Assembly: GCA_002753155.1 (NCBI GenBank)
Contig: PDZW01000003.1
Span: 1-64,000, forward strand
DNA length: 64,000 nucleotides
Source of the DNA: Alphaproteobacteria bacterium WMHbin7
GTDB taxonomy: Bacteria > Pseudomonadota > Alphaproteobacteria > Rhodospirillales > WMHbin7
Direction of reading: 5' to 3'
The notes below the pieces were generated by a model. That model saw only the letters and a list, made by a program, of their open reading frames with translations. It made no database searches and was not told where the DNA came from. Shown here piece after piece: positions 1-64,000 of the stretch (position 1 is its first letter; each line of letters starts with the position of its first letter). A program made the translations under genes and the position numbers.

Positions 1-1
1 T

Positions 2-394
2 CTGGTACGCGGGCTGGCCGATGTTCGGGAAAATCTGTCGTCAAAATTGGAACAGATGGTCGATGCCCGCCCGTTGCCCCGCTTCAAGGGGGAAACGCCC
101 GAGCCGCGCCCCGTTCTGAAGCAGGGCCATATTCCGGGCAGTCTGCCCATGCCATTTCCCGTCTTCTTCGACAAGAAGGACGGGGTGATGAAAAACGCTC
201 GCGAGTTGAATCAGGCTTTCGCCGAAGCCGGTATCGATCTTGGAAAGCCTCTCTTGTCCACTTGCGGTTCTGGCGTTACGGCCTGTGTGCCCGCTCTGGC
301 GGCTTTCCTGCTGGGCTATGAGGATGTGGCGGTCTATGACGGCTCGTGGGCCGAGTGGGGCAACCGCGATGACACTCCGGCGGAGTTGGGCTGA
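2..394 (+). CDS. sseA: 3-mercaptopyruvate sulfurtransferase, C-terminal part (5' end outside window)
   Basis: The reading frame is open from base 2, so the gene starts upstream of the window. What remains is the second rhodanese domain. The active-site loop CGSGVTA (bases about 265-285) is the form typical of 3-mercaptopyruvate sulfurtransferases, which move sulfur from mercaptopyruvate to thiol acceptors or cyanide. The tail has the usual GYEDVAVYDGSWAEWG pattern. Its TGA stop shares one base with the ATG of the next gene (TGATG), indicating translational coupling and a joint role in sulfur amino-acid metabolism. Only the missing N-terminus limits the call. Confidence 0.9.
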   Translation: MVRGLADVRENLSSKLEQMVDARPLPRFKGETPEPRPVLKQGHIPGSLPMPFPVFFDKKDGVMKNARELNQAFAEAGIDLGKPLLSTCGSGVTACVPALAAFLLGYEDVAVYDGSWAEWGNRDDTPAELG

Positions 395-1572
395 TGACGG
401 ACAAGATCAGAAAGCTCAAGCCCTCGACGCTTGCCGCCCATGTCGGACGTGGCCACGCAGATCATCAAGGTGCGGTCAATCCGCCGGTCTATCACGTCTC
501 GACCATTCTTTATCCCGATGTCGCCACCATGGAGGAGCGCGGCACGCGCCCCTTCGATGGCATGACCTATGGCCGATTCGGAACCCCCACCACCTTCGCC
601 CTGGAAGAAGCTGTTTGCGCGCTTGAGGGCGGCTATCGCTCGATTGCCGTGCCGTCGGGATTGGCGGCCATCACGCTGGTGTTGGAAAGCTTTCTGAAAT
701 GTGGCGATCACGTTCTGGTGAGCGATTCCGTCTATCAACCGACAAGGCGCTATTGCGACGGGCATCTGAAACGCCAGGGCGTCGAGACGACCTATTACGA
801 TCCTCTGATCGGGGCCGACATCGCCGATCTGATCCGCCCCAACACCAAGCTGGTCTTCGTTGAGGCGCCGGGATCGCTGACTTTTGAAATTCAAGACATC
901 CCCGCCATCGCAGCCGAGGCTCACAAGAAGGGGGCTTTGGTGGCGATGGACAATACCTGGGCAACGCCGCTTTATTTCAAGCCCTTCGAAAAGGGCGTCG
1001 ATCTGTCCATTCAGGCGGCGACGAAATACATCGTGGGCCATGCCGATGCCATGATGGGGGTCGTCACCTGCGCCAGTCAGGATTTATGGCAGACCGTGAA
1101 GGCGCATGCGGCGGCGCATGGGCTGGGTGTCGGGGCCGAGGAGGCCTATCTGGCGCTGCGCGGCCTGCGCACATTACCGGTGCGCCTGGAGCGTCATCGC
1201 GAGACGGCGATTCTGCTGGCGACCTGGCTCAAGCACCGCCCCGAGGTCTTGCGCGTTCTGCATCCCGCCCTGCCCGAAGACCCCGGCCACAAACTATGGC
1301 GGCGCGATTTTACCGGCAGTTGCGGACTGTTCGGTTTCATCTTCCAGCCGATCGGCAAGGACAGGGTCGATGCCTTCCTGAACGCGCTGGAATTGTTCGG
1401 CCTTGGCTATTCCTGGGGTGGCTTTGAAAGTCTGGCTATCCCCGCCGATTCCGGCATCAAGCGCACGGTGACGTCCTGGACTCCCGGTGGTCCCACCATC
1501 CGCCTTCACGCGGGACTGGAAGACGCAGATGATCTTATCGCCGATCTGGAACAGGCGCTGCGGCGGTTATGA
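394..1572 (+). CDS. metC: cystathionine beta-lyase (PLP-dependent)
   Basis: A 392-residue Cys/Met-metabolism PLP enzyme that cleaves cystathionine to homocysteine, pyruvate and ammonia. The PLP lysine is K211 in ATKYIVGHAD, and a PSG loop near residue 90 and the DNTWATP motif near 190 are present. Length and motifs fit MetC better than cystathionine gamma-synthase. It is coupled to the upstream sulfurtransferase gene by a 1-base overlap, and its 3' end overlaps the convergent znuB by 6 bp. No riboswitch is possible between the coupled genes. Substrate choice (MetC against related gamma-lyases) is inferred from family resemblance. Confidence 0.88.
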   Translation: MTDKIRKLKPSTLAAHVGRGHADHQGAVNPPVYHVSTILYPDVATMEERGTRPFDGMTYGRFGTPTTFALEEAVCALEGGYRSIAVPSGLAAITLVLESFLKCGDHVLVSDSVYQPTRRYCDGHLKRQGVETTYYDPLIGADIADLIRPNTKLVFVEAPGSLTFEIQDIPAIAAEAHKKGALVAMDNTWATPLYFKPFEKGVDLSIQAATKYIVGHADAMMGVVTCASQDLWQTVKAHAAAHGLGVGAEEAYLALRGLRTLPVRLERHRETAILLATWLKHRPEVLRVLHPALPEDPGHKLWRRDFTGSCGLFGFIFQPIGKDRVDAFLNALELFGLGYSWGGFESLAIPADSGIKRTVTSWTPGGPTIRLHAGLEDADDLIADLEQALRRL

Positions 1573-2355
1573 TCTTCTGACGCCAAGCGAGAGGACGAAC
1601 AGCAAGACCGAAGCCGCAACAATGGCGGGACCGGCTGGAAGGTCGATGGACAGCGAAGCGAAGAGGCCCAGCAGAACCGACATCGTGCCAATCAGACTGG
1701 CGAGCAGCGCCATCGCTTCGGGTGAGCGGGCGAAGGGTCTGGCGGCGGCGGGCGGAATGACCAGCAGGGCGGTAATCAGAAGAACCCCCACCACCTTCAT
1801 CGCCACGGCCACGGTGAGCGCCATCAGCATCAGGAAAAAAAAGCGCGTGCGCTGGACCTGAAGGCCATCCACGCGGGCCAGTTCCTCATGCGCGGTGATG
1901 GACAAAAGCGGACGCCAAAGCAGGGCCAGGCCAGCAAGCACGCCAAGCGCTCCGCCCCAGGCCCACAAAACATCGGCGAGACTGACCGACAGGACGTCGC
2001 CAAAGAGAAGGCCTTGCAGGTCCAGCTTCAAGGCCGGGGCCAGGGCCAGAGCGATCAGGCCCAATGCCAGGGAGCCATGTGCCAGGATCCCCAGAAGCGT
2101 ATCCGCCTCCAGGCGTTTCTGACGCTCCAGAACGAAGAGAAGGAGGGCGAAGACGAGACCTCCCGCCACCACGCCCGCCATCAGGTCGATCTTCAAGATG
2201 AAGCCCAGGGCAAGGCCCAAAAGCGAGGCATGGGCCAGCGCATCACCGAAATAGGCCATCTTGCGCCAGACCACGAAGCAGCCCAGAGGCCCGGCAACCA
2301 GGGCCACGGCCAGGGCGGCAGCGCAGGAGCGAATCAGAAAGTCGTCGATAATCAT
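1567..2355 (-). CDS. znuB: zinc ABC transporter permease ZnuB
   Basis: A 262-residue integral membrane protein of the ABC-3 metal-permease family, with about seven or eight hydrophobic segments and the family pattern GDALAHASLLGLALG near residue 37. It forms the inner-membrane channel of the ZnuABC zinc importer. It lies downstream of zur and znuC on the same strand, separated from znuC by 193 bp that hold two hairpins. The ATG is at 2353-2355. Confidence 0.92.
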   Translation of the reverse strand: MIIDDFLIRSCAAALAVALVAGPLGCFVVWRKMAYFGDALAHASLLGLALGFILKIDLMAGVVAGGLVFALLLFVLERQKRLEADTLLGILAHGSLALGLIALALAPALKLDLQGLLFGDVLSVSLADVLWAWGGALGVLAGLALLWRPLLSITAHEELARVDGLQVQRTRFFFLMLMALTVAVAMKVVGVLLITALLVIPPAAARPFARSPEAMALLASLIGTMSVLLGLFASLSIDLPAGPAIVAASVLLFVLSLGVRRS

Positions 2356-2548
2356 ACCGGCAAGTCCCTGAAGAGACTTGCCGTATTTGTCCCTCGCCGG
2401 GCGCGCCCGTGTGGGCGCTTGGCCGCCGCCTCAAACCCGAGTGCAGTCGAGGACGAAGGCCGTACTGCATGAGTGGTTCGGCGCAAGCCAATGGCGGCTT
2501 GCCATCGAGCGCGTATTTGTAAAATGTTGGTTAGAGCGCTCGCTGGAA
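2356..2548 (-). other. znuC-znuB intergenic region with two hairpins
   Basis: This 193-bp gap inside the zinc operon has no credible gene. It holds a perfect 8-bp stem-loop (2359-2366 with 2375-2382, 8-nt loop), a few bases upstream of the znuB start, and a 6-bp stem (2484-2489 with 2496-2501). They may adjust znuB expression relative to znuC, by attenuation or mRNA processing. The stems are seen directly; the role is a guess. Confidence 0.4.
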
Positions 2549-3286
2549 TCATCGGTGGGTGTGATCGTGATGATGGGGATAAAGCGCCATGGTCTCGGCG
2601 ATGCGCGGGCCGAACAAAGCCACGAATTCCGGATGACGGCTGACCGCCTCGGGATGGCCGTGACAGCAGACATGGCCGTTCAAACACAGAACCTCGTCGG
2701 TGGCCTGCATGACCAGATGCAGATCGTGCGAAACCAAGAGGACGCCCAATCCCAACTGGTCGCGAAGCTGGGCGATCAGATCGTACAGATCGGCCTGGCC
2801 GGTCAGATCGACCCCACGCACGGGTTCGTCCAGAACCAAAAGCTCGGGCTGTCGTAACAGTGCCCGGGCCAGCAGGACACGTTGCAACTCGCCGCCGGAA
2901 AGGCCCTGCAAGGGCGTGTCCAAAACCTTGGGAGCGCCCACCTGATCCAGGGCCGCCTCGATGACGTTGGAAGATGCGGCAACGGTTGAACGATCATAGG
3001 CCAGTTGCAAGAAGCGCTTGACCGTGAGGGGGAGTGTCGTGGGGATTTCAAGCTTTTGCGGCACATAGCCGATACGAAGCAGGGGGCTTCGCGTGACATG
3101 TCCGGCGTCGGGCTCGATCAGCCCCAGCAGCACTTTCAGAAGCGTCGTCTTGCCCGCCCCGTTCGGTCCCACCACGGTAACGATGGCCTGCTTTCGCACC
3201 TTCAGCGACACCTGATCCAGCACCTTTAATGCGCCATAGGAGAGCGAAAGCTGGCTGGCCTCGATCAGAATGGATTCAGGCGGCAT
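2549..3286 (-). CDS. znuC: zinc ABC transporter ATP-binding protein ZnuC
   Basis: The 245-residue ATPase of the zinc importer. Walker A GPNGAGKT is at residues 40-47, the ABC signature LSGGE at about 129-133, and Walker B LLVLDEP at about 149-155. The C-terminus is histidine-rich (PHHHDHTHR), as in many ZnuC proteins, and may sense or bind zinc. Its start overlaps the end of zur by 11 bp, so the two are translationally coupled. Confidence 0.93.
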
Positions 3287-3800
3287 GACGGTTCTTGCTT
3301 TTGCAAGCGGGACATAGGCCCGACAATTCCACCGTCTGCTCCTCCAGCGAAAAGCCGCTCTTCTCGGCCAGCTTTTGAATGGCTCGGGACAGATCCTTGT
3401 CGCAAGCTTCTGCTGTTTGTCCGCAGGCCCGGCACATCAGGAATTGTCCGGCATGTTGTGCCGTTTCAAGATGGGCGCAGCCGATATAGGCATTCTTGCT
3501 TTCGATGCGATGGACCAGACCGTGGGCCTGCAGGAATTCCAAAGCCCGGTACACCGTGGGCGGAGCGGGCCGCCGCTCCCGGGAAGAAAGGGCGGCCAGG
3601 ATCTCATAGGCCCCGATCGGGCTGTGGCTGTTCCAGATGATTCCCAGAACCTGGCGGCGCAGTCCGGTGAATTGAGCGCTCCGCTTGGCGCAGATTCCCT
3701 CGGCCTGTTCCAGCGCCCTGGCAACGCAGCGGGCGTGATCGTGGCGCGCGGGGGGAAATCCGTTTTGGTTGGAAGCGGGCGGCTTGGCCATGGACGACAC
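3276..3800 (-). CDS. zur: Fur-family zinc uptake regulator Zur
   Basis: A Fur-superfamily repressor with an N-terminal winged helix and C-terminal metal sites: the pairs CRACG and CPAC form the structural zinc site, and CAHLETAQH supplies regulatory ligands. First gene of zur-znuC-znuB and divergent from znuA, so the target is almost certainly zinc uptake. The start is unsure: GTG at 3798-3800 gives 174 residues, and ATG at 3789-3791 gives 171. Neither has a clear Shine-Dalgarno sequence, and the GTG lies only 2 bp from the Zur palindrome. The protein would repress its own operon and znuA when zinc is plentiful. Confidence 0.9.
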
Positions 3801-3802
3801 CG

Positions 3803-3823
3803 TAATGTTATACTATAACATTA
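3803..3823. promoter_or_regulatory. Zur operator, perfect 21-bp palindrome
   Basis: Arms TAATGTTATA and TATAACATTA flank a single central C, a perfect 10-1-10 inverted repeat in the 74 bp between the starts of zur and znuA. The sequence closely matches the known alphaproteobacterial Zur box (ATGTTATAACAT core). One site can control both divergent transcripts. Confidence 0.9.
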
Positions 3824-3874
3824 GATCGGTCGGTCGGATTATGCAAGGGGCGCCGTTTGTTCAAAAAGGCTTCG

Positions 3875-4804
3875 ATGTTGCGTCATATCTTATTTGTCGC
3901 CTTGGGCTTGATCCCTTCCTTCTGGGCGATGGGGGGCGAAACACCCAGGGTCGTGGCCTCGATAGCGCCTCTTCATTCCCTGGCGGCGTCCGTCATGGCG
4001 GGAGCAGGCGAGCCCGAGTTGCTGTTGCAAGCCAATGCCTCGGCACATGATTTCAGCCTAAGGCCGTCTCAAGCCAGGATTTTGCAAAGAGCCGATCTGG
4101 TGCTTTGGGTTGGGCCGGAATTCGAAAGCTTTTTAGTAAAGCCGGTTTCCTCCCTCAGTGCCCAGGGACGTGTCCTGACCATGTCCGATCTCCCGGGCAT
4201 GCTGAAACTGAATGTGCGCAAGGGCGACTTCTGGGAAAGCCATGCGCATGGGAAGGGGCATAACGTTGCTTCAAGTTTCGAGACGGACGGGCATCTCTGG
4301 CTTGATATCGGCAATGCCAAATTGCTTGCGGCTGCTTTAGCCGACAGGCTTTCGATCATCGATTCCAGGAATGCCGGTCTCTACCAAAGGAATGCAAGCG
4401 CGCTGGCTTCGCGCCTGGATCTCCTTGACAGCCATTTGAAGGCGCGACTGGCGCCGCTGGCCGCCAGGCCTTATGTCGTATTCCATGATGCCTTTCAATA
4501 TTTCGAGAAGCGCTACGGCCTGTCTCCCCTGGGCTCGATCACACAGGACGAGCGCAAGCCATCCGCCAAGGCCTTGGCGGCATTGCGCGGCAAGATTTCA
4601 GATAGCGGAGGGGCTTGTATTTTCAAGGAACCGCAAGCATCGCCGCGTTTGGCCGAGATTCTGGTCGAGGGCCTTCCTGTGCGCATAGGATCGCTTGATG
4701 ATTTGGGCGCTGGCCTGAAGCTTGGCCCCGACATGTTCAACTCTCTGATGAGCGGCTTGGCCGACAGCCTTAGGGAATGCCTGCTTGTGTCGGCTGGTGA
4801 ATGA
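3875..4804 (+). CDS. znuA: zinc ABC transporter periplasmic binding protein ZnuA
   Basis: A cluster A-I metal-binding lipocalin-independent receptor of the ZnuA type, 309 residues, that captures zinc in the periplasm for ZnuBC. The N-terminus is a signal peptide ending near WAMGG. The family's metal-binding histidines are visible in IAPLHSL, ASAHDFSL and VVFHDAFQYF, and a His-rich loop (SHAHGKGHN) sits near the middle. The ATG at 3875 has AAAAAGG five bases upstream; an in-frame TTG at 3857 is a less likely start. The 3' end overlaps the convergent kinase gene by 35 bp. Controlled by the Zur palindrome just upstream. Confidence 0.92.
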   Translation: MLRHILFVALGLIPSFWAMGGETPRVVASIAPLHSLAASVMAGAGEPELLLQANASAHDFSLRPSQARILQRADLVLWVGPEFESFLVKPVSSLSAQGRVLTMSDLPGMLKLNVRKGDFWESHAHGKGHNVASSFETDGHLWLDIGNAKLLAAALADRLSIIDSRNAGLYQRNASALASRLDLLDSHLKARLAPLAARPYVVFHDAFQYFEKRYGLSPLGSITQDERKPSAKALAALRGKISDSGGACIFKEPQASPRLAEILVEGLPVRIGSLDDLGAGLKLGPDMFNSLMSGLADSLRECLLVSAGE

Positions 4805-6503
4805 TCTTGGGCAGCGAGAAGCGGAAGATGGCGCCCTGGCCGATGTCGCTTTCCACCCAGATGCGCCCGCCATGGCGCTCGATCACGCGCTGACATAGGG
4901 CAAGCCCGATGCCGTCGCCGGGATATTCCGTCCGACTGTGCAGGCGTTTGAAGATCAGGAAAATGCGGTCGAAATATTGCGGGTCGATGCCGATGCCATC
5001 ATCCTTGACCGAGATAATCCAGTCCTCGGGGCGTTCCTCCGCCCAGATTCGCAAGTGGGGAACGGCTCCCACTTTCTGAAAGCGCAAGCCGTTGGCGATT
5101 AGCTGTTGGAAGACGGCCTCGATCTGTGATGCATCGACGGTAAGCGTCGGCAGGGTTTCGATCAGAACCTCGGCGCCGGATTGCTTGATGTCGCCGGAAA
5201 GCGTCAGAGCGGCCTTGCGGGCCTGTTCGGTAAGGTCGGTTTCGACGAAGGGCGAGCGGCGTGTGCCGACGCTGGAATAGGCCAGCAATTCGTGAATGAG
5301 GCCTTGCAGCCTTTTGACGCCGTCGACGGTATAGGCGATGAAGGTATTGGCATCGCTATCAAGCTTGTCCTTGTAGCGGCGCTCGAGAAGCTGGACGTAG
5401 CTGCCGATCTGACGCAATGGCTCTTGCAGATCGTGGGATGCGATATAGGCGAACTGCTCAAGATCGGCATTCGAACGCCTTAAGCTGTCGTTGGCGCGTT
5501 CCAGATCGTCGCGGGCCGTTTCTTCCTGGCGGATGGCGCGCAGCACCATCCAGGACAGGCCGGTCATCAACAAGATGGTCAGCACGCCGATGGCGGCATT
5601 GCGCATGGCGCGCCAGTACCATTCGGCCAGGGCGTCGTTCTCGGCAATACTCATCCAGACCAGCAGCGGCGGGGTTTCCACCTTGCGGTACGAGACCACG
5701 CGCTGCACGCCGTCATAAGCCGATTTTCCGCGATAGGTGCCGATGGGCGATATCGGAAGATACTTTACGTAAATCGGATTGGTCGCCATGTTGCGATTGA
5801 TGACGTCGTCGTCCTTGAAAATGGGCTCGCGGATCAGGATCGATCCGTCCAGCTTGTAGACGCCAAGGGCAGGCGTCGAGCCCACGGCCAGATTGTGGTA
5901 GAATTCCTTGAAGTAGATGTTGGAAATGGAAGCGACGGCGATTCCAAGGAATCGGCCTTGGGAATCGATGATGCGCCTGGCCACCGGGAAGGTGAAATTG
6001 TTTGTAAAGGGGTCGCGTGCCACGCGACCGATGAAGAGGGTCTCGTGCCCTTGCTTCAGAACGGGGAAGAAGTCGCGGTCGGTGACGTCCAGAACTTGTT
6101 GCGGCAAGGGGCGCGATGCCAGCATGACGTGGCCTGTGGGATCAACCAGAAACAGCGTTTCCGTTTGGGGCGAGGCATTGGCCATCGACGACATGACGCG
6201 CCGTTCGGTCTCATGCTCTGCCAACATCGGCAGGCGCCCCTGCACGGCGATACGGTCCATCAGGCGCAACACCAGCAGGTCGGCGGAATCCAAGGTGCGC
6301 TTGGTATGTTCCTCCAGCAGGCGCACGTAATCGCGGGTCAGCTTCTCGGAATTGTCGAGGGTCTCGTTATAGTCGGTGATGGTGGCGAAGGTTCCGAATC
6401 CGCCGACAACCAGAACGTAAAAGCCCAGCATGGCGTACAGAAATCCGCGCGGTCCGCGCAGATGCCTTTTCATTCTCGATTGCCCGCCCCGCCCTTTCTT
6501 CAT
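4770..6503 (-). CDS. membrane sensor histidine kinase with Cache-type periplasmic domain
   Basis: A 577-residue kinase. After a basic start comes TM1 (about 22-42), a roughly 250-residue periplasmic region resembling a double-Cache ligand sensor, TM2 (about 285-305), a short coiled coil, then HisKA with the phytochrome-type H-box ASHDLQEPLRQIGSY and an HATPase with DDGIGID and GDGIGLALCQR. All catalytic motifs look intact. No response regulator gene is adjacent, so it is an orphan kinase whose partner and ligand cannot be named. Related kinases with this H-box often feed light, redox or c-di-GMP circuits. Confidence 0.85.
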   Translation of the reverse strand: MKKGRGGQSRMKRHLRGPRGFLYAMLGFYVLVVGGFGTFATITDYNETLDNSEKLTRDYVRLLEEHTKRTLDSADLLVLRLMDRIAVQGRLPMLAEHETERRVMSSMANASPQTETLFLVDPTGHVMLASRPLPQQVLDVTDRDFFPVLKQGHETLFIGRVARDPFTNNFTFPVARRIIDSQGRFLGIAVASISNIYFKEFYHNLAVGSTPALGVYKLDGSILIREPIFKDDDVINRNMATNPIYVKYLPISPIGTYRGKSAYDGVQRVVSYRKVETPPLLVWMSIAENDALAEWYWRAMRNAAIGVLTILLMTGLSWMVLRAIRQEETARDDLERANDSLRRSNADLEQFAYIASHDLQEPLRQIGSYVQLLERRYKDKLDSDANTFIAYTVDGVKRLQGLIHELLAYSSVGTRRSPFVETDLTEQARKAALTLSGDIKQSGAEVLIETLPTLTVDASQIEAVFQQLIANGLRFQKVGAVPHLRIWAEERPEDWIISVKDDGIGIDPQYFDRIFLIFKRLHSRTEYPGDGIGLALCQRVIERHGGRIWVESDIGQGAIFRFSLPKIIHQPTQAGIP

Positions 6504-6563
6504 GCTCCCCTCTTTCGAGCGAGAATATCCTACACGATGTTTCTATAAAAGCGAGAGAAATGG

Positions 6564-6806
6564 TTATTTATCAGTACGATCAACAGTCATGATGCCGATC
6601 GCCATGCCGACGCTGCCAAAGGTGACGAAGAAGCCAAAAAATAGTAGAAAAAGAGCCAGCGCCATGTCGTTAGAGGCGAAGATCAGGCCGCGAAGCCCGC
6701 CAATATCCAAAGCCAGCAGAAGGGTGCCAAAGATAGCTCCCCCTACCGCGCCATACGTCAGGTGGCGAAGCATGAAAAGGAGGATGGGCTGTTCATGTGG
6801 CTTCAT
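6564..6806 (-). CDS. small two-helix membrane protein, unknown function
   Basis: An 80-residue protein with two long hydrophobic stretches (about 18-38 and 48-70), a glycine-rich first helix (GAVGGAIFG) and a charged C-terminus (TVDRTDK). It sits alone between the kinase gene and the next rightward gene. I do not recognise a family. Codon use is like that of its neighbours and the frame is clean, so it is probably real. Confidence 0.6.
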   Translation of the reverse strand: MKPHEQPILLFMLRHLTYGAVGGAIFGTLLLALDIGGLRGLIFASNDMALALFLLFFGFFVTFGSVGMAIGIMTVDRTDK

Positions 6807-6902
6807 GGGAAGGCGCTTTTATGTCTGGAAGGGAGTCGAAATTGGGGGCAAGAGTAGTTACCTTGAGATCATTGCAGGGCCGCCAAGGGGGCGGATGACA
6901 GG

Positions 6903-8621
6903 ATGAACGCATTCACCGAAATGTCTTTGTATATTAGCGGAAACTTAAGGTCGCGCCAATGGGGCATTGCCTTGTTTTTGGTGCTTGTCTTTCTGTTGCC
7001 CTGGCATTCGTCCTCGCCCGCCGCCTTGAGTGACCCACCCCAATCCTCTAGCAAGACCGAGGCTCCTGTCGCTGTGGATGCCCTGCTTCTTGCCATCCAA
7101 AGTCTGTTGGGTGAGATGGGGCTTTATCATGGCGCACTTGATGGCCGCATGAGTAAATCGACCCAGGAGGCCATTCGCCTGCACCAGAAGGCCTGGAATT
7201 TAAGACAGAACGGCCTTCCCAGTGAAGATTTGCTGCAGCATCTGGAAATGGTGGCGGGCATGCGCCGCATCGAGCGGCGTTTGAAGCAGACCAAGGCCGA
7301 GCAGATCACCGGCGCCAAAAGATTGATCGAGGAGTCGCCAGTCACGCGCCGCCTGCTCTTAGAGGCGGCGGCCCGTCCGCAGCCGTCCGTCGAGAATCCT
7401 CAAAGCTGTTTTGACGAGCCGCGCCCGGAATGTCTGGCCATTCTGGCCCGTCAGGCCGCACTGGCCGCCCCCGTCGGGTCGATGCGCGACTGGGCTCTGT
7501 CGGAAGTGGCGAGCGAGGCGGCCGAGGCCGGTGTTCCCCTGATGGCCTGGGAAGTGGCTTCACGCATTGATGATCCCAGAACCTTGATTGCTGCATTGGG
7601 TTCGGTTGCGCGCGCGTTGGCTGAGGGGGGCAATTTCCAGGCTGCGCTTGAGGCATTGGAGGCGATTCCCGATACCGCCCGACGCTGTGAGTCTGCCTTG
7701 AATCTGGCGCAAAGACAGGCCGAGGCGGGAAAGGATGCAGGAGCCCGCGCGGCTCGCAATCTGGCTGTGCAAATGCTAGACAGCCTTAAAATGCCCGAGG
7801 AAATTCTGGCGGCGCGATTGAAGCTGGCGGAAGTGGCCCTGCTTCTGGGCGAGAGCGGGGCGGCATCGCGCTGGCGCCTCGAAGCCGAGCAACGCCTGTT
7901 ATCGCTTCCCGTCGATGCCAGACAGGGGGCCATGGCCAGCCTGTCGATGATCGAAACATCCCTCAAACGCTTTGATGCCAGTCGCCAATGGCTGTTGCAG
8001 GTGCAAGACGGATTGTTGCGCGTTCCCGCCGAGCTCAAGCTGATTGAGGCCATGGCTCTGGCCGGGCGCGGAGACGAGGCTGAAGCCCTGGCGGACTATA
8101 TCGAGGCTCCGCGCTACCGCGTTCTGGCCCAGGTTCGCCTGGCCTCGGCAAAGATCAAGTTGGGTAACAAAGCCGAGGCCAAGCGTCATCTGCGTGATGC
8201 CGGAATTCAGGTGAGCGCCATCGACCTGCCCTTTGCCAAGGCTTATGGGGAAAGCCAGATCGCCTTGGCCTGGCAGGCTTTGGGCGAGAACGAGACGGCT
8301 GAGGCCATGGCCCGGGTCATTGAGGATGAAGCCATCAAGGCGCACACGCTTTGGCGTCTGTCTGACGTCGTTCCCCTGGGCCGACGCGACATATTGCGCA
8401 TCGAGGCGGAACTGGCAACCAAGGCGCATGCCGACCCCTTTGGCCGGGTCTGGATGTATGCCGAACTGGTCCGCGAGCGCTCGCGCCAGGGGGACAAGGC
8501 CGGGGCTCTGGCTCATCTGGCCAGAGGGCTGACCGTGGCCGAGGCGATTTCCGACTCCTGGAGCCGTTCCCGCGCCCTGGCGGCCCTGGCCGGGGCCATG
8601 GCAGAAATGCAGAGGCCATAA
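6903..8621 (+). CDS. exported protein with peptidoglycan-binding-like domain and helical repeats
   Basis: A 572-residue protein. Residues about 18-40 are a signal peptide or membrane anchor. Residues about 58-112 resemble a PG_binding_1 domain (LLGEMGLYHGALDGRMSK, then a helix ending AIRLHQKA). The rest, about 140-570, is alanine- and leucine-rich helical repeats of the TPR/Sel1 sort (EALEAIPDTARR, ALADYIEAPRYR). This suggests a periplasmic scaffold at the cell wall. No catalytic motif is visible. No operon partner on either side. Confidence 0.7.
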   Translation: MNAFTEMSLYISGNLRSRQWGIALFLVLVFLLPWHSSSPAALSDPPQSSSKTEAPVAVDALLLAIQSLLGEMGLYHGALDGRMSKSTQEAIRLHQKAWNLRQNGLPSEDLLQHLEMVAGMRRIERRLKQTKAEQITGAKRLIEESPVTRRLLLEAAARPQPSVENPQSCFDEPRPECLAILARQAALAAPVGSMRDWALSEVASEAAEAGVPLMAWEVASRIDDPRTLIAALGSVARALAEGGNFQAALEALEAIPDTARRCESALNLAQRQAEAGKDAGARAARNLAVQMLDSLKMPEEILAARLKLAEVALLLGESGAASRWRLEAEQRLLSLPVDARQGAMASLSMIETSLKRFDASRQWLLQVQDGLLRVPAELKLIEAMALAGRGDEAEALADYIEAPRYRVLAQVRLASAKIKLGNKAEAKRHLRDAGIQVSAIDLPFAKAYGESQIALAWQALGENETAEAMARVIEDEAIKAHTLWRLSDVVPLGRRDILRIEAELATKAHADPFGRVWMYAELVRERSRQGDKAGALAHLARGLTVAEAISDSWSRSRALAALAGAMAEMQRP

Positions 8622-8715
8622 GGGTTTTTTGACCCGGACTTAACAAAGATCAAGTCCGTTTCGGCCTGGGGCTTCTAGTCTAAGACTCCTTCTCTGCCCG
8701 TTAGGAGTGACGCGC

Positions 8716-11232
8716 ATGGCCCTTCTTCCCTGGCACGATTCCTTCAGCGTCGGCGTTCGCGCCCTTGATGATGATCATCGACACTGGGTCGACATCCTGA
8801 ACCAGTTGCACGAGGCCCGCCAGAAAGGCAAGGACAAGGAGTACATCGACAAAAGCATCGATGAGCTTTTGAGCCACATTCGCCAGCATTTCCAGCGCGA
8901 AGAGGGGATCATGAGCCAGGCTGGCTATCCCGGCTTTGGCCACCACAAGGAAATGCACGAACATTCCCTTGCCGAGATTACGTCCCTGGCAGAACGCCAC
9001 AAGAATTTCGGGGACAAGGTCGATCCCAAACACATTCTCGAATTCGTCAAGAACTTCTTCGTCAATCACGTCTCGACCGAAGATTTGCGCATGCGCGAAT
9101 TCTTCCGCGAGAAGGGCATCGCCGATGTGCCATTGCATGACAAGCAGAAGGGGCATTTGCGCCTGGGCGCACTCGACAAATTTTATGGCCTGTTCGATGC
9201 CGTAACCGTCAGAACGCGCATCATGCTGCTGGTCCTGTTGCCGCTGCTGGCCCTGACGGCCTATGCCGGCGTGGCCATCAATGGCCGCCTTGGCATCGCC
9301 AACGAGATGGAGAAGCTGGAGGATCTGGCCGGTTTCTCGGGCGATGCCAGTGCGCTTATTCACGAATTGCAAAAGGAACGCGGATCTTCCTCCCTGTTCC
9401 TGGGCAGCAAGGGCACCAAGTTCAAAGAGGAAGTGGGGGCCATCCGCAAGGAGGGCGACAAGCGCTTTGTTCCATTCAAGGCGGGGATGGAAAAGATTAT
9501 GGCCTCCATGCCCGAATACAAGGAGCAGGGTGCTGCCGTTCTGAACGGTTTGGGCGGTCTGTCGGCCATTCGCACCAAGGTCGATGCGCTTGAGATTCCC
9601 ATCCCGGAAACCCAGGCCTTCTATACGAAATCCATTGGCCAGATCGTCGACATGATCGACGCCATGGCGCTGGCGACAACGGACAGTTCCGTCACCCGTC
9701 AGGTGGCTGCCTATTCCAACTGGATCAAGCTGAAGGAACGCGCGGGCCAGGAACGCGCCATGGTCTCGGCGGGCTTTGCTGCGGCCAAGTTCTCAACCGA
9801 ACTTTTCCAGCGCTTCCAGTCCAATGTGGGACAGCAGGTGGCCTTCGAGAATGCCTTCCAGGCCTTTGCCACGCCAGAGATGAAGGCGGCGGTAAAATCA
9901 ACCGTCAGCGGCCCGGCGGTGGATGAGGTGTTGCGCCTGCGCAAGATCGCGGCCTCCAGCCTGGAAACCGGCAGCACCGAGGGGGTCGAGGCGCCCGCTT
10001 GGTTCGCGGCATCGACCGCGCGCATCGATCTCATGAAGAAAATCGAGGACCAGATCGGCGTGGAATTGAAGGATCAGGCCGCGAGGATTCATGCCAAGGC
10101 CATCGGCGACCTGACTTTCCTGGGCGTTGGATCGCTGGCCCTTCTATCGGTCATTGCCTTTCTGGGCTTTGCCATCGTCATGAGCATTTCGCCGCCATTG
10201 GTGCGCATGACCCAGACCATGCGCATGCTGGCGGATGGCGATTACGGGGTCGATGTCTTCGGCCAGCAACGCAAGGACGAGATCGGCGACATGGCGCGCA
10301 GCTTGCAATTCTTCAAGGAGACGCTGATCAAGGCCTCGGTCACCTCGTCCGAAGACTGGTTCGAGAACACGGCGCAGATCGAGAAACTGGCCCGCAAGCA
10401 GCGGCTGATCGAGGATTTCGAGAAGAAGGTCTCTCAGTTCCTGGAACAGATGGCGGGAGGTGCCGATGGTTTGGCCAGAACCGCCGTGCAGATGAGTGGA
10501 AATGCCAGCAACACCGCCCAGGAAAGTGAAGTGGTGAGTGCCGCCTCGCAGCAGGCCAGCGAGCGCGTTGAGGCTGCTGCTGCTGCGGCGGAGGAATTGC
10601 GCGCCTCGATTTCCGAGATCGGGCGCCAGGTCGATGGCGCTGCCCGTGCAACGCGCGATGCCGCCCAACAGGCCCAGGCCACGGACGCCAAGGTGGAGTC
10701 GCTTCTCAGCGCGGCCCAACGGATCGGCGAGGTGGTGCATCTGATCAATGACATCGCCTCGCAGACCAATCTGCTGGCGCTGAATGCCACCATCGAGGCT
10801 GCCAGGGCGGGCGAGGCAGGCAAGGGGTTCGCCGTGGTCGCCAACGAGGTTAAATCCCTGGCCAACCAAACGGCCAAGGCTACTGACGAGATTGCCGGAC
10901 AGATCAAGGCCATGCAATTGGCAACCGACGAAACGGTGGCGGCCTTGCGCGAGATTTCCAACCGCATCTCCGAAATCGATCAGGTCTCGGCATCGGTTGC
11001 TGCGGCCATCGAGGAGCAGAGCAGTGCTACCGAGGAGATCAGCCGCAACGTCCACGACACGGCCAGAGCAGCCGCCGATGTCTCATCGTCGATTGAACGC
11101 GTCAGCGCCGCTGCCGCCGAAACCGGCAAGGCCTCGCAGAGCGTTCAGGCCGAAGCCGAGCAGATGAGCCACCAGGCTGGCAACATCCGCACCGAGGTCA
11201 AAGCCTTCCTGGCCGAGGTGAAGGCGGCGTAA
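8716..11232 (+). CDS. chemoreceptor with N-terminal haemerythrin and NIT sensor domains
   Basis: An 838-residue methyl-accepting chemotaxis protein of unusual build. Residues 1-140 are a haemerythrin domain ([26 protein letters not shown]), an oxygen-binding di-iron fold on the cytoplasmic side. TM1 is about 169-190. The periplasmic part about 205-455 looks like a NIT nitrate/nitrite-sensing domain ([16 protein letters not shown]). TM2 (about 468-492), a HAMP domain and the signalling hairpin ([17 protein letters not shown]) follow. The ATG at 8716 has AGGAG eight bases upstream; an earlier in-frame GTG lies inside that site and is rejected. It could combine internal O2 with an external anion signal to steer motility. 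Confidence 0.9.
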
Positions 11233-11345
11233 TTTCAATTTGCATTCATCGTTTCCAATGAATGCAAGCCTCAATCGCCGGGCGGGCGCTGTGCGCCCTT
11301 GGCTCCCGCTCGCCAGGAGGCTCGCGCGCGGGCCTTGCCCGCGAG
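11233..11345 (+). repeat. dispersed 3'-UTR repeat, copy 1
   Basis: Immediately after the chemoreceptor stop lies a perfect 10-bp hairpin (11240-11249 with 11258-11267), then about 80 bp of GC-rich sequence ending in a 7-bp hairpin (11327-11333 with 11337-11343). The block recurs, inverted in the window, at 36323-36442 downstream of acs, with about 90% identity. In both places the conserved stem (TGCATT...) begins exactly 8 nt after the stop codon. Stem bases change in pairs between copies. Terminator or mRNA-stability element are both possible. Confidence 0.75.
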
Positions 11346-11382
11346 AGGAATGAGCCTTTCTTTAGCCACAAGTCGTTTCAGT

Positions 11383-12375
11383 TTACATCCATTCCCTTAA
11401 GAGGGCCGTCAGGGGAATGTCGGCGGGCGGCATGGGATGGTCGTTCAGCCGGTCCTTGCCCACCCAGGCCAGGGTCTGGCCCTCGTGCGCCTGGGGCGTT
11501 CCCTGCCATTGGCGCAGCACGAAGAGCGGCATCAGAAGGTGAAAGCTGTCGTAATCATGCGAGGCGAAGGCCAGCGGCGCCAGGCAGCTTTGCGTGGCGT
11601 CGATGCCCAACTCCTCCTTGAGTTCGCGCAAGATTGCGGCTTCCGGTTTCTCCAGGGCATGCATCTTGCCGCCAGGAAATTCCCAAAGCCCCGCCATGGC
11701 TTTTCCTTCCGGCCGTTTGGCCAGAAGAACGCGCCCGTCGGCATCGATCAACGCCGCCGCGGTTACCAGCAGCAAGGGTTGATCCCCCCTTTGCTCGTCC
11801 CAGGCCTTTCGATCAAGCTGGAACTGCGTGATGGGTACGTCCTTGCATCGGCCGGAAAGCCCGCAGGAAGGAGTGTCGGAACCTGAGAAGCCAAGCTTCT
11901 CCAGCAGACGGCAGGAGGCGGTATTGGCCGTCATGACCTGCGCGGTGACGACGGACAGTCCCAGGGCCTGAAAGGCCAGCCGGGTCATGCGCCGTATGGA
12001 TTGGGTGGCGTAGCCTCGTTTCCAGAAATCGCGGCCTATCCAGTAGCTGATACGGCCCTGTCCGTCTTCGATGGACAGGCTGATCGCCCCCACCAAAGCC
12101 CCATCGGCGATGCGTTCGATGATCAGGGAGATTTCCCGTCCCGAGGCATTGGCCTGAAGGGCCTTGGCAAGGAAGATTTCCGCGTCCTTGGTTTGATAGG
12201 GATGGGGCAGGTCCGCCGTCCAGCGCGCGATCTCGGCATCGTTGGCGGTCTCTGTCAGGGCCTGCACATCCAGGGCTTTGGGCGGGCGCAGTTTCAGTTC
12301 CGCCGTCGTCAGCGCTTCGCCCCGCCAGCCCGGATGGACCGACAGACAGCCGCTGTCATTCTTCACGGCACACAT
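11383..12375 (-). CDS. GNAT acetyltransferase fused to MutT-type Nudix hydrolase
   Basis: About 330 residues with two domains. The first (about 25-185) is a RimJ/RimL-like GNAT fold (LKLRPPKALDV at the start, GYATQSIRRMTRLAF and NTASCRLLEKLGF at the acetyl-CoA site). The second (about 200-325) is a Nudix hydrolase with the full box from GGKMHALE through RELKEELGI, like MutT, which removes 8-oxo-dGTP. This fusion next to argJ occurs in other alphaproteobacteria. The start is unsure: ATG at 12373-12375 is the last one outside the upstream tandem repeat, but GTG or TTG codons just downstream would also precede the GNAT core. The frame stays open through the tandem repeat up to 12612. Confidence 0.82.
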   Translation of the reverse strand: MCAVKNDSGCLSVHPGWRGEALTTAELKLRPPKALDVQALTETANDAEIARWTADLPHPYQTKDAEIFLAKALQANASGREISLIIERIADGALVGAISLSIEDGQGRISYWIGRDFWKRGYATQSIRRMTRLAFQALGLSVVTAQVMTANTASCRLLEKLGFSGSDTPSCGLSGRCKDVPITQFQLDRKAWDEQRGDQPLLLVTAAALIDADGRVLLAKRPEGKAMAGLWEFPGGKMHALEKPEAAILRELKEELGIDATQSCLAPLAFASHDYDSFHLLMPLFVLRQWQGTPQAHEGQTLAWVGKDRLNDHPMPPADIPLTALLREWM

Positions 12376-12384
12376 CCTTTGGCG

Positions 12385-12594
12385 TTTGAGGGTCGGAAAT
12401 AGGGAGCGTAGCGACTGGCGCATTGAGCGCCCGCGCGAATTTTCGCGCGAAAGCCAAGCGAACACAGTGAGCGCCCGGCGTTTGAGGGTCGGAAATAGGG
12501 AGCGCAGCGACTGGCGCATTGAGCGCCCGCGCGAATTTTCGCGCGAAAGCCAAGCGAACACAGTGAGCGCCCGGCGTTTGAGGGTCGGAAATAT
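12385..12594. repeat. 96-bp tandem repeat, two full units and a stub
   Basis: Units 12385-12480 and 12481-12576 differ at one base; a third begins at 12577 and stops after about 18 bases. The unit is exactly 32 codons, so the leftward frame stays open across it. Each unit holds a palindrome CGCGCGAA-TT-TTCGCGCG. Parts of the unit (AGCCAAG, ACACAG, GCGCCCGGCG, TTGAGG) also occur in the same order in the 3'-UTR repeat near 36365-36407, so the two are probably related. Sits between argJ and the GNAT-Nudix gene. Confidence 0.85.
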
Positions 12595-12649
12595 GGCTCC
12601 TCGACGTTTCATGTGTATCTGCCAAACTCACAGAGGTCAGCAAATACAT

Positions 12650-12743
12650 CGTCATGCCCGGCCTTGTGCCGGGCATCCACGCCTTGCCGCCTGATCTCTA
12701 TGAAAGAAGATCGTGGATGGCCGGGTCAAGCCCGGCCATGACG
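12650..12743. repeat. inverted pair of alphaproteobacterial palindromic repeats
   Basis: Two 32-bp modules in opposite orientation, 12650-12681 and 12712-12743. Each forms its own hairpin (ATGCCCGG/CCGGGCAT and ATGGCCGGG/CCCGGCCAT), with paired base changes between them. They match the widespread 'GTCATGCCCGG...' intergenic palindromes of Alphaproteobacteria. Lies between argJ and the tandem repeat. Confidence 0.8.
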
Positions 12744-12793
12744 GATTGAAATATGGGACAAATCCCACTTCCAATGTCGTAGAGCCGGAAATA

Positions 12794-14026
12794 TTAAGTT
12801 CTATAAGACCCATTGATATCGATATAGCCGTGGGTGAGATCGCAGGTCCAGACTGTGAAGCGGCCCTTGCCGACGCCGACATCGATCTCGAATTTGACGT
12901 TCTGGCCCTTCATGTGATTGGCCACCGGCGTTTCGTCATAGCCGGGAACGGCAGCACCGTTGCAGGCGACGTCGAAGCCGCCGATGCGAATGGTCAAACG
13001 GTCGCGGTCGGCCTTTTCGCCTGCCTTGCCGACGGCCATCACGACGCGGCCCCAATTGGCATCCTCGCCAGCGATGGCGGTTTTCATCAAGGGCGAATTG
13101 GCCACCGAAAGCCCGATGCGCTTGGCGGCTTTGGCCGAGGCGGCGCCGGAAACCGTGATCTCGACGAATTTGGTGGCTCCCTCGCCATCCCTGACCACCA
13201 GATGGGCCAGTTCCAGCAGCACGGCATCGAGGCCGGCGCGGAAATCCTTAAGCTTGGGATCGTTGGTGTGCGTAATGCGCGGATGCTGCGCCTGTCCGGT
13301 TGCGAACAGGATCAGCGTGTCGCTGGTCGAGGTGTCGCTATCCACCGTGATGGCGTTGAAGCTTTTATCGGCCCCTCGGGTGAGCAGGCTTTGCAAGATG
13401 GGGGCGGGCAGTTTCGCATCGGTAAAGACATAGGCCAGCATGGTCGCCATGTCGGGTGCGATCATGCCCGATCCCTTGGCGATGCCGTTGATGGTGACGG
13501 TGGCGTCGCCGATGCGCACACGGCGCGAAGCCAGCTTGGGATAGGTGTCGGTGGTCATGATGGCCTTGGCGGCATCCAGCCAGGCATCGGCCTTCAGGTT
13601 CAACGCGGCCTTGGGCAGGGCCGCAGTGATTTTCTCATAGGGCAAGGGAACGCCGATGGTGCCGGTCGATGAGACGAACACCTCGGTTTCCTTGCAGCCG
13701 ATCAGGCCAGCCGCTGCCTTCACGGTTGCGCCAACGGCTTCATCGCCTTGGCGTCCCGTAAAGGCGTTGGCATTGCCGGAATTGACCACCAGGGCCTGCG
13801 CCTTGCCCTTAGCACCCGCCTTGCGGCACCAGTCTACCGGGGCCGACGAGGCCAGCGAGCGGGTATAGACCCCCGCCATGCTGGTGCCGGGCGCTAGTTC
13901 GGCCAGCAGCAGATCGGTTCGTCCCTTGTAGCGCAATCCCGAGGCAAAGGTTGCCAGTCGCACCCCCGCCAGCGGCGGCAGGTGCGGAAAACTGTCGGGT
14001 GCCAGGGGCGAGATCGGCGGAGCCAC
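12794..14026 (-). CDS. argJ: bifunctional glutamate N-acetyltransferase / amino-acid N-acetyltransferase ArgJ
   Basis: A 410-residue ArgJ, which moves the acetyl group from N-acetylornithine to glutamate in the cyclic arginine pathway and may also acetylate glutamate from acetyl-CoA. The self-cleavage site is intact: KGSGMIAPDMATMLAY, cut before the threonine of ATML to give alpha and beta chains. The C-terminus THGYIDINGSYRT is typical. It lies 5 bp after the parvulin gene and probably shares its transcript. Confidence 0.94.
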   Translation of the reverse strand: MAPPISPLAPDSFPHLPPLAGVRLATFASGLRYKGRTDLLLAELAPGTSMAGVYTRSLASSAPVDWCRKAGAKGKAQALVVNSGNANAFTGRQGDEAVGATVKAAAGLIGCKETEVFVSSTGTIGVPLPYEKITAALPKAALNLKADAWLDAAKAIMTTDTYPKLASRRVRIGDATVTINGIAKGSGMIAPDMATMLAYVFTDAKLPAPILQSLLTRGADKSFNAITVDSDTSTSDTLILFATGQAQHPRITHTNDPKLKDFRAGLDAVLLELAHLVVRDGEGATKFVEITVSGAASAKAAKRIGLSVANSPLMKTAIAGEDANWGRVVMAVGKAGEKADRDRLTIRIGGFDVACNGAAVPGYDETPVANHMKGQNVKFEIDVGVGKGRFTVWTCDLTHGYIDINGSYRT

Positions 14027-14031
14027 GGGAC

Positions 14032-14871
14032 TTACTTTCCGTGGGACGCAGGGGGCGGGGGCGCCATCGGCTTGCCTTCCAGATCGAATCTGGAAATCTT
14101 GGCGCCAGAGGTCAGATTCTGAATGATCTTGCTCAAGGATTCCTGGGCCAGTTGCGCCTTCAGATCCTCCTTGATCTCAGCCAGTTCCGGCGCTTTGCCA
14201 ATGCGCTTGTCCTCGGACTTGATGACATGCCAGCCGAACTGAGTCTTGACCGGTGGCGACACCTGTCCGGGCTTCAGTTTGAAGGCAGCCTCCGAGAATT
14301 CGGGCACCATTTCCTCCTTGCGGAAATAGCCGAGATCGCCGCCATTCTCGCCGTTGTTGTCCTTCGACAGTTCCTTGGCCAGATCCTCGAACTTGCGGCC
14401 TTTCTTTAGGTCGGCCGCGACCTTCTTGGCGGCATCTTCGCTTTCCAGCAGGATGTGGCGGGCGCGCACTTCCTCTCCGGGCGGGTTGGCTTTCTTGAAT
14501 TGTTCGTAGCGATCCTTGACCATCTGATCGGTTACGGATTTGGTGGCGCTGCGCAGAGCATAGGTCCTGGCGATCAGTCGGGTCTCGGCTTCCTTCATGG
14601 CCGCGATGACTTCGGAATCCTTGGCCAGACCATCCTTGCGTCCCGCCTCGGCCAGCAGAACTTCATTGATCAGATTGTCGAGCAGCATCGGATAGACGAT
14701 CTTCAAGGGGGCCTGGGCCAGTTGCGGTGTTCCGTTTCGGGTCCGCTCGACATCCGAAAGCTTGATTTCCACGCCATTGACGGTGGCCGCTACAGGATCG
14801 GCGGCCAGAGCCGGTGAGATGAGGCCGAGGCCAAAGAGGGCGGCGGCAAGGCCAACGGGAATTCGGGACAT
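14032..14871 (-). CDS. periplasmic parvulin-type peptidyl-prolyl isomerase
   Basis: A 279-residue PpiC/SurA-like foldase. The signal peptide (MSRIPVGLAAALFGLGLISP then ALAA) is followed by a SurA_N-like helical part and a rotamase domain at about 150-245 (ARHILLESEDAAKK, GGDLGYFRKEEMVPEF, QFGWHVIKSEDKR). It should help fold secreted and outer-membrane proteins. The ATG at 14869-14871 has AAGG about ten bases upstream; the frame runs further 5' but without signal-peptide character. Conserved next to argJ and secA in relatives. Confidence 0.88.
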   Translation of the reverse strand: MSRIPVGLAAALFGLGLISPALAADPVAATVNGVEIKLSDVERTRNGTPQLAQAPLKIVYPMLLDNLINEVLLAEAGRKDGLAKDSEVIAAMKEAETRLIARTYALRSATKSVTDQMVKDRYEQFKKANPPGEEVRARHILLESEDAAKKVAADLKKGRKFEDLAKELSKDNNGENGGDLGYFRKEEMVPEFSEAAFKLKPGQVSPPVKTQFGWHVIKSEDKRIGKAPELAEIKEDLKAQLAQESLSKIIQNLTSGAKISRFDLEGKPMAPPPPASHGK

Positions 14872-15038
14872 GGAGGTATCCTTGAGGTGGGAATGGGTTT
14901 TTGCTTGTGGCATATCGCGCGTCCCGGGGCAAGTGCGGGGACACAAATCACCCACCTGCGCGCCCCTTTGCCAGGGGAGCGGAACGGATTTTCCGCTGGA
15001 CTGTGTCCCCCCGGGGGGTGGCCCCGGGGGTGACAAAT
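14872..15038 (-). other. spacer with GC-rich hairpin between bacteriohaemerythrin and parvulin genes
   Basis: This 167-bp gap has no gene. It holds runs such as CCCCCCGGGGGG (near 15007-15018), which is fully self-complementary, followed by another CCCC/GGGG pair; on the minus strand this lies just after the bacteriohaemerythrin stop and could end or slow transcription. There is no T-run to confirm a terminator. Confidence 0.35.
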
Positions 15039-15449
15039 CTACTTGATACCCTTTGAATTCAGGTGAGGGGCGTATTTCTTGTCGGTGCCTTGGATGTGCT
15101 TGACCAGCCAATTCTTGAGGAAATTCATGACTTCCAGGGAAAGAACGCTGGTGGCGCCGGACTTGTACTTGGCTTGCACGTCAAGCACCTGCTTGACCAG
15201 ATCGGCATGTTCCTTCTTGTGGGCCTCGGCGTCCGGGTAGCCCGTTTGGGCGAAATAAGTCTCTTCCTGCTTGAAATGTTCGGCCGTGTAGGAGATCAGG
15301 CCGTCCAGGATCTTGCCCAGAGCATCCTGCCCATGCCCCTTTTGAACGGCGTCGTAGAGATCGTTGACCATTCCGACCAGTTTCTTGTGCTGGGCGTCAA
15401 TGAGGCTGATCCCCACGCTCAGTTTGTCGCTCCACTCCATCAAAGGCAT
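15039..15449 (-). CDS. bacteriohaemerythrin
   Basis: A 136-residue single-domain haemerythrin, an O2-binding di-iron protein. Ligand motifs are all visible: DAQHKKL, EHFKQEE, HKKEH and HIQGTDKKY. The ATG at 15447-15449 has GGAGGAAGTA directly upstream, so this start is preferred to the ATG 12 bases earlier. It follows the soluble chemoreceptor gene, with a hairpin between. It may deliver or buffer oxygen in a microaerobic cell; the nearby haemerythrin-chemoreceptor supports an oxygen theme. Confidence 0.93.
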   Translation of the reverse strand: MPLMEWSDKLSVGISLIDAQHKKLVGMVNDLYDAVQKGHGQDALGKILDGLISYTAEHFKQEETYFAQTGYPDAEAHKKEHADLVKQVLDVQAKYKSGATSVLSLEVMNFLKNWLVKHIQGTDKKYAPHLNSKGIK

Positions 15450-15465
15450 TACTTCCTCCATTGTT

Positions 15466-15495
15466 AAGGCCGCTTTATCGCCTTCAAGCGGCCTT
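15466..15495 (-). terminator. hairpin after the soluble chemoreceptor gene
   Basis: A perfect 10-bp stem (15466-15475 with 15486-15495, 10-nt loop) begins 3 bp after the chemoreceptor stop and ends just before the bacteriohaemerythrin Shine-Dalgarno. There is no strong T-run, so it may be a weak terminator or a processing site. Confidence 0.5.
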
Positions 15496-15497
15496 TG

Positions 15498-16679
15498 TTA
15501 GTCCACGCCCCCCTGTTCTGCGGGGTGCAGACCCTGAAGCAGCGAGCCCGCTTTGTCTGCGGTCGTGCTGGCGAAATCGACAATACGATCCAAAGTCCCG
15601 GCTATTTCCTCGACGCTGTCGGCGGCCTCGTTGCTGCAGGATTTGATCGTTTCAAACAACTGTGCCTGGGTTTCCACGGAACCGGCAATTCCATCCACCA
15701 GTTGGTGGATGGTCGTGAAATTCTCGTTGACCATGGTCACGGAGCGGACGACTTCGTTGGTCGCCTCCTTGATGGTGGCCAATTGCAGATTGATTTCCTC
15801 GGTTGCCTTTGCCGTCTGGCTGGCCAGTTCCTTCACTTCCTTGGCGACCACGGCAAAGCCGCGTCCGGCTTCTCCGGCCCTGGCGGCTTCGATGGTGGCG
15901 TTCAGGGCTAGCAAGTTGGTGTGATGGGCGATTTCCTTGATCAGTTTGGCAACCGAAGCAATCTGGGAAACGGTCGTGGCAAGCTGGGTGATTCGGTCGT
16001 TGGTGCGGCCCGATTCGGCAATGGCCTCATTGGCGCGCTCGCGCGATTGAACGACGCGGTTATTGATGTCATCCATGCCCCTGGCCACTTCGCCCATCAT
16101 GCCGGTGACCATGCGGACATTCATAACGACCATCGAGGCATTGCCCGACGCGTTGCCTGCTTCATCGCTTGTGTGTTTGGCGCCATCGACGATGGAAGTA
16201 ACCGTCTCGGAAATCTGAGCACAGCGGGAATCCGCGTCATTGGCCTGTGGGGCGGGCAGGGCGTCGATCAGAAGTTCCAGGCAGCGGGCGGCAAGCAGGT
16301 TGATCGCGTTGCCCGATTCGATGGCCTCGACTGCGGTTTGAAGATTGGCGGCGACTTGTTCGAAGAGCTTGAAACTTATCTGGGCATTGGCCAGCGCCAT
16401 GCGCTTCAGCCCAACTCCCGCCGTCTGGGCCGCCTGGACCAAGGAGCCGATCGGCGTCTCCAGGGGGGATTCGGACAGAAGGGCTTTCCATAGCTCGGCC
16501 AGGCAGGCCGCCGTAGCCTGATGCGGCGGGGAATCACCGGAAGGGTCCAAAACACACACGGCATGTGTGTATAAGGCCGTCTCCGGAAAGGCCAAAAAAG
16601 GCGCCAGCCCGCTCATCTGAGCCGAGGGGGGGATTGACGAAATCTCTTGTTGAAGCCCTGCATAAGCCAAGGCCTTCAC
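15498..16679 (-). CDS. soluble methyl-accepting chemotaxis protein
   Basis: A 393-residue chemoreceptor without any transmembrane segment. Residues about 1-150 form an unassigned sensor part, and the rest is the coiled-coil signalling domain with the conserved tip [20 protein letters not shown]. It should act with cytoplasmic CheA/CheW arrays and sense an internal cue. The bacteriohaemerythrin gene directly downstream makes oxygen or redox a reasonable guess, but nothing in the N-terminus shows a cofactor site. Confidence 0.85.
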
Positions 16680-16957
16680 TCCTTTTCCCAGATTATTCCT
16701 CGCGTTATCGCTTTTCTTTTTGTTGTCTTATCGTCTATAGCACTCTTTTAGTCTAATTGGAACGACCTAGCAATATTCGCCTGTCATTATCAGAATAAAA
16801 ACATAATATTGCTGTGCAAAATAACTTCAAATAACTCTAGTCTGTCTCCGTGCGCTTGCGCCAGGATCGCCTGATTGGTGAGGGCTCCAACATTGACAGG
16901 CAGGGGCTGGGGGACTATCTCTTGCGGGCCTTTTCTTGCCTTGTTCGAGGATTTTCC
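16680..16957 (+). promoter_or_regulatory. secA upstream region with AT-rich promoter area and stem
   Basis: A 278-bp divergent gap, strikingly AT-rich at 16690-16845 compared with its surroundings. It has a 9-bp inverted repeat (16769-16777 with 16805-16813, 27-nt loop). Promoters for secA and for the divergent chemoreceptor must lie here. The frame upstream of the secA ATG is open but unlike SecA, so I read it as leader. Confidence 0.45.
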
Positions 16958-19627
16958 ATGTTCGGTGCCTTAGTGCAGCGGCTCTTCGGAACCGCCAATG
17001 ATCGCTTCATCAAGACCCTGAAGCCACAAGTGGATGCCATCAACGCGCTCGAACCCGACATCGAGAAACTGTCCAACGACGATTTGGGGGCTCAGACGCA
17101 GCGCTTCAAGGAGCGCCTGGAAAAAGGCGAAACCCTTGACGATCTTCTGCCCGAAGCCTTCGCCACCGTGCGCGAGGCGGCCAGACGCACACTGGGCCAG
17201 CGTCATTTTGATGTTCAGATGATGGGTGGCATCGTCTTGCACCGCGGCAAGATCGCCGAGATGAAGACCGGTGAAGGCAAGACCCTGGTAGCCACCCTGC
17301 CGGTTTATTTGAACGCGCTCACCGGTAAGGGCGTGCATGTGGTGACGGTCAACGACTATCTGGCCAGGCGCGACGCCGATTGGATGGGGCAGGTCTATCG
17401 CTTTTTGGGCTTGAGCGTGGGGTGCATCGTGCATGGGCTGGACGATCCCGAGCGACAGGCCGCCTATGCCTGCGACGTGACCTACGGCACCAACAATGAA
17501 CTGGGTTTCGATTATCTTCGCGACAATATGAAGTTTCGCAAGAGCGAGATCGTGCAGCGTCCTTTCAACTACGCCATCGTCGACGAAGTCGATTCGATCC
17601 TGATCGACGAGGCCAGAACGCCCTTGATCATTTCGGGCCCCACCGAGGACAATTCCGAACTTTACATGCAGGTAGACAAGCTGATTCCCCAGCTTGATGC
17701 CTCGCACTACGAAAAGGACGAAAAGCAGCGCGCCGTCACCTTCACCGAGACGGGCGTCGAGCGCATGGAAGCGCTTCTGGCCGAGGCCGGGCTGATGAAG
17801 GGAACCAATCTATATGATCTGGCCAACCTGTCGCTGGTTCATCACGCCAATCAGGCTCTTCGGGCGCATGTTTTGTTCTCGCGTGATGTCGATTACATCG
17901 TCAAGGACGACAAGGTTGTCATTATCGACGAGTTCACCGGTCGCATGATGGAGGGACGGCGTTACTCCGAAGGCCTGCATCAGGCGCTGGAAGCCAAGGA
18001 AGGTGCCAGGATTCAAAACGAGAACCAGACGCTGGCCTCGATCACCTTTCAGAATCTGTTCCGTCTTTATCCCAAACTTTCCGGCATGACGGGTACCGCC
18101 ATGACCGAGGCGGGGGAATTCTCGGAGATCTACAGTCTCGACGTGGTCGAGATGCCGACCAACGTCAAATGCATCCGCGCCGATCAGGACGACGAGGTTT
18201 ATCGCACGGCCAGGGAAAAGAACGAGGCCATCTGCACCTTGATCGCCGAATGCCAAAGCCGCGGGCAGCCCGTGCTGGTGGGCACCGTCTCGATCGAGAA
18301 GAGCGAGGACTTGTCCGATCTTTTGAAGAAAAAGGGCATTTCCCACAAGGTTCTGAATGCGCGCTATCACGAGCAGGAGGCCTATATCGTTGCGCAGGCC
18401 GGGTCGCCTGGCGCCGTCACTATCGCCACCAATATGGCCGGTCGCGGCACGGATATTCAGATGGGCGGCAATTTGGATATGCGCTTGAAGCAGGAAATTT
18501 CCGGCCTCGAGCCTGAGGCGGCGGCGAAAAAGGCGGATGCCATTCGGGCCGAGGTGGCGGCGGGCAAGGAAATAGCCCTTAAGGCGGGCGGTCTTTATGT
18601 CATCGGCACCGAGCGCCATGAATCGAGGCGCGTCGACAACCAGTTGCGTGGTCGATCCGGCCGCCAGGGCGATCCCGGCGGGTCCAAATTCTTTCTGTCG
18701 CTTGAAGACGATCTGATGCGCATCTTCGGCACCGACCGTTTGGACGGCATGCTGCAGAAGCTGGGGCTTCAGGAGGGTGAGGCCATCGTCCATCCCTGGA
18801 TCAACAAGGCGCTGGAAAAGGCGCAGCAGAAGGTCGAGGCGCGCAACTTCGAAATCCGCAAGAATTTGCTGAAGTTCGACGATGTGATGAACGATCAGCG
18901 CAAGGTGATCTACGAGCAGCGCCGCGAGTTGATGGAAACCACCGATGTCTCGGCCATGATTTCCGAATTCCGCCATGAAATCCTGGATGCCATGGTCACC
19001 CGTTGCATTCCCGAAAAGGCCTTCGCCGAAGAATGGGACGTGTCGGGCCTGCATGAGGAAATGCTGCGCGTTTACAATCTCGATCTGCCGGTTGCCGACT
19101 GGGCCAAGGAAGAGGGCATTGCGGACGGAGAGATCAAGGAGCGCCTGTCCGACGCCGTGGAACGCAAGATGGCGGAGAAGGTGGGCAATTACGGACCCGA
19201 TCTGATGCGTCAGGTGGAACACAGCCTTCTGGTCCAGGTGCTGGATCAAAGCTGGAAGGAACATCTCTTGGCGCTCGATCACCTGCGTCAGGGCATTGGC
19301 CTGCGCGCCTACGGGCAGCGCGACCCCTTGAACGAATACAAGCGCGAAGCCTTCAATCTGTTCGGCACCATGCTGGAAGATGCCAAGGAGCGTGTGATTT
19401 CCCTGCTCTCGCATGTCGAATTGCGCTTCGAGGAGCCGCCCGAGGAATTGCTGCCGAAAAGTCCACGTCAGATGTTCGAGACCCGCCATGATCCGGCGCT
19501 GGGTCCCGTGGCCGAGGCGCCGCTTGATGTCAACGATCCCAACTCCTGGGCGCGAACCCCCAGGAATTCGCCCTGTCCCTGCGGATCGGGCAAAAAATAC
19601 AAGCACTGCCACGGCAAAGCGGGGTAA
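16958..19627 (+). CDS. secA: preprotein translocase ATPase SecA
   Basis: An 889-residue SecA, the motor that drives unfolded proteins through SecYEG. Walker A MKTGEGKT is at about 102-109, the [11 protein letters not shown] Walker B starts at residue 209, and the second helicase half has RGTDIQMGG and [11 protein letters not shown]. The C-terminal zinc tail [14 protein letters not shown], which binds SecB and lipid, is intact. The ATG at 16958 has GAGG eight bases upstream and matches the family's N-terminus; a longer frame to 16850 is not supported. Gene placed near argJ and a parvulin, as in related species. Confidence 0.97.
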
Positions 19628-19690
19628 GCGCTTTAGAACGGGCAGGGTATCCAGGTTGTTTATTTCCAGGAAACTGTCTGTCGGATCGTC

Positions 19691-20992
19691 ATGACCGTTG
19701 TTTTTGAAATCGCCGTCATTGCTTTTCTCGTCGTCTTGAACGGCTGTTTTGCCATGTCCGAACTGGCCATCGTCTCGTCGCGCAAGTCCCGCCTGGCCGC
19801 CATGGCCGCGGATGGGAACAAGGGGGCGAAGGTTGCCTTGGGACTGGCGGCCAATCCGGGAAGATTTCTGTCTTCCGTTCAGATCGGCATCACGCTGGTG
19901 GGCATTCTGGCCGGGGCCTATTCTGGCGCCACCCTGGCCGAGCATCTCTCCGGCTGGTTCGACCAGTTCCCCCTGCTGGACAATTTCAACGAGGCCTTGT
20001 CGATTGCCCTGGTTGTCGGCGCCATTACCTATGCGTCCTTGATTATTGGCGAACTGGTTCCCAAACATATAGCGCTCTCCAACCCTGAGCGCGTTGCCGC
20101 CCTGGTCTCAAGGCCGATGGTCTTCATTGCGACCTTGGCCCATCCGCTTGTCTGGCTGCTTGAACTCTCCAGCCAGACCGCCTTGAAGCTGCTTCGTATC
20201 CGCAAGTCCGACAGTCAGACAGTGACCGAGGAAGAAGTGCGGGCGATGATCGCCGAGGGAACGGAAAGCGGCGTCTTCGAGCCTCAGGAAAAGGAATTGA
20301 TCTCCGGCGTCATGCGTTTTGGCGACCGCAAGATTCGCGCCATCATGACGCCCCGCAACGATCTGATCTCGCTGGATCTCGATTGGGAGGCAGAGCGCAT
20401 CGTGCAGACCCTGCGGGACTGCCCCCATTCCCGTCTGACCGTTCACAGGAGCGACCCGAACGAGATTCTAGGCGTCGTTCAGGCCAAGGACCTGCTTAAT
20501 GAGTTTCTGGCGGGCAAGCCCTTCGATCTGGCAGCCTCGGTCAAGCCGGTCGAGGTGGTTCACGACAATGCGCCCGCCTTGCATGTTCTGGACATCCTCA
20601 AGCGCTCGCCCATCCATTTGGCCGTGGTGGTGGATGAATATGGAAGCCTGGAGGGCATCGTCACCGCATCCGACATCCTGTCTTCCATCGTCGGCAGTCT
20701 GTACGAGCATGGCGAGGAATATGAAGGGGTGATTGTCGAACGTGAAGACGGATCATGGCTGCTGGATGGCGACGCGGCGGTCGATCTGGCCCGGGACAAA
20801 ACAGGCTGCCGCATCATGGATCGTCCCAACCAGGGTTTCTCCACCATTGCCGGGTTCATCCTGTCGCGTTCCAGGCGCATCCCCAAGACCGGCGATCACT
20901 TCACCTGGGAGGGCTGGCGTTTCGAGGTGGTGGATATGGATGGCCTGCGCATCGACAAGGTGCTGCTTTCCCGCGAAAGCGCTGCCCCTTAA
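19691..20992 (+). CDS. CNNM/CorC-type membrane protein with CBS domains (hemolysin-like)
   Basis: A 433-residue UPF0053 protein: DUF21 membrane domain (about 1-190, with ASLIIGELVPKHIAL), paired CBS domains (about 205-335, with MTPRNDLISLDLD and VVVDEYGSLEGIVTASDIL), and a C-terminal CorC_HlyC domain (about 345-430). Such proteins are linked to magnesium or cobalt export or homeostasis. Its TAA stop (20990-20992) overlaps the stop of the displaced lepA fragment that follows in antisense, showing it was the original convergent neighbour of lepA. Confidence 0.88.
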   Translation: MTVVFEIAVIAFLVVLNGCFAMSELAIVSSRKSRLAAMAADGNKGAKVALGLAANPGRFLSSVQIGITLVGILAGAYSGATLAEHLSGWFDQFPLLDNFNEALSIALVVGAITYASLIIGELVPKHIALSNPERVAALVSRPMVFIATLAHPLVWLLELSSQTALKLLRIRKSDSQTVTEEEVRAMIAEGTESGVFEPQEKELISGVMRFGDRKIRAIMTPRNDLISLDLDWEAERIVQTLRDCPHSRLTVHRSDPNEILGVVQAKDLLNEFLAGKPFDLAASVKPVEVVHDNAPALHVLDILKRSPIHLAVVVDEYGSLEGIVTASDILSSIVGSLYEHGEEYEGVIVEREDGSWLLDGDAAVDLARDKTGCRIMDRPNQGFSTIAGFILSRSRRIPKTGDHFTWEGWRFEVVDMDGLRIDKVLLSRESAAP

Positions 20993-21030
20993 TCCCCGAT
21001 CTTGAGCGCGGCCAGGAAAGCCGACTGGGG
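20983..21030 (-). pseudogene. displaced lepA 3'-end fragment (left boundary of cassette)
   Basis: Read leftward, 20989-21030 encodes [13 protein letters not shown] and a TAA stop, the same 13 residues that end the intact LepA at 22172-22213. Identity is 38 of 42 bases and all four differences are silent (GCT/GCC, GCG/GCC, CTC/TTG). Six further bases beyond the stop also match. This is a coding-selected remnant, not chance similarity. Confidence 0.88.
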
Positions 21031-21098
21031 GACTCCAAAGGGCTTACTTGCCAAAGTTGTTTCGGCTATTCTGGTTGGAGGGAAGGGAGCGTGGACAG

Positions 21099-21599
21099 AT
21101 GAATGAGAAACTTTCCATGCGGGACAGGATTGCGGCGCTGCTCATGGGGCCGGAAGCTGGGAGCGCTTCTTCTGGCAGCATTGATGAATACGTGCGCAAG
21201 CATCCAAAAGAAATTATTGATCGTTTGTATGGCATTCTAAACGTGCTGGATTCAAAAGCGAACGGACTTCTAAGAATCAATAGCCTGTTTATTGCAGCTG
21301 GGGTAGCCATAAAGACATTTTCTCTGAAAGATGTTGGTCTTATACCCTCTTTATGTGGCCTGATTAGCTTGTTGTTTCTTGTTATTTCTTGTGTGATGTG
21401 TATGAGCATTGTTAGGATCAAATGGCATTTTTTGGATAAAGTCGTAGAAAAGGATGGCTCCTTTGATTTCAAAAGAGAAGTAGAGGAGTTGTCCGGAGTT
21501 GCCGTTGAAAGAACCAAGTCATACATTGGGGCATGGTGGTTATCAGTTCTAGGCCTATCCATCTTTGTCGCGGCTTTGATGATTTTCCTCTATTTCTAG
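21099..21599 (+). CDS. three-helix membrane protein resembling Pycsar/DUF5706 effectors
   Basis: A 166-residue protein with a soluble head and three hydrophobic segments (about residues 64-82, 88-112 and 140-166). The stretch LNVLDSKANGLLRINSLFIA has the D/N-x-KA-x-x-LL-x-IN pattern that I associate with PycTM/DUF5706 membrane effectors of cyclic-nucleotide phage defence. That link is from memory of the motif and unproven. The ATG at 21099 follows GGAGGGAAGGGAG; an earlier in-frame TTG at 21048 is rejected. A cytidine deaminase gene follows after 23 bp. No nucleotide cyclase is in the window. Low GC marks it as acquired. Confidence 0.6.
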   Translation: MNEKLSMRDRIAALLMGPEAGSASSGSIDEYVRKHPKEIIDRLYGILNVLDSKANGLLRINSLFIAAGVAIKTFSLKDVGLIPSLCGLISLLFLVISCVMCMSIVRIKWHFLDKVVEKDGSFDFKREVEELSGVAVERTKSYIGAWWLSVLGLSIFVAALMIFLYF

Positions 21600-21622
21600 G
21601 CGCCTTCTACAGAGGGACGGGC

Positions 21623-22126
21623 ATGAGAAGAAATCTTAAATTTCATGATTTGTCGCAGGTGGACCGTCAACTCGTCGAGATGGCTTTGTCGGCATCCCGA
21701 TCCGCCTACGCTCCGTACTCTGGTTTTGCCGTTGGAGCAGCCGTTCGATGTTCATCGGGTGAGCTGTATGTTGGCGCTAATCTTGAGAATGCATCTTACG
21801 GCCTCAGCACATGCGCCGAAGTTTCTGCCATCGCTGCTGCGAATACCTCTGGATCACTGAATATTGACACAATTGCTGTTGTTGGACATCAGACGCGTCC
21901 CTCTGATGACGGGAGCAGAGTGGTTGTTCCTTGTGGACGGTGCAGACAGGTCATTGCAGAAGTTGCTCAGATTTCGAATTATGACATTCGAGTTCTTTCA
22001 TGTAGCGGCGATTTAAGTCGTGTCGTTGAGGCAAGGATTTCCGAGTTGCTGCCAGAAGCTTTTGGCCCTGAGAGTCTTGGTCTCGTTGAGGCTGCTACAG
22101 TCAAAAAAGTTGCAATTGGTGGATAG
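21623..22126 (+). CDS. cdd: cytidine deaminase
   Basis: A 167-residue homotetrameric-type cytidine deaminase that converts (deoxy)cytidine to (deoxy)uridine. The zinc and catalytic motifs are intact: GANLENASYG for substrate binding, CAEVSAI with the catalytic glutamate, and PCGRCRQVI with two zinc cysteines. The C-terminus is about 25 residues longer than in short bacterial forms. The ATG at 21623 is preceded by GAGGGACGGGC. Second gene of the acquired cassette, probably co-transcribed with the membrane protein. It may be ordinary pyrimidine salvage or part of a defence pair; the sequence does not decide. Confidence 0.88.
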   Translation: MRRNLKFHDLSQVDRQLVEMALSASRSAYAPYSGFAVGAAVRCSSGELYVGANLENASYGLSTCAEVSAIAAANTSGSLNIDTIAVVGHQTRPSDDGSRVVVPCGRCRQVIAEVAQISNYDIRVLSCSGDLSRVVEARISELLPEAFGPESLGLVEAATVKKVAIGG

Positions 22127-22171
22127 TGTCTGAGCGGGGGGCAGATTCCTCTCGCTCCCGGGAGATGCCCC

Positions 22172-23971
<1,800 letters not shown>

Positions 23972-24020
23972 GGCGGGCGCAACATACGGCGAACGAGGTC
24001 TTGGCGCAACCCGTCGTCTT

Positions 24021-24160
24021 GTGCGGATCGTCTGAAATCGAAGCCAACTACTCGGCTTCGACTTCAGACGTGAATCCGCACTAGGAAATTGATTTTAGCG
24101 AACGATTCACGTTTTAATCCGTGTTACGATGGAACCCGGATTAAAATGATCGTGCGCTAT
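24021..24160. repeat. 140-bp structured dispersed element, copy 1
   Basis: Lies between divergent lepA and nudC. A long hairpin is formed by three stacked 8-bp helices: 24021-24028/24074-24081, 24029-24036/24063-24070 and 24038-24045/24054-24061. A second 10-bp hairpin is 24112-24121/24137-24146. An alternative 9-bp pairing (24068-24076 with 24104-24112) would break the first. The same architecture occurs inverted at 42667-42807, with compensatory stem changes and a shared end GATCGTGCGCTA. Confidence 0.8.
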
Positions 24161-24174
24161 GCCAAGTTATCCCC

Positions 24175-25092
24175 ATGATTAAGGAAATGACCTATTCAGG
24201 GTCCGGAATCGAGCGGGCCGCGCATTTGCGCCGCGATTCCGCCCTTTTGGCCCGTCTGGCGGGCGAGACGAACGCTTTGCTGGTGCCCATGTGGAAGGGG
24301 CGCAACCTGGTCGTGACCGGGGCCGAGCCCCGGGCCGTCCTGTTGCCTGCCGCAACGCTTCGGGAAGCCATGGCGGCGGCCGCCGAGACGGTGTTCCTGG
24401 GCCTTCAAGAGGGGGCTCCGGTCTTTGCCAGCGACCTGACGCCCCTGTCCGACGGCGAGGGGGGGCCTGCCCTGGGCCCCGGCACCGCCTTCGTCAATCT
24501 GCGCGAATTCGGCCCCGTTCTGCCCCGGCGCGAGGCGGCCCTGCTGGCCCATGCCAAGGGGTTGTTGCATTGGCACCGTCAGGCCCTGTTCTGCGGTGTG
24601 TGCGGCTCGCCTACGATTTCCGCCCAGGGAGGGCATCAGCGCGGCTGCTCACGGGCGGGCTGCGAAACCGTGATTTTTCCCAGATGCGATCCCGCCGTGA
24701 TCATGCTGGTGATCGATGAAAACTCCCATCGCGCCCTTCTGGGCCGCGCACCGCGTTTTCCTGGGGGGATGTATTCAACCCTGGCCGGTTACGTCGAGAC
24801 CGGCGAAACGCTGGAGGAGGCGGTGGCCAGGGAGGTGGCGGAAGAGGCGGGGATAAAGTGCGATCGCGTCATCTATGTCGCCTCGCAGCCCTGGCCCTTT
24901 CCCTCCTCCCTGATGATGGGCTTCTTTGCCCGCGCTCTCAGTTTCGAGATCACGCGCGATCCCCACGAGTTGGAAGATGTGCGCTGGTTTTCCAGAGACG
25001 AGGTGCAGGCTTTCGAAAGTCAGGGCCTGTTCCTGCCCAGGCGCGATTCCATCGCCCACCAACTTATTTCCCTCTGGCTTGAGGAAGGGTGA
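24175..25092 (+). CDS. nudC: NAD(H) pyrophosphatase NudC
   Basis: A 305-residue Nudix enzyme that splits NADH to NMNH and AMP and can remove NAD caps from RNA. The zinc ribbon cysteines are in CGVCGSP and CSRAGC (about 142-165), the Nudix box runs from GYVETGETLEEA through REVAEEAGI (about 203-225), and the NudC signature SQPWPFPSSLMMGF follows. The start ATG at 24175 has no strong ribosome site; ATG 24187 is an alternative. The 3' end overlaps the convergent kinase gene by 29 bp. Confidence 0.93.
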   Translation: MIKEMTYSGSGIERAAHLRRDSALLARLAGETNALLVPMWKGRNLVVTGAEPRAVLLPAATLREAMAAAAETVFLGLQEGAPVFASDLTPLSDGEGGPALGPGTAFVNLREFGPVLPRREAALLAHAKGLLHWHRQALFCGVCGSPTISAQGGHQRGCSRAGCETVIFPRCDPAVIMLVIDENSHRALLGRAPRFPGGMYSTLAGYVETGETLEEAVAREVAEEAGIKCDRVIYVASQPWPFPSSLMMGFFARALSFEITRDPHELEDVRWFSRDEVQAFESQGLFLPRRDSIAHQLISLWLEEG

Positions 25093-25927
25093 GGGGGGGA
25101 AACCCCGGACCGGGGGCCGAGCCGTCGTACTGGGTGGCCGCCGTGCCCCAGGCAACCGCGATTTCAAGCGCCTTTGGCATAGGCAGGTTTCTGGCCAAGG
25201 CGTGGGTGAGACCGGCGGCGAAGGCGTCTCCGGCGCCTGTGCTGTCCACCACATCAACCTGCCTGGCGGGCTGGGTCAGATGAGCCCCGTCGGGGCCGAA
25301 TGCTTCGGCCCCCTTGCTTCCCCTGGTGATGACGATCCAGGCAAGGCGCCCGGCGGAAACGGTCCTGCCCATCGCGAAGGGATCGGCCAGAAAGGCCTGG
25401 TCCAGATCCGATTCCGATCCCACCAGGATCTGGGCCGGAACGGAAGCGGGAGCCGTGGGCGGCACATGGGCCACCACGGTCATGCGGTCTGCCATCTTGC
25501 AGAGCAGGGGAGCCAGCCTCTCCTGGCGAGAGCGCACATACAGCGCATCTGCATCGGCCTTTAGAATCCGCCACGGAGGGTCGCTTTCCATCAGGCGCTG
25601 CAGATTGACGATGCTGCGCTCGCCCAATGTATCCGTCATGACGATTGACCGCGACGAGGCGTCTTCAAGCTGCAAGCTCAGGGACAGATCGACCCCAAGG
25701 GCCAAAAGCTCGCCTTTCAAGGCTTCTCCGGCAAGGTCGTTCCCCAGGGCGCTGACCAGAAGGGCGGTGTCGCCCGCCCGGGCCAGGGCCACGGCGGCAT
25801 TGGCCCCACCGCCGCCCAGGCGCAAACCCCGGTCGGTGCCGTTCTGATGGCCCCCCGCAATCAGGGGCGCCTTCAGCCGGATCACATGATCGTAAGCGAT
25901 GGTCCCCATCACCAGAATGCGCGCCAT
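25064..25927 (-). CDS. PfkB-family carbohydrate kinase
   Basis: A 287-residue ribokinase-type sugar kinase. The glycine-rich N-terminal signature [15 protein letters not shown] (about 37-51) and the C-terminal catalytic signature [12 protein letters not shown] (about 228-239), which holds the base aspartate, are intact. The substrate (ribose, adenosine, fructose or another sugar) cannot be told. Divergent from def by 49 bp; overlaps nudC at its 3' end. Confidence 0.88.
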
Positions 25928-25976
25928 ATCTTTGTGCCCTCTTTTCTTCCCAGGCAGTCTGGGTCATTTTAGGGGC

Positions 25977-26492
25977 ATGGCAATCTTGAAGATAGCCCGC
26001 ATGGGGCACCCGGTTCTGCGAGCGACGGCCCTGCCGGTTTCCGATCCCACGGCTCCCGAAATTCAGGGGTTGGTTGAGGATATGATCGAAACACTGGCCG
26101 ATGCCGGCGGCGTGGGCTTGGCTGCTCCCCAGGTTCATGTGCCCCTGCGTTTGGTGATCTTTTTCGTGCCTACTGAGCGGGGCGAAGATGAGGTGCCGCT
26201 GACCGTCCTGATCAATCCGGTGATCGAACCTTTGGGCGATGAGGAAGAAGAGGGAGCCGAGGGCTGCCTGTCCCTGCCGGGGATGGTGGGGGTGGTGCCG
26301 CGCTTCAAATTCATCCGCTATTCCGGCCTGGATCTGGATGGACTGCCCATCGAGCGCTTGGCAGAGGGCTATCACGCCCGGGTGGTGCAGCATGAATGCG
26401 ACCATCTGGACGGCATTCTCTATCCCGCCCGCATCCGCGATTTCTCTCGCTTCGGCTTTGCCGAGGAATTCAAGAAGCGGCAAGAAGAATAG
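25977..26492 (+). CDS. def: peptide deformylase
   Basis: A 171-residue metalloenzyme that removes the formyl group from new proteins. The three motifs are GVGLAAPQ (45-52), EGCLS (95-99, metal cysteine) and HECDH (139-143, two metal histidines and the catalytic glutamate). The ATG at 25977 has AGGGG directly upstream. It stands alone here, without fmt. The stop lies 3 bp from the convergent manC stop. Confidence 0.95.
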
Positions 26493-26495
26493 CGC

Positions 26496-27977
26496 TTACT
26501 TGCGCCCGTAAGTATCGACGATGCGCACGATATCGTCCTCGCCCAGATAGCCGCCTGACTGCACCTCGATGATCGAGAGCGGCACCTTGCCGGGATTCTC
26601 GAGACGATGGACAACGCCCAGTGGAATGAAGGTCGATTGATTTTCGTGCAGCAGAATCGTCTCGTCGTCGCGCGTAACCTTGGCGGTTCCCTTCACCACC
26701 ACCCAATGCTCGGCCCGGTGATGGTGCATTTGAAGTGACAGCGCCGCCCCCGGATTGACCCGGATCAGTTTGACCTGATAGCGCTCGCCTTCCTCCAGAC
26801 TTTGGTAATATCCCCAGGGGCGATAGACCTTGGAGGGCGACAGATGTTCCTTGCGCCCCTGCTTCTTCAGGCTTTCCGCGATGCGCTTGACGTCCTGGGC
26901 CTTTTCCATCGACGAGACCAGAAGCGCGTCGTCGGTGGCCACCACCACCACATTGTCGAGCCCGACCACGGCCACCAGCGTGCCGTCGCCCCGGATGAAG
27001 GAATTGCTGACGCCATCGGTCAGCACGTCGCCCGAAATGGCGTTGCCGGACTCGTCCTTGCCGGCGATTTCCCACAAAGCGCGCCACGACCCCACATCGC
27101 TCCAGCCCATCTTGACCGGAATGACGGCGGCCTTTTTCGTGTGTTCCATGACCGCATAATCGATGGATTGCGCCGTTGCCTTGGCAAATGAATCAGCTTC
27201 GAGCCTAAGGAAGTCCAGATCGCGCGTGGCGTTGGCCAGCGAGATGCGGGTGGCGCGCACGATCTCGGGATGATGTTTCTTCAATTCCTCAAGATAGGTT
27301 CCCGCCGTCATGACGAAAATGCCGCTGTTCCAGGAGAAGGCGGGATCGGCCAGATAGGTCTTTGCTGTTTTCAGATCGGGCTTTTCGACGAAACGCTCGA
27401 CGCAAGATACACCCTTCTGGTCCTTGATCGGGCTGCCCGCCTTGATATAGCCGTAACCGGTCTCAGGCGCCGTGGGGGCTATGCCGAAAGTGACCAGATA
27501 GCCCGCCCGCGCGGCAGTCGCCGCCGTGGTCATGGCCGAACGGAAGGCCTTGGTATCCAGCACGGAATGGTCGGAGGGCATGATGGCCATCACGGTGTCG
27601 GGCGACAGGGCGGCCAGCATATGGGCGGCCACAGCCACGGCGGGGGCGGTGTTGCGTCCCTCGGGCTCAAGGATGATGGCCGTCGGCTTGGCTTTCATGG
27701 CGCGGGCCTGCTCGGCCACGATGAAGCGATGTTCCTCGTTGCAGATGATCAGGGGATCGGCAAAGGCATCGCTGTTGATGCGCCTTAAGGTCTCTTCAAG
27801 CATGCTACGTTCGCTGACCAGGGCCAGAAGCTGCTTGGGGTAAAGGGCGCGCGACATCGGCCAGAGCCGGGTTCCGGCGCCGCCCGACAGGATGACGGGG
27901 TGAATGCGACCATCCGAGATTGATGCCGCCTGCGCCAAAGTTTTGCCGGGTGTTTTTTGAGCCTTCGTCTTGACCAT
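26496..27977 (-). CDS. manC: mannose-1-phosphate guanylyltransferase / mannose-6-phosphate isomerase
   Basis: About 493 residues and two domains. The nucleotidyltransferase (about 25-350) has the signature LSGGAGTRLWPMSR and the KPDLKTA loop; the C-terminal cupin (about 375-490) has RPWGYYQSLEEG and VNPGAALSLQMHHHRAEHW of type II phosphomannose isomerases. It makes GDP-mannose for capsule, LPS or exopolysaccharide. The ATG at 27975-27977 follows a GGGGGGG run at good distance; an upstream ATG at 27998 is less likely. Confidence 0.93.
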   Translation of the reverse strand: MVKTKAQKTPGKTLAQAASISDGRIHPVILSGGAGTRLWPMSRALYPKQLLALVSERSMLEETLRRINSDAFADPLIICNEEHRFIVAEQARAMKAKPTAIILEPEGRNTAPAVAVAAHMLAALSPDTVMAIMPSDHSVLDTKAFRSAMTTAATAARAGYLVTFGIAPTAPETGYGYIKAGSPIKDQKGVSCVERFVEKPDLKTAKTYLADPAFSWNSGIFVMTAGTYLEELKKHHPEIVRATRISLANATRDLDFLRLEADSFAKATAQSIDYAVMEHTKKAAVIPVKMGWSDVGSWRALWEIAGKDESGNAISGDVLTDGVSNSFIRGDGTLVAVVGLDNVVVVATDDALLVSSMEKAQDVKRIAESLKKQGRKEHLSPSKVYRPWGYYQSLEEGERYQVKLIRVNPGAALSLQMHHHRAEHWVVVKGTAKVTRDDETILLHENQSTFIPLGVVHRLENPGKVPLSIIEVQSGGYLGEDDIVRIVDTYGRK

Positions 27978-27998
27978 TTTTATCCCCCCCAAACGCAA

Positions 27999-28018
27999 AG
28001 GGCGCCCAAAGGCGCCCT
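27999..28018 (-). terminator. GC-rich hairpin after the lipoprotein gene
   Basis: A perfect 8-bp stem (27999-28006 with 28011-28018, loop CAAA) lies 24 bp after the lipoprotein stop and before manC, both leftward. It is followed on the minus strand by TTTGCGTTT, a weak U-tract. Confidence 0.6.
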
Positions 28019-28041
28019 CTGGCCGGAAAACCGGACCGCTA

Positions 28042-29202
28042 TCAATGTACGAACAGATGCACCTCGGGCGAGGTGGCGCTGTTGCTGGAGGATGCCGTCA
28101 TGCGCACCCGAGTTGAAGGCAGACCCATATTGCTAAGCGAACGCATGACCTGATCGGCATTGCGCTTTGACATCGACGAGGTCAGTGCCGGCTGTGACAC
28201 GACGCCCGGCGTCGGGCTGATGGCCACCAGATCGAATGTGGCGTTGGGCTTGCGCTCAAGCGCCCGGCTGACCGCCGTGTAAAGCTGCTGCTCGTAGGCC
28301 ACGTTCTGATGGTCGAACTTGATGACCATCAAAGGCTTTCCACCTGCCACGGGGGCCGCATCGGCCACCGGGACGGAAACTTGCGGAATGGCGCTGCGGT
28401 TCGCCAGGCTGGTTCCGTAGAACTGGCCGTTCTTGACCGCGATGGCCAGCAGATTGAGGTTGCTGCGCTCGTTGCCGAGATAAGACTGCTGGCGGGTGAT
28501 GTCCTGCGACAGTTCGGTCAGCACGCGCTCGATCAGAACCACCGTACGATTGGTTTCATCCTCAAGCACGGTCAATTGGCGATGATCCTCGTCCACGGCG
28601 CCGGAAAGCCCGCGGGTGGCGCGCACCGTATCCAGAAGATAGGCCGCCATGGTAGCGCCCTGGGTGGTGTCGTTGGCCAGGGCGTTCATGCGGGCGATGT
28701 CGTCGTTGATCTTGTCCAATTCGACCGAAGCCGAATTCCACTGCTGCAGCAGAATTGGATTGCCCGGCGTGGTGCCGACCTGAAGACGGGCGTTAATCGC
28801 CGACAGCGTCCCGTGATAAAGCTGCGAATCCTGCACCGTCTGGGCGCGGACCTGATGCAGCTTCTCGTTCATCTGCAGCATGTTGCCCTGAAGCTGGGTC
28901 AGATCGCCGCGCAACTGCGAGGCCTTCTGCCCGACATGGGTGCCGGTGGGCTGACCTGGCGTGACGCCGGGGGCCTCGAATGTGGTCGAACTGAGGGGCG
29001 GCGCACCAGAAACCGCGGTCGGCGCAGCCGTCACTTGCGCCCTGGCGGGCTGCTGGGCGGGCTGGTCGGACGATGCCTCGCCTGTCGGTTCGCTTCCGGT
29101 CAAAGACGGAAACAGGGCATCGGACGCAAAAGAACATCCCCCAAGCGCAAGCGCTGTCGTCAGGATGGCTGCCGTGACATTTGATCGGGCCATTGTTGTC
29201 AT
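28042..29202 (-). CDS. lipoprotein with coiled coil and OmpA-like C-terminal region
   Basis: A 386-residue exported protein. The lipobox LALGGC puts the lipidated cysteine at residue 23. A low-complexity Ala/Pro/Thr linker (about 30-90) leads to a long helical coiled-coil part (about 95-260), and residues 280-386 look like an OmpA/TolR-type fold (YEQQLYTAVSRALERKP, SKRNADQVMRSL). It could tether the envelope to peptidoglycan. The OmpA signature is weak, so the call rests on pattern. Single gene, upstream of manC on the same strand. Confidence 0.65.
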   Translation of the reverse strand: MTTMARSNVTAAILTTALALGGCSFASDALFPSLTGSEPTGEASSDQPAQQPARAQVTAAPTAVSGAPPLSSTTFEAPGVTPGQPTGTHVGQKASQLRGDLTQLQGNMLQMNEKLHQVRAQTVQDSQLYHGTLSAINARLQVGTTPGNPILLQQWNSASVELDKINDDIARMNALANDTTQGATMAAYLLDTVRATRGLSGAVDEDHRQLTVLEDETNRTVVLIERVLTELSQDITRQQSYLGNERSNLNLLAIAVKNGQFYGTSLANRSAIPQVSVPVADAAPVAGGKPLMVIKFDHQNVAYEQQLYTAVSRALERKPNATFDLVAISPTPGVVSQPALTSSMSKRNADQVMRSLSNMGLPSTRVRMTASSSNSATSPEVHLFVH

Positions 29203-29448
29203 TCACCTTGGTAGCCAAACAGCTCATGCCGCCGTTCTTTAAGAATCGTTCCCCGGCATGAAATCGCAGGGAGTTTACCCACATCCCCCCCGCTCCGACA
29301 AGCTGGAATTCTGGCCCTCCCGGGGATTTTTCTTGAATTTCAGGCGATCAGGCGCCTTGGAATCGGTGAAAACAAGACGGCCATGCGTCAATCGGGGGTG
29401 GTTTTCTCTTGACCGGGCACGGGTCCTGGCGTATCTCACCCCCCTCGC
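29203..29448. other. intergenic region between lipoprotein gene and tRNA-Arg
   Basis: No convincing gene. The lipoprotein promoter reads left and the tRNA promoter reads right. I see no clear repeat or operator. Confidence 0.4.
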
Positions 29449-29525
29449 GCACCCGTAGCTCAACTGGATAGAGCACTAGACTACGAATCTGGGGGTTGGG
29501 AGTTCGAATCTCTCCGGGTGCGCCA
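29449..29525 (+). tRNA. tRNA-Arg(ACG)
   Basis: A complete 77-nt tRNA with encoded CCA. Acceptor GCACCCG (29449-29455) pairs with CGGGTGC (29515-29521). The D-arm has AGCTCAACTGGATAGAGC, the anticodon loop is CTACGAA and the T-loop TTCGAAT. The A34 wobble base would be edited to inosine and read CGU, CGC and CGA. Confidence 0.97.
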
Positions 29526-29533
29526 AAAAATTC

Positions 29534-29569
29534 AAGGGCTTAGATCAAAATCGGGCTAAGCCCTTTTTC
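29534..29569 (+). terminator. rho-independent terminator of tRNA-Arg
   Basis: A perfect 10-bp stem AAGGGCTTAG / CTAAGCCCTT (29534-29543 with 29556-29565) followed by a T-run, starting 9 bp after the tRNA. Confidence 0.92.
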
Positions 29570-29661
29570 TTTCGCCGAGGCCAGATCGCCTGATCGGGAA
29601 GGGAAGGGGGGAGAGCCCCTGGACATTCAACCCTTTGAAAGACAGGGCTTGCTTTGGCCCC

Positions 29662-29868
29662 TCAAGCCGGTGGCGCCGAGAGGGTGCCATCCCGTTTCTC
29701 TCTCTGGGTTATTGCCATAAATCCAGCGACACAGATGACCCCCAGCGTTACGACCACAGTCACCCCAACAACGGGCCCCACCATGACGGAAAGAGGCGCT
29801 CCGAACAGAGCGGCGACAGCGCTTTTGGAACTGAGAAGCTTGACCAAGGCCATTGACGAGCTTTCCAT
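29662..29868 (-). CDS. small hydrophobic membrane protein, unknown
   Basis: 68 residues. A hydrophobic stretch of about 35 residues (AALFGAPLSVMVGPVVGVTV onward) makes one long or two short membrane helices, followed by a charged tail TQREKRDG. A strong Shine-Dalgarno (GGAGG, four bases before the ATG at 29866-29868) argues that it is real. No family recognised; it stands alone after the tRNA on the opposite strand. Confidence 0.6.
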   Translation of the reverse strand: MESSSMALVKLLSSKSAVAALFGAPLSVMVGPVVGVTVVVTLGVICVAGFMAITQREKRDGTLSAPPA

Positions 29869-30106
29869 AGAACCTCCGCGGATGAATATGCTTAAAGTAA
29901 AAAATTCCAGCGTTTCTCTCTTTTAGGTAAGCGCTCTTACTGTTTTTTACAAGTGGCTCCCCGTCCCGAGCCTTAATAAACACGTACGTCTTGTTGTATG
30001 CTTGGTCTCAGGTGGTTGTCGAATCTGCTTTAATGAATTCTTAATAAATGAAACAATCAAGGGGATGGGCGTGAATTTTTTCCTTGTACCTATGGCGGAG
30101 GAACCG

Positions 30107-30541
30107 ATGAGTAAGCTGATTGACCAGATGATGACTCTTGTCGCTCCGAATGCGCCCCAATATCACAGGATGCCAAAGACTTCGCGAATCGTAAAAACGG
30201 TTTCCCCAGGGACGAAAAAGCAATCGGCGCCATCCGAACAGGTCCGCGGGTTGGAAGCCAGGGTCAGGAAATTGGAGGCCCAGCTTAAGTCGGCAAATAA
30301 TGAATTGAACAAGAAGAAGGCGACCTCTGCGGCGCTTTTGGCGCAGGCCAACGCCATGAAGAATGCCTTGAAGGTCGTTGATCCGGGTAGTCGGCTTTTG
30401 GGGCCAACCAAGGAAGTCTGGCGAAGCGGCGTTCTTGCAGGCCAACCCAAGACGGGGCTGCGGCTCATCTGGGAGCGGGCATTCGATGCGACGGCCAAGG
30501 AACTGGGGGTCGAGAATCCACTGTCGATGCGGCAGACTTGA
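30107..30541 (+). CDS. coiled-coil protein, unknown; first gene of orphan trio
   Basis: 144 residues, basic, no signal peptide. A predicted coiled coil spans about 43-80 (GLEARVRKLEAQLKSANNEL). The C-terminal part (about 95-144) ends in AFDATAKELGVENPLS. The ATG at 30107 has GGAGG five bases upstream; earlier ATGs in frame lack this. It starts a rightward group of three genes with gaps of 33 and about 100 bp. I do not recognise a family. Confidence 0.6.
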   Translation: MSKLIDQMMTLVAPNAPQYHRMPKTSRIVKTVSPGTKKQSAPSEQVRGLEARVRKLEAQLKSANNELNKKKATSAALLAQANAMKNALKVVDPGSRLLGPTKEVWRSGVLAGQPKTGLRLIWERAFDATAKELGVENPLSMRQT

Positions 30542-30574
30542 CCTGTGTTCAAGGCAAGCGTCAGGGACTAGATA

Positions 30575-30913
30575 ATGGCTGAAAAGTCCACAGAACAGCA
30601 TACCATCGCCGTGAAGGGTGATGACGGGATCGCATCGCCCAAAGTGCCGGATAGCGAACTGATGCAGGGACTTGTTCATGTCATGCTGCAAGAAGAGAAA
30701 CGAGAGCGCGAGGATCTGGTGCGCAATCTGTTCGAATCGATCGGCAGCCTCAAGGCCCGCAACAGCAAGCGGCCCTCTTCGGCGGAAACTTTCTCCAGCC
30801 AGAATCCATCCCGCGCATCGGTCTCCATCACACCGGCTCAACGGGCATTCAAACGCACAACGCTTGGGGATCAAGCCGCACTGCTAAGTGCGTTTCGACC
30901 TAAAGAAAGATAG
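30575..30913 (+). CDS. small hydrophilic protein, unknown; second gene of orphan trio
   Basis: 112 residues without a signal or membrane segment. A charged helix around residues 32-62 (HVMLQEEKREREDLVRNLF) could form a coiled coil with the first protein of the trio; the C-terminal half is Ser/Arg-rich and probably disordered. No family recognised. Confidence 0.55.
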   Translation: MAEKSTEQHTIAVKGDDGIASPKVPDSELMQGLVHVMLQEEKREREDLVRNLFESIGSLKARNSKRPSSAETFSSQNPSRASVSITPAQRAFKRTTLGDQAALLSAFRPKER

Positions 30914-31014
30914 CCCACTGTCGCGCCTTGATCCGCGCTTTGCGTCTGAAGAAGCATTATTGTGCTATCATCTTCGTCGATTGGCATCTTCCAGGAAATA
31001 AGGGGCATCGCGCG

Positions 31015-31857
31015 ATGACGCTCGTAAACAGGTCGGGTTGGGCAAAAACGCCCGAAGAGACCGTGGACTGGGAGCAGGTTTTTGAAGCGCCAGAAAACGG
31101 ATTGATCGCCCTTCTTTCCAAGGCGCATTCCCCGCAAGCGCTGCGCCAGATCACCATGTTGATTATCCAGCAACTCTACATTCGAAAGGACGACCCGGCA
31201 GAAGTCGCCCGTTTTACCAAGGAGTTGGGGACGCTTATTCCCGATGACTTGCCTGCGGTCAGCCTGCCCCACATCGTGGTGGCGGTTACAGACATTCTTC
31301 GGAACATCAAAAACTATCGCATCAACAAGGCGGCAGAGTTCGCACGGGAAAAAGCCAGAGAGCGGGTGCAAAAGAGCAGGGACGGCAAGGAAGTCGGCAA
31401 GTCGGACGCGGCAATCGCAAGGCGGCGCGAGGCCGAGCGGACAGCCGATCGCAAGCGCAAACGCTTTCGCATGTTTGCCGTGGCAGCATCGCTTGTGGCA
31501 CTCGCCGTTGTTGGGGGGATCGTCTACAAGATGGGCTCTGTTCCTGACCTTGAGAAAAAGCTGGAGCCCAACCGGCTGCTGGTTCAGCAAATGACCGAAG
31601 CGGCCAAGACCAGGAAGGCGACCGGCCCGAATGCCTTTGGCGGCAAAATTGGGGTTGATATCGTGTCGGATCGTGCTGCGGTGACCGTCGATGGCATTCC
31701 CCAGGATGCCTGTATGAGCGTTTCCTGGGTTCTTCTGAACCGTGGATTCATTGCGATCAACGGCAAGACCTCGAACAAATTCGGTCCAACCGTCATCAAG
31801 GAGCTTTGTTCGCTTTCTGGCGGTTTGACGACGATCACTTGGGTTTCCGTCCAGTGA
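31015..31857 (+). CDS. membrane protein with type IVb-pilin-like C-terminal domain; third gene of orphan trio
   Basis: 280 residues. Residues 1-110 are a helical cytoplasmic part of unknown type, 110-150 a very basic, charged segment, and about 153-171 the single membrane helix. The periplasmic part has the layout of PilS/type IVb pilin heads: NAFGGKIGVDIVSD, then V-DGIPQDACMSV, FIAINGK, and CSLSGGLTTITW, with two cysteines (233 and 265) placed for the usual disulfide. True pilins have the helix at the N-terminus, so this is a pilin-like head on a signalling or docking protein. The ATG at 31015 follows AGGGGC. Confidence 0.65.
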   Translation: MTLVNRSGWAKTPEETVDWEQVFEAPENGLIALLSKAHSPQALRQITMLIIQQLYIRKDDPAEVARFTKELGTLIPDDLPAVSLPHIVVAVTDILRNIKNYRINKAAEFAREKARERVQKSRDGKEVGKSDAAIARRREAERTADRKRKRFRMFAVAASLVALAVVGGIVYKMGSVPDLEKKLEPNRLLVQQMTEAAKTRKATGPNAFGGKIGVDIVSDRAAVTVDGIPQDACMSVSWVLLNRGFIAINGKTSNKFGPTVIKELCSLSGGLTTITWVSVQ

Positions 31858-32161
31858 CGGATCATTCCTGATTTTTTTGGCTCCTCGAGACGATAAATGG
31901 AAATAGGCAAACATGATTCCTCACCCTGAGGAGCCTGCGGCGCACAGGCGTCTCGAAGGGTGGGCAGGGGAAATACCGAGAATAGACAGATATTCATCCT
32001 TCGAGACGGGCCTTCGGCCCTCTTCAGGATGAGGTGAAATTCACCTCGGCCATCTGGCTCAGTTCCAAATCACACGTCGAAGAGCCATTTTTTTATACAT
32101 TCCAATCTGCCGCTCGGCTACTATCCCGGCCGGTAATGATCCATGGCGGAAGGATAGAGAC
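31858..32161. repeat. intergenic region with inverted pair of alphaproteobacterial repeats
   Basis: This 304-bp gap holds two inverted copies of one roughly 42-bp module: 31919-31962 (CCTCACCCTGAGGAG to GTCTCGAAGGGTG) and 31995-32034, its reverse complement with differences. This is a common palindromic intergenic repeat in Alphaproteobacteria. The rest contains the rubrerythrin promoter region. No gene is seen. Confidence 0.75.
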
Positions 32162-32662
32162 ATGAGCACGCAGGAAAATCTTAAGGAAGCCTTTGCCGGC
32201 GAAAGCCAGGCCAATCGCAAGTATTTGGCCTTTGGCGAGCAGGCCGCCCGCGACGGCAAGGCCATGGTGGCCAAGCTGTTTCGCGCCGTTGCCGCTGCCG
32301 AGACCTTGCATGCGCATGCCCATCTCAGGGCCATGGACGGGGTCAAGGATACGCTAGCCAATTTAAAGGAAGCCATGGCGGGCGAAGCGCATGAAGTCGC
32401 CCACATGTATCCGCCCATGCTGGCCACCGCCATCGCCGAAGGCCATAAGCGCGCCGAGCGCTCGATGTCTTATGCGTTGGAGGTCGAGAAGGTGCATTTT
32501 GGCTTGTTCCAGCAGGCTTTGTCCGCCGTTCAGGCCGGAGAGGATTTGGCGCCGGATGCCGTGCGCATTTGTCCGGTCTGCGGCCATACGGTGATCGGAG
32601 ATGCTCCGGATGAATGTCCGGTCTGCAAGGTCAAGGGCGATAAATTCACAGAGATCTCCTGA
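32162..32662 (+). CDS. rbr: rubrerythrin
   Basis: A 166-residue non-haem iron protein that reduces hydrogen peroxide under low oxygen. The four-helix di-iron domain (about 1-130) has ESQANRKYLAF, ETLHAHAHL, and EVAHMYPPM; the C-terminal rubredoxin-like centre has CPVCGHT and CPVCKVKGDKF (four cysteines). The ATG at 32162 follows GGAAGGA. A single gene that fits the oxygen-stress theme of the window. Confidence 0.95.
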   Translation: MSTQENLKEAFAGESQANRKYLAFGEQAARDGKAMVAKLFRAVAAAETLHAHAHLRAMDGVKDTLANLKEAMAGEAHEVAHMYPPMLATAIAEGHKRAERSMSYALEVEKVHFGLFQQALSAVQAGEDLAPDAVRICPVCGHTVIGDAPDECPVCKVKGDKFTEIS

Positions 32663-32756
32663 TCGGGTCGAGCCGGGCCTTCCTGCCGGATGAAAAAAAA
32701 CGCCAGCCAAATGTGACAGGATTGTTCCTGATTCGCCGCCAATTGACTGTTGTTTC

Positions 32757-34208
32757 TTGTGGAAAATCAGTCGGATTTTCTTCTCTCAGGCCCATGATTT
32801 GCTATACTCGCATTGGGTGAAGCCGCCCCATCTTGCGAGATGGAAGGCGACGGACGTGGCGGCAGAACAATCGCCACAGGGAGCGAGCGGCGTGGGGAAG
32901 AAGGGCGACGACAGTCTGACCGATATCGTGATCGATGCCTTGACGGGGATCGATCAAGGCATCAGCGTCTTCGACAAGGACATGCGCCTTCTGTTGTGGA
33001 ACCGGCGCATGCTTGAACTGCTCGATCTGCCCGACGATCTTCTCTATCGCGGCTATCCTCTGATCAATCTTCTCAGATTCAATGCATCCAGAGGCGAGTA
33101 CGGCGAGGGCGATGTGGAAACCCTGGTTGCCAACCGCATGCAGGCCATTCGTCATTTTGAGGCGCATCGCTATCAGCGCCGTCGCCCCAATGGCGTGGTG
33201 ATCGAGATTTCCGGTCGCCCGCTGCCCTCGGGCGGTTTTGTCAGCACCTTTACCGATGTTTCCGAGCGCAGCCTGCGCGAAGAGGAGCTTGAGCGCCGGG
33301 TCGCCGAACGCACGGCCAGGATCGAGGAGAATGAAAAGCGCTTCCGCGATTTTGCCGAAGCGGCGTCTGAATGGTTCTGGGAAATGGACGCCGCCTTGCG
33401 CTTTACCTTCATCTCGAAACGCTATTTCGATTTGAGCGGCGTTGAGCCCAAGGATGTGATCGGTCGCACCCGTCTGGAATTTGCCCGCCAGCGGCTGATG
33501 GGCGATGAAGCCGAGAAATGGGCGGCCCATATTTCCGATCTGGAAAGCCATCGGCCATTCCGCGAATTCGATTATGCCATTGCCAAGCCGGATGGCGGAA
33601 AGCTGCATATCCGCATCAGCGGCGTTCCTGTTTTCGACAGGGATTTGAATTTCGCGGGCTATCGCGGCAGCGGCACCGATGTGACGCGCGAGAAGACATT
33701 GGCCGAGGAAATCCTGCGCCAAGCCAAGACCGATCCCTTGACCGGCTTTGCCAATCGACGGGCCTTTTACGAGGTGGCATCGCTGGAGTCAGAGCGCGCC
33801 GCCAGATATTCGCGCCCCATGGTGGCGATGATGATCGATCTCGATCACTTCAAACGCATCAACGATAATTATGGGCATGATGGCGGCGATCTGGCTCTTA
33901 AACAATTTGCCGAAATATGCAAATCCCTGATCCGCAAAAACGATCTGATGGGGCGCATCGGCGGCGAGGAATTTGCGCTTTTGCTTCCGGAAACCGATAT
34001 GGACGGAGCACTTGAGGCGGCGCGCAAGCTGCGCCAGCAGATTTCTCAGGCCGTGGTTAAGCATGGCAATCTCAGATTCTTCTTTACCATCAGCATCGGC
34101 ATCGCCGAATTGAAGAGCGATCTCGACGATATGATGAAGCGGGCCGATCTGGCCCTCTACGAAGCCAAGGCCCAGGGGCGCAACCGCGAGTGTGTGGCGG
34201 CGTCGTGA
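32757..34208 (+). CDS. PAS-PAS-GGDEF diguanylate cyclase
   Basis: Up to 483 residues with no membrane segment. A PAS_7-like domain (about 55-170, IDQGISVFDKDMRLLLWNRR), a short coiled coil, a second PAS (about 195-310, SEWFWEMDAALRFTFISKR), and a GGDEF domain (about 320-480). The active site is GGEEF and the RKND motif five residues before it is the inhibitory I-site, so it should make c-di-GMP with feedback control. The start is unsure: the longest frame begins with TTG at 32757, and GTG at about 32817 or 32853 are alternatives. Confidence 0.88.
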   Translation: MWKISRIFFSQAHDLLYSHWVKPPHLARWKATDVAAEQSPQGASGVGKKGDDSLTDIVIDALTGIDQGISVFDKDMRLLLWNRRMLELLDLPDDLLYRGYPLINLLRFNASRGEYGEGDVETLVANRMQAIRHFEAHRYQRRRPNGVVIEISGRPLPSGGFVSTFTDVSERSLREEELERRVAERTARIEENEKRFRDFAEAASEWFWEMDAALRFTFISKRYFDLSGVEPKDVIGRTRLEFARQRLMGDEAEKWAAHISDLESHRPFREFDYAIAKPDGGKLHIRISGVPVFDRDLNFAGYRGSGTDVTREKTLAEEILRQAKTDPLTGFANRRAFYEVASLESERAARYSRPMVAMMIDLDHFKRINDNYGHDGGDLALKQFAEICKSLIRKNDLMGRIGGEEFALLLPETDMDGALEAARKLRQQISQAVVKHGNLRFFFTISIGIAELKSDLDDMMKRADLALYEAKAQGRNRECVAAS

Positions 34209-34232
34209 GCTTTGAGTCATGATCCTGGCATC

Positions 34233-34463
34233 ATGACGAAGCAGCCATCCTCCTCCCGAAGTCAGCCGGTTCTCTCAAGGCCCCTTAAGCCGGGAGTCCT
34301 GCCTCCGATTGGATTGACCCCAAAGGCTGAGGGCAATCCGACATCTCCGCCCGATAAGGCGGGGCTTGCATCAGATAAAGTCTCGGAAAACGGCGGCCCC
34401 CAAGGGGTCGAGCCGACGCGGTTCGGTGATTGGGAACGCAAAGGTCGTTGCAGCGATTTCTAG
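34233..34463 (+). CDS. DUF1674 / SdhAF4-like protein
   Basis: 76 residues. The first part is Pro/Ser-rich and probably disordered; the C-terminus GGPQGVEPTRFGDWERKGRC then SDF is the signature of the DUF1674 (SDHAF4) family, which helps assemble flavinylated succinate dehydrogenase subunit A. The ATG at 34233 is preferred to a TTG at 34212; neither has a good Shine-Dalgarno. The sdh genes are not in the window. Confidence 0.82.
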   Translation: MTKQPSSSRSQPVLSRPLKPGVLPPIGLTPKAEGNPTSPPDKAGLASDKVSENGGPQGVEPTRFGDWERKGRCSDF

Positions 34464-34516
34464 CTGCGCGTATTGCATAAATTCCTCAAATGTTCTATTT
34501 ATAGCCCATGCCGCCC

Positions 34517-34547
34517 TTGACGGCAGTGCAAAAGCACGTTATATAAT
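34517..34547 (+). promoter_or_regulatory. sigma-70-like promoter of the nuclease gene
   Basis: TTGACG at 34517-34522 and TATAAT at 34542-34547 (spacer 19), or TTATAT at 34539-34544 (spacer 16). The region is AT-rich. Transcription would start around 34553, at or almost at the ATG, so the mRNA may lack a leader. Confidence 0.55.
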
Positions 34548-34552
34548 ATGTC

Positions 34553-35011
34553 ATGATTATGCATATCAAACTACGAGTAGCTGTGCCCCTGGTCTTGATT
34601 GGAGCAATTTTCAACTCGGCTGTGTGGGCGGCTGAACGTCTGGAAGGCCCCATTCCCGCCCAGGTGGTTCGCGTGGTCGATGGCGACACGCTGATGGTGC
34701 GCGCCCATATCTGGCTGGGTCAGGAGGTTGAAACCCTGGTCCGCCTTGAGGGGACGGATACGCCCGAGTTGAAGGCCCGCTGCGAGCAGGAGCGCGAGAA
34801 AGCCCTGGCGGCACGCGACTTCCTGGTGGCCCGCGTTGATGGAAAGCAGGTTCAATTGCACGATATTCTGACCGACAAATATGGCGGCAGGGTCAGGGCC
34901 CAGGTGCTGGATGAATCGGGAGCCGATCTATCGGTGGAATTGATCAAGCAGGGTCTGGCCCGGCGCTATGACGGCGGCCAGCGTCAATCCTGGTGTACGG
35001 GGGCGGAATAG
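34553..35011 (+). CDS. secreted thermonuclease-family (SNase-like) nuclease
   Basis: 152 residues with a signal peptide (cleavage near AVWAAE). The SNase fold motifs VVRVVDGDTLMV, RLEGTDTPEL and GLARRYDGG are present, including the aspartates and arginine of the calcium-dependent active site. Ca-dependent attack on DNA or RNA in the periplasm or outside is likely. Start ATG 34553 or 34559. Its 3' end overlaps the convergent glycosyltransferase gene by 28 bp. Confidence 0.85.
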   Translation: MIMHIKLRVAVPLVLIGAIFNSAVWAAERLEGPIPAQVVRVVDGDTLMVRAHIWLGQEVETLVRLEGTDTPELKARCEQEREKALAARDFLVARVDGKQVQLHDILTDKYGGRVRAQVLDESGADLSVELIKQGLARRYDGGQRQSWCTGAE

Positions 35012-36228
35012 CGAAGCAGAGTTTGGCCTCCTTGCGCCTGCCTTGTCGCTTCCGTTTCCTTGTCGAGCAGAAGAAGGGCGGGCTCCGTGGGCCAGCTTGT
35101 CAAAGGCATCGGCCGAAAGCGCACCAGATCGGCCGCGTCAGAGGCAATTTCAGCAGGAAGCGAGGGGTCGATATAAAGGGGCAGGGGGAAGAGCGTTTTG
35201 CGCTGAACTTCCTGAAGCTGCTCGTACATGGCGGCTCGCGTCATCAGATCGGGTTGGCTTGCGGGCAAAACGGCCATGCTGGAAAATATTTTCGGATCGA
35301 TCCCTTGCATGACGAAATCTTGCACCTGACGGCGGCGTGTCTCGGGCGCGTGGCGGGCCAGATATTCCTTCTGTCCGGCCCTTGCAAGATCAAGGGCGTC
35401 GAGTGGGCGCGCCAGCAGGAGTTTCAGCAACGCCAGCAAATCATCGGCGTCATCGTAAAATGCTAGGTGGCGTCCATCCTGGAAGAGCTGCTCAAGCCCG
35501 GCCTGGGGCGAAAGCCGGTCGGTGACCAGGCAGCCGCCCGCCGCCAGAACTTCGAAGACGCGCATATTGATGTCGCCATTGAGGCTGCAATTAAAGACGA
35601 TCTGCGCCTCGCCATAAAGCCTGGCGGCGTCCTCTGGCTCGGCCTGTCCTTCGATCAGGGGAAGCCCTGCCTGCTTGATGGCATCAAGAAGATAGCGCCG
35701 CCTGGGGTGGAAATCTCCGGCTTGACCCAGAAACAGCACGGTCGGCTCGCGCACCGCTTTGAAAGGCTGGGTATGACCCGCCACGTTGAAATTGGGAATG
35801 AGGGCGACCGGGCATCGCGCCAATTCCTCGAACCAATGAGCGAAATGAGCCCCGTGGGTGACGATGACGCCGTCGAAATTTTCCTGGGCCACATAGCGCA
35901 GCATCGAGGTAAGCGGTTTCGTGCCGTGATGCAGGTCGGCGATCACCAGGAATTTGCGCCCCGGTAACCGCGCAAGCCCGATCGGCCTGGCACAACGATA
36001 GCTGGAAGCCTGGATGAAGATGAGATCGGGTGTAAATCCATCCGGCAGGCAGGCAAGCAGACTTTCTGGCGTGATGTTGCCCGCCTCGATCCGGCGGCGG
36101 ATGCGTCCATCCGCCGTGGTTCCATCTGGCATGTTGGGGCCCATCTCCACCTGATCGGCGCCAAGGCGCAAAGGCGGCATGTAGCTGGGGCTGCCATTGG
36201 TGATGTAAAGGACGCTGGGTTCGTTCAT
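34984..36228 (-). CDS. CgeB-like glycosyltransferase
   Basis: 414 residues, a GT-B type glycosyltransferase of the Glyco_trans_1_2/CgeB sort. N-terminal VLYITNGSPSYMPPL, then a nucleotide-sugar half with PTVLFLGQAGDFHPRRRYLL, and the C-terminal signature MRVFEVLAAGGCLVTDRLSP with DGRHLAFYDDADDLLALL. The sugar donor and acceptor cannot be told; exopolysaccharide or flagellin glycosylation are common roles. Single gene, downstream of a bidirectional terminator. Confidence 0.82.
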   Translation of the reverse strand: MNEPSVLYITNGSPSYMPPLRLGADQVEMGPNMPDGTTADGRIRRRIEAGNITPESLLACLPDGFTPDLIFIQASSYRCARPIGLARLPGRKFLVIADLHHGTKPLTSMLRYVAQENFDGVIVTHGAHFAHWFEELARCPVALIPNFNVAGHTQPFKAVREPTVLFLGQAGDFHPRRRYLLDAIKQAGLPLIEGQAEPEDAARLYGEAQIVFNCSLNGDINMRVFEVLAAGGCLVTDRLSPQAGLEQLFQDGRHLAFYDDADDLLALLKLLLARPLDALDLARAGQKEYLARHAPETRRRQVQDFVMQGIDPKIFSSMAVLPASQPDLMTRAAMYEQLQEVQRKTLFPLPLYIDPSLPAEIASDAADLVRFRPMPLTSWPTEPALLLLDKETEATRQAQGGQTLLRYSAPVHQD

Positions 36229-36245
36229 GTTCCCAGCATAACCAA

Positions 36246-36274
36246 AAACGGCGCAGGGATCACCCGCGCCGTTT
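36246..36274. terminator. bidirectional terminator between acs and the glycosyltransferase gene
   Basis: A perfect 9-bp stem AAACGGCGC / GCGCCGTTT (36246-36254 with 36266-36274). On the minus strand it ends in TTTTTGG, on the plus in TTTCTTCTT. It would stop acs transcripts after the repeat. Confidence 0.75.
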
Positions 36275-36300
36275 CTTCTTCATACGCTTTCGCTCTTATG

Positions 36301-36442
36301 CCGGCATGCAGAAAGAATTACGCATGCCGGTCGCGGGCAAGGCCCGCGCGCGAGCCTCCCGGCGAGCGGGAGCCAAGGGCGCACAGCGCCCGCCCGGCGC
36401 TTGAGGCCTGCATTAATCGGTCACGATTAATGCAAACGGGTA
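36301..36442 (-). repeat. dispersed 3'-UTR repeat, copy 2
   Basis: Read on the minus strand, the block starts after the acs stop (36443): 8 nt, then an 11-bp hairpin (36409-36419 with 36424-36434), then the GC-rich core shared with 11268-11345, and finally a 9-bp hairpin (36301-36309 with 36322-36330) not seen in copy 1. Within the first hairpin a C-G pair of copy 1 is an A-T pair here, so the structure is kept while the sequence changes. Confidence 0.78.
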
Positions 36443-38383
<1,941 letters not shown>

Positions 38384-38479
38384 GATTGGAAGTTCTCCCT
38401 TCGTCCTTGTGATTCTGTTGGCTCCCAGGCTTTGAATGCCCGAGCCGGTGCGGTGCAGCGATTATGCCAGGAAAAGCGC

Positions 38480-38815
38480 TTAAGACAAGGGCCGGACGAT
38501 GATCTTTCCGTGAGATATTTCAAAGGACAGCGGGGTCAGGTGCTTGCCTTTGCATGGCCCCAGCGTGCATTGCCCGCTGGCGGGAGTGAATCGGGCGCCG
38601 TGCAAGGTGCAGATGACCTCTGTCTGGGTGAAATCTAGGAAGCGGTCTTCCTGCCAGTTCAGAGGGGCTCCGGTATGGGGGCAGGAATTGACATAGGCCC
38701 GAATGATGGGGCCGATGCGGACCACGAAGCCGCCGATCTTTTCACCCCCGGCGGTTTCCAAAACGAAGGCTTTGGCGCCGGGATCGGGGATGTCGGCAAG
38801 CAAGATTTCGATCAT
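38480..38815 (-). CDS. Rieske-type [2Fe-2S] protein
   Basis: 111 residues. The cluster motifs CPHTG and CTLHGARF (C-x-H and C-x2-H) are intact, and the chain fits a small soluble Rieske ferredoxin such as those serving oxygenases or nitrite reductase. It overlaps the EVE-domain gene by 4 bp (ATGA), so the two are coupled; last gene of gpsA-yciI-EVE-Rieske. Its redox partner is not evident. Confidence 0.9.
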   Translation of the reverse strand: MIEILLADIPDPGAKAFVLETAGGEKIGGFVVRIGPIIRAYVNSCPHTGAPLNWQEDRFLDFTQTEVICTLHGARFTPASGQCTLGPCKGKHLTPLSFEISHGKIIVRPLS

Positions 38816-39219
38816 GCCTTGGCCATGTCCAGCAGCAGCCTCCAGGCCTCCTGGTCGATGGGCGTCACCGACAGGCGCGATTGCCTGACCAGGGCGAGGT
38901 TACAAAGCTTGGGTTCGGCCTTGATGCTGTCCAGCGTGACCGGGCGGGGCAGGGGTTTGACCGTTTTCACATCGACACAGACCCATTTTCCGGTTTCGTC
39001 GGTGGGATCAGGATAGGCCTCACGCACGATCTCGACGATGCCCACGATGCTGCGCTCGGTAACCGAGTGGTAGAAGAAAGCCAGATCGCCCTTCTTCATG
39101 GATTTCAGATTCTTGGCGGCCTGGTGATTGCGCACCCCGGTCCAGGGTTCGATCCCTTTTTTGACCTGATCCTCCCAGCTCCAGCTTTCCGGCTCGGATT
39201 TCAACAGCCAGCAAGTCAC
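38812..39219 (-). CDS. EVE-domain protein
   Basis: A 135-residue single EVE domain, a PUA-like fold that binds modified bases in nucleic acids. Starts CWLLKSEPESWSWEDQ, contains GVRNHQAAKNLKSMKKGD and FFYHSVTERSIVGIVEI, all family signatures. The conserved neighbourhood with gpsA and yciI in proteobacteria is known; the role may be housekeeping rather than defence. Overlaps both neighbours by 4 bp. Confidence 0.93.
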   Translation of the reverse strand: MTCWLLKSEPESWSWEDQVKKGIEPWTGVRNHQAAKNLKSMKKGDLAFFYHSVTERSIVGIVEIVREAYPDPTDETGKWVCVDVKTVKPLPRPVTLDSIKAEPKLCNLALVRQSRLSVTPIDQEAWRLLLDMAKA

Positions 39220-39497
39220 GGAAAAACCTTCTTGTAAGGCCAGACCTCGACGCTTTCGAAAAGCCCTGCCTTGCCATAGGGATCACCCGCCAGATAGCGC
39301 TCGGCCTCGGCCCGGTCCTCAAGCTCCATGATCAGAAGACTTCCCGCCATGCTTTGCCCATCGGGTCCGAAAAGCGGTCCGGCGCTTGCGATCTTGGAAA
39401 CCCAGGTCTCGCGGATATAGGTGAGATGGGCTTCCCGGTTGGCCAGGCGAATGGGCAATCCGTCCTTTTTGTCCTTGCACAGAATGGCGAACAGCAT
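39216..39497 (-). CDS. YciI-like protein
   Basis: 93 residues, dimeric ferredoxin-like fold of the YciI/YCII family, with REAHLTYIRE near residue 22 and the family pattern DGQSMAGSLLIMELEDRAEA. The conserved histidine and aspartate suggest an enzyme related to muconolactone isomerase folds, but the substrate is unknown. Sits between gpsA (2 bp away) and the EVE gene (4-bp overlap). Confidence 0.88.
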   Translation of the reverse strand: MLFAILCKDKKDGLPIRLANREAHLTYIRETWVSKIASAGPLFGPDGQSMAGSLLIMELEDRAEAERYLAGDPYGKAGLFESVEVWPYKKVFP

Positions 39498-39499
39498 AA

Positions 39500-40498
39500 T
39501 CAGACCTCGCTTTTGAAGGGGCGCGAGAGCAGGGCCTGGATGGTGGCGTCCAGGTCGGCTCCCTGATTCAGCACGGCATCGACGGACTGGGCGATGGGCA
39601 GCTCGATCCCCATCCTTTGCCCCAGGGCCACCGTACCGGCAGCACTAGCCACACCCTCGGCGACCGATGATTTGCCCGCCAGCGCCTGGGCCAGCGTCTT
39701 GCCCTGGCCCAGGGCAACCCCCACCGAGAAATTGCGCGACTGGGTGGAATTGGCCGTCAGGATCAGATCGCCCAGCCCCGAAAGCCCCATCAGTGTTTCC
39801 ATCTTGGCTCCCTTGGCGAGTGCCAGGCGAACGATCTCGGCCAGGCCCCGGGTGATCAGAGCCGCCCTGGCATTGTCGCCAAAGCCCTTGCCCGACACGA
39901 TGCCGCAGGCGATGGCCAGCACATTCTTGACCGCTCCTCCCACTTCTGCCCCGATCAGGTCATCGGAGAGATAGGGGCGGAAGGTGCGGGTGCCCAGGGC
40001 CTGGACGAGGCGGGCTCCCAGTTTGGCGTCACGGCAGGCCAAGGTAACCGCCGTGGGCAGCCCCCTCGCCACTTCGGCGGCGAAGGTGGGGCCGGAAAGA
40101 ACGGCTTGCGGGGCTTGCGGCAGGATGTCGGTCACGACCTCCGACATCAGGGCCAGCGATCCCTGCTCGATGCCCTTGGCGCAGATCACGATGGGCAGAC
40201 CCTGGGGCCAGCCGGGCTCGAATAGGCTCAGGGTGGGGCGCAGGAACTGGGCCGGGGCCACGGCCAGCACGGCATCGGCCTTTAGGATGTCTGCGGGATC
40301 GGTGGTGGCGCAGATGTTCGGATCAAGCTTGATTCCTGGCAGAAAGGTGCTGTTTTCCTGGTGGGTTTTGATCTCCTGGACAACCGCAGGCTCGTGGGCC
40401 CAAAGCGTCGTCTTCAGGCCCGAGCGGATGGCGGTGAGCGCCAGCGCCGTGCCCCAGGCCCCGGCTCCGATGATGCCGACATGTTCGATATTGCGCAT
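39500..40498 (-). CDS. gpsA: glycerol-3-phosphate dehydrogenase [NAD(P)+]
   Basis: A 332-residue soluble dehydrogenase that makes sn-glycerol 3-phosphate for phospholipids. The Rossmann motif [13 protein letters not shown] is near the start, CAKGIEQGS in the middle, and the catalytic K in [13 protein letters not shown]. First gene of the leftward gpsA-yciI-EVE-Rieske operon. Confidence 0.95.
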
Positions 40499-40564
40499 TC
40501 CGGTACCGACTTGCCTAAAGTGTCAACCGCCGTCATGATTGCAGAAAAGCGGCTCCGAGGAAAC

Positions 40565-41788
40565 ATGGCTTCCCCAAGAAGGATTCATTACGGCTGGCTC
40601 ATCGTTCCTATGGGCACATTGACCGTTTTCGTGGCCCTGGGTCTGGGGCGCTTTGCCTTGGGCATGCTTCTGCCCTCGATGGGGGCCTCGCTCGATCTGT
40701 CCTATGACGAGATGGGCTATATCGGAACCGCCAATTTCATCGGCTATCTGGGGGCGGTGTTGTTGGCGGGGCCGTTGGTGCAGAGGCTGGGGGCCAGATA
40801 CGCCATTTCGCTGGGATTGTTGCTGGTTGCCCTTTCCATGCTGCTGGTGGGGCGCGCCCAGGATTTTCTGTCGGTGCTGTTGCTTTATGTGGCGACCGGA
40901 ATCGGCTCGGGGGCTTCCAACGTGCCGATCATGGGCTTGGTTTCGCACTGGTTCCAGCGCCATGTGCGCGGGCGCGCCGCCGGTTTCATCGTCATCGGTT
41001 CGGGCTTTGCCATCATGTTCGCGGGCACGGTGATTCCCTATCTCAACCGGACGCTGGGGGCCGAGGGCTGGCGCATGGGCTGGACGCTTCTGGGCGGGCT
41101 TTCGCTGTTGGTGGCGGGGCTTGTCTTCGCTGTGTTGCGCAATCATCCCGAGGATATGGGATTGGAGCCGGTGGGTGGCGGGCCGCCGCCGCTATCCTCG
41201 GGCGCCTCGGCCCAGGCTCGGGAAGGGTCGGCGGCTCGCCTGCTGGCCCATCTGGGCGCCATCTATTTTCTCTATGGCGCCAGTTATGCCGTCTTTGCCA
41301 CCTTTATCGTGACGACCCTGGTGCGCGATTTCGGATTTTCGGAAAGCCAGGCTGGCGGCTTTTGGATCTGGATCGGTGCCCTAAGCCTGCTTTCCGGCCC
41401 CCTGTTCGGAACACTTTCGGACCATCTGGGGCGCAAGCTGGGCCTGATGCTGCCCTATGGGCTGCATATGATTGCCTATGCCCTGGTGGCATCGCATCCC
41501 GATCTTTGGGGCATCTATCTGGCCATCGCCCTGTTCGGCGTTTCCGCCTGGGCGGTGCCGGGCATCATGGCCGTGGTGGTGGGCGATACGCTGGGGCCAA
41601 AACGCGCCGTCAAGGGCTTTGGCACTATCACTGTTGTCTTCGGCTTGGGCCAGATCGCAGGCCCCGCCCTGGCCGGCGAGATCGCCCAGGCCAATGGCAA
41701 TTTCACCATGGCTTATTGGATGATCTCGGGCCTGGCCGGGCTGGCCGTTCTGCTGACCTCCTTTTTGAAGGTTCAGTCGAACCGATAG
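40565..41788 (+). CDS. MFS transporter
   Basis: 407 residues with about twelve membrane helices, similar to the YbfB/OFA side of the major facilitator family (YGWLIVPMGTLTVFVALGLG at the start; SGPLFGTLSDHLGRKLG as the loop 8-9 motif). The substrate is unknown. The ATG at 40565 has GAGG six bases upstream; a second ATG at 40535 is possible. Divergent from gpsA, and its end overlaps the dioxygenase gene by 16 bp. Confidence 0.85.
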   Translation: MASPRRIHYGWLIVPMGTLTVFVALGLGRFALGMLLPSMGASLDLSYDEMGYIGTANFIGYLGAVLLAGPLVQRLGARYAISLGLLLVALSMLLVGRAQDFLSVLLLYVATGIGSGASNVPIMGLVSHWFQRHVRGRAAGFIVIGSGFAIMFAGTVIPYLNRTLGAEGWRMGWTLLGGLSLLVAGLVFAVLRNHPEDMGLEPVGGGPPPLSSGASAQAREGSAARLLAHLGAIYFLYGASYAVFATFIVTTLVRDFGFSESQAGGFWIWIGALSLLSGPLFGTLSDHLGRKLGLMLPYGLHMIAYALVASHPDLWGIYLAIALFGVSAWAVPGIMAVVVGDTLGPKRAVKGFGTITVVFGLGQIAGPALAGEIAQANGNFTMAYWMISGLAGLAVLLTSFLKVQSNR

Positions 41789-42552
41789 GCGTCGAGCGCC
41801 AGCACACCCCAGCCATAGGCCCGGTGCAGCAAAGATGCGGGAATGCCGGGCGTGGCCGCCCCCAGGGCCGTAAGCAAGGGCAGGAAATGCTCAGGGCTAG
41901 GGTGGTTGCGCAAGGCCTGGGGAGCCTTCTCCCAAGCCATCAGTTCATCGTCAGCCCGGGCTGTTGCCCTGTCTGCGACCCAGTCGGCGAAGGCCATGGC
42001 CCAGGGCTCGATAGGGGCATCGGGGGCGCGGACAAAATATTCCCGCAGATTATGCGTGATGCCGCCCGAAGCCAGAATCAGCACGCCCTCGCTTCGCAAG
42101 GAACGCAGCGCAGCCCCCATGCGGTAGTGAAAATCGCCCAAAGCACCCGGCAGAACGGCCAGCGGCACCACGGGAATATCGGCATCCGGATACATCAGGC
42201 GCAAGGGCGTCCAGACGGCATGGTCAAGCCCGCGCTTGTCGTCAAGCCCGGCCTTGATGCCGTTTTGATCCAACAGGAATTGCATGCGTGCAGCCAAGTC
42301 GGGATCGCCGGGAGCAGGGTAGTCGATCTCGTACAATTCTTCTGGAAATCCGAAGAAGTCGTGCAGCGTGGCGGGAGCCGAGGCGGCGCCGATCATGGGG
42401 GTGTTGGCACTCCAATGCGAGGAAACCACCACCACCGCTTTCGGCTTGGGAAAGTCCTTTCCCAGCGTTTCGATGAAATGCCGGGTGGGCGTATCCTCGA
42501 TGGCCATGGTGGGTGCGCCGTGGGAGACGAACAGGACGGGCAGGGCGGTCAT
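41773..42552 (-). CDS. DODA-type (class III extradiol) ring-cleavage dioxygenase
   Basis: 259 residues, LigB-like fold as in YgiD/4,5-DOPA dioxygenase. Metal ligands are visible in FVSHGAPT, VVSSHWSAN and GGITHNLRE, and the catalytic histidine in GLDHAVWTPLRLMYP. Substrate unknown; in E. coli the relative cleaves L-DOPA. An 8-bp inverted repeat (42606-42613 with 42628-42635), 54 bp upstream, may be an operator. Confidence 0.88.
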   Translation of the reverse strand: MTALPVLFVSHGAPTMAIEDTPTRHFIETLGKDFPKPKAVVVVSSHWSANTPMIGAASAPATLHDFFGFPEELYEIDYPAPGDPDLAARMQFLLDQNGIKAGLDDKRGLDHAVWTPLRLMYPDADIPVVPLAVLPGALGDFHYRMGAALRSLRSEGVLILASGGITHNLREYFVRAPDAPIEPWAMAFADWVADRATARADDELMAWEKAPQALRNHPSPEHFLPLLTALGAATPGIPASLLHRAYGWGVLALDAYRFD

Positions 42553-42666
42553 CGGGCGTGATCCTTGGTGCTGTTTGCATGAAGATGGCCCCTGGTGGCT
42601 TGCGAAACAATCTGGTGATTAGTCAATAGATTGTTGATAATCTTGCAACAGACGTCCGTGCTCAGC

Positions 42667-42807
42667 TAGCGCACGATCGCTTAACCCCGAGTCACTTGGA
42701 TGACTCGGGGTTAAACGTGAATCGGCAGCTCAAAACAAATCTGTAGAGCGGATTCACGCCCTCAATCGAAGCCGCTTAACGGCTTCGATTTCAGACGACC
42801 CGCTCTA
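42667..42807. repeat. 140-bp structured dispersed element, copy 2
   Basis: The inverted counterpart of 24021-24160. The outer stem is 42744-42751 with 42800-42807, the inner stem 42766-42773 with 42781-42788, and the second hairpin is a perfect 14-bp stem (42681-42694 with 42701-42714). The alternative pairing CGTGAATC / GATTCACG (42716-42723 with 42751-42758) is also conserved. Outer and second stems differ in sequence from copy 1 but stay paired. Again located between two divergent genes. Confidence 0.8.
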
Positions 42808-43074
42808 GGTTCCGGCTTCGGCTTGGGGAAAGGTAAAGCCCCTTGCCGATCAGGGCCTTGATGTGTAGCCTCGTTTCGGGTGCTTGCGCATGGGTCAAGT
42901 GAGCGTAGGCAGGTTTTCGTGCTGGTCGGGCCGCCGCGCGGGAGCCTTCGTGTCCGTGTTTTCCAATCGCGCCCGTTTCTCATCTTTGCAGCCTGTTCCA
43001 ACAATCGGTGTTAATGACCGGTTGCCAGTGCCGCTGCGTCCCTGTCCCCGCACCCTTCTTCAGAGGGAGTTTGA
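42808..43074 (+). promoter_or_regulatory. long region upstream of nhaD
   Basis: About 265 bp without a gene between the repeat and nhaD, containing several GC-rich short hairpins (for example around 42838-42862 and 42930-42945). It may be a long 5' leader with cation-responsive control, as some antiporter genes have, but I cannot match it to a named riboswitch by eye. A clear AGAGGGAG Shine-Dalgarno precedes the ATG. Confidence 0.35.
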
Positions 43075-44361
43075 ATGATGCTGACCGCTCTTGTCGTCAT
43101 TTTCGTCATCGCTTACGCAGCCATTGCCCTTGAGCATCCGATCAAGATCAACAAGTCCGCCTCCGCCCTTTTGGGAGCCGGACTGCTCTGGACCGTCTAT
43201 GCGCTGGCAGCAGGCGAGGCGGACAGGGTCGGCGCCCAATTGGGTGAATCGGTGATGGCGACAGCCCAGATCGTCTTTTTCCTGATGGGCGCCATGACCA
43301 TCGTCGAGGTCGTGGATGCCCATAACGGCTTCGAGGTCATCACCAAGCGCATTCGAACCTCGAACCTATCCAGGCTGATGTGGCTTGTGGGCTTCGTCAC
43401 CTTTTTCCTAAGCGCCATTCTCGACAATCTGACGACCACCATCGTGATGGTTTCCCTGATGCGAAAGCTTCTGGCCAAGCATGAAGACCGGCTTTTCTTC
43501 GCAGGCATCATCGTCATCGCCGCCAATTCCGGCGGCGCCTGGTCGCCCATCGGCGATGTGACGACCACCATGCTGTGGATCGGCGGGCAGATTACGTCGC
43601 TGGCCATCATAGAAGGCGTGTTTCTGCCCTCAGTGGTAAGTCTGATCGTGCCCCTGGGGATGACGGCCTATGTTCTTCGGGGGCGCGCCGTGCTGTCCGT
43701 GGAAAATGTTGAGAACAGCCAGGACAGGCGCACCACCGAGTTCGAGCGCAATCTGATGTTCTTTTTCGGCCTGGGCATTCTGGTGGCGGTTCCGGCCTTC
43801 AAGACCATAACGCAGCTTCCCCCATTTATGGGCATCCTGTTCGGCCTGGGCATTTTATGGCTGGTGGGCGATCTGTTGCATCGTCGCAAGGAGGATGTCT
43901 TCAAGCAGCATCTGACTCTGGCTCATGCCTTAAGCCGAATTGATATGAGTTCGATTGTGTTTTTTGTCGGCATTCTTCTTGCTGTCGCAACATTGGAGCA
44001 TACGCATATCCTGACATCCCTGGCCCAATGGCTGGATCAGGTTGTCGGGCGGCTGGATGTGATCGTTCTGATCATTGGCATTGCCAGCGCGATCGTTGAC
44101 AACGTGCCTCTGGTGGCGGCGTCCATGGGCATGTACAGCCTGGATCAATATCCGACGGATCATTTCCTGTGGGAATTCCTGGCTTATTGTGCGGGCACCG
44201 GCGGATCGATTCTCATCATCGGCTCGGCAGCCGGTGTTGCCGCCATGGGGCTGGAGAAGATCCATTTCTTCTGGTACGTCAAAAAGATCAGCGGACTGGC
44301 CTTGATCGGCTATCTGGCGGGGGCTGGGGTCTATCTCGCCCAATACCAACTGCTGCATTAA
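43075..44361 (+). CDS. nhaD: NhaD-type Na+/H+ antiporter
   Basis: 428 residues with about twelve helices, ion transporter superfamily. Typical NhaD stretches: ALEHPIKINKSASALLGAGL near the start, FFLSAILDNLTTTIVMVSL, IAANSGGAWSPIGDVTTTML, and the second half DNVPLVAASMGMYSL with YCAGTGGSILIIGSAAGVAA. It should export sodium or lithium for protons at alkaline pH or high salt. Convergent with prfC (2-bp gap). Confidence 0.92.
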   Translation: MMLTALVVIFVIAYAAIALEHPIKINKSASALLGAGLLWTVYALAAGEADRVGAQLGESVMATAQIVFFLMGAMTIVEVVDAHNGFEVITKRIRTSNLSRLMWLVGFVTFFLSAILDNLTTTIVMVSLMRKLLAKHEDRLFFAGIIVIAANSGGAWSPIGDVTTTMLWIGGQITSLAIIEGVFLPSVVSLIVPLGMTAYVLRGRAVLSVENVENSQDRRTTEFERNLMFFFGLGILVAVPAFKTITQLPPFMGILFGLGILWLVGDLLHRRKEDVFKQHLTLAHALSRIDMSSIVFFVGILLAVATLEHTHILTSLAQWLDQVVGRLDVIVLIIGIASAIVDNVPLVAASMGMYSLDQYPTDHFLWEFLAYCAGTGGSILIIGSAAGVAAMGLEKIHFFWYVKKISGLALIGYLAGAGVYLAQYQLLH

Positions 44362-44363
44362 TC

Positions 44364-45950
44364 CTAATGCTGCTCGCGGGTTGCCAGGAATTTCACGTTG
44401 GGGAAATCCTGTATCAGGCGATTTAGCTGCCAGGCATTGCGGGCCAGATAAACCGGGGCACCGTCGCGGTCTTCGGCCATGTTGGCCTTGTTGCCTTCGC
44501 TTAGTTTCTTAAGCAGGGTCGAATCGTCCATTCTCAGCCAGCGCGCCGTATCGAAACCTGCTTCTTCGAAGCCGCATCTAAGGCCGTATTCGGCTTCGAT
44601 GCGGGTGGTGATCACGTCGAACTGCAAGGGCCCCACCACGCCCACCACCCAGGCCGAGCCGTCCACCGGTTTGAAGAGCTGGCTCACCCCTTCTTCGGCC
44701 AGATCCTCCAGCGCCTTTTTCAATTGCTTGGCCTTCATGGGATCGTCAAGGCGGGCGCGCCGCAGCACTTCCGGAGCGAAGCTCGGAATGCCGGTGAACT
44801 GGATGTCCTCGCCCTCGGTCAACGCATCGCCGATGCGCAACTGGCCGTGATTGGGGATGCCCAAGATGTCGCCGGGAAAGGCCTCTTCGGCCAGTTCGCG
44901 CTCGCGGGCGAGAAAGAAGACCGGATTATAGATCGCCATCACTTTGCCGGAACGGATGTGTTTCAGCTTCATGCCGCGCTGGAAGCGGCCCGAACACAGG
45001 CGCAGGAAGGCGATGCGGTCGCGATGATTGGGGTCCATGTTGGCTTGAATCTTGAAAACGAAGCCGGTTACCTTTTCTTCCGATGCCTCGATATTGCGGG
45101 GGCTGGCAGGCTGACTGCGTGGAATGGGCGCATGGGCCGCAATCCCTTGCAGCAACTCGCGCACGCCGAAGGTTTTCAGCGCACTTCCGAAGAAGACGGG
45201 AGTCAGATGGCCTTCCAGGAAGGACTGAGGATCGAAGGGCTTGCAAGCCCCCCTGACCAGTTCCACCTCTTCTCGCAGTTTGGCGGCTGCGTCGGGGCCC
45301 AGCAGGCTCTCCAGCTTGGCGTCATCCAGCGAAATTTCGATGGTTTCCGAGGTTAAATGGTCGCCCTTGCCGGGATCGTACATCAGCACGCGGTCGTGGA
45401 GCAGATCGTAGCAGCCCTTGAGGTCGCGCCCCATGCCGATCGGCCAGGTGACCGGCGTGGCGTCAAGGGCCAGGGTTTTTTCGATCTCGTCGATCAGGTC
45501 GAAGGGGTCGCGGCCCTCGCGGTCCACCTTGTTGACGAAGGTGAGAATCGGCATGTCGCGCATGCGGCAGACCTCGAACAGCTTTCGGGTCTGCGTTTCG
45601 ATGCCCTTGGCGGCATCCAGCACCATGATGGCGGAATCGACGGCGGTCAGCGTGCGGTAGGTGTCTTCGCTGAAATCCTCGTGGCCCGGCGTGTCCAGCA
45701 GATTCATCGAAAGCCCCTCGAACTCGAAGCTCATCACCGAGGCCGAGACGGAAATGCCGCGTTCCTTTTCGATGCTCATCCAGTCCGAGCGGGTGCGCCG
45801 CTGTTCGCCACGGGCGCGCACCGCACCCGCCAACTGAATGGCGCCGCCGAACAGCAAAAGCTTCTCGGTCAGGGTGGTCTTGCCCGCGTCGGGATGCGAG
45901 ATGATGGCGAAGGTGCGCCGTTTGGGCAGCGCTTCTAGCAAAGCTGTCAT
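44364..45950 (-). CDS. prfC: peptide chain release factor 3
   Basis: A 528-residue translational GTPase that recycles RF1/RF2. G1 SHPDAGKTTLTEKLLL, the RF3-type AIQLAGAVRAR, G3 DTPGHEDFSEDTYR and G4 NKVDREGRDP are intact. Starts 5 bp after the nitrilase stop, so it probably belongs to the leftward comF-grxC-nit-prfC unit. Confidence 0.95.
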   Translation of the reverse strand: MTALLEALPKRRTFAIISHPDAGKTTLTEKLLLFGGAIQLAGAVRARGEQRRTRSDWMSIEKERGISVSASVMSFEFEGLSMNLLDTPGHEDFSEDTYRTLTAVDSAIMVLDAAKGIETQTRKLFEVCRMRDMPILTFVNKVDREGRDPFDLIDEIEKTLALDATPVTWPIGMGRDLKGCYDLLHDRVLMYDPGKGDHLTSETIEISLDDAKLESLLGPDAAAKLREEVELVRGACKPFDPQSFLEGHLTPVFFGSALKTFGVRELLQGIAAHAPIPRSQPASPRNIEASEEKVTGFVFKIQANMDPNHRDRIAFLRLCSGRFQRGMKLKHIRSGKVMAIYNPVFFLARERELAEEAFPGDILGIPNHGQLRIGDALTEGEDIQFTGIPSFAPEVLRRARLDDPMKAKQLKKALEDLAEEGVSQLFKPVDGSAWVVGVVGPLQFDVITTRIEAEYGLRCGFEEAGFDTARWLRMDDSTLLKKLSEGNKANMAEDRDGAPVYLARNAWQLNRLIQDFPNVKFLATREQH

Positions 45951-45955
45951 GGGGA

Positions 45956-46789
45956 TCAGACCAGGGTGAAGGGGCGGTCGTGGGTGAGGGCGGGAATCTT
46001 CTTGCGGGCGGCGATCACTTCGCCTGGGTCGATGGTGGCGGTAATGAAACCGGGCTGGTCGCCGGCATCGGCCAGCACCACGCCCCAGGGGCTTATGATC
46101 AGCGCATGGCCGTAGGTCTGGCGCCCGCCCGCATGGTCACCGCACTGGGCGGGCGAGAGCATATAGGCGCCGTTCTCGATGGCCCTGGCCCGTTGCAGAA
46201 CATGCCAATGAGCCTGGCCGGTCTGGCGGGTGAAGGCGGCAGGGGCGCACAGCATGGAAGCACCCGCCTTGGAAAGGGTGCGAAACAGGTGGGGAAAGCG
46301 CAGATCGTAGCAGATGGCAAGGCCCAGACCGCCGAAATCGGTTTTTGCCACCACGGCGCGCTGGCCAGGCTTGAAGGTCTGCGATTCGCGGTAGCTTTCG
46401 CCGCCATCCAGGTCCACATCGAACATGTGGATCTTGTCGTACCAGGCCGCCACCTCGCCAGCAGGCGAGAAGACATAGGTCCGGTTGGCGACCATCTGGT
46501 CATCCAACAAGATTTGCAGCGAGCCGCCATGCAGCCAGAGGGACAATTCTTTCGCCAGGGCCGAGAAGGCGGGCAGGGCGGGGTGCTTATCCTCGGGGAA
46601 GGATTTGGCAAGAATATTGGGCCTGCCGAAATCCATCATGGCGACGTTTTCGGGCATCAAGACCAGTTTCGCCCCCTTGGCATGGGCGGCGCGCACCAGA
46701 TCCGAAGCCGCCTGGATGTTGGTGGCGATGTCGGGCGTGGCGCTGGTCTGAATGCAGGCCGCGATGAAGGGGGGGGGCGAGGCGGTCAT
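45956..46789 (-). CDS. Nit-type carbon-nitrogen hydrolase (omega-amidase/deaminated-glutathione amidase-like)
   Basis: 277 residues with the catalytic triad E47 (LMPENVA), K119 (YDKIHMFDVD) and C160 (AICYDLRFPHLF). This is the Nit1/Nit2-like branch, whose members repair deaminated glutathione or hydrolyse alpha-keto amides. The 4-bp overlap with grxC supports a role in thiol metabolism. The exact substrate is inferred from family and neighbours. Confidence 0.9.
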   Translation of the reverse strand: MTASPPPFIAACIQTSATPDIATNIQAASDLVRAAHAKGAKLVLMPENVAMMDFGRPNILAKSFPEDKHPALPAFSALAKELSLWLHGGSLQILLDDQMVANRTYVFSPAGEVAAWYDKIHMFDVDLDGGESYRESQTFKPGQRAVVAKTDFGGLGLAICYDLRFPHLFRTLSKAGASMLCAPAAFTRQTGQAHWHVLQRARAIENGAYMLSPAQCGDHAGGRQTYGHALIISPWGVVLADAGDQPGFITATIDPGEVIAARKKIPALTHDRPFTLV

Positions 46790-47043
46790 AGGCCCAGCAG
46801 CTTGTCCAGCTTGCCGTCATGGTCAAGTTCATACAGATCGTCGCAACCGCCGACATGATGATCGTCGATGAAAATCTGCGGCACCGTGCGCTTGCCATTC
46901 GCCCGTTGGGTCATGAAGGCGCGAAGCTGCTCGTCGGCGGAGACATCGATTTCCTCCCAACTCACGCCCTTTTTCTTAAGCAATCGCTTGGCGCGGTCGC
47001 AATAGGGGCAGATCTGGGTGGTGTAGAGTTCAATGCGGGCCAT
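46786..47043 (-). CDS. grxC: glutaredoxin 3 (dithiol)
   Basis: 85 residues with the active site CPYC (residues 12-15), the TVPQIFIDDHHVGG cis-proline/glutathione-binding loop, and typical length. Reduces protein disulfides with glutathione. The ATG at 47041-47043 has GGAGA upstream; a longer frame to 47127 is not supported. Between comF and nit, as in many alphaproteobacteria. Confidence 0.95.
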   Translation of the reverse strand: MARIELYTTQICPYCDRAKRLLKKKGVSWEEIDVSADEQLRAFMTQRANGKRTVPQIFIDDHHVGGCDDLYELDHDGKLDKLLGL

Positions 47044-47092
47044 GGCAATCTCCGGTCTGTTGCCGGGAATATAGCGATTTGCCTGGAGAATT

Positions 47093-47833
47093 CTAGTCCA
47101 ACACTGCCCTGGCCACGCACAGCACATCGACCTGGGCGGCTCCTGCCTTCAGGAGGGTGCGGGCGCATTCGGCCGCCGTGGCGCCCGAGGTCAGCACGTC
47201 ATCGATCAGCAGCACGGATTTTCCCTTAAGTTTCGGGGCATGGCGGGGCCTGACGGCAAAGGCCCCTTTGACGTTGCCGAAGCGCTCGGATCGGTGCAGA
47301 TGGCCCTGGCTTTGGGTGCGCCTGGTGCGGACCATCAGATCGCCCCTGACCGGCAGGCCGCTCAAATCTCCCAGGGCAAGGGCCAACAGGGCCGATTGGT
47401 TGAAGCGCCTGGTAAACAGGCGCATCCAATGCAGGGGCACCGGGGCGATCAGGTCGCACTCCGATAGCAGGTCGTCTCCGGCCCTTTTCATCCAGCGGGC
47501 CAGGGCGGGGGCCAGATCGGTGCGGTCGGCATGCTTCAAGCCCAGGACCAGCCCCTTGCTGGCCTCGTCATAGCGCAGCACGGCGCGGGCCTGGCGCCAG
47601 GGCGGGGGCGAATCGAGGCAGGGGGCGCATTCAAGCCCCGCTCCGTCCCCCTCGGCCTCGAAGGCAAAAGGCTGGCCGCATCGCTGGCAAAAGGGGGGCG
47701 CCAGAAAGGTCATGCTTTTCCAGCAATCGGGGCATAGTGTGCCGTTTTCCCCCACCAGGGCGCGGCAGGAGGGACATTGTGGCGGCAGCAGGAGGTCGAT
47801 CAGGGGGGAAAGAATGCGCATCTGCCTATGCAA
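47093..47833 (-). CDS. comF: ComF-family phosphoribosyltransferase-like protein
   Basis: 246 residues. Two N-terminal zinc-finger pairs (CPSC, CPDC, CQRCG, CAPC) and a C-terminal PRTase fold with [19 protein letters not shown]. Relatives are needed for late DNA uptake in competent bacteria. The enzymatic activity is unknown. Start ATG 47833 or 47821. First gene of comF-grxC-nit-prfC. Confidence 0.9.
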
Positions 47834-47912
47834 GGCGTCCCGGCATGTCTTGTCAATCCGTTCTGGCCCCCCTACCTTTGCAGCGGTTCAAATGACTTAT
47901 GCTGGGTGTGTG

Positions 47913-48884
47913 ATGCAAGTGACGGTGAATGGCGAACGGCGCGATCTGGCGGCTCCGGTATCGGTGACAGGATTTCTGGCCCAGCTTGGCCTGGATGCCA
48001 GGAAAGTGGCGGTCGAGCGTAATCTGGAAATCGTGCCCAAGTCGGCCTATGAGGCCACAGAGGTGCAAGAGGGCGACCGGCTGGAGATCGTGCATTTCAT
48101 CGGGGGCGGCGCTCCCCAGGATGTCTGGCAAGTGGCCAAACACAGCTTTACCAGCCGCCTTTTGGTGGGAACCGGCAAATACAAGGATTTCGAGGAAACG
48201 GCCAAGGCCATCAAGGCCTCGGGTGCCGAGATCGTGACGGTGGCGGTGCGCCGCGTGAACCTGTCCGATCCCTCCCAGCCCATGCTGGTCGATTATGTCA
48301 GCCCCAAGGACTACACCTATCTGCCCAACACGGCGGGTTGTTTCACGGCCGACGATGCCGTGCGCACCCTGCGCTTGGCCCGCGAGGCCGGGGGCTGGGA
48401 TCTGGTCAAGCTGGAAGTGCTGGGCGACCAGAAGACCCTCTACCCCAACATGCCCGAAACCCTGAAGGCCGCCGAGGCCCTGATTAAGGATGGGTTCAAG
48501 GTGATGGTCTATTGTTCCGACGATCCCATTCAGGCCAAGCGGCTTGAGGAAATGGGCTGTGTCGCCATCATGCCCCTGGGCTCGTTGATCGGCTCGGGGT
48601 TGGGCATTCAGAACCCGGTCAATATCCGCCTGATCAAGGAAAGCGTTTCGGTCCCGGTTCTGGTCGATGCCGGAGTCGGCACGGCCTCGGACGCCGCCAT
48701 CGCTATGGAACTGGGCTGCGATGGTGTGCTGATGAACACGGCGATAGCCGCAGCGCGCGATCCCATCTTAATGGCGCGGGCCATGAAGGCGGCGGTGGAG
48801 GCGGGGCGCCTTTCTTATCTGGCGGGCCGCATGCCGAAGAAGCTCTATGCCGATCCGTCTTCGCCGCTGGCGGGGTTAATTTAG
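47913..48884 (+). CDS. thiSG: ThiS-ThiG fusion: sulfur carrier and thiazole synthase
   Basis: 323 residues. Residues 1-66 are a ThiS ubiquitin-like domain ending in HFIGGGAPQ; residues about 70-323 are ThiG, with the Schiff-base lysine in VKLEVLGDQ and the phosphate-binding [14 protein letters not shown] and GVLMNTAIA loops. Together they make the thiazole of thiamine. In free ThiS the GG must be C-terminal to carry the thiocarboxylate; here it is internal. This fusion is known in proteobacteria. ATG 47913 starts the ThiS fold; ATG 47892 is an alternative. No TPP riboswitch is seen upstream. Confidence 0.92.
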
Positions 48885-49207
48885 GCGTAGCCCAAAAAGA
48901 CCAGAACGGCTTGTTGAAGGCGAAGCTGGTCGGCATGGCCAAGCCTGCCGATGCGCCTGCCCAACTTGGCCTTTGGCACGGTGGTGATCTTGTCGATCAT
49001 CAATTGCGAAGGGTGCTCGAGGCCGTTCTCGGCTTCGGGCTGGATTGTCAGGCGCAGGATGGGCGCTTCCTGAAGGTTGCTTGTGAAGGCGCAGATGGTG
49101 ACCGAGTTCAAATCTTGAAAGTGGTCATCTTGCAAGATGACGACAGGTCTTGGCTTTCCGGCATAGTCGGCGCCGCCTGAGGCCGTCCAAACCGCCCCCT
49201 TCTTCAT
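48881..49207 (-). CDS. MazF/PemK-type toxin (endoribonuclease)
   Basis: 108 residues with the MazF fold pattern: [10 protein letters not shown] at the start, [18 protein letters not shown], and [23 protein letters not shown]. Such toxins cut mRNA at short sequences. Overlaps its antitoxin gene by 4 bp (ATGA) and the convergent thiSG stop by 4 bp. Confidence 0.9.
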
Positions 49208-49434
49208 TTAAAGGACAGTTCCGACAGGGCATCGATAAAGGCCTGATCTTGCACGTCGCTTTCGGCGATCAGGCGCGACTGGCGCTTGGCTTCGGCGGCG
49301 AAGACGCTCGAGCGGGTGTCGGGCACCCAAAGCTGAATCGGACGCAGGCCCATCGCCCGTAGACGCAGCCGATGGGCGCGCACCTTGGTCGCCGATGACG
49401 CGGGGTGATTGCGGGACTTGGAAGGGGAGGGCAT
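49204..49434 (-). CDS. DUF3018-type antitoxin of MazF
   Basis: 76 residues. The pattern KVRAHRLRLRAMGLRPIQLW followed by VPDTRS and FAAEAKRQSRL is the DUF3018 antitoxin family. The first part may bind DNA, the acidic C-terminus (SDVQDQAFIDALSE) the toxin. ATG 49432-49434 with GGAGA upstream. The adjacent palindromes fit autoregulation. Confidence 0.88.
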   Translation of the reverse strand: MPSPSKSRNHPASSATKVRAHRLRLRAMGLRPIQLWVPDTRSSVFAAEAKRQSRLIAESDVQDQAFIDALSELSFK

Positions 49435-49451
49435 GGCGTTCTCCGAAGATC

Positions 49452-49485
49452 GGTTACATGTAACCTATCCTCCTTAAGCGCTTAA
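49452..49485. promoter_or_regulatory. twin palindromes upstream of the toxin-antitoxin operon
   Basis: GGTTACATGTAACC (49452-49465) and TTAAGCGCTTAA (49474-49485) are both perfect palindromes, 8 bp apart, 17-51 bp before the antitoxin start. A likely operator where the antitoxin or toxin-antitoxin complex represses the operon. Confidence 0.7.
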
Positions 49486-49802
49486 AGCAATGTGAAAGCG
49501 GCGATTTCGCGCAAGCTTGAATGGCTGATTGAAACAATGGTGCAAAATTCAAGGAGCGCAGCAGAAGCGCCAGAGCAGCCAAGCTGTAATCCTTACCCGG
49601 CCAGATGCTTTTGCCGTTCCACCAGCACTACTTGCGGGATTGATTTAACGAAATGCGCAGTGCGTATTTGCTTGGATTTTTCAGGAATTCAATGCTTTTG
49701 CGTTGACGATTACCCCTGCGCCCCTCTTATAATCAGGACGCGGGTAATGGCTGTTTTTTCGTCGTTCTGGACTGGGTTTCATTGATCCTTAAAGGGGTTC
49801 CC
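49486..49802. other. intergenic region between toxin-antitoxin operon and ferredoxin gene
   Basis: About 317 bp, less GC-rich than its surroundings. The only open frame here has no ribosome site and no family. It should contain the ferredoxin promoter. Nothing else recognised. Confidence 0.45.
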
Positions 49803-50186
49803 ATGCCGAACGTTACATTTTCCTCACCCATCATGAAACAGGATGTCACGGTCTATGCCGTGGCCGGAGACGCGCATACGCTGCTGGCGCTTGCCAAGAA
49901 AAACAAGGTTGCCATTCCCTGCCAGTGCGAGGATGGCAAGTGCGGTTCTTGCCTGGTCAAGATCACCGTCAAGAGCGGCAAGGCGCCCTTGGGACAGGTT
50001 CTGTCCGAGAAGGAGAAGCTGACTCTTTCCGTGAATGGGAAGCTGTCCAAAAAGCTGCTGGAGGAGGTTGAGTTGCACCACCGCACCCCGCCTCATCGCC
50101 TGGCCTGCCAGTATATCGTGCTGGACGAGGACATCCTGGTCGAGTTCTCGGGCGAGCCCGGAGTCGAGATCGAACTGCGGCGTTAA
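49803..50186 (+). CDS. [2Fe-2S] ferredoxin, FeSII (Shethna)-like
   Basis: 127 residues with plant-type ferredoxin cysteines in CEDGKCGSC (C-x4-C-x2-C) and a fourth in LACQY, so the cluster site is complete. The spacing and the insert between the third and fourth cysteines resemble the FeSII protein that shields nitrogenase in Azotobacter; this similarity is inferred by eye. ATG 49803 has AAAGGGG upstream. Followed by a strong terminator, so monocistronic. Confidence 0.85.
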   Translation: MPNVTFSSPIMKQDVTVYAVAGDAHTLLALAKKNKVAIPCQCEDGKCGSCLVKITVKSGKAPLGQVLSEKEKLTLSVNGKLSKKLLEEVELHHRTPPHRLACQYIVLDEDILVEFSGEPGVEIELRR

Positions 50187-50205
50187 TTTCCGCCTCACTT
50201 ATTCC

Positions 50206-50246
50206 AACCCACCAGCGAGTCCGTTGCCTCGCTGGTGGGTTGTTTC
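50206..50246 (+). terminator. rho-independent terminator of the ferredoxin gene
   Basis: A perfect 14-bp stem (50206-50219 with 50228-50241), loop TCCGTTGC, followed by TGTTTC. Starts 20 bp after the stop. Confidence 0.92.
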
Positions 50247-50423
50247 ATACTGATTCTTAAATCTCCATTTTCCATCCAATTTTTCAAAGTATTATCAAAT
50301 TCATTGACTTTCGACATAAAGTGTCATGAAACTGCAATCACCTTATGGTCAATAGGGGAAATAAGTGCGGGGGCGCTTCCTTTCCTCAACGGTGGCTCGG
50401 GCCACGGAAATGGGTTGGGGTAT

Positions 50424-51773
50424 ATGTCTGGCGTAGCAGCACTGCAGACGGCCGCCCTTGCGACGGCGATTGACGAAGAAGAATCGGTTAGACTTGTCCG
50501 GGCCACCTTGAAGGGGCCGGTGGTTCAGACCTTGCGCAAGCTTGTGCCGGAACTGGCGCATGTGCAGGAGGCTTTGGCCTACGATCATACGCTGGGCAAC
50601 ATCCCTCTGCTTGAGACCTGCTTCAAAACCTTCCGCGAATATCGCCATCAGTTCAATCATGTGCTGGTCGATCCCAAGGGGCAGGTGGTCAAAGACGATA
50701 CGGCCTTTCTGGCTTGCGGCCATAACCTCGAACAGGTTGTGGCGATGGTGGTGCGCACCTCGGCCAGACGCTATTTCCGCCATCATGTCCGCCCTTCCTC
50801 CGAGCCTGCCAACCCCTCCCTGGCATCTCCCCCGGTTCCTCTTAAGGGTCTCTTTGGGCGCATGAAGACGCATATCGTGCCGGGCAAGTCGAAATTGCGC
50901 ACGGCGGCCGAGGAACTTTACGACAGCATCAAGGGCTATCTGCTCTTCGAGTGGCAGGTGCCGCTGGTTCCCACCTACGCCAAGCTTGCTCCGGCCCAGG
51001 TTGAGAGCTTGGGCAAGAAGCTCCTGGATTATGGCGATGTGATCGGCCTGTCTCGCGCGGCGGGCCTGCCCGTTCCCGACTCTGTCAAAAGCTTTGTTGC
51101 CATGCCGTCCTTGGCCGAGCGCAAGAAGGCGGTGTCGCTTAAGCCTTCCTCGAATTCCGCGGCACCCCAGCCTAAAATCGGCGCCGCAGCCCATCGATCC
51201 GCATCAGAAGCAGACGCTTCTCGCCTTTCTTCTTCCACTCCCAAGATCGCCCCAATATCGTCAAGCCCCTCAACCTATCAAATGATTCCTGCGCCAGCAG
51301 TCAAGCCTTCCGGCCAGATCGTGCCGATTGCCCCCTTGGGCCCCCGTCAGGTGGCGGGCTCCGCATCTCCCCGTGGGGCTGCGCCTGCTGCTTCCTCAGG
51401 CGGCAAGAAATTGAGTGGCGAGAGCTTCATGCCCATCTTAGAGCTTCCCCATGTGCAGGCTGTGCTGCATCCCAGCCTGATCGGGCCTCACAGCGCCGTT
51501 ATCATCGATAAAGTCGCCCCCAAGGCCTGGGCTCTTTTGGTTCTGACCATGGGGTTGCGCCGCAAGGATCAGTTGGCCGTTCTATTGCTGACAGCCTATG
51601 GAACGCTGGGCAGGGAAGGGTTCGAGCGCTATTTCAGCCAGAATGCCGAGCCCGGCTTGCTGGAAGATCTGATCGAGAACACCCATCCCTCGGTGCTGGG
51701 GGCCGACAGTCAGCTGGCCGATGTGGTGGCCTTTTCCGTCAATGGATTGGGTGCCCGGAGCAAATCGGCCTGA
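50424..51773 (+). CDS. hypothetical protein, helical N-terminus with Pro/Ala/Ser-rich linker
   Basis: 449 residues. Residues about 1-250 are helical and charged, with FREYRHQFNHVLVD and SARRYFRHH, and no membrane segment. Residues 255-375 are a Ser/Pro/Ala-rich disordered linker, and the last 90 form a compact helical domain (HSAVIIDKVAPKAWALLVL, LTAYGTLGREGFERYF). I do not recognise any family. The frame is open to 50235, but the ATG at 50424 begins the conserved-looking part. Gap of 3 bp to the convergent fbp stop. Confidence 0.65.
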   Translation: MSGVAALQTAALATAIDEEESVRLVRATLKGPVVQTLRKLVPELAHVQEALAYDHTLGNIPLLETCFKTFREYRHQFNHVLVDPKGQVVKDDTAFLACGHNLEQVVAMVVRTSARRYFRHHVRPSSEPANPSLASPPVPLKGLFGRMKTHIVPGKSKLRTAAEELYDSIKGYLLFEWQVPLVPTYAKLAPAQVESLGKKLLDYGDVIGLSRAAGLPVPDSVKSFVAMPSLAERKKAVSLKPSSNSAAPQPKIGAAAHRSASEADASRLSSSTPKIAPISSSPSTYQMIPAPAVKPSGQIVPIAPLGPRQVAGSASPRGAAPAASSGGKKLSGESFMPILELPHVQAVLHPSLIGPHSAVIIDKVAPKAWALLVLTMGLRRKDQLAVLLLTAYGTLGREGFERYFSQNAEPGLLEDLIENTHPSVLGADSQLADVVAFSVNGLGARSKSA

Positions 51774-51776
51774 GGT

Positions 51777-52778
51777 CTACTCTTGGTGATAGGCGATCAG
51801 TCGCTCGACCTCGTTCTTTGATCCCAGAATTACCGGGACGCGCTGGTGCAGGCCGCTGGGGGCTATCTCCATGATCCTCTGACGGCCCGTGGTCGCTAAT
51901 CCGCCAGCCTGCTCAATGATGAAGGACATGGGATTGGCCTCGTACATCAGGCGCAATTTGCCGCCGGTTTTGGCGTTCTCGGTATCCATGGGATAGAGAA
52001 ATACGCCGCCCCTGACCAGAATGCGATGGACCTCCGCCACCATCGAGGCGATCCAGCGCATGTTGAAATTCTTGCCTCGCGGACCTTCCTTGCCTGACAG
52101 GCATTCGTCGATATAGCGCTTGATGGGCGGCTCCCAGAAGCGCTGACGCGAGGCGTTGATGGAGAATTCCTGCGTATCGGCGGGAACTTGCATGTTGGGA
52201 TGGGTCAGGAAGAACATGCCGACGCTGCGATCCAGCGTATAGCCATTGACGCCGCTGCCGGTGGTCAGCACCATCATGGTCGAAGGGCCGTAGAGGGCAT
52301 AGCCTGCGGCGACCTGTTGAACCCCTGATTGCAAGAAGGTTTCTGCCGAACCGGGCTTAGCACCTTCGGGCAATCGCAGAATCGAAAAGATGGAGCCGAC
52401 CGAAACATTGACGTCGATATTTGAAGAGCCGTCGAGGGGATCGAACAGCAACAGATAGCGGCCATCGGCGGACCCATGCACGGTATGCACGTCTTCCAAT
52501 TCCTCCGAGGCCATGGCGGCATATTTCCCGCCCAGCGCATTCATGTGCAGGAAAATGTCGTTGGCCAGCACATCCAGTTTCTTCTGTTCCTCGCCTTGAA
52601 CATTCTCGCTGCCGGCGACTCCCAGATTGCCCGCCAGGGCGCCGCGGCTGACCTCGTTAGAGACCATTTTGCAGGCGGTGATGATGTCGTTCATCAGCGA
52701 GGTGAAGGTACCTGAGCGGCCCAGGCGGCGCTGCTCTTGCAAAAGGGTGTGGCTCAGTGTCAGGCGATGATAGGACAT
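51777..52778 (-). CDS. fbp: fructose-1,6-bisphosphatase class I
   Basis: 333 residues. Metal-binding motif [17 protein letters not shown] near residue 115, EELEDVH before it, and [20 protein letters not shown] near 270 with the active-site lysine. Gluconeogenesis or the Calvin cycle; no cbb genes are in the window to decide. Single gene. Confidence 0.95.
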
Positions 52779-52825
52779 GTCAGAACTTTCTCATTTTCCT
52801 GCGATGGGTGGCGTTTGGCTAATCG

Positions 52826-53419
52826 CTATTGGATCGTTACGGATACCCGTCGATTTCTGGGCTCGGATACGCCGTCGGGCGTTTTGAACAGTTGATTTCG
52901 CTTGCCGTGCGAGGAGACTTCGAAAGCTCCAGGCGGCGCTCCGGCCTTGACCAGAAGATCGCGCACCTTTTTGGCCCTGTCGCGCGAGACCACGATGTTG
53001 GCCTCGTCCGAGCCCACCGCATCGGCATGGCCCGCCACCACGATATGAAGAACCGGGCGCGATTTCATTTTGGCGATGATGTCCGGAAGGGCCTTTTCGG
53101 AAGCGTCGGTCAAATCGGAGGTCCCAGACATGAAATAGATGATGAAGGTTTCCGGCGGTGGGGGCATGGCTGACATGGCCTGGCCCCAGACCGACTGAAT
53201 CTTGTCGTCTGAAATGGCCTCGGGCGCCTTGGGTGCTGATTTGGCGCTGCTGAAGCTGGAAACAGTCTTGGGTTGATCCAAAATCTGTGTTCCGCCCTGG
53301 GTGATGATCTCGACCTTACCCACCTTGCCGTCGGGATCGGGCAGCAGAACCACCCGATTGTTCGAGCAGGCGCTTAAGGCCAGCAGAATCAGAAGGGCCG
53401 GGAAAAGCCGGTTATTCAT
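52826..53419 (-). CDS. OmpA-family lipoprotein
   Basis: 197 residues with lipobox LALSAC (Cys18). The C-terminal OmpA domain (about 90-195) has FMSGTSDLTDASEKAL, VVAGHADAVGSDEANIVVSR and the NRRVSVTI end, with the D and R that bind diaminopimelate. Anchors the outer membrane to peptidoglycan. Overlaps the FecR-domain gene by 8 bp, so they form a pair. Confidence 0.92.
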   Translation of the reverse strand: MNNRLFPALLILLALSACSNNRVVLLPDPDGKVGKVEIITQGGTQILDQPKTVSSFSSAKSAPKAPEAISDDKIQSVWGQAMSAMPPPPETFIIYFMSGTSDLTDASEKALPDIIAKMKSRPVLHIVVAGHADAVGSDEANIVVSRDRAKKVRDLLVKAGAPPGAFEVSSHGKRNQLFKTPDGVSEPRNRRVSVTIQ

Positions 53420-53870
53420 TGTCGCCTCCTTCTGCTTCGACCAGGAAGCGGGTGCCGCGAATGCCGATGGTTGCCACCGGTGTGCGCAAATTGGTTCTTT
53501 CCGGGGCGAGTTTGGCGATCTGGCCGGTCAGGACCGAAAACGTCCCCCTGGCCATCTTGAGACTCATGCCCATTTTGTCGGCAGCCGGATCGAAGATGAA
53601 ATCGTCGAGCACCAGTTTGGAGTTGGGCCCCAGGGACAAGGTGGTGTCGTCTCTCAAGACAAGCCCCAAAGCGCCCTTGGCATCGGTGACGATTTGGTCA
53701 TTCTTGAACAGGTCGTCGCCTGCCTTGAGGGGCGTCGATTTGCCTTCCCGGATGGCTGTGGCGGCTCCTTGGGTGGATTTGACCAGACCGATCGGCTCGC
53801 CTGCCCAGGCTTGGGAAGAAAGAAGGCCCCCGGCCATCGTTGCCGCCAGAAAAATGATTGGGAATCGCAT
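53412..53870 (-). CDS. secreted FecR-domain protein
   Basis: 152 residues with a signal peptide (cleaved after QAWA) and a FecR domain: ATAIREGKSTPLKAGDDLF, LVLRDDTTLSLGPNSKLVLD and TPVATIGIRGTRFLV. It lacks the cytoplasmic anti-sigma part of true FecR, so it is a free periplasmic version, often found with OmpA or CHASE2 partners. ATG 53868-53870 follows AGGAGG. Confidence 0.9.
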   Translation of the reverse strand: MRFPIIFLAATMAGGLLSSQAWAGEPIGLVKSTQGAATAIREGKSTPLKAGDDLFKNDQIVTDAKGALGLVLRDDTTLSLGPNSKLVLDDFIFDPAADKMGMSLKMARGTFSVLTGQIAKLAPERTNLRTPVATIGIRGTRFLVEAEGGDNE

Positions 53871-54127
53871 GAGCCCTCCTTGACGGGGTCGCTGACGGAT
53901 CGGCCCTTGGCTCATAAAGATCATGCCATTGCGCCGATCACCGCTATCAGGGATAGCACATTGAGAGAATTATGAAAAGGCTTCGCGAGGGCCTTCAATC
54001 GCTTGCGAATCGGTCCACGAGTAACTCATAGATTCCCGATGTGGTCTCGGTTCTGAAGTTCCTGTAAGGTCGCGCATCATATCGTGGGAACTTCTATTCA
54101 AAATCACCCTAAAGGTTCGTATATCTC
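53871..54127. other. divergent intergenic region, fecR-like gene and nhaP-like gene
   Basis: About 257 bp, AT-rich around 53935-54125. Must contain both promoters. No hairpin or repeat stands out. Confidence 0.4.
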
Positions 54128-56659
54128 ATGCATGGTATTTCAGCGCTCATGCTGGGCATTACAGGGCTTCTGGCGCTAACGACGCTGATGGTTCCGGTGG
54201 CGGCCAAAGCCAACTTGGCCTTCTCGCTTATTCTGGCCGCTACGGGCATTGCCCTGGGGATTGTCATTAACAACCATTTCATGCTGGGCCTTGGGGGGCC
54301 CGTTGGCGATTTTTTTGCTGCCCTGGGGCATTTCGATCTGTCGTCGGAAGCCTTTATTCTGATCTTCCTGCCGGTGTTGCTTTTTGAAACCGCCGTGGTG
54401 ATCGATGTCCGGCGATTGATGGATGATCTTGCCCCCATTCTGCTGCTGGCTGTGGTGGCCGTGCTGGTTTCCACCTTCGTTGTCGGCCTTTCTCTGGCGG
54501 CGGTTGTCGATATGGGCGTTATCGCCTGTTTGCTTCTGGCCGCGATTGTCTCGACCACAGATCCCATTGCCGTGGTCGGAATTTTCCGCGATCTGGGTGT
54601 TCCGCATCGTCTCAGCCTTTTGGTGGAAGGCGAAAGCCTGTTCAACGACGCTGCCGCGATTACCTTATTCACCCTGTTTCTGGGAATGCTGACCGGCGAG
54701 CGGCAGGCCGATGCGTTGACCGGGCTTTTGGTGTTCGGGCGCGGCTTTGTCGGTGGATTGGCCTTCGGCTATGCCTGCGGACGTTTGGTCTGCTGGAGCT
54801 TTATTCTGCTTCGGGGGCAAAGTACTGCCGAGATCACGCTGACGGTGGCTGCGGCCTATTTGGTTTTTCTGTTGGGTGAGCATTATCTGCATGTGTCCGG
54901 CGTGGTGGCGGTGGTCACCACCGCCTTGGTGATCAGTTATGAAGGCCGCACCCGCGTCTCTTCGGAAACATGGGCGAATCTGGACGAAGTCTGGCGGCAG
55001 ATCGGTTATTGGGCCAGTTCGCTGATCTTCCTTCTGGCGACCATGCGGGTTCCTGACATGTTGGCGGGAATGGGGCAGGGCGATTTTGTGACCCTGGCCG
55101 TTGTGATCTTGTCGGCTCTGGTCGCCCGTGCCCTGGTGCTGTTCGGCCTGTTTCCCGGTCTGACTGCACTTGGCTGGGCCGAGCCGGTCAGTGTGCCTCT
55201 GCGCGCAGTTGTGCTTTGGGGAGGCTTGCGTGGCGCCATCTCGCTGGCTCTGGCTCTGGCGGTTGTGGAAAATCCCCAAATTTCTGCCGATGTGAAATCT
55301 TTCGTCTCCGTCATGTGCACGGCCTTCGTGTTGTTCACCTTGTTCGTCAATGCCCCCTTGTTGCGCCCGCTGATCCGCTTGCTTGACCTGGATCTGCTAT
55401 CGCCCTCCGACTTGGCGGTAAGAAGCCGCGCCATCGCCACCGCGCTGGCCAAAGTGCGCCGGAAAGTAACCGTTGCAGCGGCGGATTATGGCATCGAGCG
55501 CGAGCTTGCCGCAGGGCTTGCCGATAATTATACCGAACGTCTTGGGGCTGCAGAAATCCACGTGGCGGGAGCAGCCATGCTTAGTCCCGAGGAGGATGTG
55601 CGCGGCGGTTTGATGATGTTGGCCGACCGTGAATATGCCATTTATCTGCGTCATTATAGCGATGGCACGGTTTCCGGGCACATTACCCGTTCCCTGCTGC
55701 TTGGCGTGGCCAGGCTTCAAGATAGCGTGAAGACCAGCGGCGCCAAGGGTTATGAAGACGCGCACACCTCGTTCATGGCCTTCTCGAAACACTTCCGGCT
55801 GGCTCTCGCCCTGCAGCGCCGCTTGGGGATGGAAGGGCCTTTGGCCTTGGAAATCGCCAATCGCTTCGAAGTTCTGTTGATGCTGCAGGCGGCCATCGGT
55901 GAATTGATGGAATTCGTGACGATTGATTTGCCACAGATGGCCAGCCAGGAAGCGACAAGTACCATAACCGCCATTATTGCCCGGCGCATGGAGTCAGTAG
56001 ATACGGCGCTGACGGCTTTGCGGCTGCAATATGCCGATTTTTCCAAAGCACTTCAGCTTCAGTATTTGGAGCGCGCCGCCGTTCGCATTGAAGAGGCGGA
56101 ATATCTCAAGTTGCGGGCCGACGCGGTGATCGGGCACGAGGTCCTTAATGACCTGCTGGCAGACCTTAAACTGCGCACCCGCCGCCTTGCCAGCCGTCCT
56201 CCCATCGACCTTCAGTTGGAGCCGGAGAAGATGATGGTAAAGGTGCCGATCTTCGATGGGCTTCCGTCGGCTCAGCTCTCTCAGGTCGCAGGCCTGCTGC
56301 GACCCGTCCTTGCCGTTCCCGGCGAGACCATCCTAAAAAAGAGCGATCCGGGAGATGCCATGTATTTTATTTCCTCTGGCGCTGTCGAGGTCAGGATATC
56401 GCCCAATCCGGTCCGGCTGGGCAGCGGCGATTTCTTCGGGGAAATGGCCCTAGTCACGCGTGGACGGCGCACTGCAGACGTTGTTGCTTTGGGATTCTGT
56501 TCGCTGCTGGTTTTGAAGGCAGGCGATTTTGAAGCCTTCTTGGAGGCAAGCCCCACGGTACGAGACTGTGTGCAGGAGACTTCGCGCAGGCGCGCCCAAG
56601 CCACGATGGACGAGGCGGTGCCCGCAGATCAGCCAAGCCCACATGGCAGTCTGGTATAA
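54128..56659 (+). CDS. NhaP-type Na+/H+ antiporter with C-terminal cyclic-nucleotide-binding domain
   Basis: 843 residues. Residues 1-420 are a CPA1 exchanger with about 12 helices; the ion site is in STTDPIAVVGIF and EGESLFNDAAAI. A helical cytoplasmic stretch (about 425-690) leads to a cNMP-binding domain (about 695-805) whose phosphate cassette FFGEMALVTRGRRTADV has the conserved G-E and R-T. It likely exchanges Na+ or K+ for H+ under control of cAMP or cGMP, as in sperm-type exchangers. No Shine-Dalgarno is seen before ATG 54128. Confidence 0.9.
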   Translation: MHGISALMLGITGLLALTTLMVPVAAKANLAFSLILAATGIALGIVINNHFMLGLGGPVGDFFAALGHFDLSSEAFILIFLPVLLFETAVVIDVRRLMDDLAPILLLAVVAVLVSTFVVGLSLAAVVDMGVIACLLLAAIVSTTDPIAVVGIFRDLGVPHRLSLLVEGESLFNDAAAITLFTLFLGMLTGERQADALTGLLVFGRGFVGGLAFGYACGRLVCWSFILLRGQSTAEITLTVAAAYLVFLLGEHYLHVSGVVAVVTTALVISYEGRTRVSSETWANLDEVWRQIGYWASSLIFLLATMRVPDMLAGMGQGDFVTLAVVILSALVARALVLFGLFPGLTALGWAEPVSVPLRAVVLWGGLRGAISLALALAVVENPQISADVKSFVSVMCTAFVLFTLFVNAPLLRPLIRLLDLDLLSPSDLAVRSRAIATALAKVRRKVTVAAADYGIERELAAGLADNYTERLGAAEIHVAGAAMLSPEEDVRGGLMMLADREYAIYLRHYSDGTVSGHITRSLLLGVARLQDSVKTSGAKGYEDAHTSFMAFSKHFRLALALQRRLGMEGPLALEIANRFEVLLMLQAAIGELMEFVTIDLPQMASQEATSTITAIIARRMESVDTALTALRLQYADFSKALQLQYLERAAVRIEEAEYLKLRADAVIGHEVLNDLLADLKLRTRRLASRPPIDLQLEPEKMMVKVPIFDGLPSAQLSQVAGLLRPVLAVPGETILKKSDPGDAMYFISSGAVEVRISPNPVRLGSGDFFGEMALVTRGRRTADVVALGFCSLLVLKAGDFEAFLEASPTVRDCVQETSRRRAQATMDEAVPADQPSPHGSLV

Positions 56660-56679
56660 GCTCCGGTTCTGAACGGAAG

Positions 56680-56729
56680 TGGTGCGCCCGGCGGGATTCG
56701 AACCCACGGCCCCAGGATTAGGAATCCTA
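56680..56729 (-). pseudogene. tRNA-Arg(CCU) 3' fragment (attachment-site scar)
   Basis: On the minus strand, anticodon stem-loop TAGGA-TTCCTAA-TCCTG, T-arm GTGGG-TTCGAAT-CCCGC, acceptor 3' strand CGGGCGC, discriminator A and CCA end are all present. The D-arm and the 5' acceptor strand (expected GCGCCCG) are missing and replaced by unrelated AT-rich sequence. This is the usual trace of an element that integrated into a tRNA 3' end. Confidence 0.82.
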
Positions 56730-56865
56730 TTATATAGGTTTTCATCGCCTTGCATCTGCATTCACCAACAAGCCAATAAGTATAGATTATTAAGGGGTTT
56801 TAGCTATTTTTAGCCCTGGAACATTGCACGGCCATTCACGGCCAATCAATTAAATCTGATGCCCA

Positions 56866-57201
56866 ATGATGCCCAAGAGGGGAAGGGATACCAAAATTAT
56901 TAAATCCGCACCGCGAATCCGGGGCTGCAAGTATGTTTTCAGCACCACCGGATTTTCGCCGATTTCAGGCTATTCGAGGGTAAAATCGGCACTCAATAAA
57001 TCGATTTCGGCGGCCCGGAAAATGGCTGGACAGAAGGACTTGCAGCCCTGGAAGCTGCACGATTTACGCCGGACGTTCGCAACTCACGCGCACGAATCAT
57101 TAAACGTCGAGCCGCACATAGTCGAAGCGATTCTCAATCACGTCAGCGGGTCAAAAGCTGGCGCTGCAAGCTTGGGCAGGTCGATTGACCCCCCTCGCTG
57201 A
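56866..57201 (+). pseudogene. tyrosine-recombinase (phage integrase) remnant
   Basis: 111 residues matching only the middle of a P4-like integrase catalytic domain: CKYVFSTTGFSPISGYSRVK, KLHDLRRTFATH (with catalytic Arg near residue 68) and HIVEAILNHVSGSKAG. The N-terminal two thirds and the C-terminal catalytic tyrosine are gone, and the frame ends in unrelated codons. Lies 137 bp from the tRNA fragment, consistent with a decayed island border. Confidence 0.85.
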
Positions 57202-57212
57202 GGGTGGCGGGA

Positions 57213-57470
57213 TTAGCCCCGCCCGCTCTCGACTGGCTTTCGCGGCATAAATCCGATCAAGTCAATCCCATCTACCGATAGAGACAATTGCATCGACTCT
57301 TTAGCCGCTCGATCAGCCGCAGCAATTAGAGACACGACCCTGTAGACGATGCGATCGACGGCAGCGCCTTCTAACCAGCCGATCAGGGCCTTGAACCCTT
57401 TGGGATCGTTGGCAAAGCGCTTGGCCTGCTTTTCCGGCAGGCGCAGGGCGTCGAGATGGTCTTTCGAGTT
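57213..57470 (-). pseudogene. IS110-like transposase scrap
   Basis: A stop-terminated leftward frame without a start codon. Its first part (HLDALRLPEKQAKRFANDP then KGFKALIGWL) resembles the N-terminal part of IS110-family DEDD transposases; the remainder (LIAAADRAAKES onward) looks like a different fused piece. Too short for function. Adds to the picture of decayed mobile DNA. Confidence 0.5.
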
Positions 57471-57503
57471 AAATGATCATGCACTTTGACCTGCCATGAA
57501 AAT

Positions 57504-57537
57504 GCCGACAGACGCGCTGTGCATCCGTCGGCTTTTT
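57504..57537. terminator. terminator-like hairpin
   Basis: GCCGAC / GTCGGC stem (57504-57509 with 57527-57532) followed by TTTTT on the plus strand and ATTTTC on the minus. On the minus strand it would end the small secreted-protein gene that stops at 57577. Confidence 0.55.
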
Positions 57538-57576
57538 CAGGCTATTGGCAGCAATCTCTTTGCCGCCGCAACGTGA

Positions 57577-57894
57577 TCAGACACCCCAGTTGGCGTACTT
57601 TTCGCAGATCTTGTTGGTCTTTGCGCCCTTGGCGGTTTCGGAGAACTTGGCCAGGCTGCCCTTGAAGTCTTCCGGGGTCTCGTTCCACATGCAGGTACAC
57701 CAGGCGTCTGCCTTGCTCTGTCCGGGAATCGGGCTCTTTTCTTCGCCGCCCTCATACGTCTTCATCGCATAGGTTTTGCAAGCCTTGTACTGGGCGTCTC
57801 CGGCGGGAACCTTGTTGTACTCGTCAACAGCGAAGGCCGCGCTTGAAATGCTCAGCGAAAACAGTGCCGCAAGCACAATCATCATCGACTTCAT
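57577..57894 (-). CDS. small secreted cysteine-containing protein, unknown
   Basis: 105 residues. Signal peptide to about residue 22 (SSAAFAVDEYN), then a mature part of about 83 residues with four cysteines (YKACKTYAMK, WCTCMWNETPEDF, KICEKYANWG), probably two disulfides. No family recognised. Monocistronic. Confidence 0.7.
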   Translation of the reverse strand: MKSMMIVLAALFSLSISSAAFAVDEYNKVPAGDAQYKACKTYAMKTYEGGEEKSPIPGQSKADAWCTCMWNETPEDFKGSLAKFSETAKGAKTNKICEKYANWGV

Positions 57895-58033
57895 GTAACT
57901 CTCCTTTCTGCGTGTCGGCCACAGGGGCCAGCACGGATGATATGAACGGACAATCCGTTCACATTATTTTTGGAAGGAATCGCTTTCCTTTCCAATTTCG
58001 CCTTCAGAAGTTGCCCGCGCCTAGTCGCAAAAA

Positions 58034-59209
58034 CTATCTGCGCCTTCTCGACGGATCCTTCTCGGATTTCCTTGCCTTCGACAGAGCGATCGCCGTCTTG
58101 TCCGTGATGCGTTCATCGGTAATCGTGTTGCCGTTGGTCATAAAGATGATCGCCGCCTGATGATCTGGGTAGTAGCGCACCTCGGCCTCGAATCCGTCTT
58201 CCATTCCATCATGGCCAACCCATCGGCCCCATCTTGTTTTGCCCAGTTGAACGCCCATCCCGTACGCGCTCTCATGTGCAGAAGGCCGGGTCATACGCGC
58301 CAGAGAGGATGGGTTGAGCAAAAGGCCATCCTTAAACAGCGCAAAGACAAACCGTTCCAGATCGCCCGCCGTCGTCACCAGCGGCCCGTCGCCAAGCGGG
58401 CTGTTCCAGGCAGACTGGCTGACATCCAGAAGTCCGGCACCATCGTCCAGATCGGCATAACCGCGAGCCAGCTTTGAATTTCCTGCCTTGGCGCCGATTG
58501 TCGTTTCGCTCATCCCGGCTCTGTCCAGCACGCGCTCCTGCATCACATTCTCAAAAGACATGCCTTCGGCATGCGCCATGATCTCGCCAAGCAACACATA
58601 ATTGCTATTGCTGTACTCATATGCCGCACCGGGGCGCCCTGTCGCGGTCTCGCCAAACGCGAAGGGAAGCACAATGGCCGGTGTCAGCCGCTTTGTGTTG
58701 GCGTGATAATATTGGGCAAATTCATCGGTCAGGTAATCGGGAATGCCCGAACTATGATCAAGAAGTTGGCTCAACTTGGCCGTTCTCACATTGGGCAGCT
58801 TTTCAATGTGGGGCAGGTTTCCCACCAGCGTTACCACAGCAGCACCCTCGGCCAGCTTTCCTTCCTCGATCAATTGCAGCGTTGCCGTCGCCGTTGCCAT
58901 TTTCCCAACCGATGCAACGTAAAAGCGGCTGTCAGGCAAGACTGGCGACTTTGAGCGCATGTCGGCTACGCCCGACACGACCAGGATGCGCTGGCCTGGC
59001 ATCGATACCAGCAGCACGCCACCTGGAAGCTCCTCTTGCTCGATGTAATCATCGAGAAGCTTCTGGATGGTTCTTTCCTGAATAGGCTCAGCTTGAGCCG
59101 CAGTAATACTCAACAGTAAACCCAGCATGACAGAGAATGCTTTCGACATGGAGGAACCGAATGGTTTTTTTGCCAGTCGCAACCTGCTTGAATAGGCCAT
59201 CATCGTCAT
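58034..59209 (-). CDS. serine hydrolase of the beta-lactamase class C / DD-peptidase family
   Basis: Up to 391 residues with a signal peptide (LSITAAQAEP). SxxK motif SVGKM (about 92-96), YxN motif YSNSNY, and a C-terminal HDG (GHDGMEDGF) in place of KTG, as in many esterase-like EstB/Pbp4* members. It may be a peptidase or esterase rather than a resistance enzyme. Start ATG 59209, or 59149 which begins nearer the signal core. Confidence 0.85.
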   Translation of the reverse strand: MTMMAYSSRLRLAKKPFGSSMSKAFSVMLGLLLSITAAQAEPIQERTIQKLLDDYIEQEELPGGVLLVSMPGQRILVVSGVADMRSKSPVLPDSRFYVASVGKMATATATLQLIEEGKLAEGAAVVTLVGNLPHIEKLPNVRTAKLSQLLDHSSGIPDYLTDEFAQYYHANTKRLTPAIVLPFAFGETATGRPGAAYEYSNSNYVLLGEIMAHAEGMSFENVMQERVLDRAGMSETTIGAKAGNSKLARGYADLDDGAGLLDVSQSAWNSPLGDGPLVTTAGDLERFVFALFKDGLLLNPSSLARMTRPSAHESAYGMGVQLGKTRWGRWVGHDGMEDGFEAEVRYYPDHQAAIIFMTNGNTITDERITDKTAIALSKARKSEKDPSRRRR

Positions 59210-59346
59210 TTCATAAATTCGTGTGCTGTCTTTTGCACCTGGGAGGCGGCATCCAACGACACCGATACATCGCCCCCCCGTAGTCGGGATTCGTGTCCAG
59301 GGGTTCCACTGTCCAAAGCGGCATGGCCAAGGAACCCCTGGGACTA

Positions 59347-60174
59347 TTATTCCCCGGCAGGCGGTTGCAGGGCCTTGCCGGGCGCCATTTCGGTCAGCAT
59401 GGCGCGGATATATTTGACGTCGCCTTCGATGATTGCCAGACGCATCTCGTTGGACTCCTCGGTAATCTCGACCCCGGCTTCAGCCATCTTGCTACGGGCA
59501 TCCGCCTCCTTGGCCTGCTCCATGGCGTCAACAATGATGCCGAACAGCAGATTCAGGGTTGTGAAGGTCGTAAAGACGATGAAGATGACGAAGAATATCC
59601 AGGCCCTCGGATGATATTCCAGCACGTCGGAGGCGATATCCGGCCAGCCTTCCAGCGTCATCATCTTGAACAAGGTGAAGAAGGTCGTTCCCAGATCGCC
59701 GAAATGGGCGGGAACGGTCTTGCCGAAGAAGTTGGTGCCCATGATCGCAGCCACATAGTACATGACGAACAGCACGGCGGCCACCGAAGCGCCGCCAGGA
59801 ATGGCGGCGAACATGCCGTTGATCACGCGGCGCATGGAAGGGATCGCCGAAGCCAGACGCATCAAACGAAGGACGCGCAGGGCTCGCAACACGGAAAGCT
59901 CGCCGGTGGCTGGCGCCAGGGCGATGCCAACCACGATGAGATCGAAAACGTTCCAACCATCTTTGAAGAAGTCCAAGCGCCTGACCAGCAGCTTCATGGC
60001 GATTTCGATGCAGAAAATGACCAGACAGGTGTTGTCTAGCACTTCCAGCAAGTGCTGGGTCTCGGGCGTCAACTCCATGGTCATCAAGCCAAGAATAGCC
60101 GCGTTGACCAGGATGACGCCGATGATGAACCATTGGAACGTCTTGTTATCGACAATCTTCTCGATGAACTGCAT
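59347..60174 (-). CDS. bacterial voltage-gated cation channel (NaChBac/BacNav-like)
   Basis: 275 residues, one six-helix subunit that would form tetramers. S4 carries arginines at three-residue steps in RALRVLRLMRLASAI and SMRRVI. The pore filter reads TLEGWPD (T173-D179), while known BacNav channels mostly have TLESWSM or similar, so two or three filter residues differ. The cytoplasmic tail (about 225-275) is acidic and could form the usual coiled-coil bundle. Opens to Na+ or Ca2+ on depolarisation; ion choice cannot be read with confidence. Confidence 0.92.
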   Translation of the reverse strand: MQFIEKIVDNKTFQWFIIGVILVNAAILGLMTMELTPETQHLLEVLDNTCLVIFCIEIAMKLLVRRLDFFKDGWNVFDLIVVGIALAPATGELSVLRALRVLRLMRLASAIPSMRRVINGMFAAIPGGASVAAVLFVMYYVAAIMGTNFFGKTVPAHFGDLGTTFFTLFKMMTLEGWPDIASDVLEYHPRAWIFFVIFIVFTTFTTLNLLFGIIVDAMEQAKEADARSKMAEAGVEITEESNEMRLAIIEGDVKYIRAMLTEMAPGKALQPPAGE

Positions 60175-60279
60175 GGATTTTCCCCGGAACTTTGTTGTCA
60201 GGCAGATGGTTTACCCAAGCGGGCGCAGTGAAAGGGCCTCTCTTTTACGAGAGGCCGCTTCCACCAAAGCCGACTGTCA

Positions 60280-60633
60280 TTAGTCGCAAGAAGATACGAC
60301 GATCTTGCAGCCCGAGCCGCACTCATCCATCGCCTTGCTCTTCGCGGCGGCTTCCGTGCTGCCCCAGCCGATGCCGAAAGTGCTTTTCGATCCGGCATAG
60401 GCGCCGCAGGTGTCATACCTCACGGCAACCTTGCAGCTTGAATTTCCGGCCTTCTTGCATTCCTTCATCGCGTCTGCGGCGGCAGCTTCGCGGGTCGCAC
60501 CCGTGCCGACGGCAAAGCCGACTTCGGAGGCCTTGACGCCCTCTTCGTCGTCAACCGCAATGGCGCCAGCCGCCATGACGGCGCCGGAATGCAGAATCAG
60601 AGCCGTCGCTGCGGCCAGAATCAATTTTTTCAT
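60280..60633 (-). CDS. DUF4189 secreted protein
   Basis: 117 residues with a signal peptide (cleaved near VMAAGA) and a DUF4189 domain: GAIAVDDEEG, GFAVGTGATREAAAADAMKE, WGSTEAAAKSKAMDECG. Four or five cysteines suggest disulfides. Function of the family is unclear. Monocistronic, downstream of a divergent 316-bp gap. Confidence 0.85.
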   Translation of the reverse strand: MKKLILAAATALILHSGAVMAAGAIAVDDEEGVKASEVGFAVGTGATREAAAADAMKECKKAGNSSCKVAVRYDTCGAYAGSKSTFGIGWGSTEAAAKSKAMDECGSGCKIVVSSCD

Positions 60634-60949
60634 TTCTTCAATCCTCCTGTAAGCCCGCTGTGAATTCGCGTGAATTCAAGCTGAGCGGCTAACTTGTCCT
60701 ACAGACGGTAGATTCCCGCTATGGACAGTCTGTCGATGGAATATTGACGGCCATCCACAGGCCAACATTTCTACCTATTTCCTGCAATTTCATGCCGCCT
60801 GCGAAGGCAACAAGAGCTGTTGCCCCGAGCAAAACCCAAGTCGCTATTTATCGACCGATCTGTAAGTGAGCGAGCATTAGCATTTCCTTGTAAATAATAT
60901 CTTGAAAAACTATAGTCTTTTCCAAAGAGGTCTGTTTGAGTGCAAAAAA
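60634..60949. other. intergenic region upstream of the response regulator gene
   Basis: 316 bp, increasingly AT-rich toward the regulator. Contains two GTGAATTC boxes at about 60661-60678 (GTGAATTCGCGTGAATTC), a possible binding site. No gene seen. Confidence 0.4.
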
Positions 60950-61699
60950 ATGTTTGAAAAGAACCTGCAACTATCGCGGGCGAGCAGAGAGGCTCGGCCC
61001 AGCCTTGTCGTGTTGGATGACGACCCGGTCACCCGATCGATGATAGGAAAGTACTTTTCGGGCGAAGGATTCGACGTTCAAGAAGCTGGAACAGCGTCGG
61101 AATGCCGCGTGATTCTGCGGCGCGGCCCGATCGATCTGCTGTTCGTCGATATTCGCCTTCCCGACGCCAACGGGATTTCCTTTTCTCAGGAGGTGCGCGC
61201 CGCCAGCCGGGTTGGCATCATTTTCGTTACTCAGAACGATAATGAAGTCGACCGCGTCGTCGGATTGGAATCGGCGGGCGACGATTATGTGATCAAGCCG
61301 GTCAATTTGCGCGAACTGATGGCGCGCGCACGGGCCTTGCTGCGCAGGCGTGAGCTGTATAGTACGCCCGGCAAGCGGCCCACCATTCTGTCTTTCGGAC
61401 CTTATATTCTAGACCTGACCAGACGTGAACTGGCCGTCAATTCCGGCGAACAGATCGCCTTGACACGGGGCGAATTCGACCTGTTGGCGGCCCTGGTTGA
61501 GGCGGATGGGAGGCCCCTGTACCGTGATTTCCTGGCCGAGGTTGTCAGCACGCGTTCCGGTGAGGGTGATACGCGCACGGTCGATTCCCTGGTGTCCCGC
61601 TTACGACGAAAGCTGAACCTGTTGAACGGGTTAAGCTCTATCATCGTGACCGTTCCCGGCATCGGCTACAGGTTCGCGGCCCCCGCCGCTTCCTCCTGA
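60950..61699 (+). CDS. OmpR/PhoB-family response regulator
   Basis: 249 residues from ATG 60950 (a TTG at 60902 is in frame). Receiver domain with LDDDPVTRS, phospho-acceptor aspartate in FVDIRLPDANG, and YVIKPVN; then a winged-helix DNA-binding domain (about 150-245) with TRGEFDLLAALVEADGRPL and VDSLVSRLRRKL. Close to TorR/ArcA-like regulators. Convergent with the hybrid kinase gene (34-bp overlap), its probable partner. Confidence 0.88.
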   Translation: MFEKNLQLSRASREARPSLVVLDDDPVTRSMIGKYFSGEGFDVQEAGTASECRVILRRGPIDLLFVDIRLPDANGISFSQEVRAASRVGIIFVTQNDNEVDRVVGLESAGDDYVIKPVNLRELMARARALLRRRELYSTPGKRPTILSFGPYILDLTRRELAVNSGEQIALTRGEFDLLAALVEADGRPLYRDFLAEVVSTRSGEGDTRTVDSLVSRLRRKLNLLNGLSSIIVTVPGIGYRFAAPAASS

Positions 61700-64000
61700 T
61701 CCACGCCAAGCCCGTGCGCCGCGGCGCCCAAAGCCTCCAGGCCAGAGCGGCGCGCCTTGCGAAGCTCGCCAACCAACGTCTGAAGATGTTCTTGCGAAGC
61801 GGTTGGGGACTCTTGCTCGACCTGACCCGCCTTGTCGGCCACATCAGCCAAGCCAAGAGGACCCGCAGCGCTGCGCATTCGGTGCGCCTGGGCTTCGACG
61901 GTCTGCCTGTCGCCAGCCAAGGCGGCAGCTTCCATTGCATCGATCATGAGGCGCGATGATTTTTGAAACAATCGCGCCAGACGAATCATTTCGCCAGACC
62001 CCAACATCTCCAACTGCACGCGAAGAAAGGCCTTATCCAGGGCGCGGCTGCGCGGATAGATCGGCAGATCAGGCAGGTCGGTCTCGTCAAGGGCCTCCTT
62101 CAACTTCGCCAACTGCACGGGTTTCGCTACGCCGCCATCCATGCCCGCTTCCTCGCACTGCCGCCAGACCTCCTTGGACAGATCGGCTGTCATTGCCAGA
62201 ATCCGAAGCCTGCCCTGGCGGTCCTTTTCCCACTGCCTGATCCGGCGCGTCGCTTCCATGCCATCCATGGCAGGCATGCGCAAATCCATCAAAATCGCAT
62301 CGACATCGGCGCCGGGCAGCGCCTTGATCGCATCCTTGCCGCATTTGAAGCATGTTGGGCTATGGCCAAGGCGCAACAGCAACTGCCTGGCAACGCGCAA
62401 ATTGATCTCGTCATCATCCACCACGAAAACCCGCAAACTTGGCGTTGTCGACTGAACCTCGCTGACCTCTGCTTCAAGGTGGGGTTTTGCCGGTTCAACT
62501 TGAATGTCGAGATGGAATCTGCTTCCCATCCCCACATTGCTCTCTACGGTCAGCGTTCCCGCCATTTGTACGGCCATGCGCCTTGAAATGGCCAAGCCCA
62601 GTCCGGCGCCGCCATATTTTCTTGTTATCGAATCGTCGGCCTGCACGAAATCGCCAAAGATCGCTTCGCGCAGATCGTCGGTAATGCCGATGCCCGTGTC
62701 GATGACGGCGACAGACAGGCGCAAATGATCGCCTTCCTCTCGCACACAAAGGTCTGTCGTGATGCTTCCCGCATCGGTGAACTTGACCGCGTTGCCCAGC
62801 AGGTTAATCAGGATGCGCGACAGTTTGATGTGATCGCAGCGGATCCAAAGAGGCTGCTCTGGCTTTATCTTCAAGATCAGATCGAGCCCCTTCGCTTGCG
62901 CCTGGGGGCGGATCAGCGCCAGCGTGTCGGTTGCCAGTCGATGCAATTCGATATCACTTAAGACGATCTCGGGATCTTTGACGCTGCTGCGGCCATATTC
63001 CAAGATGCTCTCGACCAGATAGCGCAAATTGTTGCCGGCCTCTTTTGCCGTAGTCAGCAACTCGCGCGGGCCCTTCTCAAGCGAACGCGGATCTAGCAGT
63101 TGCAGCATGCCCAACAAACCGTTCAAGGGTGTGCGGATTTCATGGCCAATGATCGCCAGGAAGCGAGATTTCATTTGATCGGCGGATTCAGCCGTTTCCT
63201 TGGCGCGTCTTGCCTCCTCCTCGCCCGCCACGGCACGACGCATGGCGGTTTCCACTTCGCTCGTCTTGGCCGCCACCTGCAGGGTCAGTTCCCGCTCGCG
63301 GCGCAGATAATAGAGCTTGCGTCCGTGCCAAAACCCAACCAGGGCGGCAAGACAGGCCAGCGCGATCAACAACCTGAACCACCAGGTTTGATGCCAGGCG
63401 GGCATGACCTGAATTTCAAGGCTTACCGGGTCGGCGTTCATGTTGCCGACGCCATTACTTCCCTTAACCTCCAAGCGATAGCTGCCTGGCGACAAATTGG
63501 CGTAGCGGATAAAGCGTTGGCGCGCCTGAATGCTGACCCAATCCCGGTCGCTGCCCAGCAGACGATAGGCATAGCGGTTCTTTTCAGGCGCCGAAAAATC
63601 CAGGGCGGCGAATTCCACCGAGAAGCCCCGATTCTCGGGATCGATGGTGATGCCGCCTGATGTCGCGACCACCTTGCGGCCCACACGAACCTCGGTCAAA
63701 ACCATGGGTGGCTTGAAAGTCCATTCGGGAAGAGGGCCTGGACGAATCACCACCATGCCGCCAAAGCCACCCAGCGCCAGCGTTCCATCAGTAAGGCGGG
63801 CAGCGGAATTTGCCCAGAAGGTGCCGATCTGTCCGCCCTGCGCCGGTTCGATGGTGCGAATTGAAAAATCCTGGGGATCGATGACCGCCAAGCCGCCCCC
63901 CGTTCCCGCAAACATTTTTCCATCGGCTCCTTCCGTTACCGACAATACCGTGTCATGAGGCAGCCCTTGCTCCACGCCTAATTGTATGAATTTTGGCTCA
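61666..64000 (-). CDS. hybrid sensor histidine kinase with Y_Y_Y domain, N-terminus outside window
   Basis: At least 778 residues and open to the window end. Order: propeller-like repeats (GKMFAGTGGGLAVI), a Y_Y_Y domain (FSAPEKNRYAYRLLGSDRDW), one membrane helix near LLIALACLAALVGFW, HisKA (FLAIIGHEIRTPLNGLLGML), HATPase (GTGITDD-like TGIGITDDL, GGAGLGLAIS), a receiver (AILMDLRMPAMDG) and an Hpt domain (AQAHRMRSAAGPLG). A full phosphorelay that probably ends on the convergent OmpR-type regulator. Large periplasmic Y_Y_Y sensors often detect sugars or polymers. Confidence 0.9.
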   Translation of the reverse strand, partial: EPKFIQLGVEQGLPHDTVLSVTEGADGKMFAGTGGGLAVIDPQDFSIRTIEPAQGGQIGTFWANSAARLTDGTLALGGFGGMVVIRPGPLPEWTFKPPMVLTEVRVGRKVVATSGGITIDPENRGFSVEFAALDFSAPEKNRYAYRLLGSDRDWVSIQARQRFIRYANLSPGSYRLEVKGSNGVGNMNADPVSLEIQVMPAWHQTWWFRLLIALACLAALVGFWHGRKLYYLRRERELTLQVAAKTSEVETAMRRAVAGEEEARRAKETAESADQMKSRFLAIIGHEIRTPLNGLLGMLQLLDPRSLEKGPRELLTTAKEAGNNLRYLVESILEYGRSSVKDPEIVLSDIELHRLATDTLALIRPQAQAKGLDLILKIKPEQPLWIRCDHIKLSRILINLLGNAVKFTDAGSITTDLCVREEGDHLRLSVAVIDTGIGITDDLREAIFGDFVQADDSITRKYGGAGLGLAISRRMAVQMAGTLTVESNVGMGSRFHLDIQVEPAKPHLEAEVSEVQSTTPSLRVFVVDDDEINLRVARQLLLRLGHSPTCFKCGKDAIKALPGADVDAILMDLRMPAMDGMEATRRIRQWEKDRQGRLRILAMTADLSKEVWRQCEEAGMDGGVAKPVQLAKLKEALDETDLPDLPIYPRSRALDKAFLRVQLEMLGSGEMIRLARLFQKSSRLMIDAMEAAALAGDRQTVEAQAHRMRSAAGPLGLADVADKAGQVEQESPTASQEHLQTLVGELRKARRSGLEALGAAAHGLGVDQEEAAGAANL

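Follow-up and report, generated by a model that had tools for sequence, protein, structure and literature searches.

The window analyzed in this work, that is, the whole stretch of 64,000 nucleotides from Alphaproteobacteria bacterium WMHbin7 (contig PDZW01000003.1), carries three consecutive open reading frames on the + strand, at the place where the initial annotation had located them, the third frame ending at 31857 (Table 1). Since the antisense strand of 30107-31857 also has long open reading frames, it must be pointed out that the + strand is established for genes 2 and 3 by their protein homology. The start of gene 3 was assigned to the ATG at 31015, which gives a protein of 280 residues, because of the alignment with its homologues; in the extended open reading frame, which is 29 codons longer, the membrane helix of Table 1 is numbered 182-200.

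Table 1. Position and properties of the genes, domains, and flanking tRNA discussed in the text.
Feature	Position	Strand	Basis
tRNA-Arg (ACG), edge of the variable block with genes 1-3	29449..29525	+	ARAGORN (Rfam: 29449-29522)
Neighbouring gene 1, for a coiled-coil-like protein of 144 aa	30107..30541	+	Open reading frame; unmatched in the 59 other genomes
Neighbouring gene 2, for a small charged protein of 112 aa	30575..30913	+	Relatives in own genus only (60 genomes), at other loci
Gene 3, putative single-pass membrane protein, 280 aa	31015..31857	+	Homologues; start by alignment
Gene 3 N-domain, residues 8-118, predicted cytoplasmic and helical, DWExVFExP...LLRxIKxxRIxKA	31036..31368	+	16-row alignment and model
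Gene 3 membrane helix, residues 153-171, after a K/R-rich linker	31471..31527	+	Hydropathy and K/R charge
Gene 3 predicted periplasmic type IVb-pilin-like head, residues 184-280, with Cys233 and Cys265	31564..31854	+	Profile and model

The DNA homology with the congeners G001, G002, and G003 extends up to position 29525, i.e., the end of the tRNA-Arg gene, and then ceases (the G001 contig ends 49 bases past this break), while the DNA match with G004, a member of the same family, extends to 29537. Past the tRNA-Arg, other genes are found in G002, and the N-domain profile found no match in G001 and G003 (99-100% complete), in G002 (81%), or in G004 (98%). Since the homology ends at the tRNA and no copy of the N-domain was found in the congeners, we consider genes 1-3 as part of a variable block beside the tRNA, a scenario that fits both acquisition and loss. 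In G003 (L229, 514-4245), two genes beside the same tRNA-Arg were recognized by eye, one relaxase-like and the other coding for a serine recombinase, which suggests an integration hot spot at this tRNA. The existence of an integration island in the window was also considered and set aside: the tRNA end is without a good second copy (the best one spans 40 bases, is 75% identical, and lies on the other strand), and no integrase was recognized by eye in 29526-36442. Because of the missing second tRNA end and of the missing integrase, our claim is limited to a variable block beside the tRNA. Two repeated sequences were also observed in this region. The first one, intergenic and about 210 bases long, lies just 3' of gene 3 (31879-32087) and recurs in the congener G002 in at least 32 copies, complete or partial, with an identity of at most 82%; the second one is short (36308-36442) and has numerous copies in G001 and G003.

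According to the initial annotation, the three genes represented an operon and were expected to be conserved together. Their common strand and their spacing (a gap of 33 bases after gene 1 and one of 101 bases after gene 2) might speak for such an arrangement. A simple scan retrieved no sigma-70-like promoter; all the terminator-like sites were on the - strand, their count not exceeding that of shuffled sequences. The comparative analysis, however, does not support the idea of a conserved trio. Gene 1 had no match in any of the 59 other genomes, and gene 2 was matched in two of them, both from the same genus, with an additional paralogue in its own genome; the gene 2 paralogues are solitary, with neither gene 1 nor gene 3 adjoining them. 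Those of two congeners (L226 and L227) lie near genes that, by eye, are hemerythrin-like. In addition, each of the seven full-length gene 3 homologues appears by eye in different gene surroundings, and a Pfam scan of the 52 neighbours of 10 genes sharing the gene 3 architecture (hereafter type A, i.e., N-domain, helix, and head) revealed no family present in more than three members. All the Pfam matches of genes 1 and 2 fell below the curated cut-offs (the best one for gene 1 being COG6_N, a coiled-coil family, E 0.0014), and the PHROGs collection gave nothing under E 0.04 for genes 1-3. On the basis of these sequence comparisons, the three genes are not conserved together, and the finding proper concerns gene 3 alone.

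Full-length homologues of gene 3 (matched from residue 14 or before to residue 276 or beyond) are present in 7 of the 59 other genomes; an eighth homologue, that of G004, covers residues 30-277 with 24% identity. Altogether, the gene 3 protein was matched in 27 of the 60 genomes, its own included, the matches beyond the full-length ones concerning the N-domain or the head alone. A profile scan of genome contigs revealed full-length homologues also in named Rhodospirillales MAGs: the profile A5 retrieved 34 loci, compared with none when the single gene 3 protein was used as query. The seven full-length homologues, the one of G004, and the single significant match in the PDB (see below) lead us to regard the features of gene 3 as being above chance. 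The anatomy of the protein had been described correctly for the most part: hydropathy confirmed the helix at about 153-171, the two cysteines (Cys233 and Cys265) are 32 residues apart, and the motifs IPQDAC, AINGK, and CS...TITW are present, the only discrepancy being the one reported as GG-x-I-V, which actually reads GGKIGV. Hence, of what had originally been observed, the open reading frames and the anatomy of gene 3 were borne out and the three-gene operon was left unconfirmed.

The initial annotation had also recognized the layout of a type IVb pilin head in the C-terminal part of the protein, and both the sequence profiles and the predicted structure are in agreement with this reading. 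When the whole gene 3 protein was used, the Pfam family PilS reached just 14.1 bits against a cut-off of 22 (E 0.048); when the head segments of 12 proteins were searched individually, the same family matched 8 of them at E ≤1 (best 6.8e-4, window segment 4.8e-3), and no other Pfam family matched more than one. The head profile, compared with 177,635 distinct PDB sequences, gave a sole significant match, which was Salmonella PilS (E 1.3e-4, the next one being at 0.021), and the corresponding alignment covers the GG, VPQ-AC, and NG motifs and the second cysteine. Both cysteine columns are invariant in all 12 heads. Among 289 genomes of the class, the same profile matched four. Two of these belong to the order, one being the own genome; in the two that do not, the matched genes begin as prepilins do (GRSMIEM and GRTLLEM). 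The AlphaFold model of the gene 3 protein, built on 30 sequences, has a mean pLDDT of 88.8 and a pTM of 0.50, a value that would be expected if the domains lacked a fixed relative placement; from residue 191 to residue 280 the pLDDT of each ten-residue block is between 92 and 97. The modelled head superimposes on PilS (3fhu) with a Z of 10.0 and an rmsd of 2.7 over 95 aligned residues (VIA-align), on CofA and on TcpA with a Z of 9.0 each, and on the PilS NMR model 1q5f with a Z of 5.6. The response of Foldseek to the same model was weaker, its best PDB match being the TcpA filament at E 4.5e-3, with none at 0.001. The fold predicted for residues 184-280 is thus that of PilS, CofA, and TcpA, i.e., that of a type IVb pilin head.

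The gene 3 protein is, in spite of its head, unlikely to be a pilus subunit, as had also been proposed. Its membrane helix is preceded by 152 residues, and no G-x4-E prepilin motif is found just before it. Of 55 head proteins bearing a helix, three have such a motif in the 12 residues that precede it, and these are exactly the three true prepilins. In the model, moreover, there is a break between the helix spanning residues 131-172 and that spanning residues 185-199, with residues 173-180 having a pLDDT lower than 50. The missing motif suggests that the protein does not undergo prepilin processing, and the sequence as a whole argues against its processing and assembly as a pilin. A Pfam PilS search gave no match in the own genome and none in 14 control genomes either, so it shows no absence of pilins. 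A relative from the class, G484, has type IVb prepilin genes arranged in tandem arrays (L184, 1216-3180, and L187, 404-1857).

The cytoplasmic moiety appears to be of a different nature. When 16 N-domains were compared with Pfam at E ≤1, each family that responded did so to a single one of them (best E 0.035), and these weak matches include no winged-helix family; in the model, the helices of the domain lie between residues 19 and 123, and the list of similar folds embeds only helical bundles, with Z values up to 7.0. Some candidates were examined and rejected: a hemerythrin-like domain (Z 6.5), since none of the columns that are invariant, or almost so, across the 16 rows is a His; a Bpa-like bundle (Z 6.2), which was set aside; and an anti-sigma family of NCBIfam, which matched the gene 3 protein at E 1.6e-4 but scored 21.7 bits where the cut-off is 100, the match covering residues 111-226, i.e., the linker, the helix, and the first part of the head. 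Of 297 genomes sampled from the order, 81 had the N-domain according to a profile search; in a draw of 337 genomes of the class it was found in the own genome and in two others, both outside the order. The tree of the N-domains is poorly resolved, and no starred branch holds the row of the window protein, whose nearest rows are mostly type A. The architectures do cluster on this tree (18 changes, the mean of the shuffles being 49, and none of 200 shuffles as low). As far as sequence comparison goes, we consider that the N-domain is a new, unnamed helical module with exchangeable partners.

This exchangeability emerged from a set of 124 proteins possessing the N-domain or the head, from which copies with identical cores had been removed and which consists mostly of best matches, so that it does not represent a census. 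The N-domain is present in 84 of them, four of which reach the end of the collected sequence: it is followed by the helix and the head in 16 (type A, window protein included), by the helix and a type C domain in 24, by the helix and a type B domain in nine, and by a soluble type D domain in 21, while in the other 14 no partner was recognized; since the profiles of types B, C, and D derive from the very members counted, these labels are descriptive and do not provide an independent test. The other 40 proteins have a head and no N-domain match; besides the three true pilins, they include the four receiver proteins described below, short forms, such as a paralogue encoded by the own genome, and forms of the family f22, whose N-domain has possibly diverged. 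One f22 protein, L096, is recognized by the N-domain profile and is therefore included in the 16 type A members. A single genome, G011, harbors types A, C, and D together with a short head protein. An excess of K and R residues precedes the helix in all 16 proteins joining N-domain and head, in 22 of 24 with type C, and in all nine with type B; this charge distribution points to a topology with the N-terminus inside and the C-terminus outside.

Type C deserves particular attention. For one member from Magnetovibrio blakemorei (L132), a model of the periplasmic part was built on 15 sequences (pLDDT 91.5, pTM 0.84), and this model resembles the FliL of Helicobacter pylori (Z 10.5) and that of Vibrio (6ahq, Z 10.3), followed by the SPFH domains of prohibitin and stomatin with Z values up to 7.3; in Foldseek, FliL was found at E 2.4e-3, with none at 0.001. 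The FliL likeness of type C is a structural one, since its sequence has no FliL match in Pfam or in the PDB. The model and the sequences together suggest that the same cytoplasmic domain and helix can be combined with a head of the pilin kind in some proteins and with a FliL-like domain in others. Type C members are present in M. blakemorei MV-1, a cultured strain. In two loci (L039, 8880-11603, and L040, 8294-10948), the type C genes adjoin, by eye, a stomatin and NfeD gene pair. As for the other partners, type D consists of the N-domain and a soluble domain of about 300 aa of no recognized family (21 proteins, including L126, L156-L158, and L161-L179) having weak Pfam matches only, and the PDB holds no significant sequence match for either type B (best E 0.75) or type D (best E 0.043). 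An apparent association of the N-domain with a cadherin-like repeat (L156, 9248-9886) is probably a contig-end or assembly artefact, L161 having an identical N-domain that leads to type D.

Receiver domains were found both in head-bearing proteins and in proteins joining the N-domain and type C. Four proteins of the family f22 (L141, 3065-4618; L142, 566-2116; L143, 2828-4357; L146, 2842-4524) are composed of a receiver, an HD_5 domain, a helix, and a pilin-like head, and can thus be read as response regulators whose periplasmic domain is of the pilin type; from its sequence, the HD_5 part looks catalytically degenerate. Two proteins from one genus (L165, 4439-5893, and L168, 4280-5746) possess a receiver, the N-domain, the helix, and type C. 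No receiver domain occurs in any collected type A member.

A remaining question concerns the role of such a protein. On the basis of its anatomy, its fold, its modularity, and the receiver fusions of its relatives, all of which are provided by sequence or by prediction, we propose that gene 3 codes for a modular single-pass signalling or docking protein, with a pilin-fold head outside and the N-domain as a connector inside, an interpretation to which we attribute even chances; ligand binding and signalling are what we infer from it. The product would be a bitopic protein of the inner membrane, formed by the N-domain, a basic linker, one helix, and a periplasmic head. The head would most likely bind a periplasmic partner, be it a protein, a polymer, or a part of the envelope, and the N-domain would provide the link, shared by the family, with a regulatory partner in the cytoplasm, either relaying a signal or being controlled by the state of the cytoplasm; other members would expose, on the same N-domain, a FliL-like or a third domain. 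The reason for assigning binding to the head and the inward connection to the N-domain is that a constant inner part with a variable outer one is the layout of receptors, to which the receiver fusions are added. The low confidence of the stretch between helix and head (residues 173-180) counts against signalling in that it disfavours a rigid transmission. No conserved gene partner was recognized near the type A genes, either by eye at seven loci or among the 25 families listed of the 93 matched, and for this reason we name no signalling partner. The former idea of a pilin-like sensor or docking system is possible for gene 3 alone, as a member of a larger family that swaps modules, and not for the trio; of the overall interpretation from which it came, the pilin head and the exclusion of a pilin held, and the co-conservation of the three genes did not.

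An unlikely, more specific possibility is that the head docks to pilins or to the base of a Tad/type IV pilus, so that the protein reports the state of the pilus to the cytoplasm. The predicted fold of the head is in agreement with this idea, as is the finding that, of 13 genomes examined, 12 have both a prepilin peptidase (PF01478) and a T2SSF domain (PF00482), the own genome being one of them. The exception, however, is a genome (G020, 94% complete) possessing a type A protein, located at a contig end and with its start missing, and having no match to PF01478 or PF00482, for which an assembly gap is a possible explanation. Moreover, no pilus genes were recognized by eye around seven type A genes, and no pilus or secretion-assembly family appears among the 25 families listed of the 93 matched by the type A neighbours (52 genes, 10 loci).

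It is rather improbable, in our opinion, that the protein works in the opposite direction, i.e., as an effector whose cytoplasmic half is the input and whose head is the output, binding or releasing a target in the envelope. Receiver domains are cytoplasmic inputs, and their fusion on the cytoplasmic side of four head-bearing and two FliL-like members would fit such a mechanism, which is weakened by the lack of a receiver in the collected type A members. A comparably low probability is assigned to a passive envelope scaffold, in which the head would be a generic binder and the N-domain would anchor or localize it with no signal crossing the membrane. The probably flexible stretch between helix and head, the lack of a recognized catalytic domain, and that of a conserved neighbour among the 25 families listed of 93 might be explained in this way, but the fusions of head and N-domain with phospho-receivers would be left unexplained. 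Lastly, a single functional system made up of genes 1, 2, and 3, to which their strand and spacing might point, is very improbable given the absence of co-conservation, the solitary gene 2 paralogues, and the different neighbours of the type A homologues.

If the signalling or docking role of the gene 3 protein is extended to its relatives, we can speculate that they constitute an undescribed family of membrane transducers in one alphaproteobacterial order, in which a shared cytoplasmic domain is combined with periplasmic parts of surface machines (the type IVb pilin head or the FliL motor-ring domain); we regard this extension as an unlikely one. If it were true, the members of the family might link the cytoplasm with the state of pili, of flagella, or of surface contact; the pilin fold, known as that of a filament subunit, would be used as a sensor domain outside any filament. 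In any case, the testable question is raised of whether parts of surface machines have been reused as receptor domains, and both the head and the cytoplasmic domain are small and suited to expression and assay.

Other searches did not connect gene 3 with mobile elements. No match at E 0.01 was found in a plasmid collection (tblastn with the gene 3 protein), and a scan of viral contigs with the profile A5 retrieved no relative. A defence system was considered and rejected, PADLOC giving no match at E 0.01 for seven proteins, including those of genes 1-3. The parts of the gene 3 protein are of known kinds, i.e., a pilin fold and a modular single-pass membrane protein; their combination is apparently undescribed, in that no description of a pilin head on a cytoplasmic domain was found in the open-access literature, which is weak evidence of absence.

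The general layout is reminiscent of one-component regulators of the ToxR/TcpP/CadC kind, which have a cytoplasmic domain, one helix, and a variable periplasmic domain. The gene 3 family shares this layout, but its N-domain matched no Pfam DNA-binding domain of that kind. The head has the same predicted fold as PilS of Salmonella Typhi (3fhu, 1q5f), CofA, and TcpA; unlike these pilins, the gene 3 protein is without a prepilin motif, has an internal helix placed after 152 residues and separated from the head helix by a break of low confidence, and belongs to an architecture near whose genes no pilus genes were recognized by eye or among the 25 of 93 families listed. The likeness to the periplasmic domain of FliL (7sgn, 6ahq), whose structure has been reported (PMC6426602), belongs to the type C relatives (Z 10.5 for the L132 model), which match no Pfam FliL family, whereas the gene 3 protein itself carries the pilin head. 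PilB of Streptococcus sanguinis is a bimodular pilin, i.e., a true filament pilin with a second module, and the available excerpt of its description mentions nothing resembling the cytoplasmic domain of gene 3 (PMC8179133). In CpaL of Caulobacter, according to the excerpt of the corresponding paper, a pilin-like module is fused to a vWA domain in a predicted minor pilin of the pilus tip, for which a role in surface sensing has been proposed (PMC12607857). CpaL and the gene 3 protein are thus both alphaproteobacterial proteins with a pilin-like module; as far as that excerpt allows the comparison, what distinguishes gene 3 is a predicted pilin fold lying distal to an internal helix and a cytoplasmic domain.
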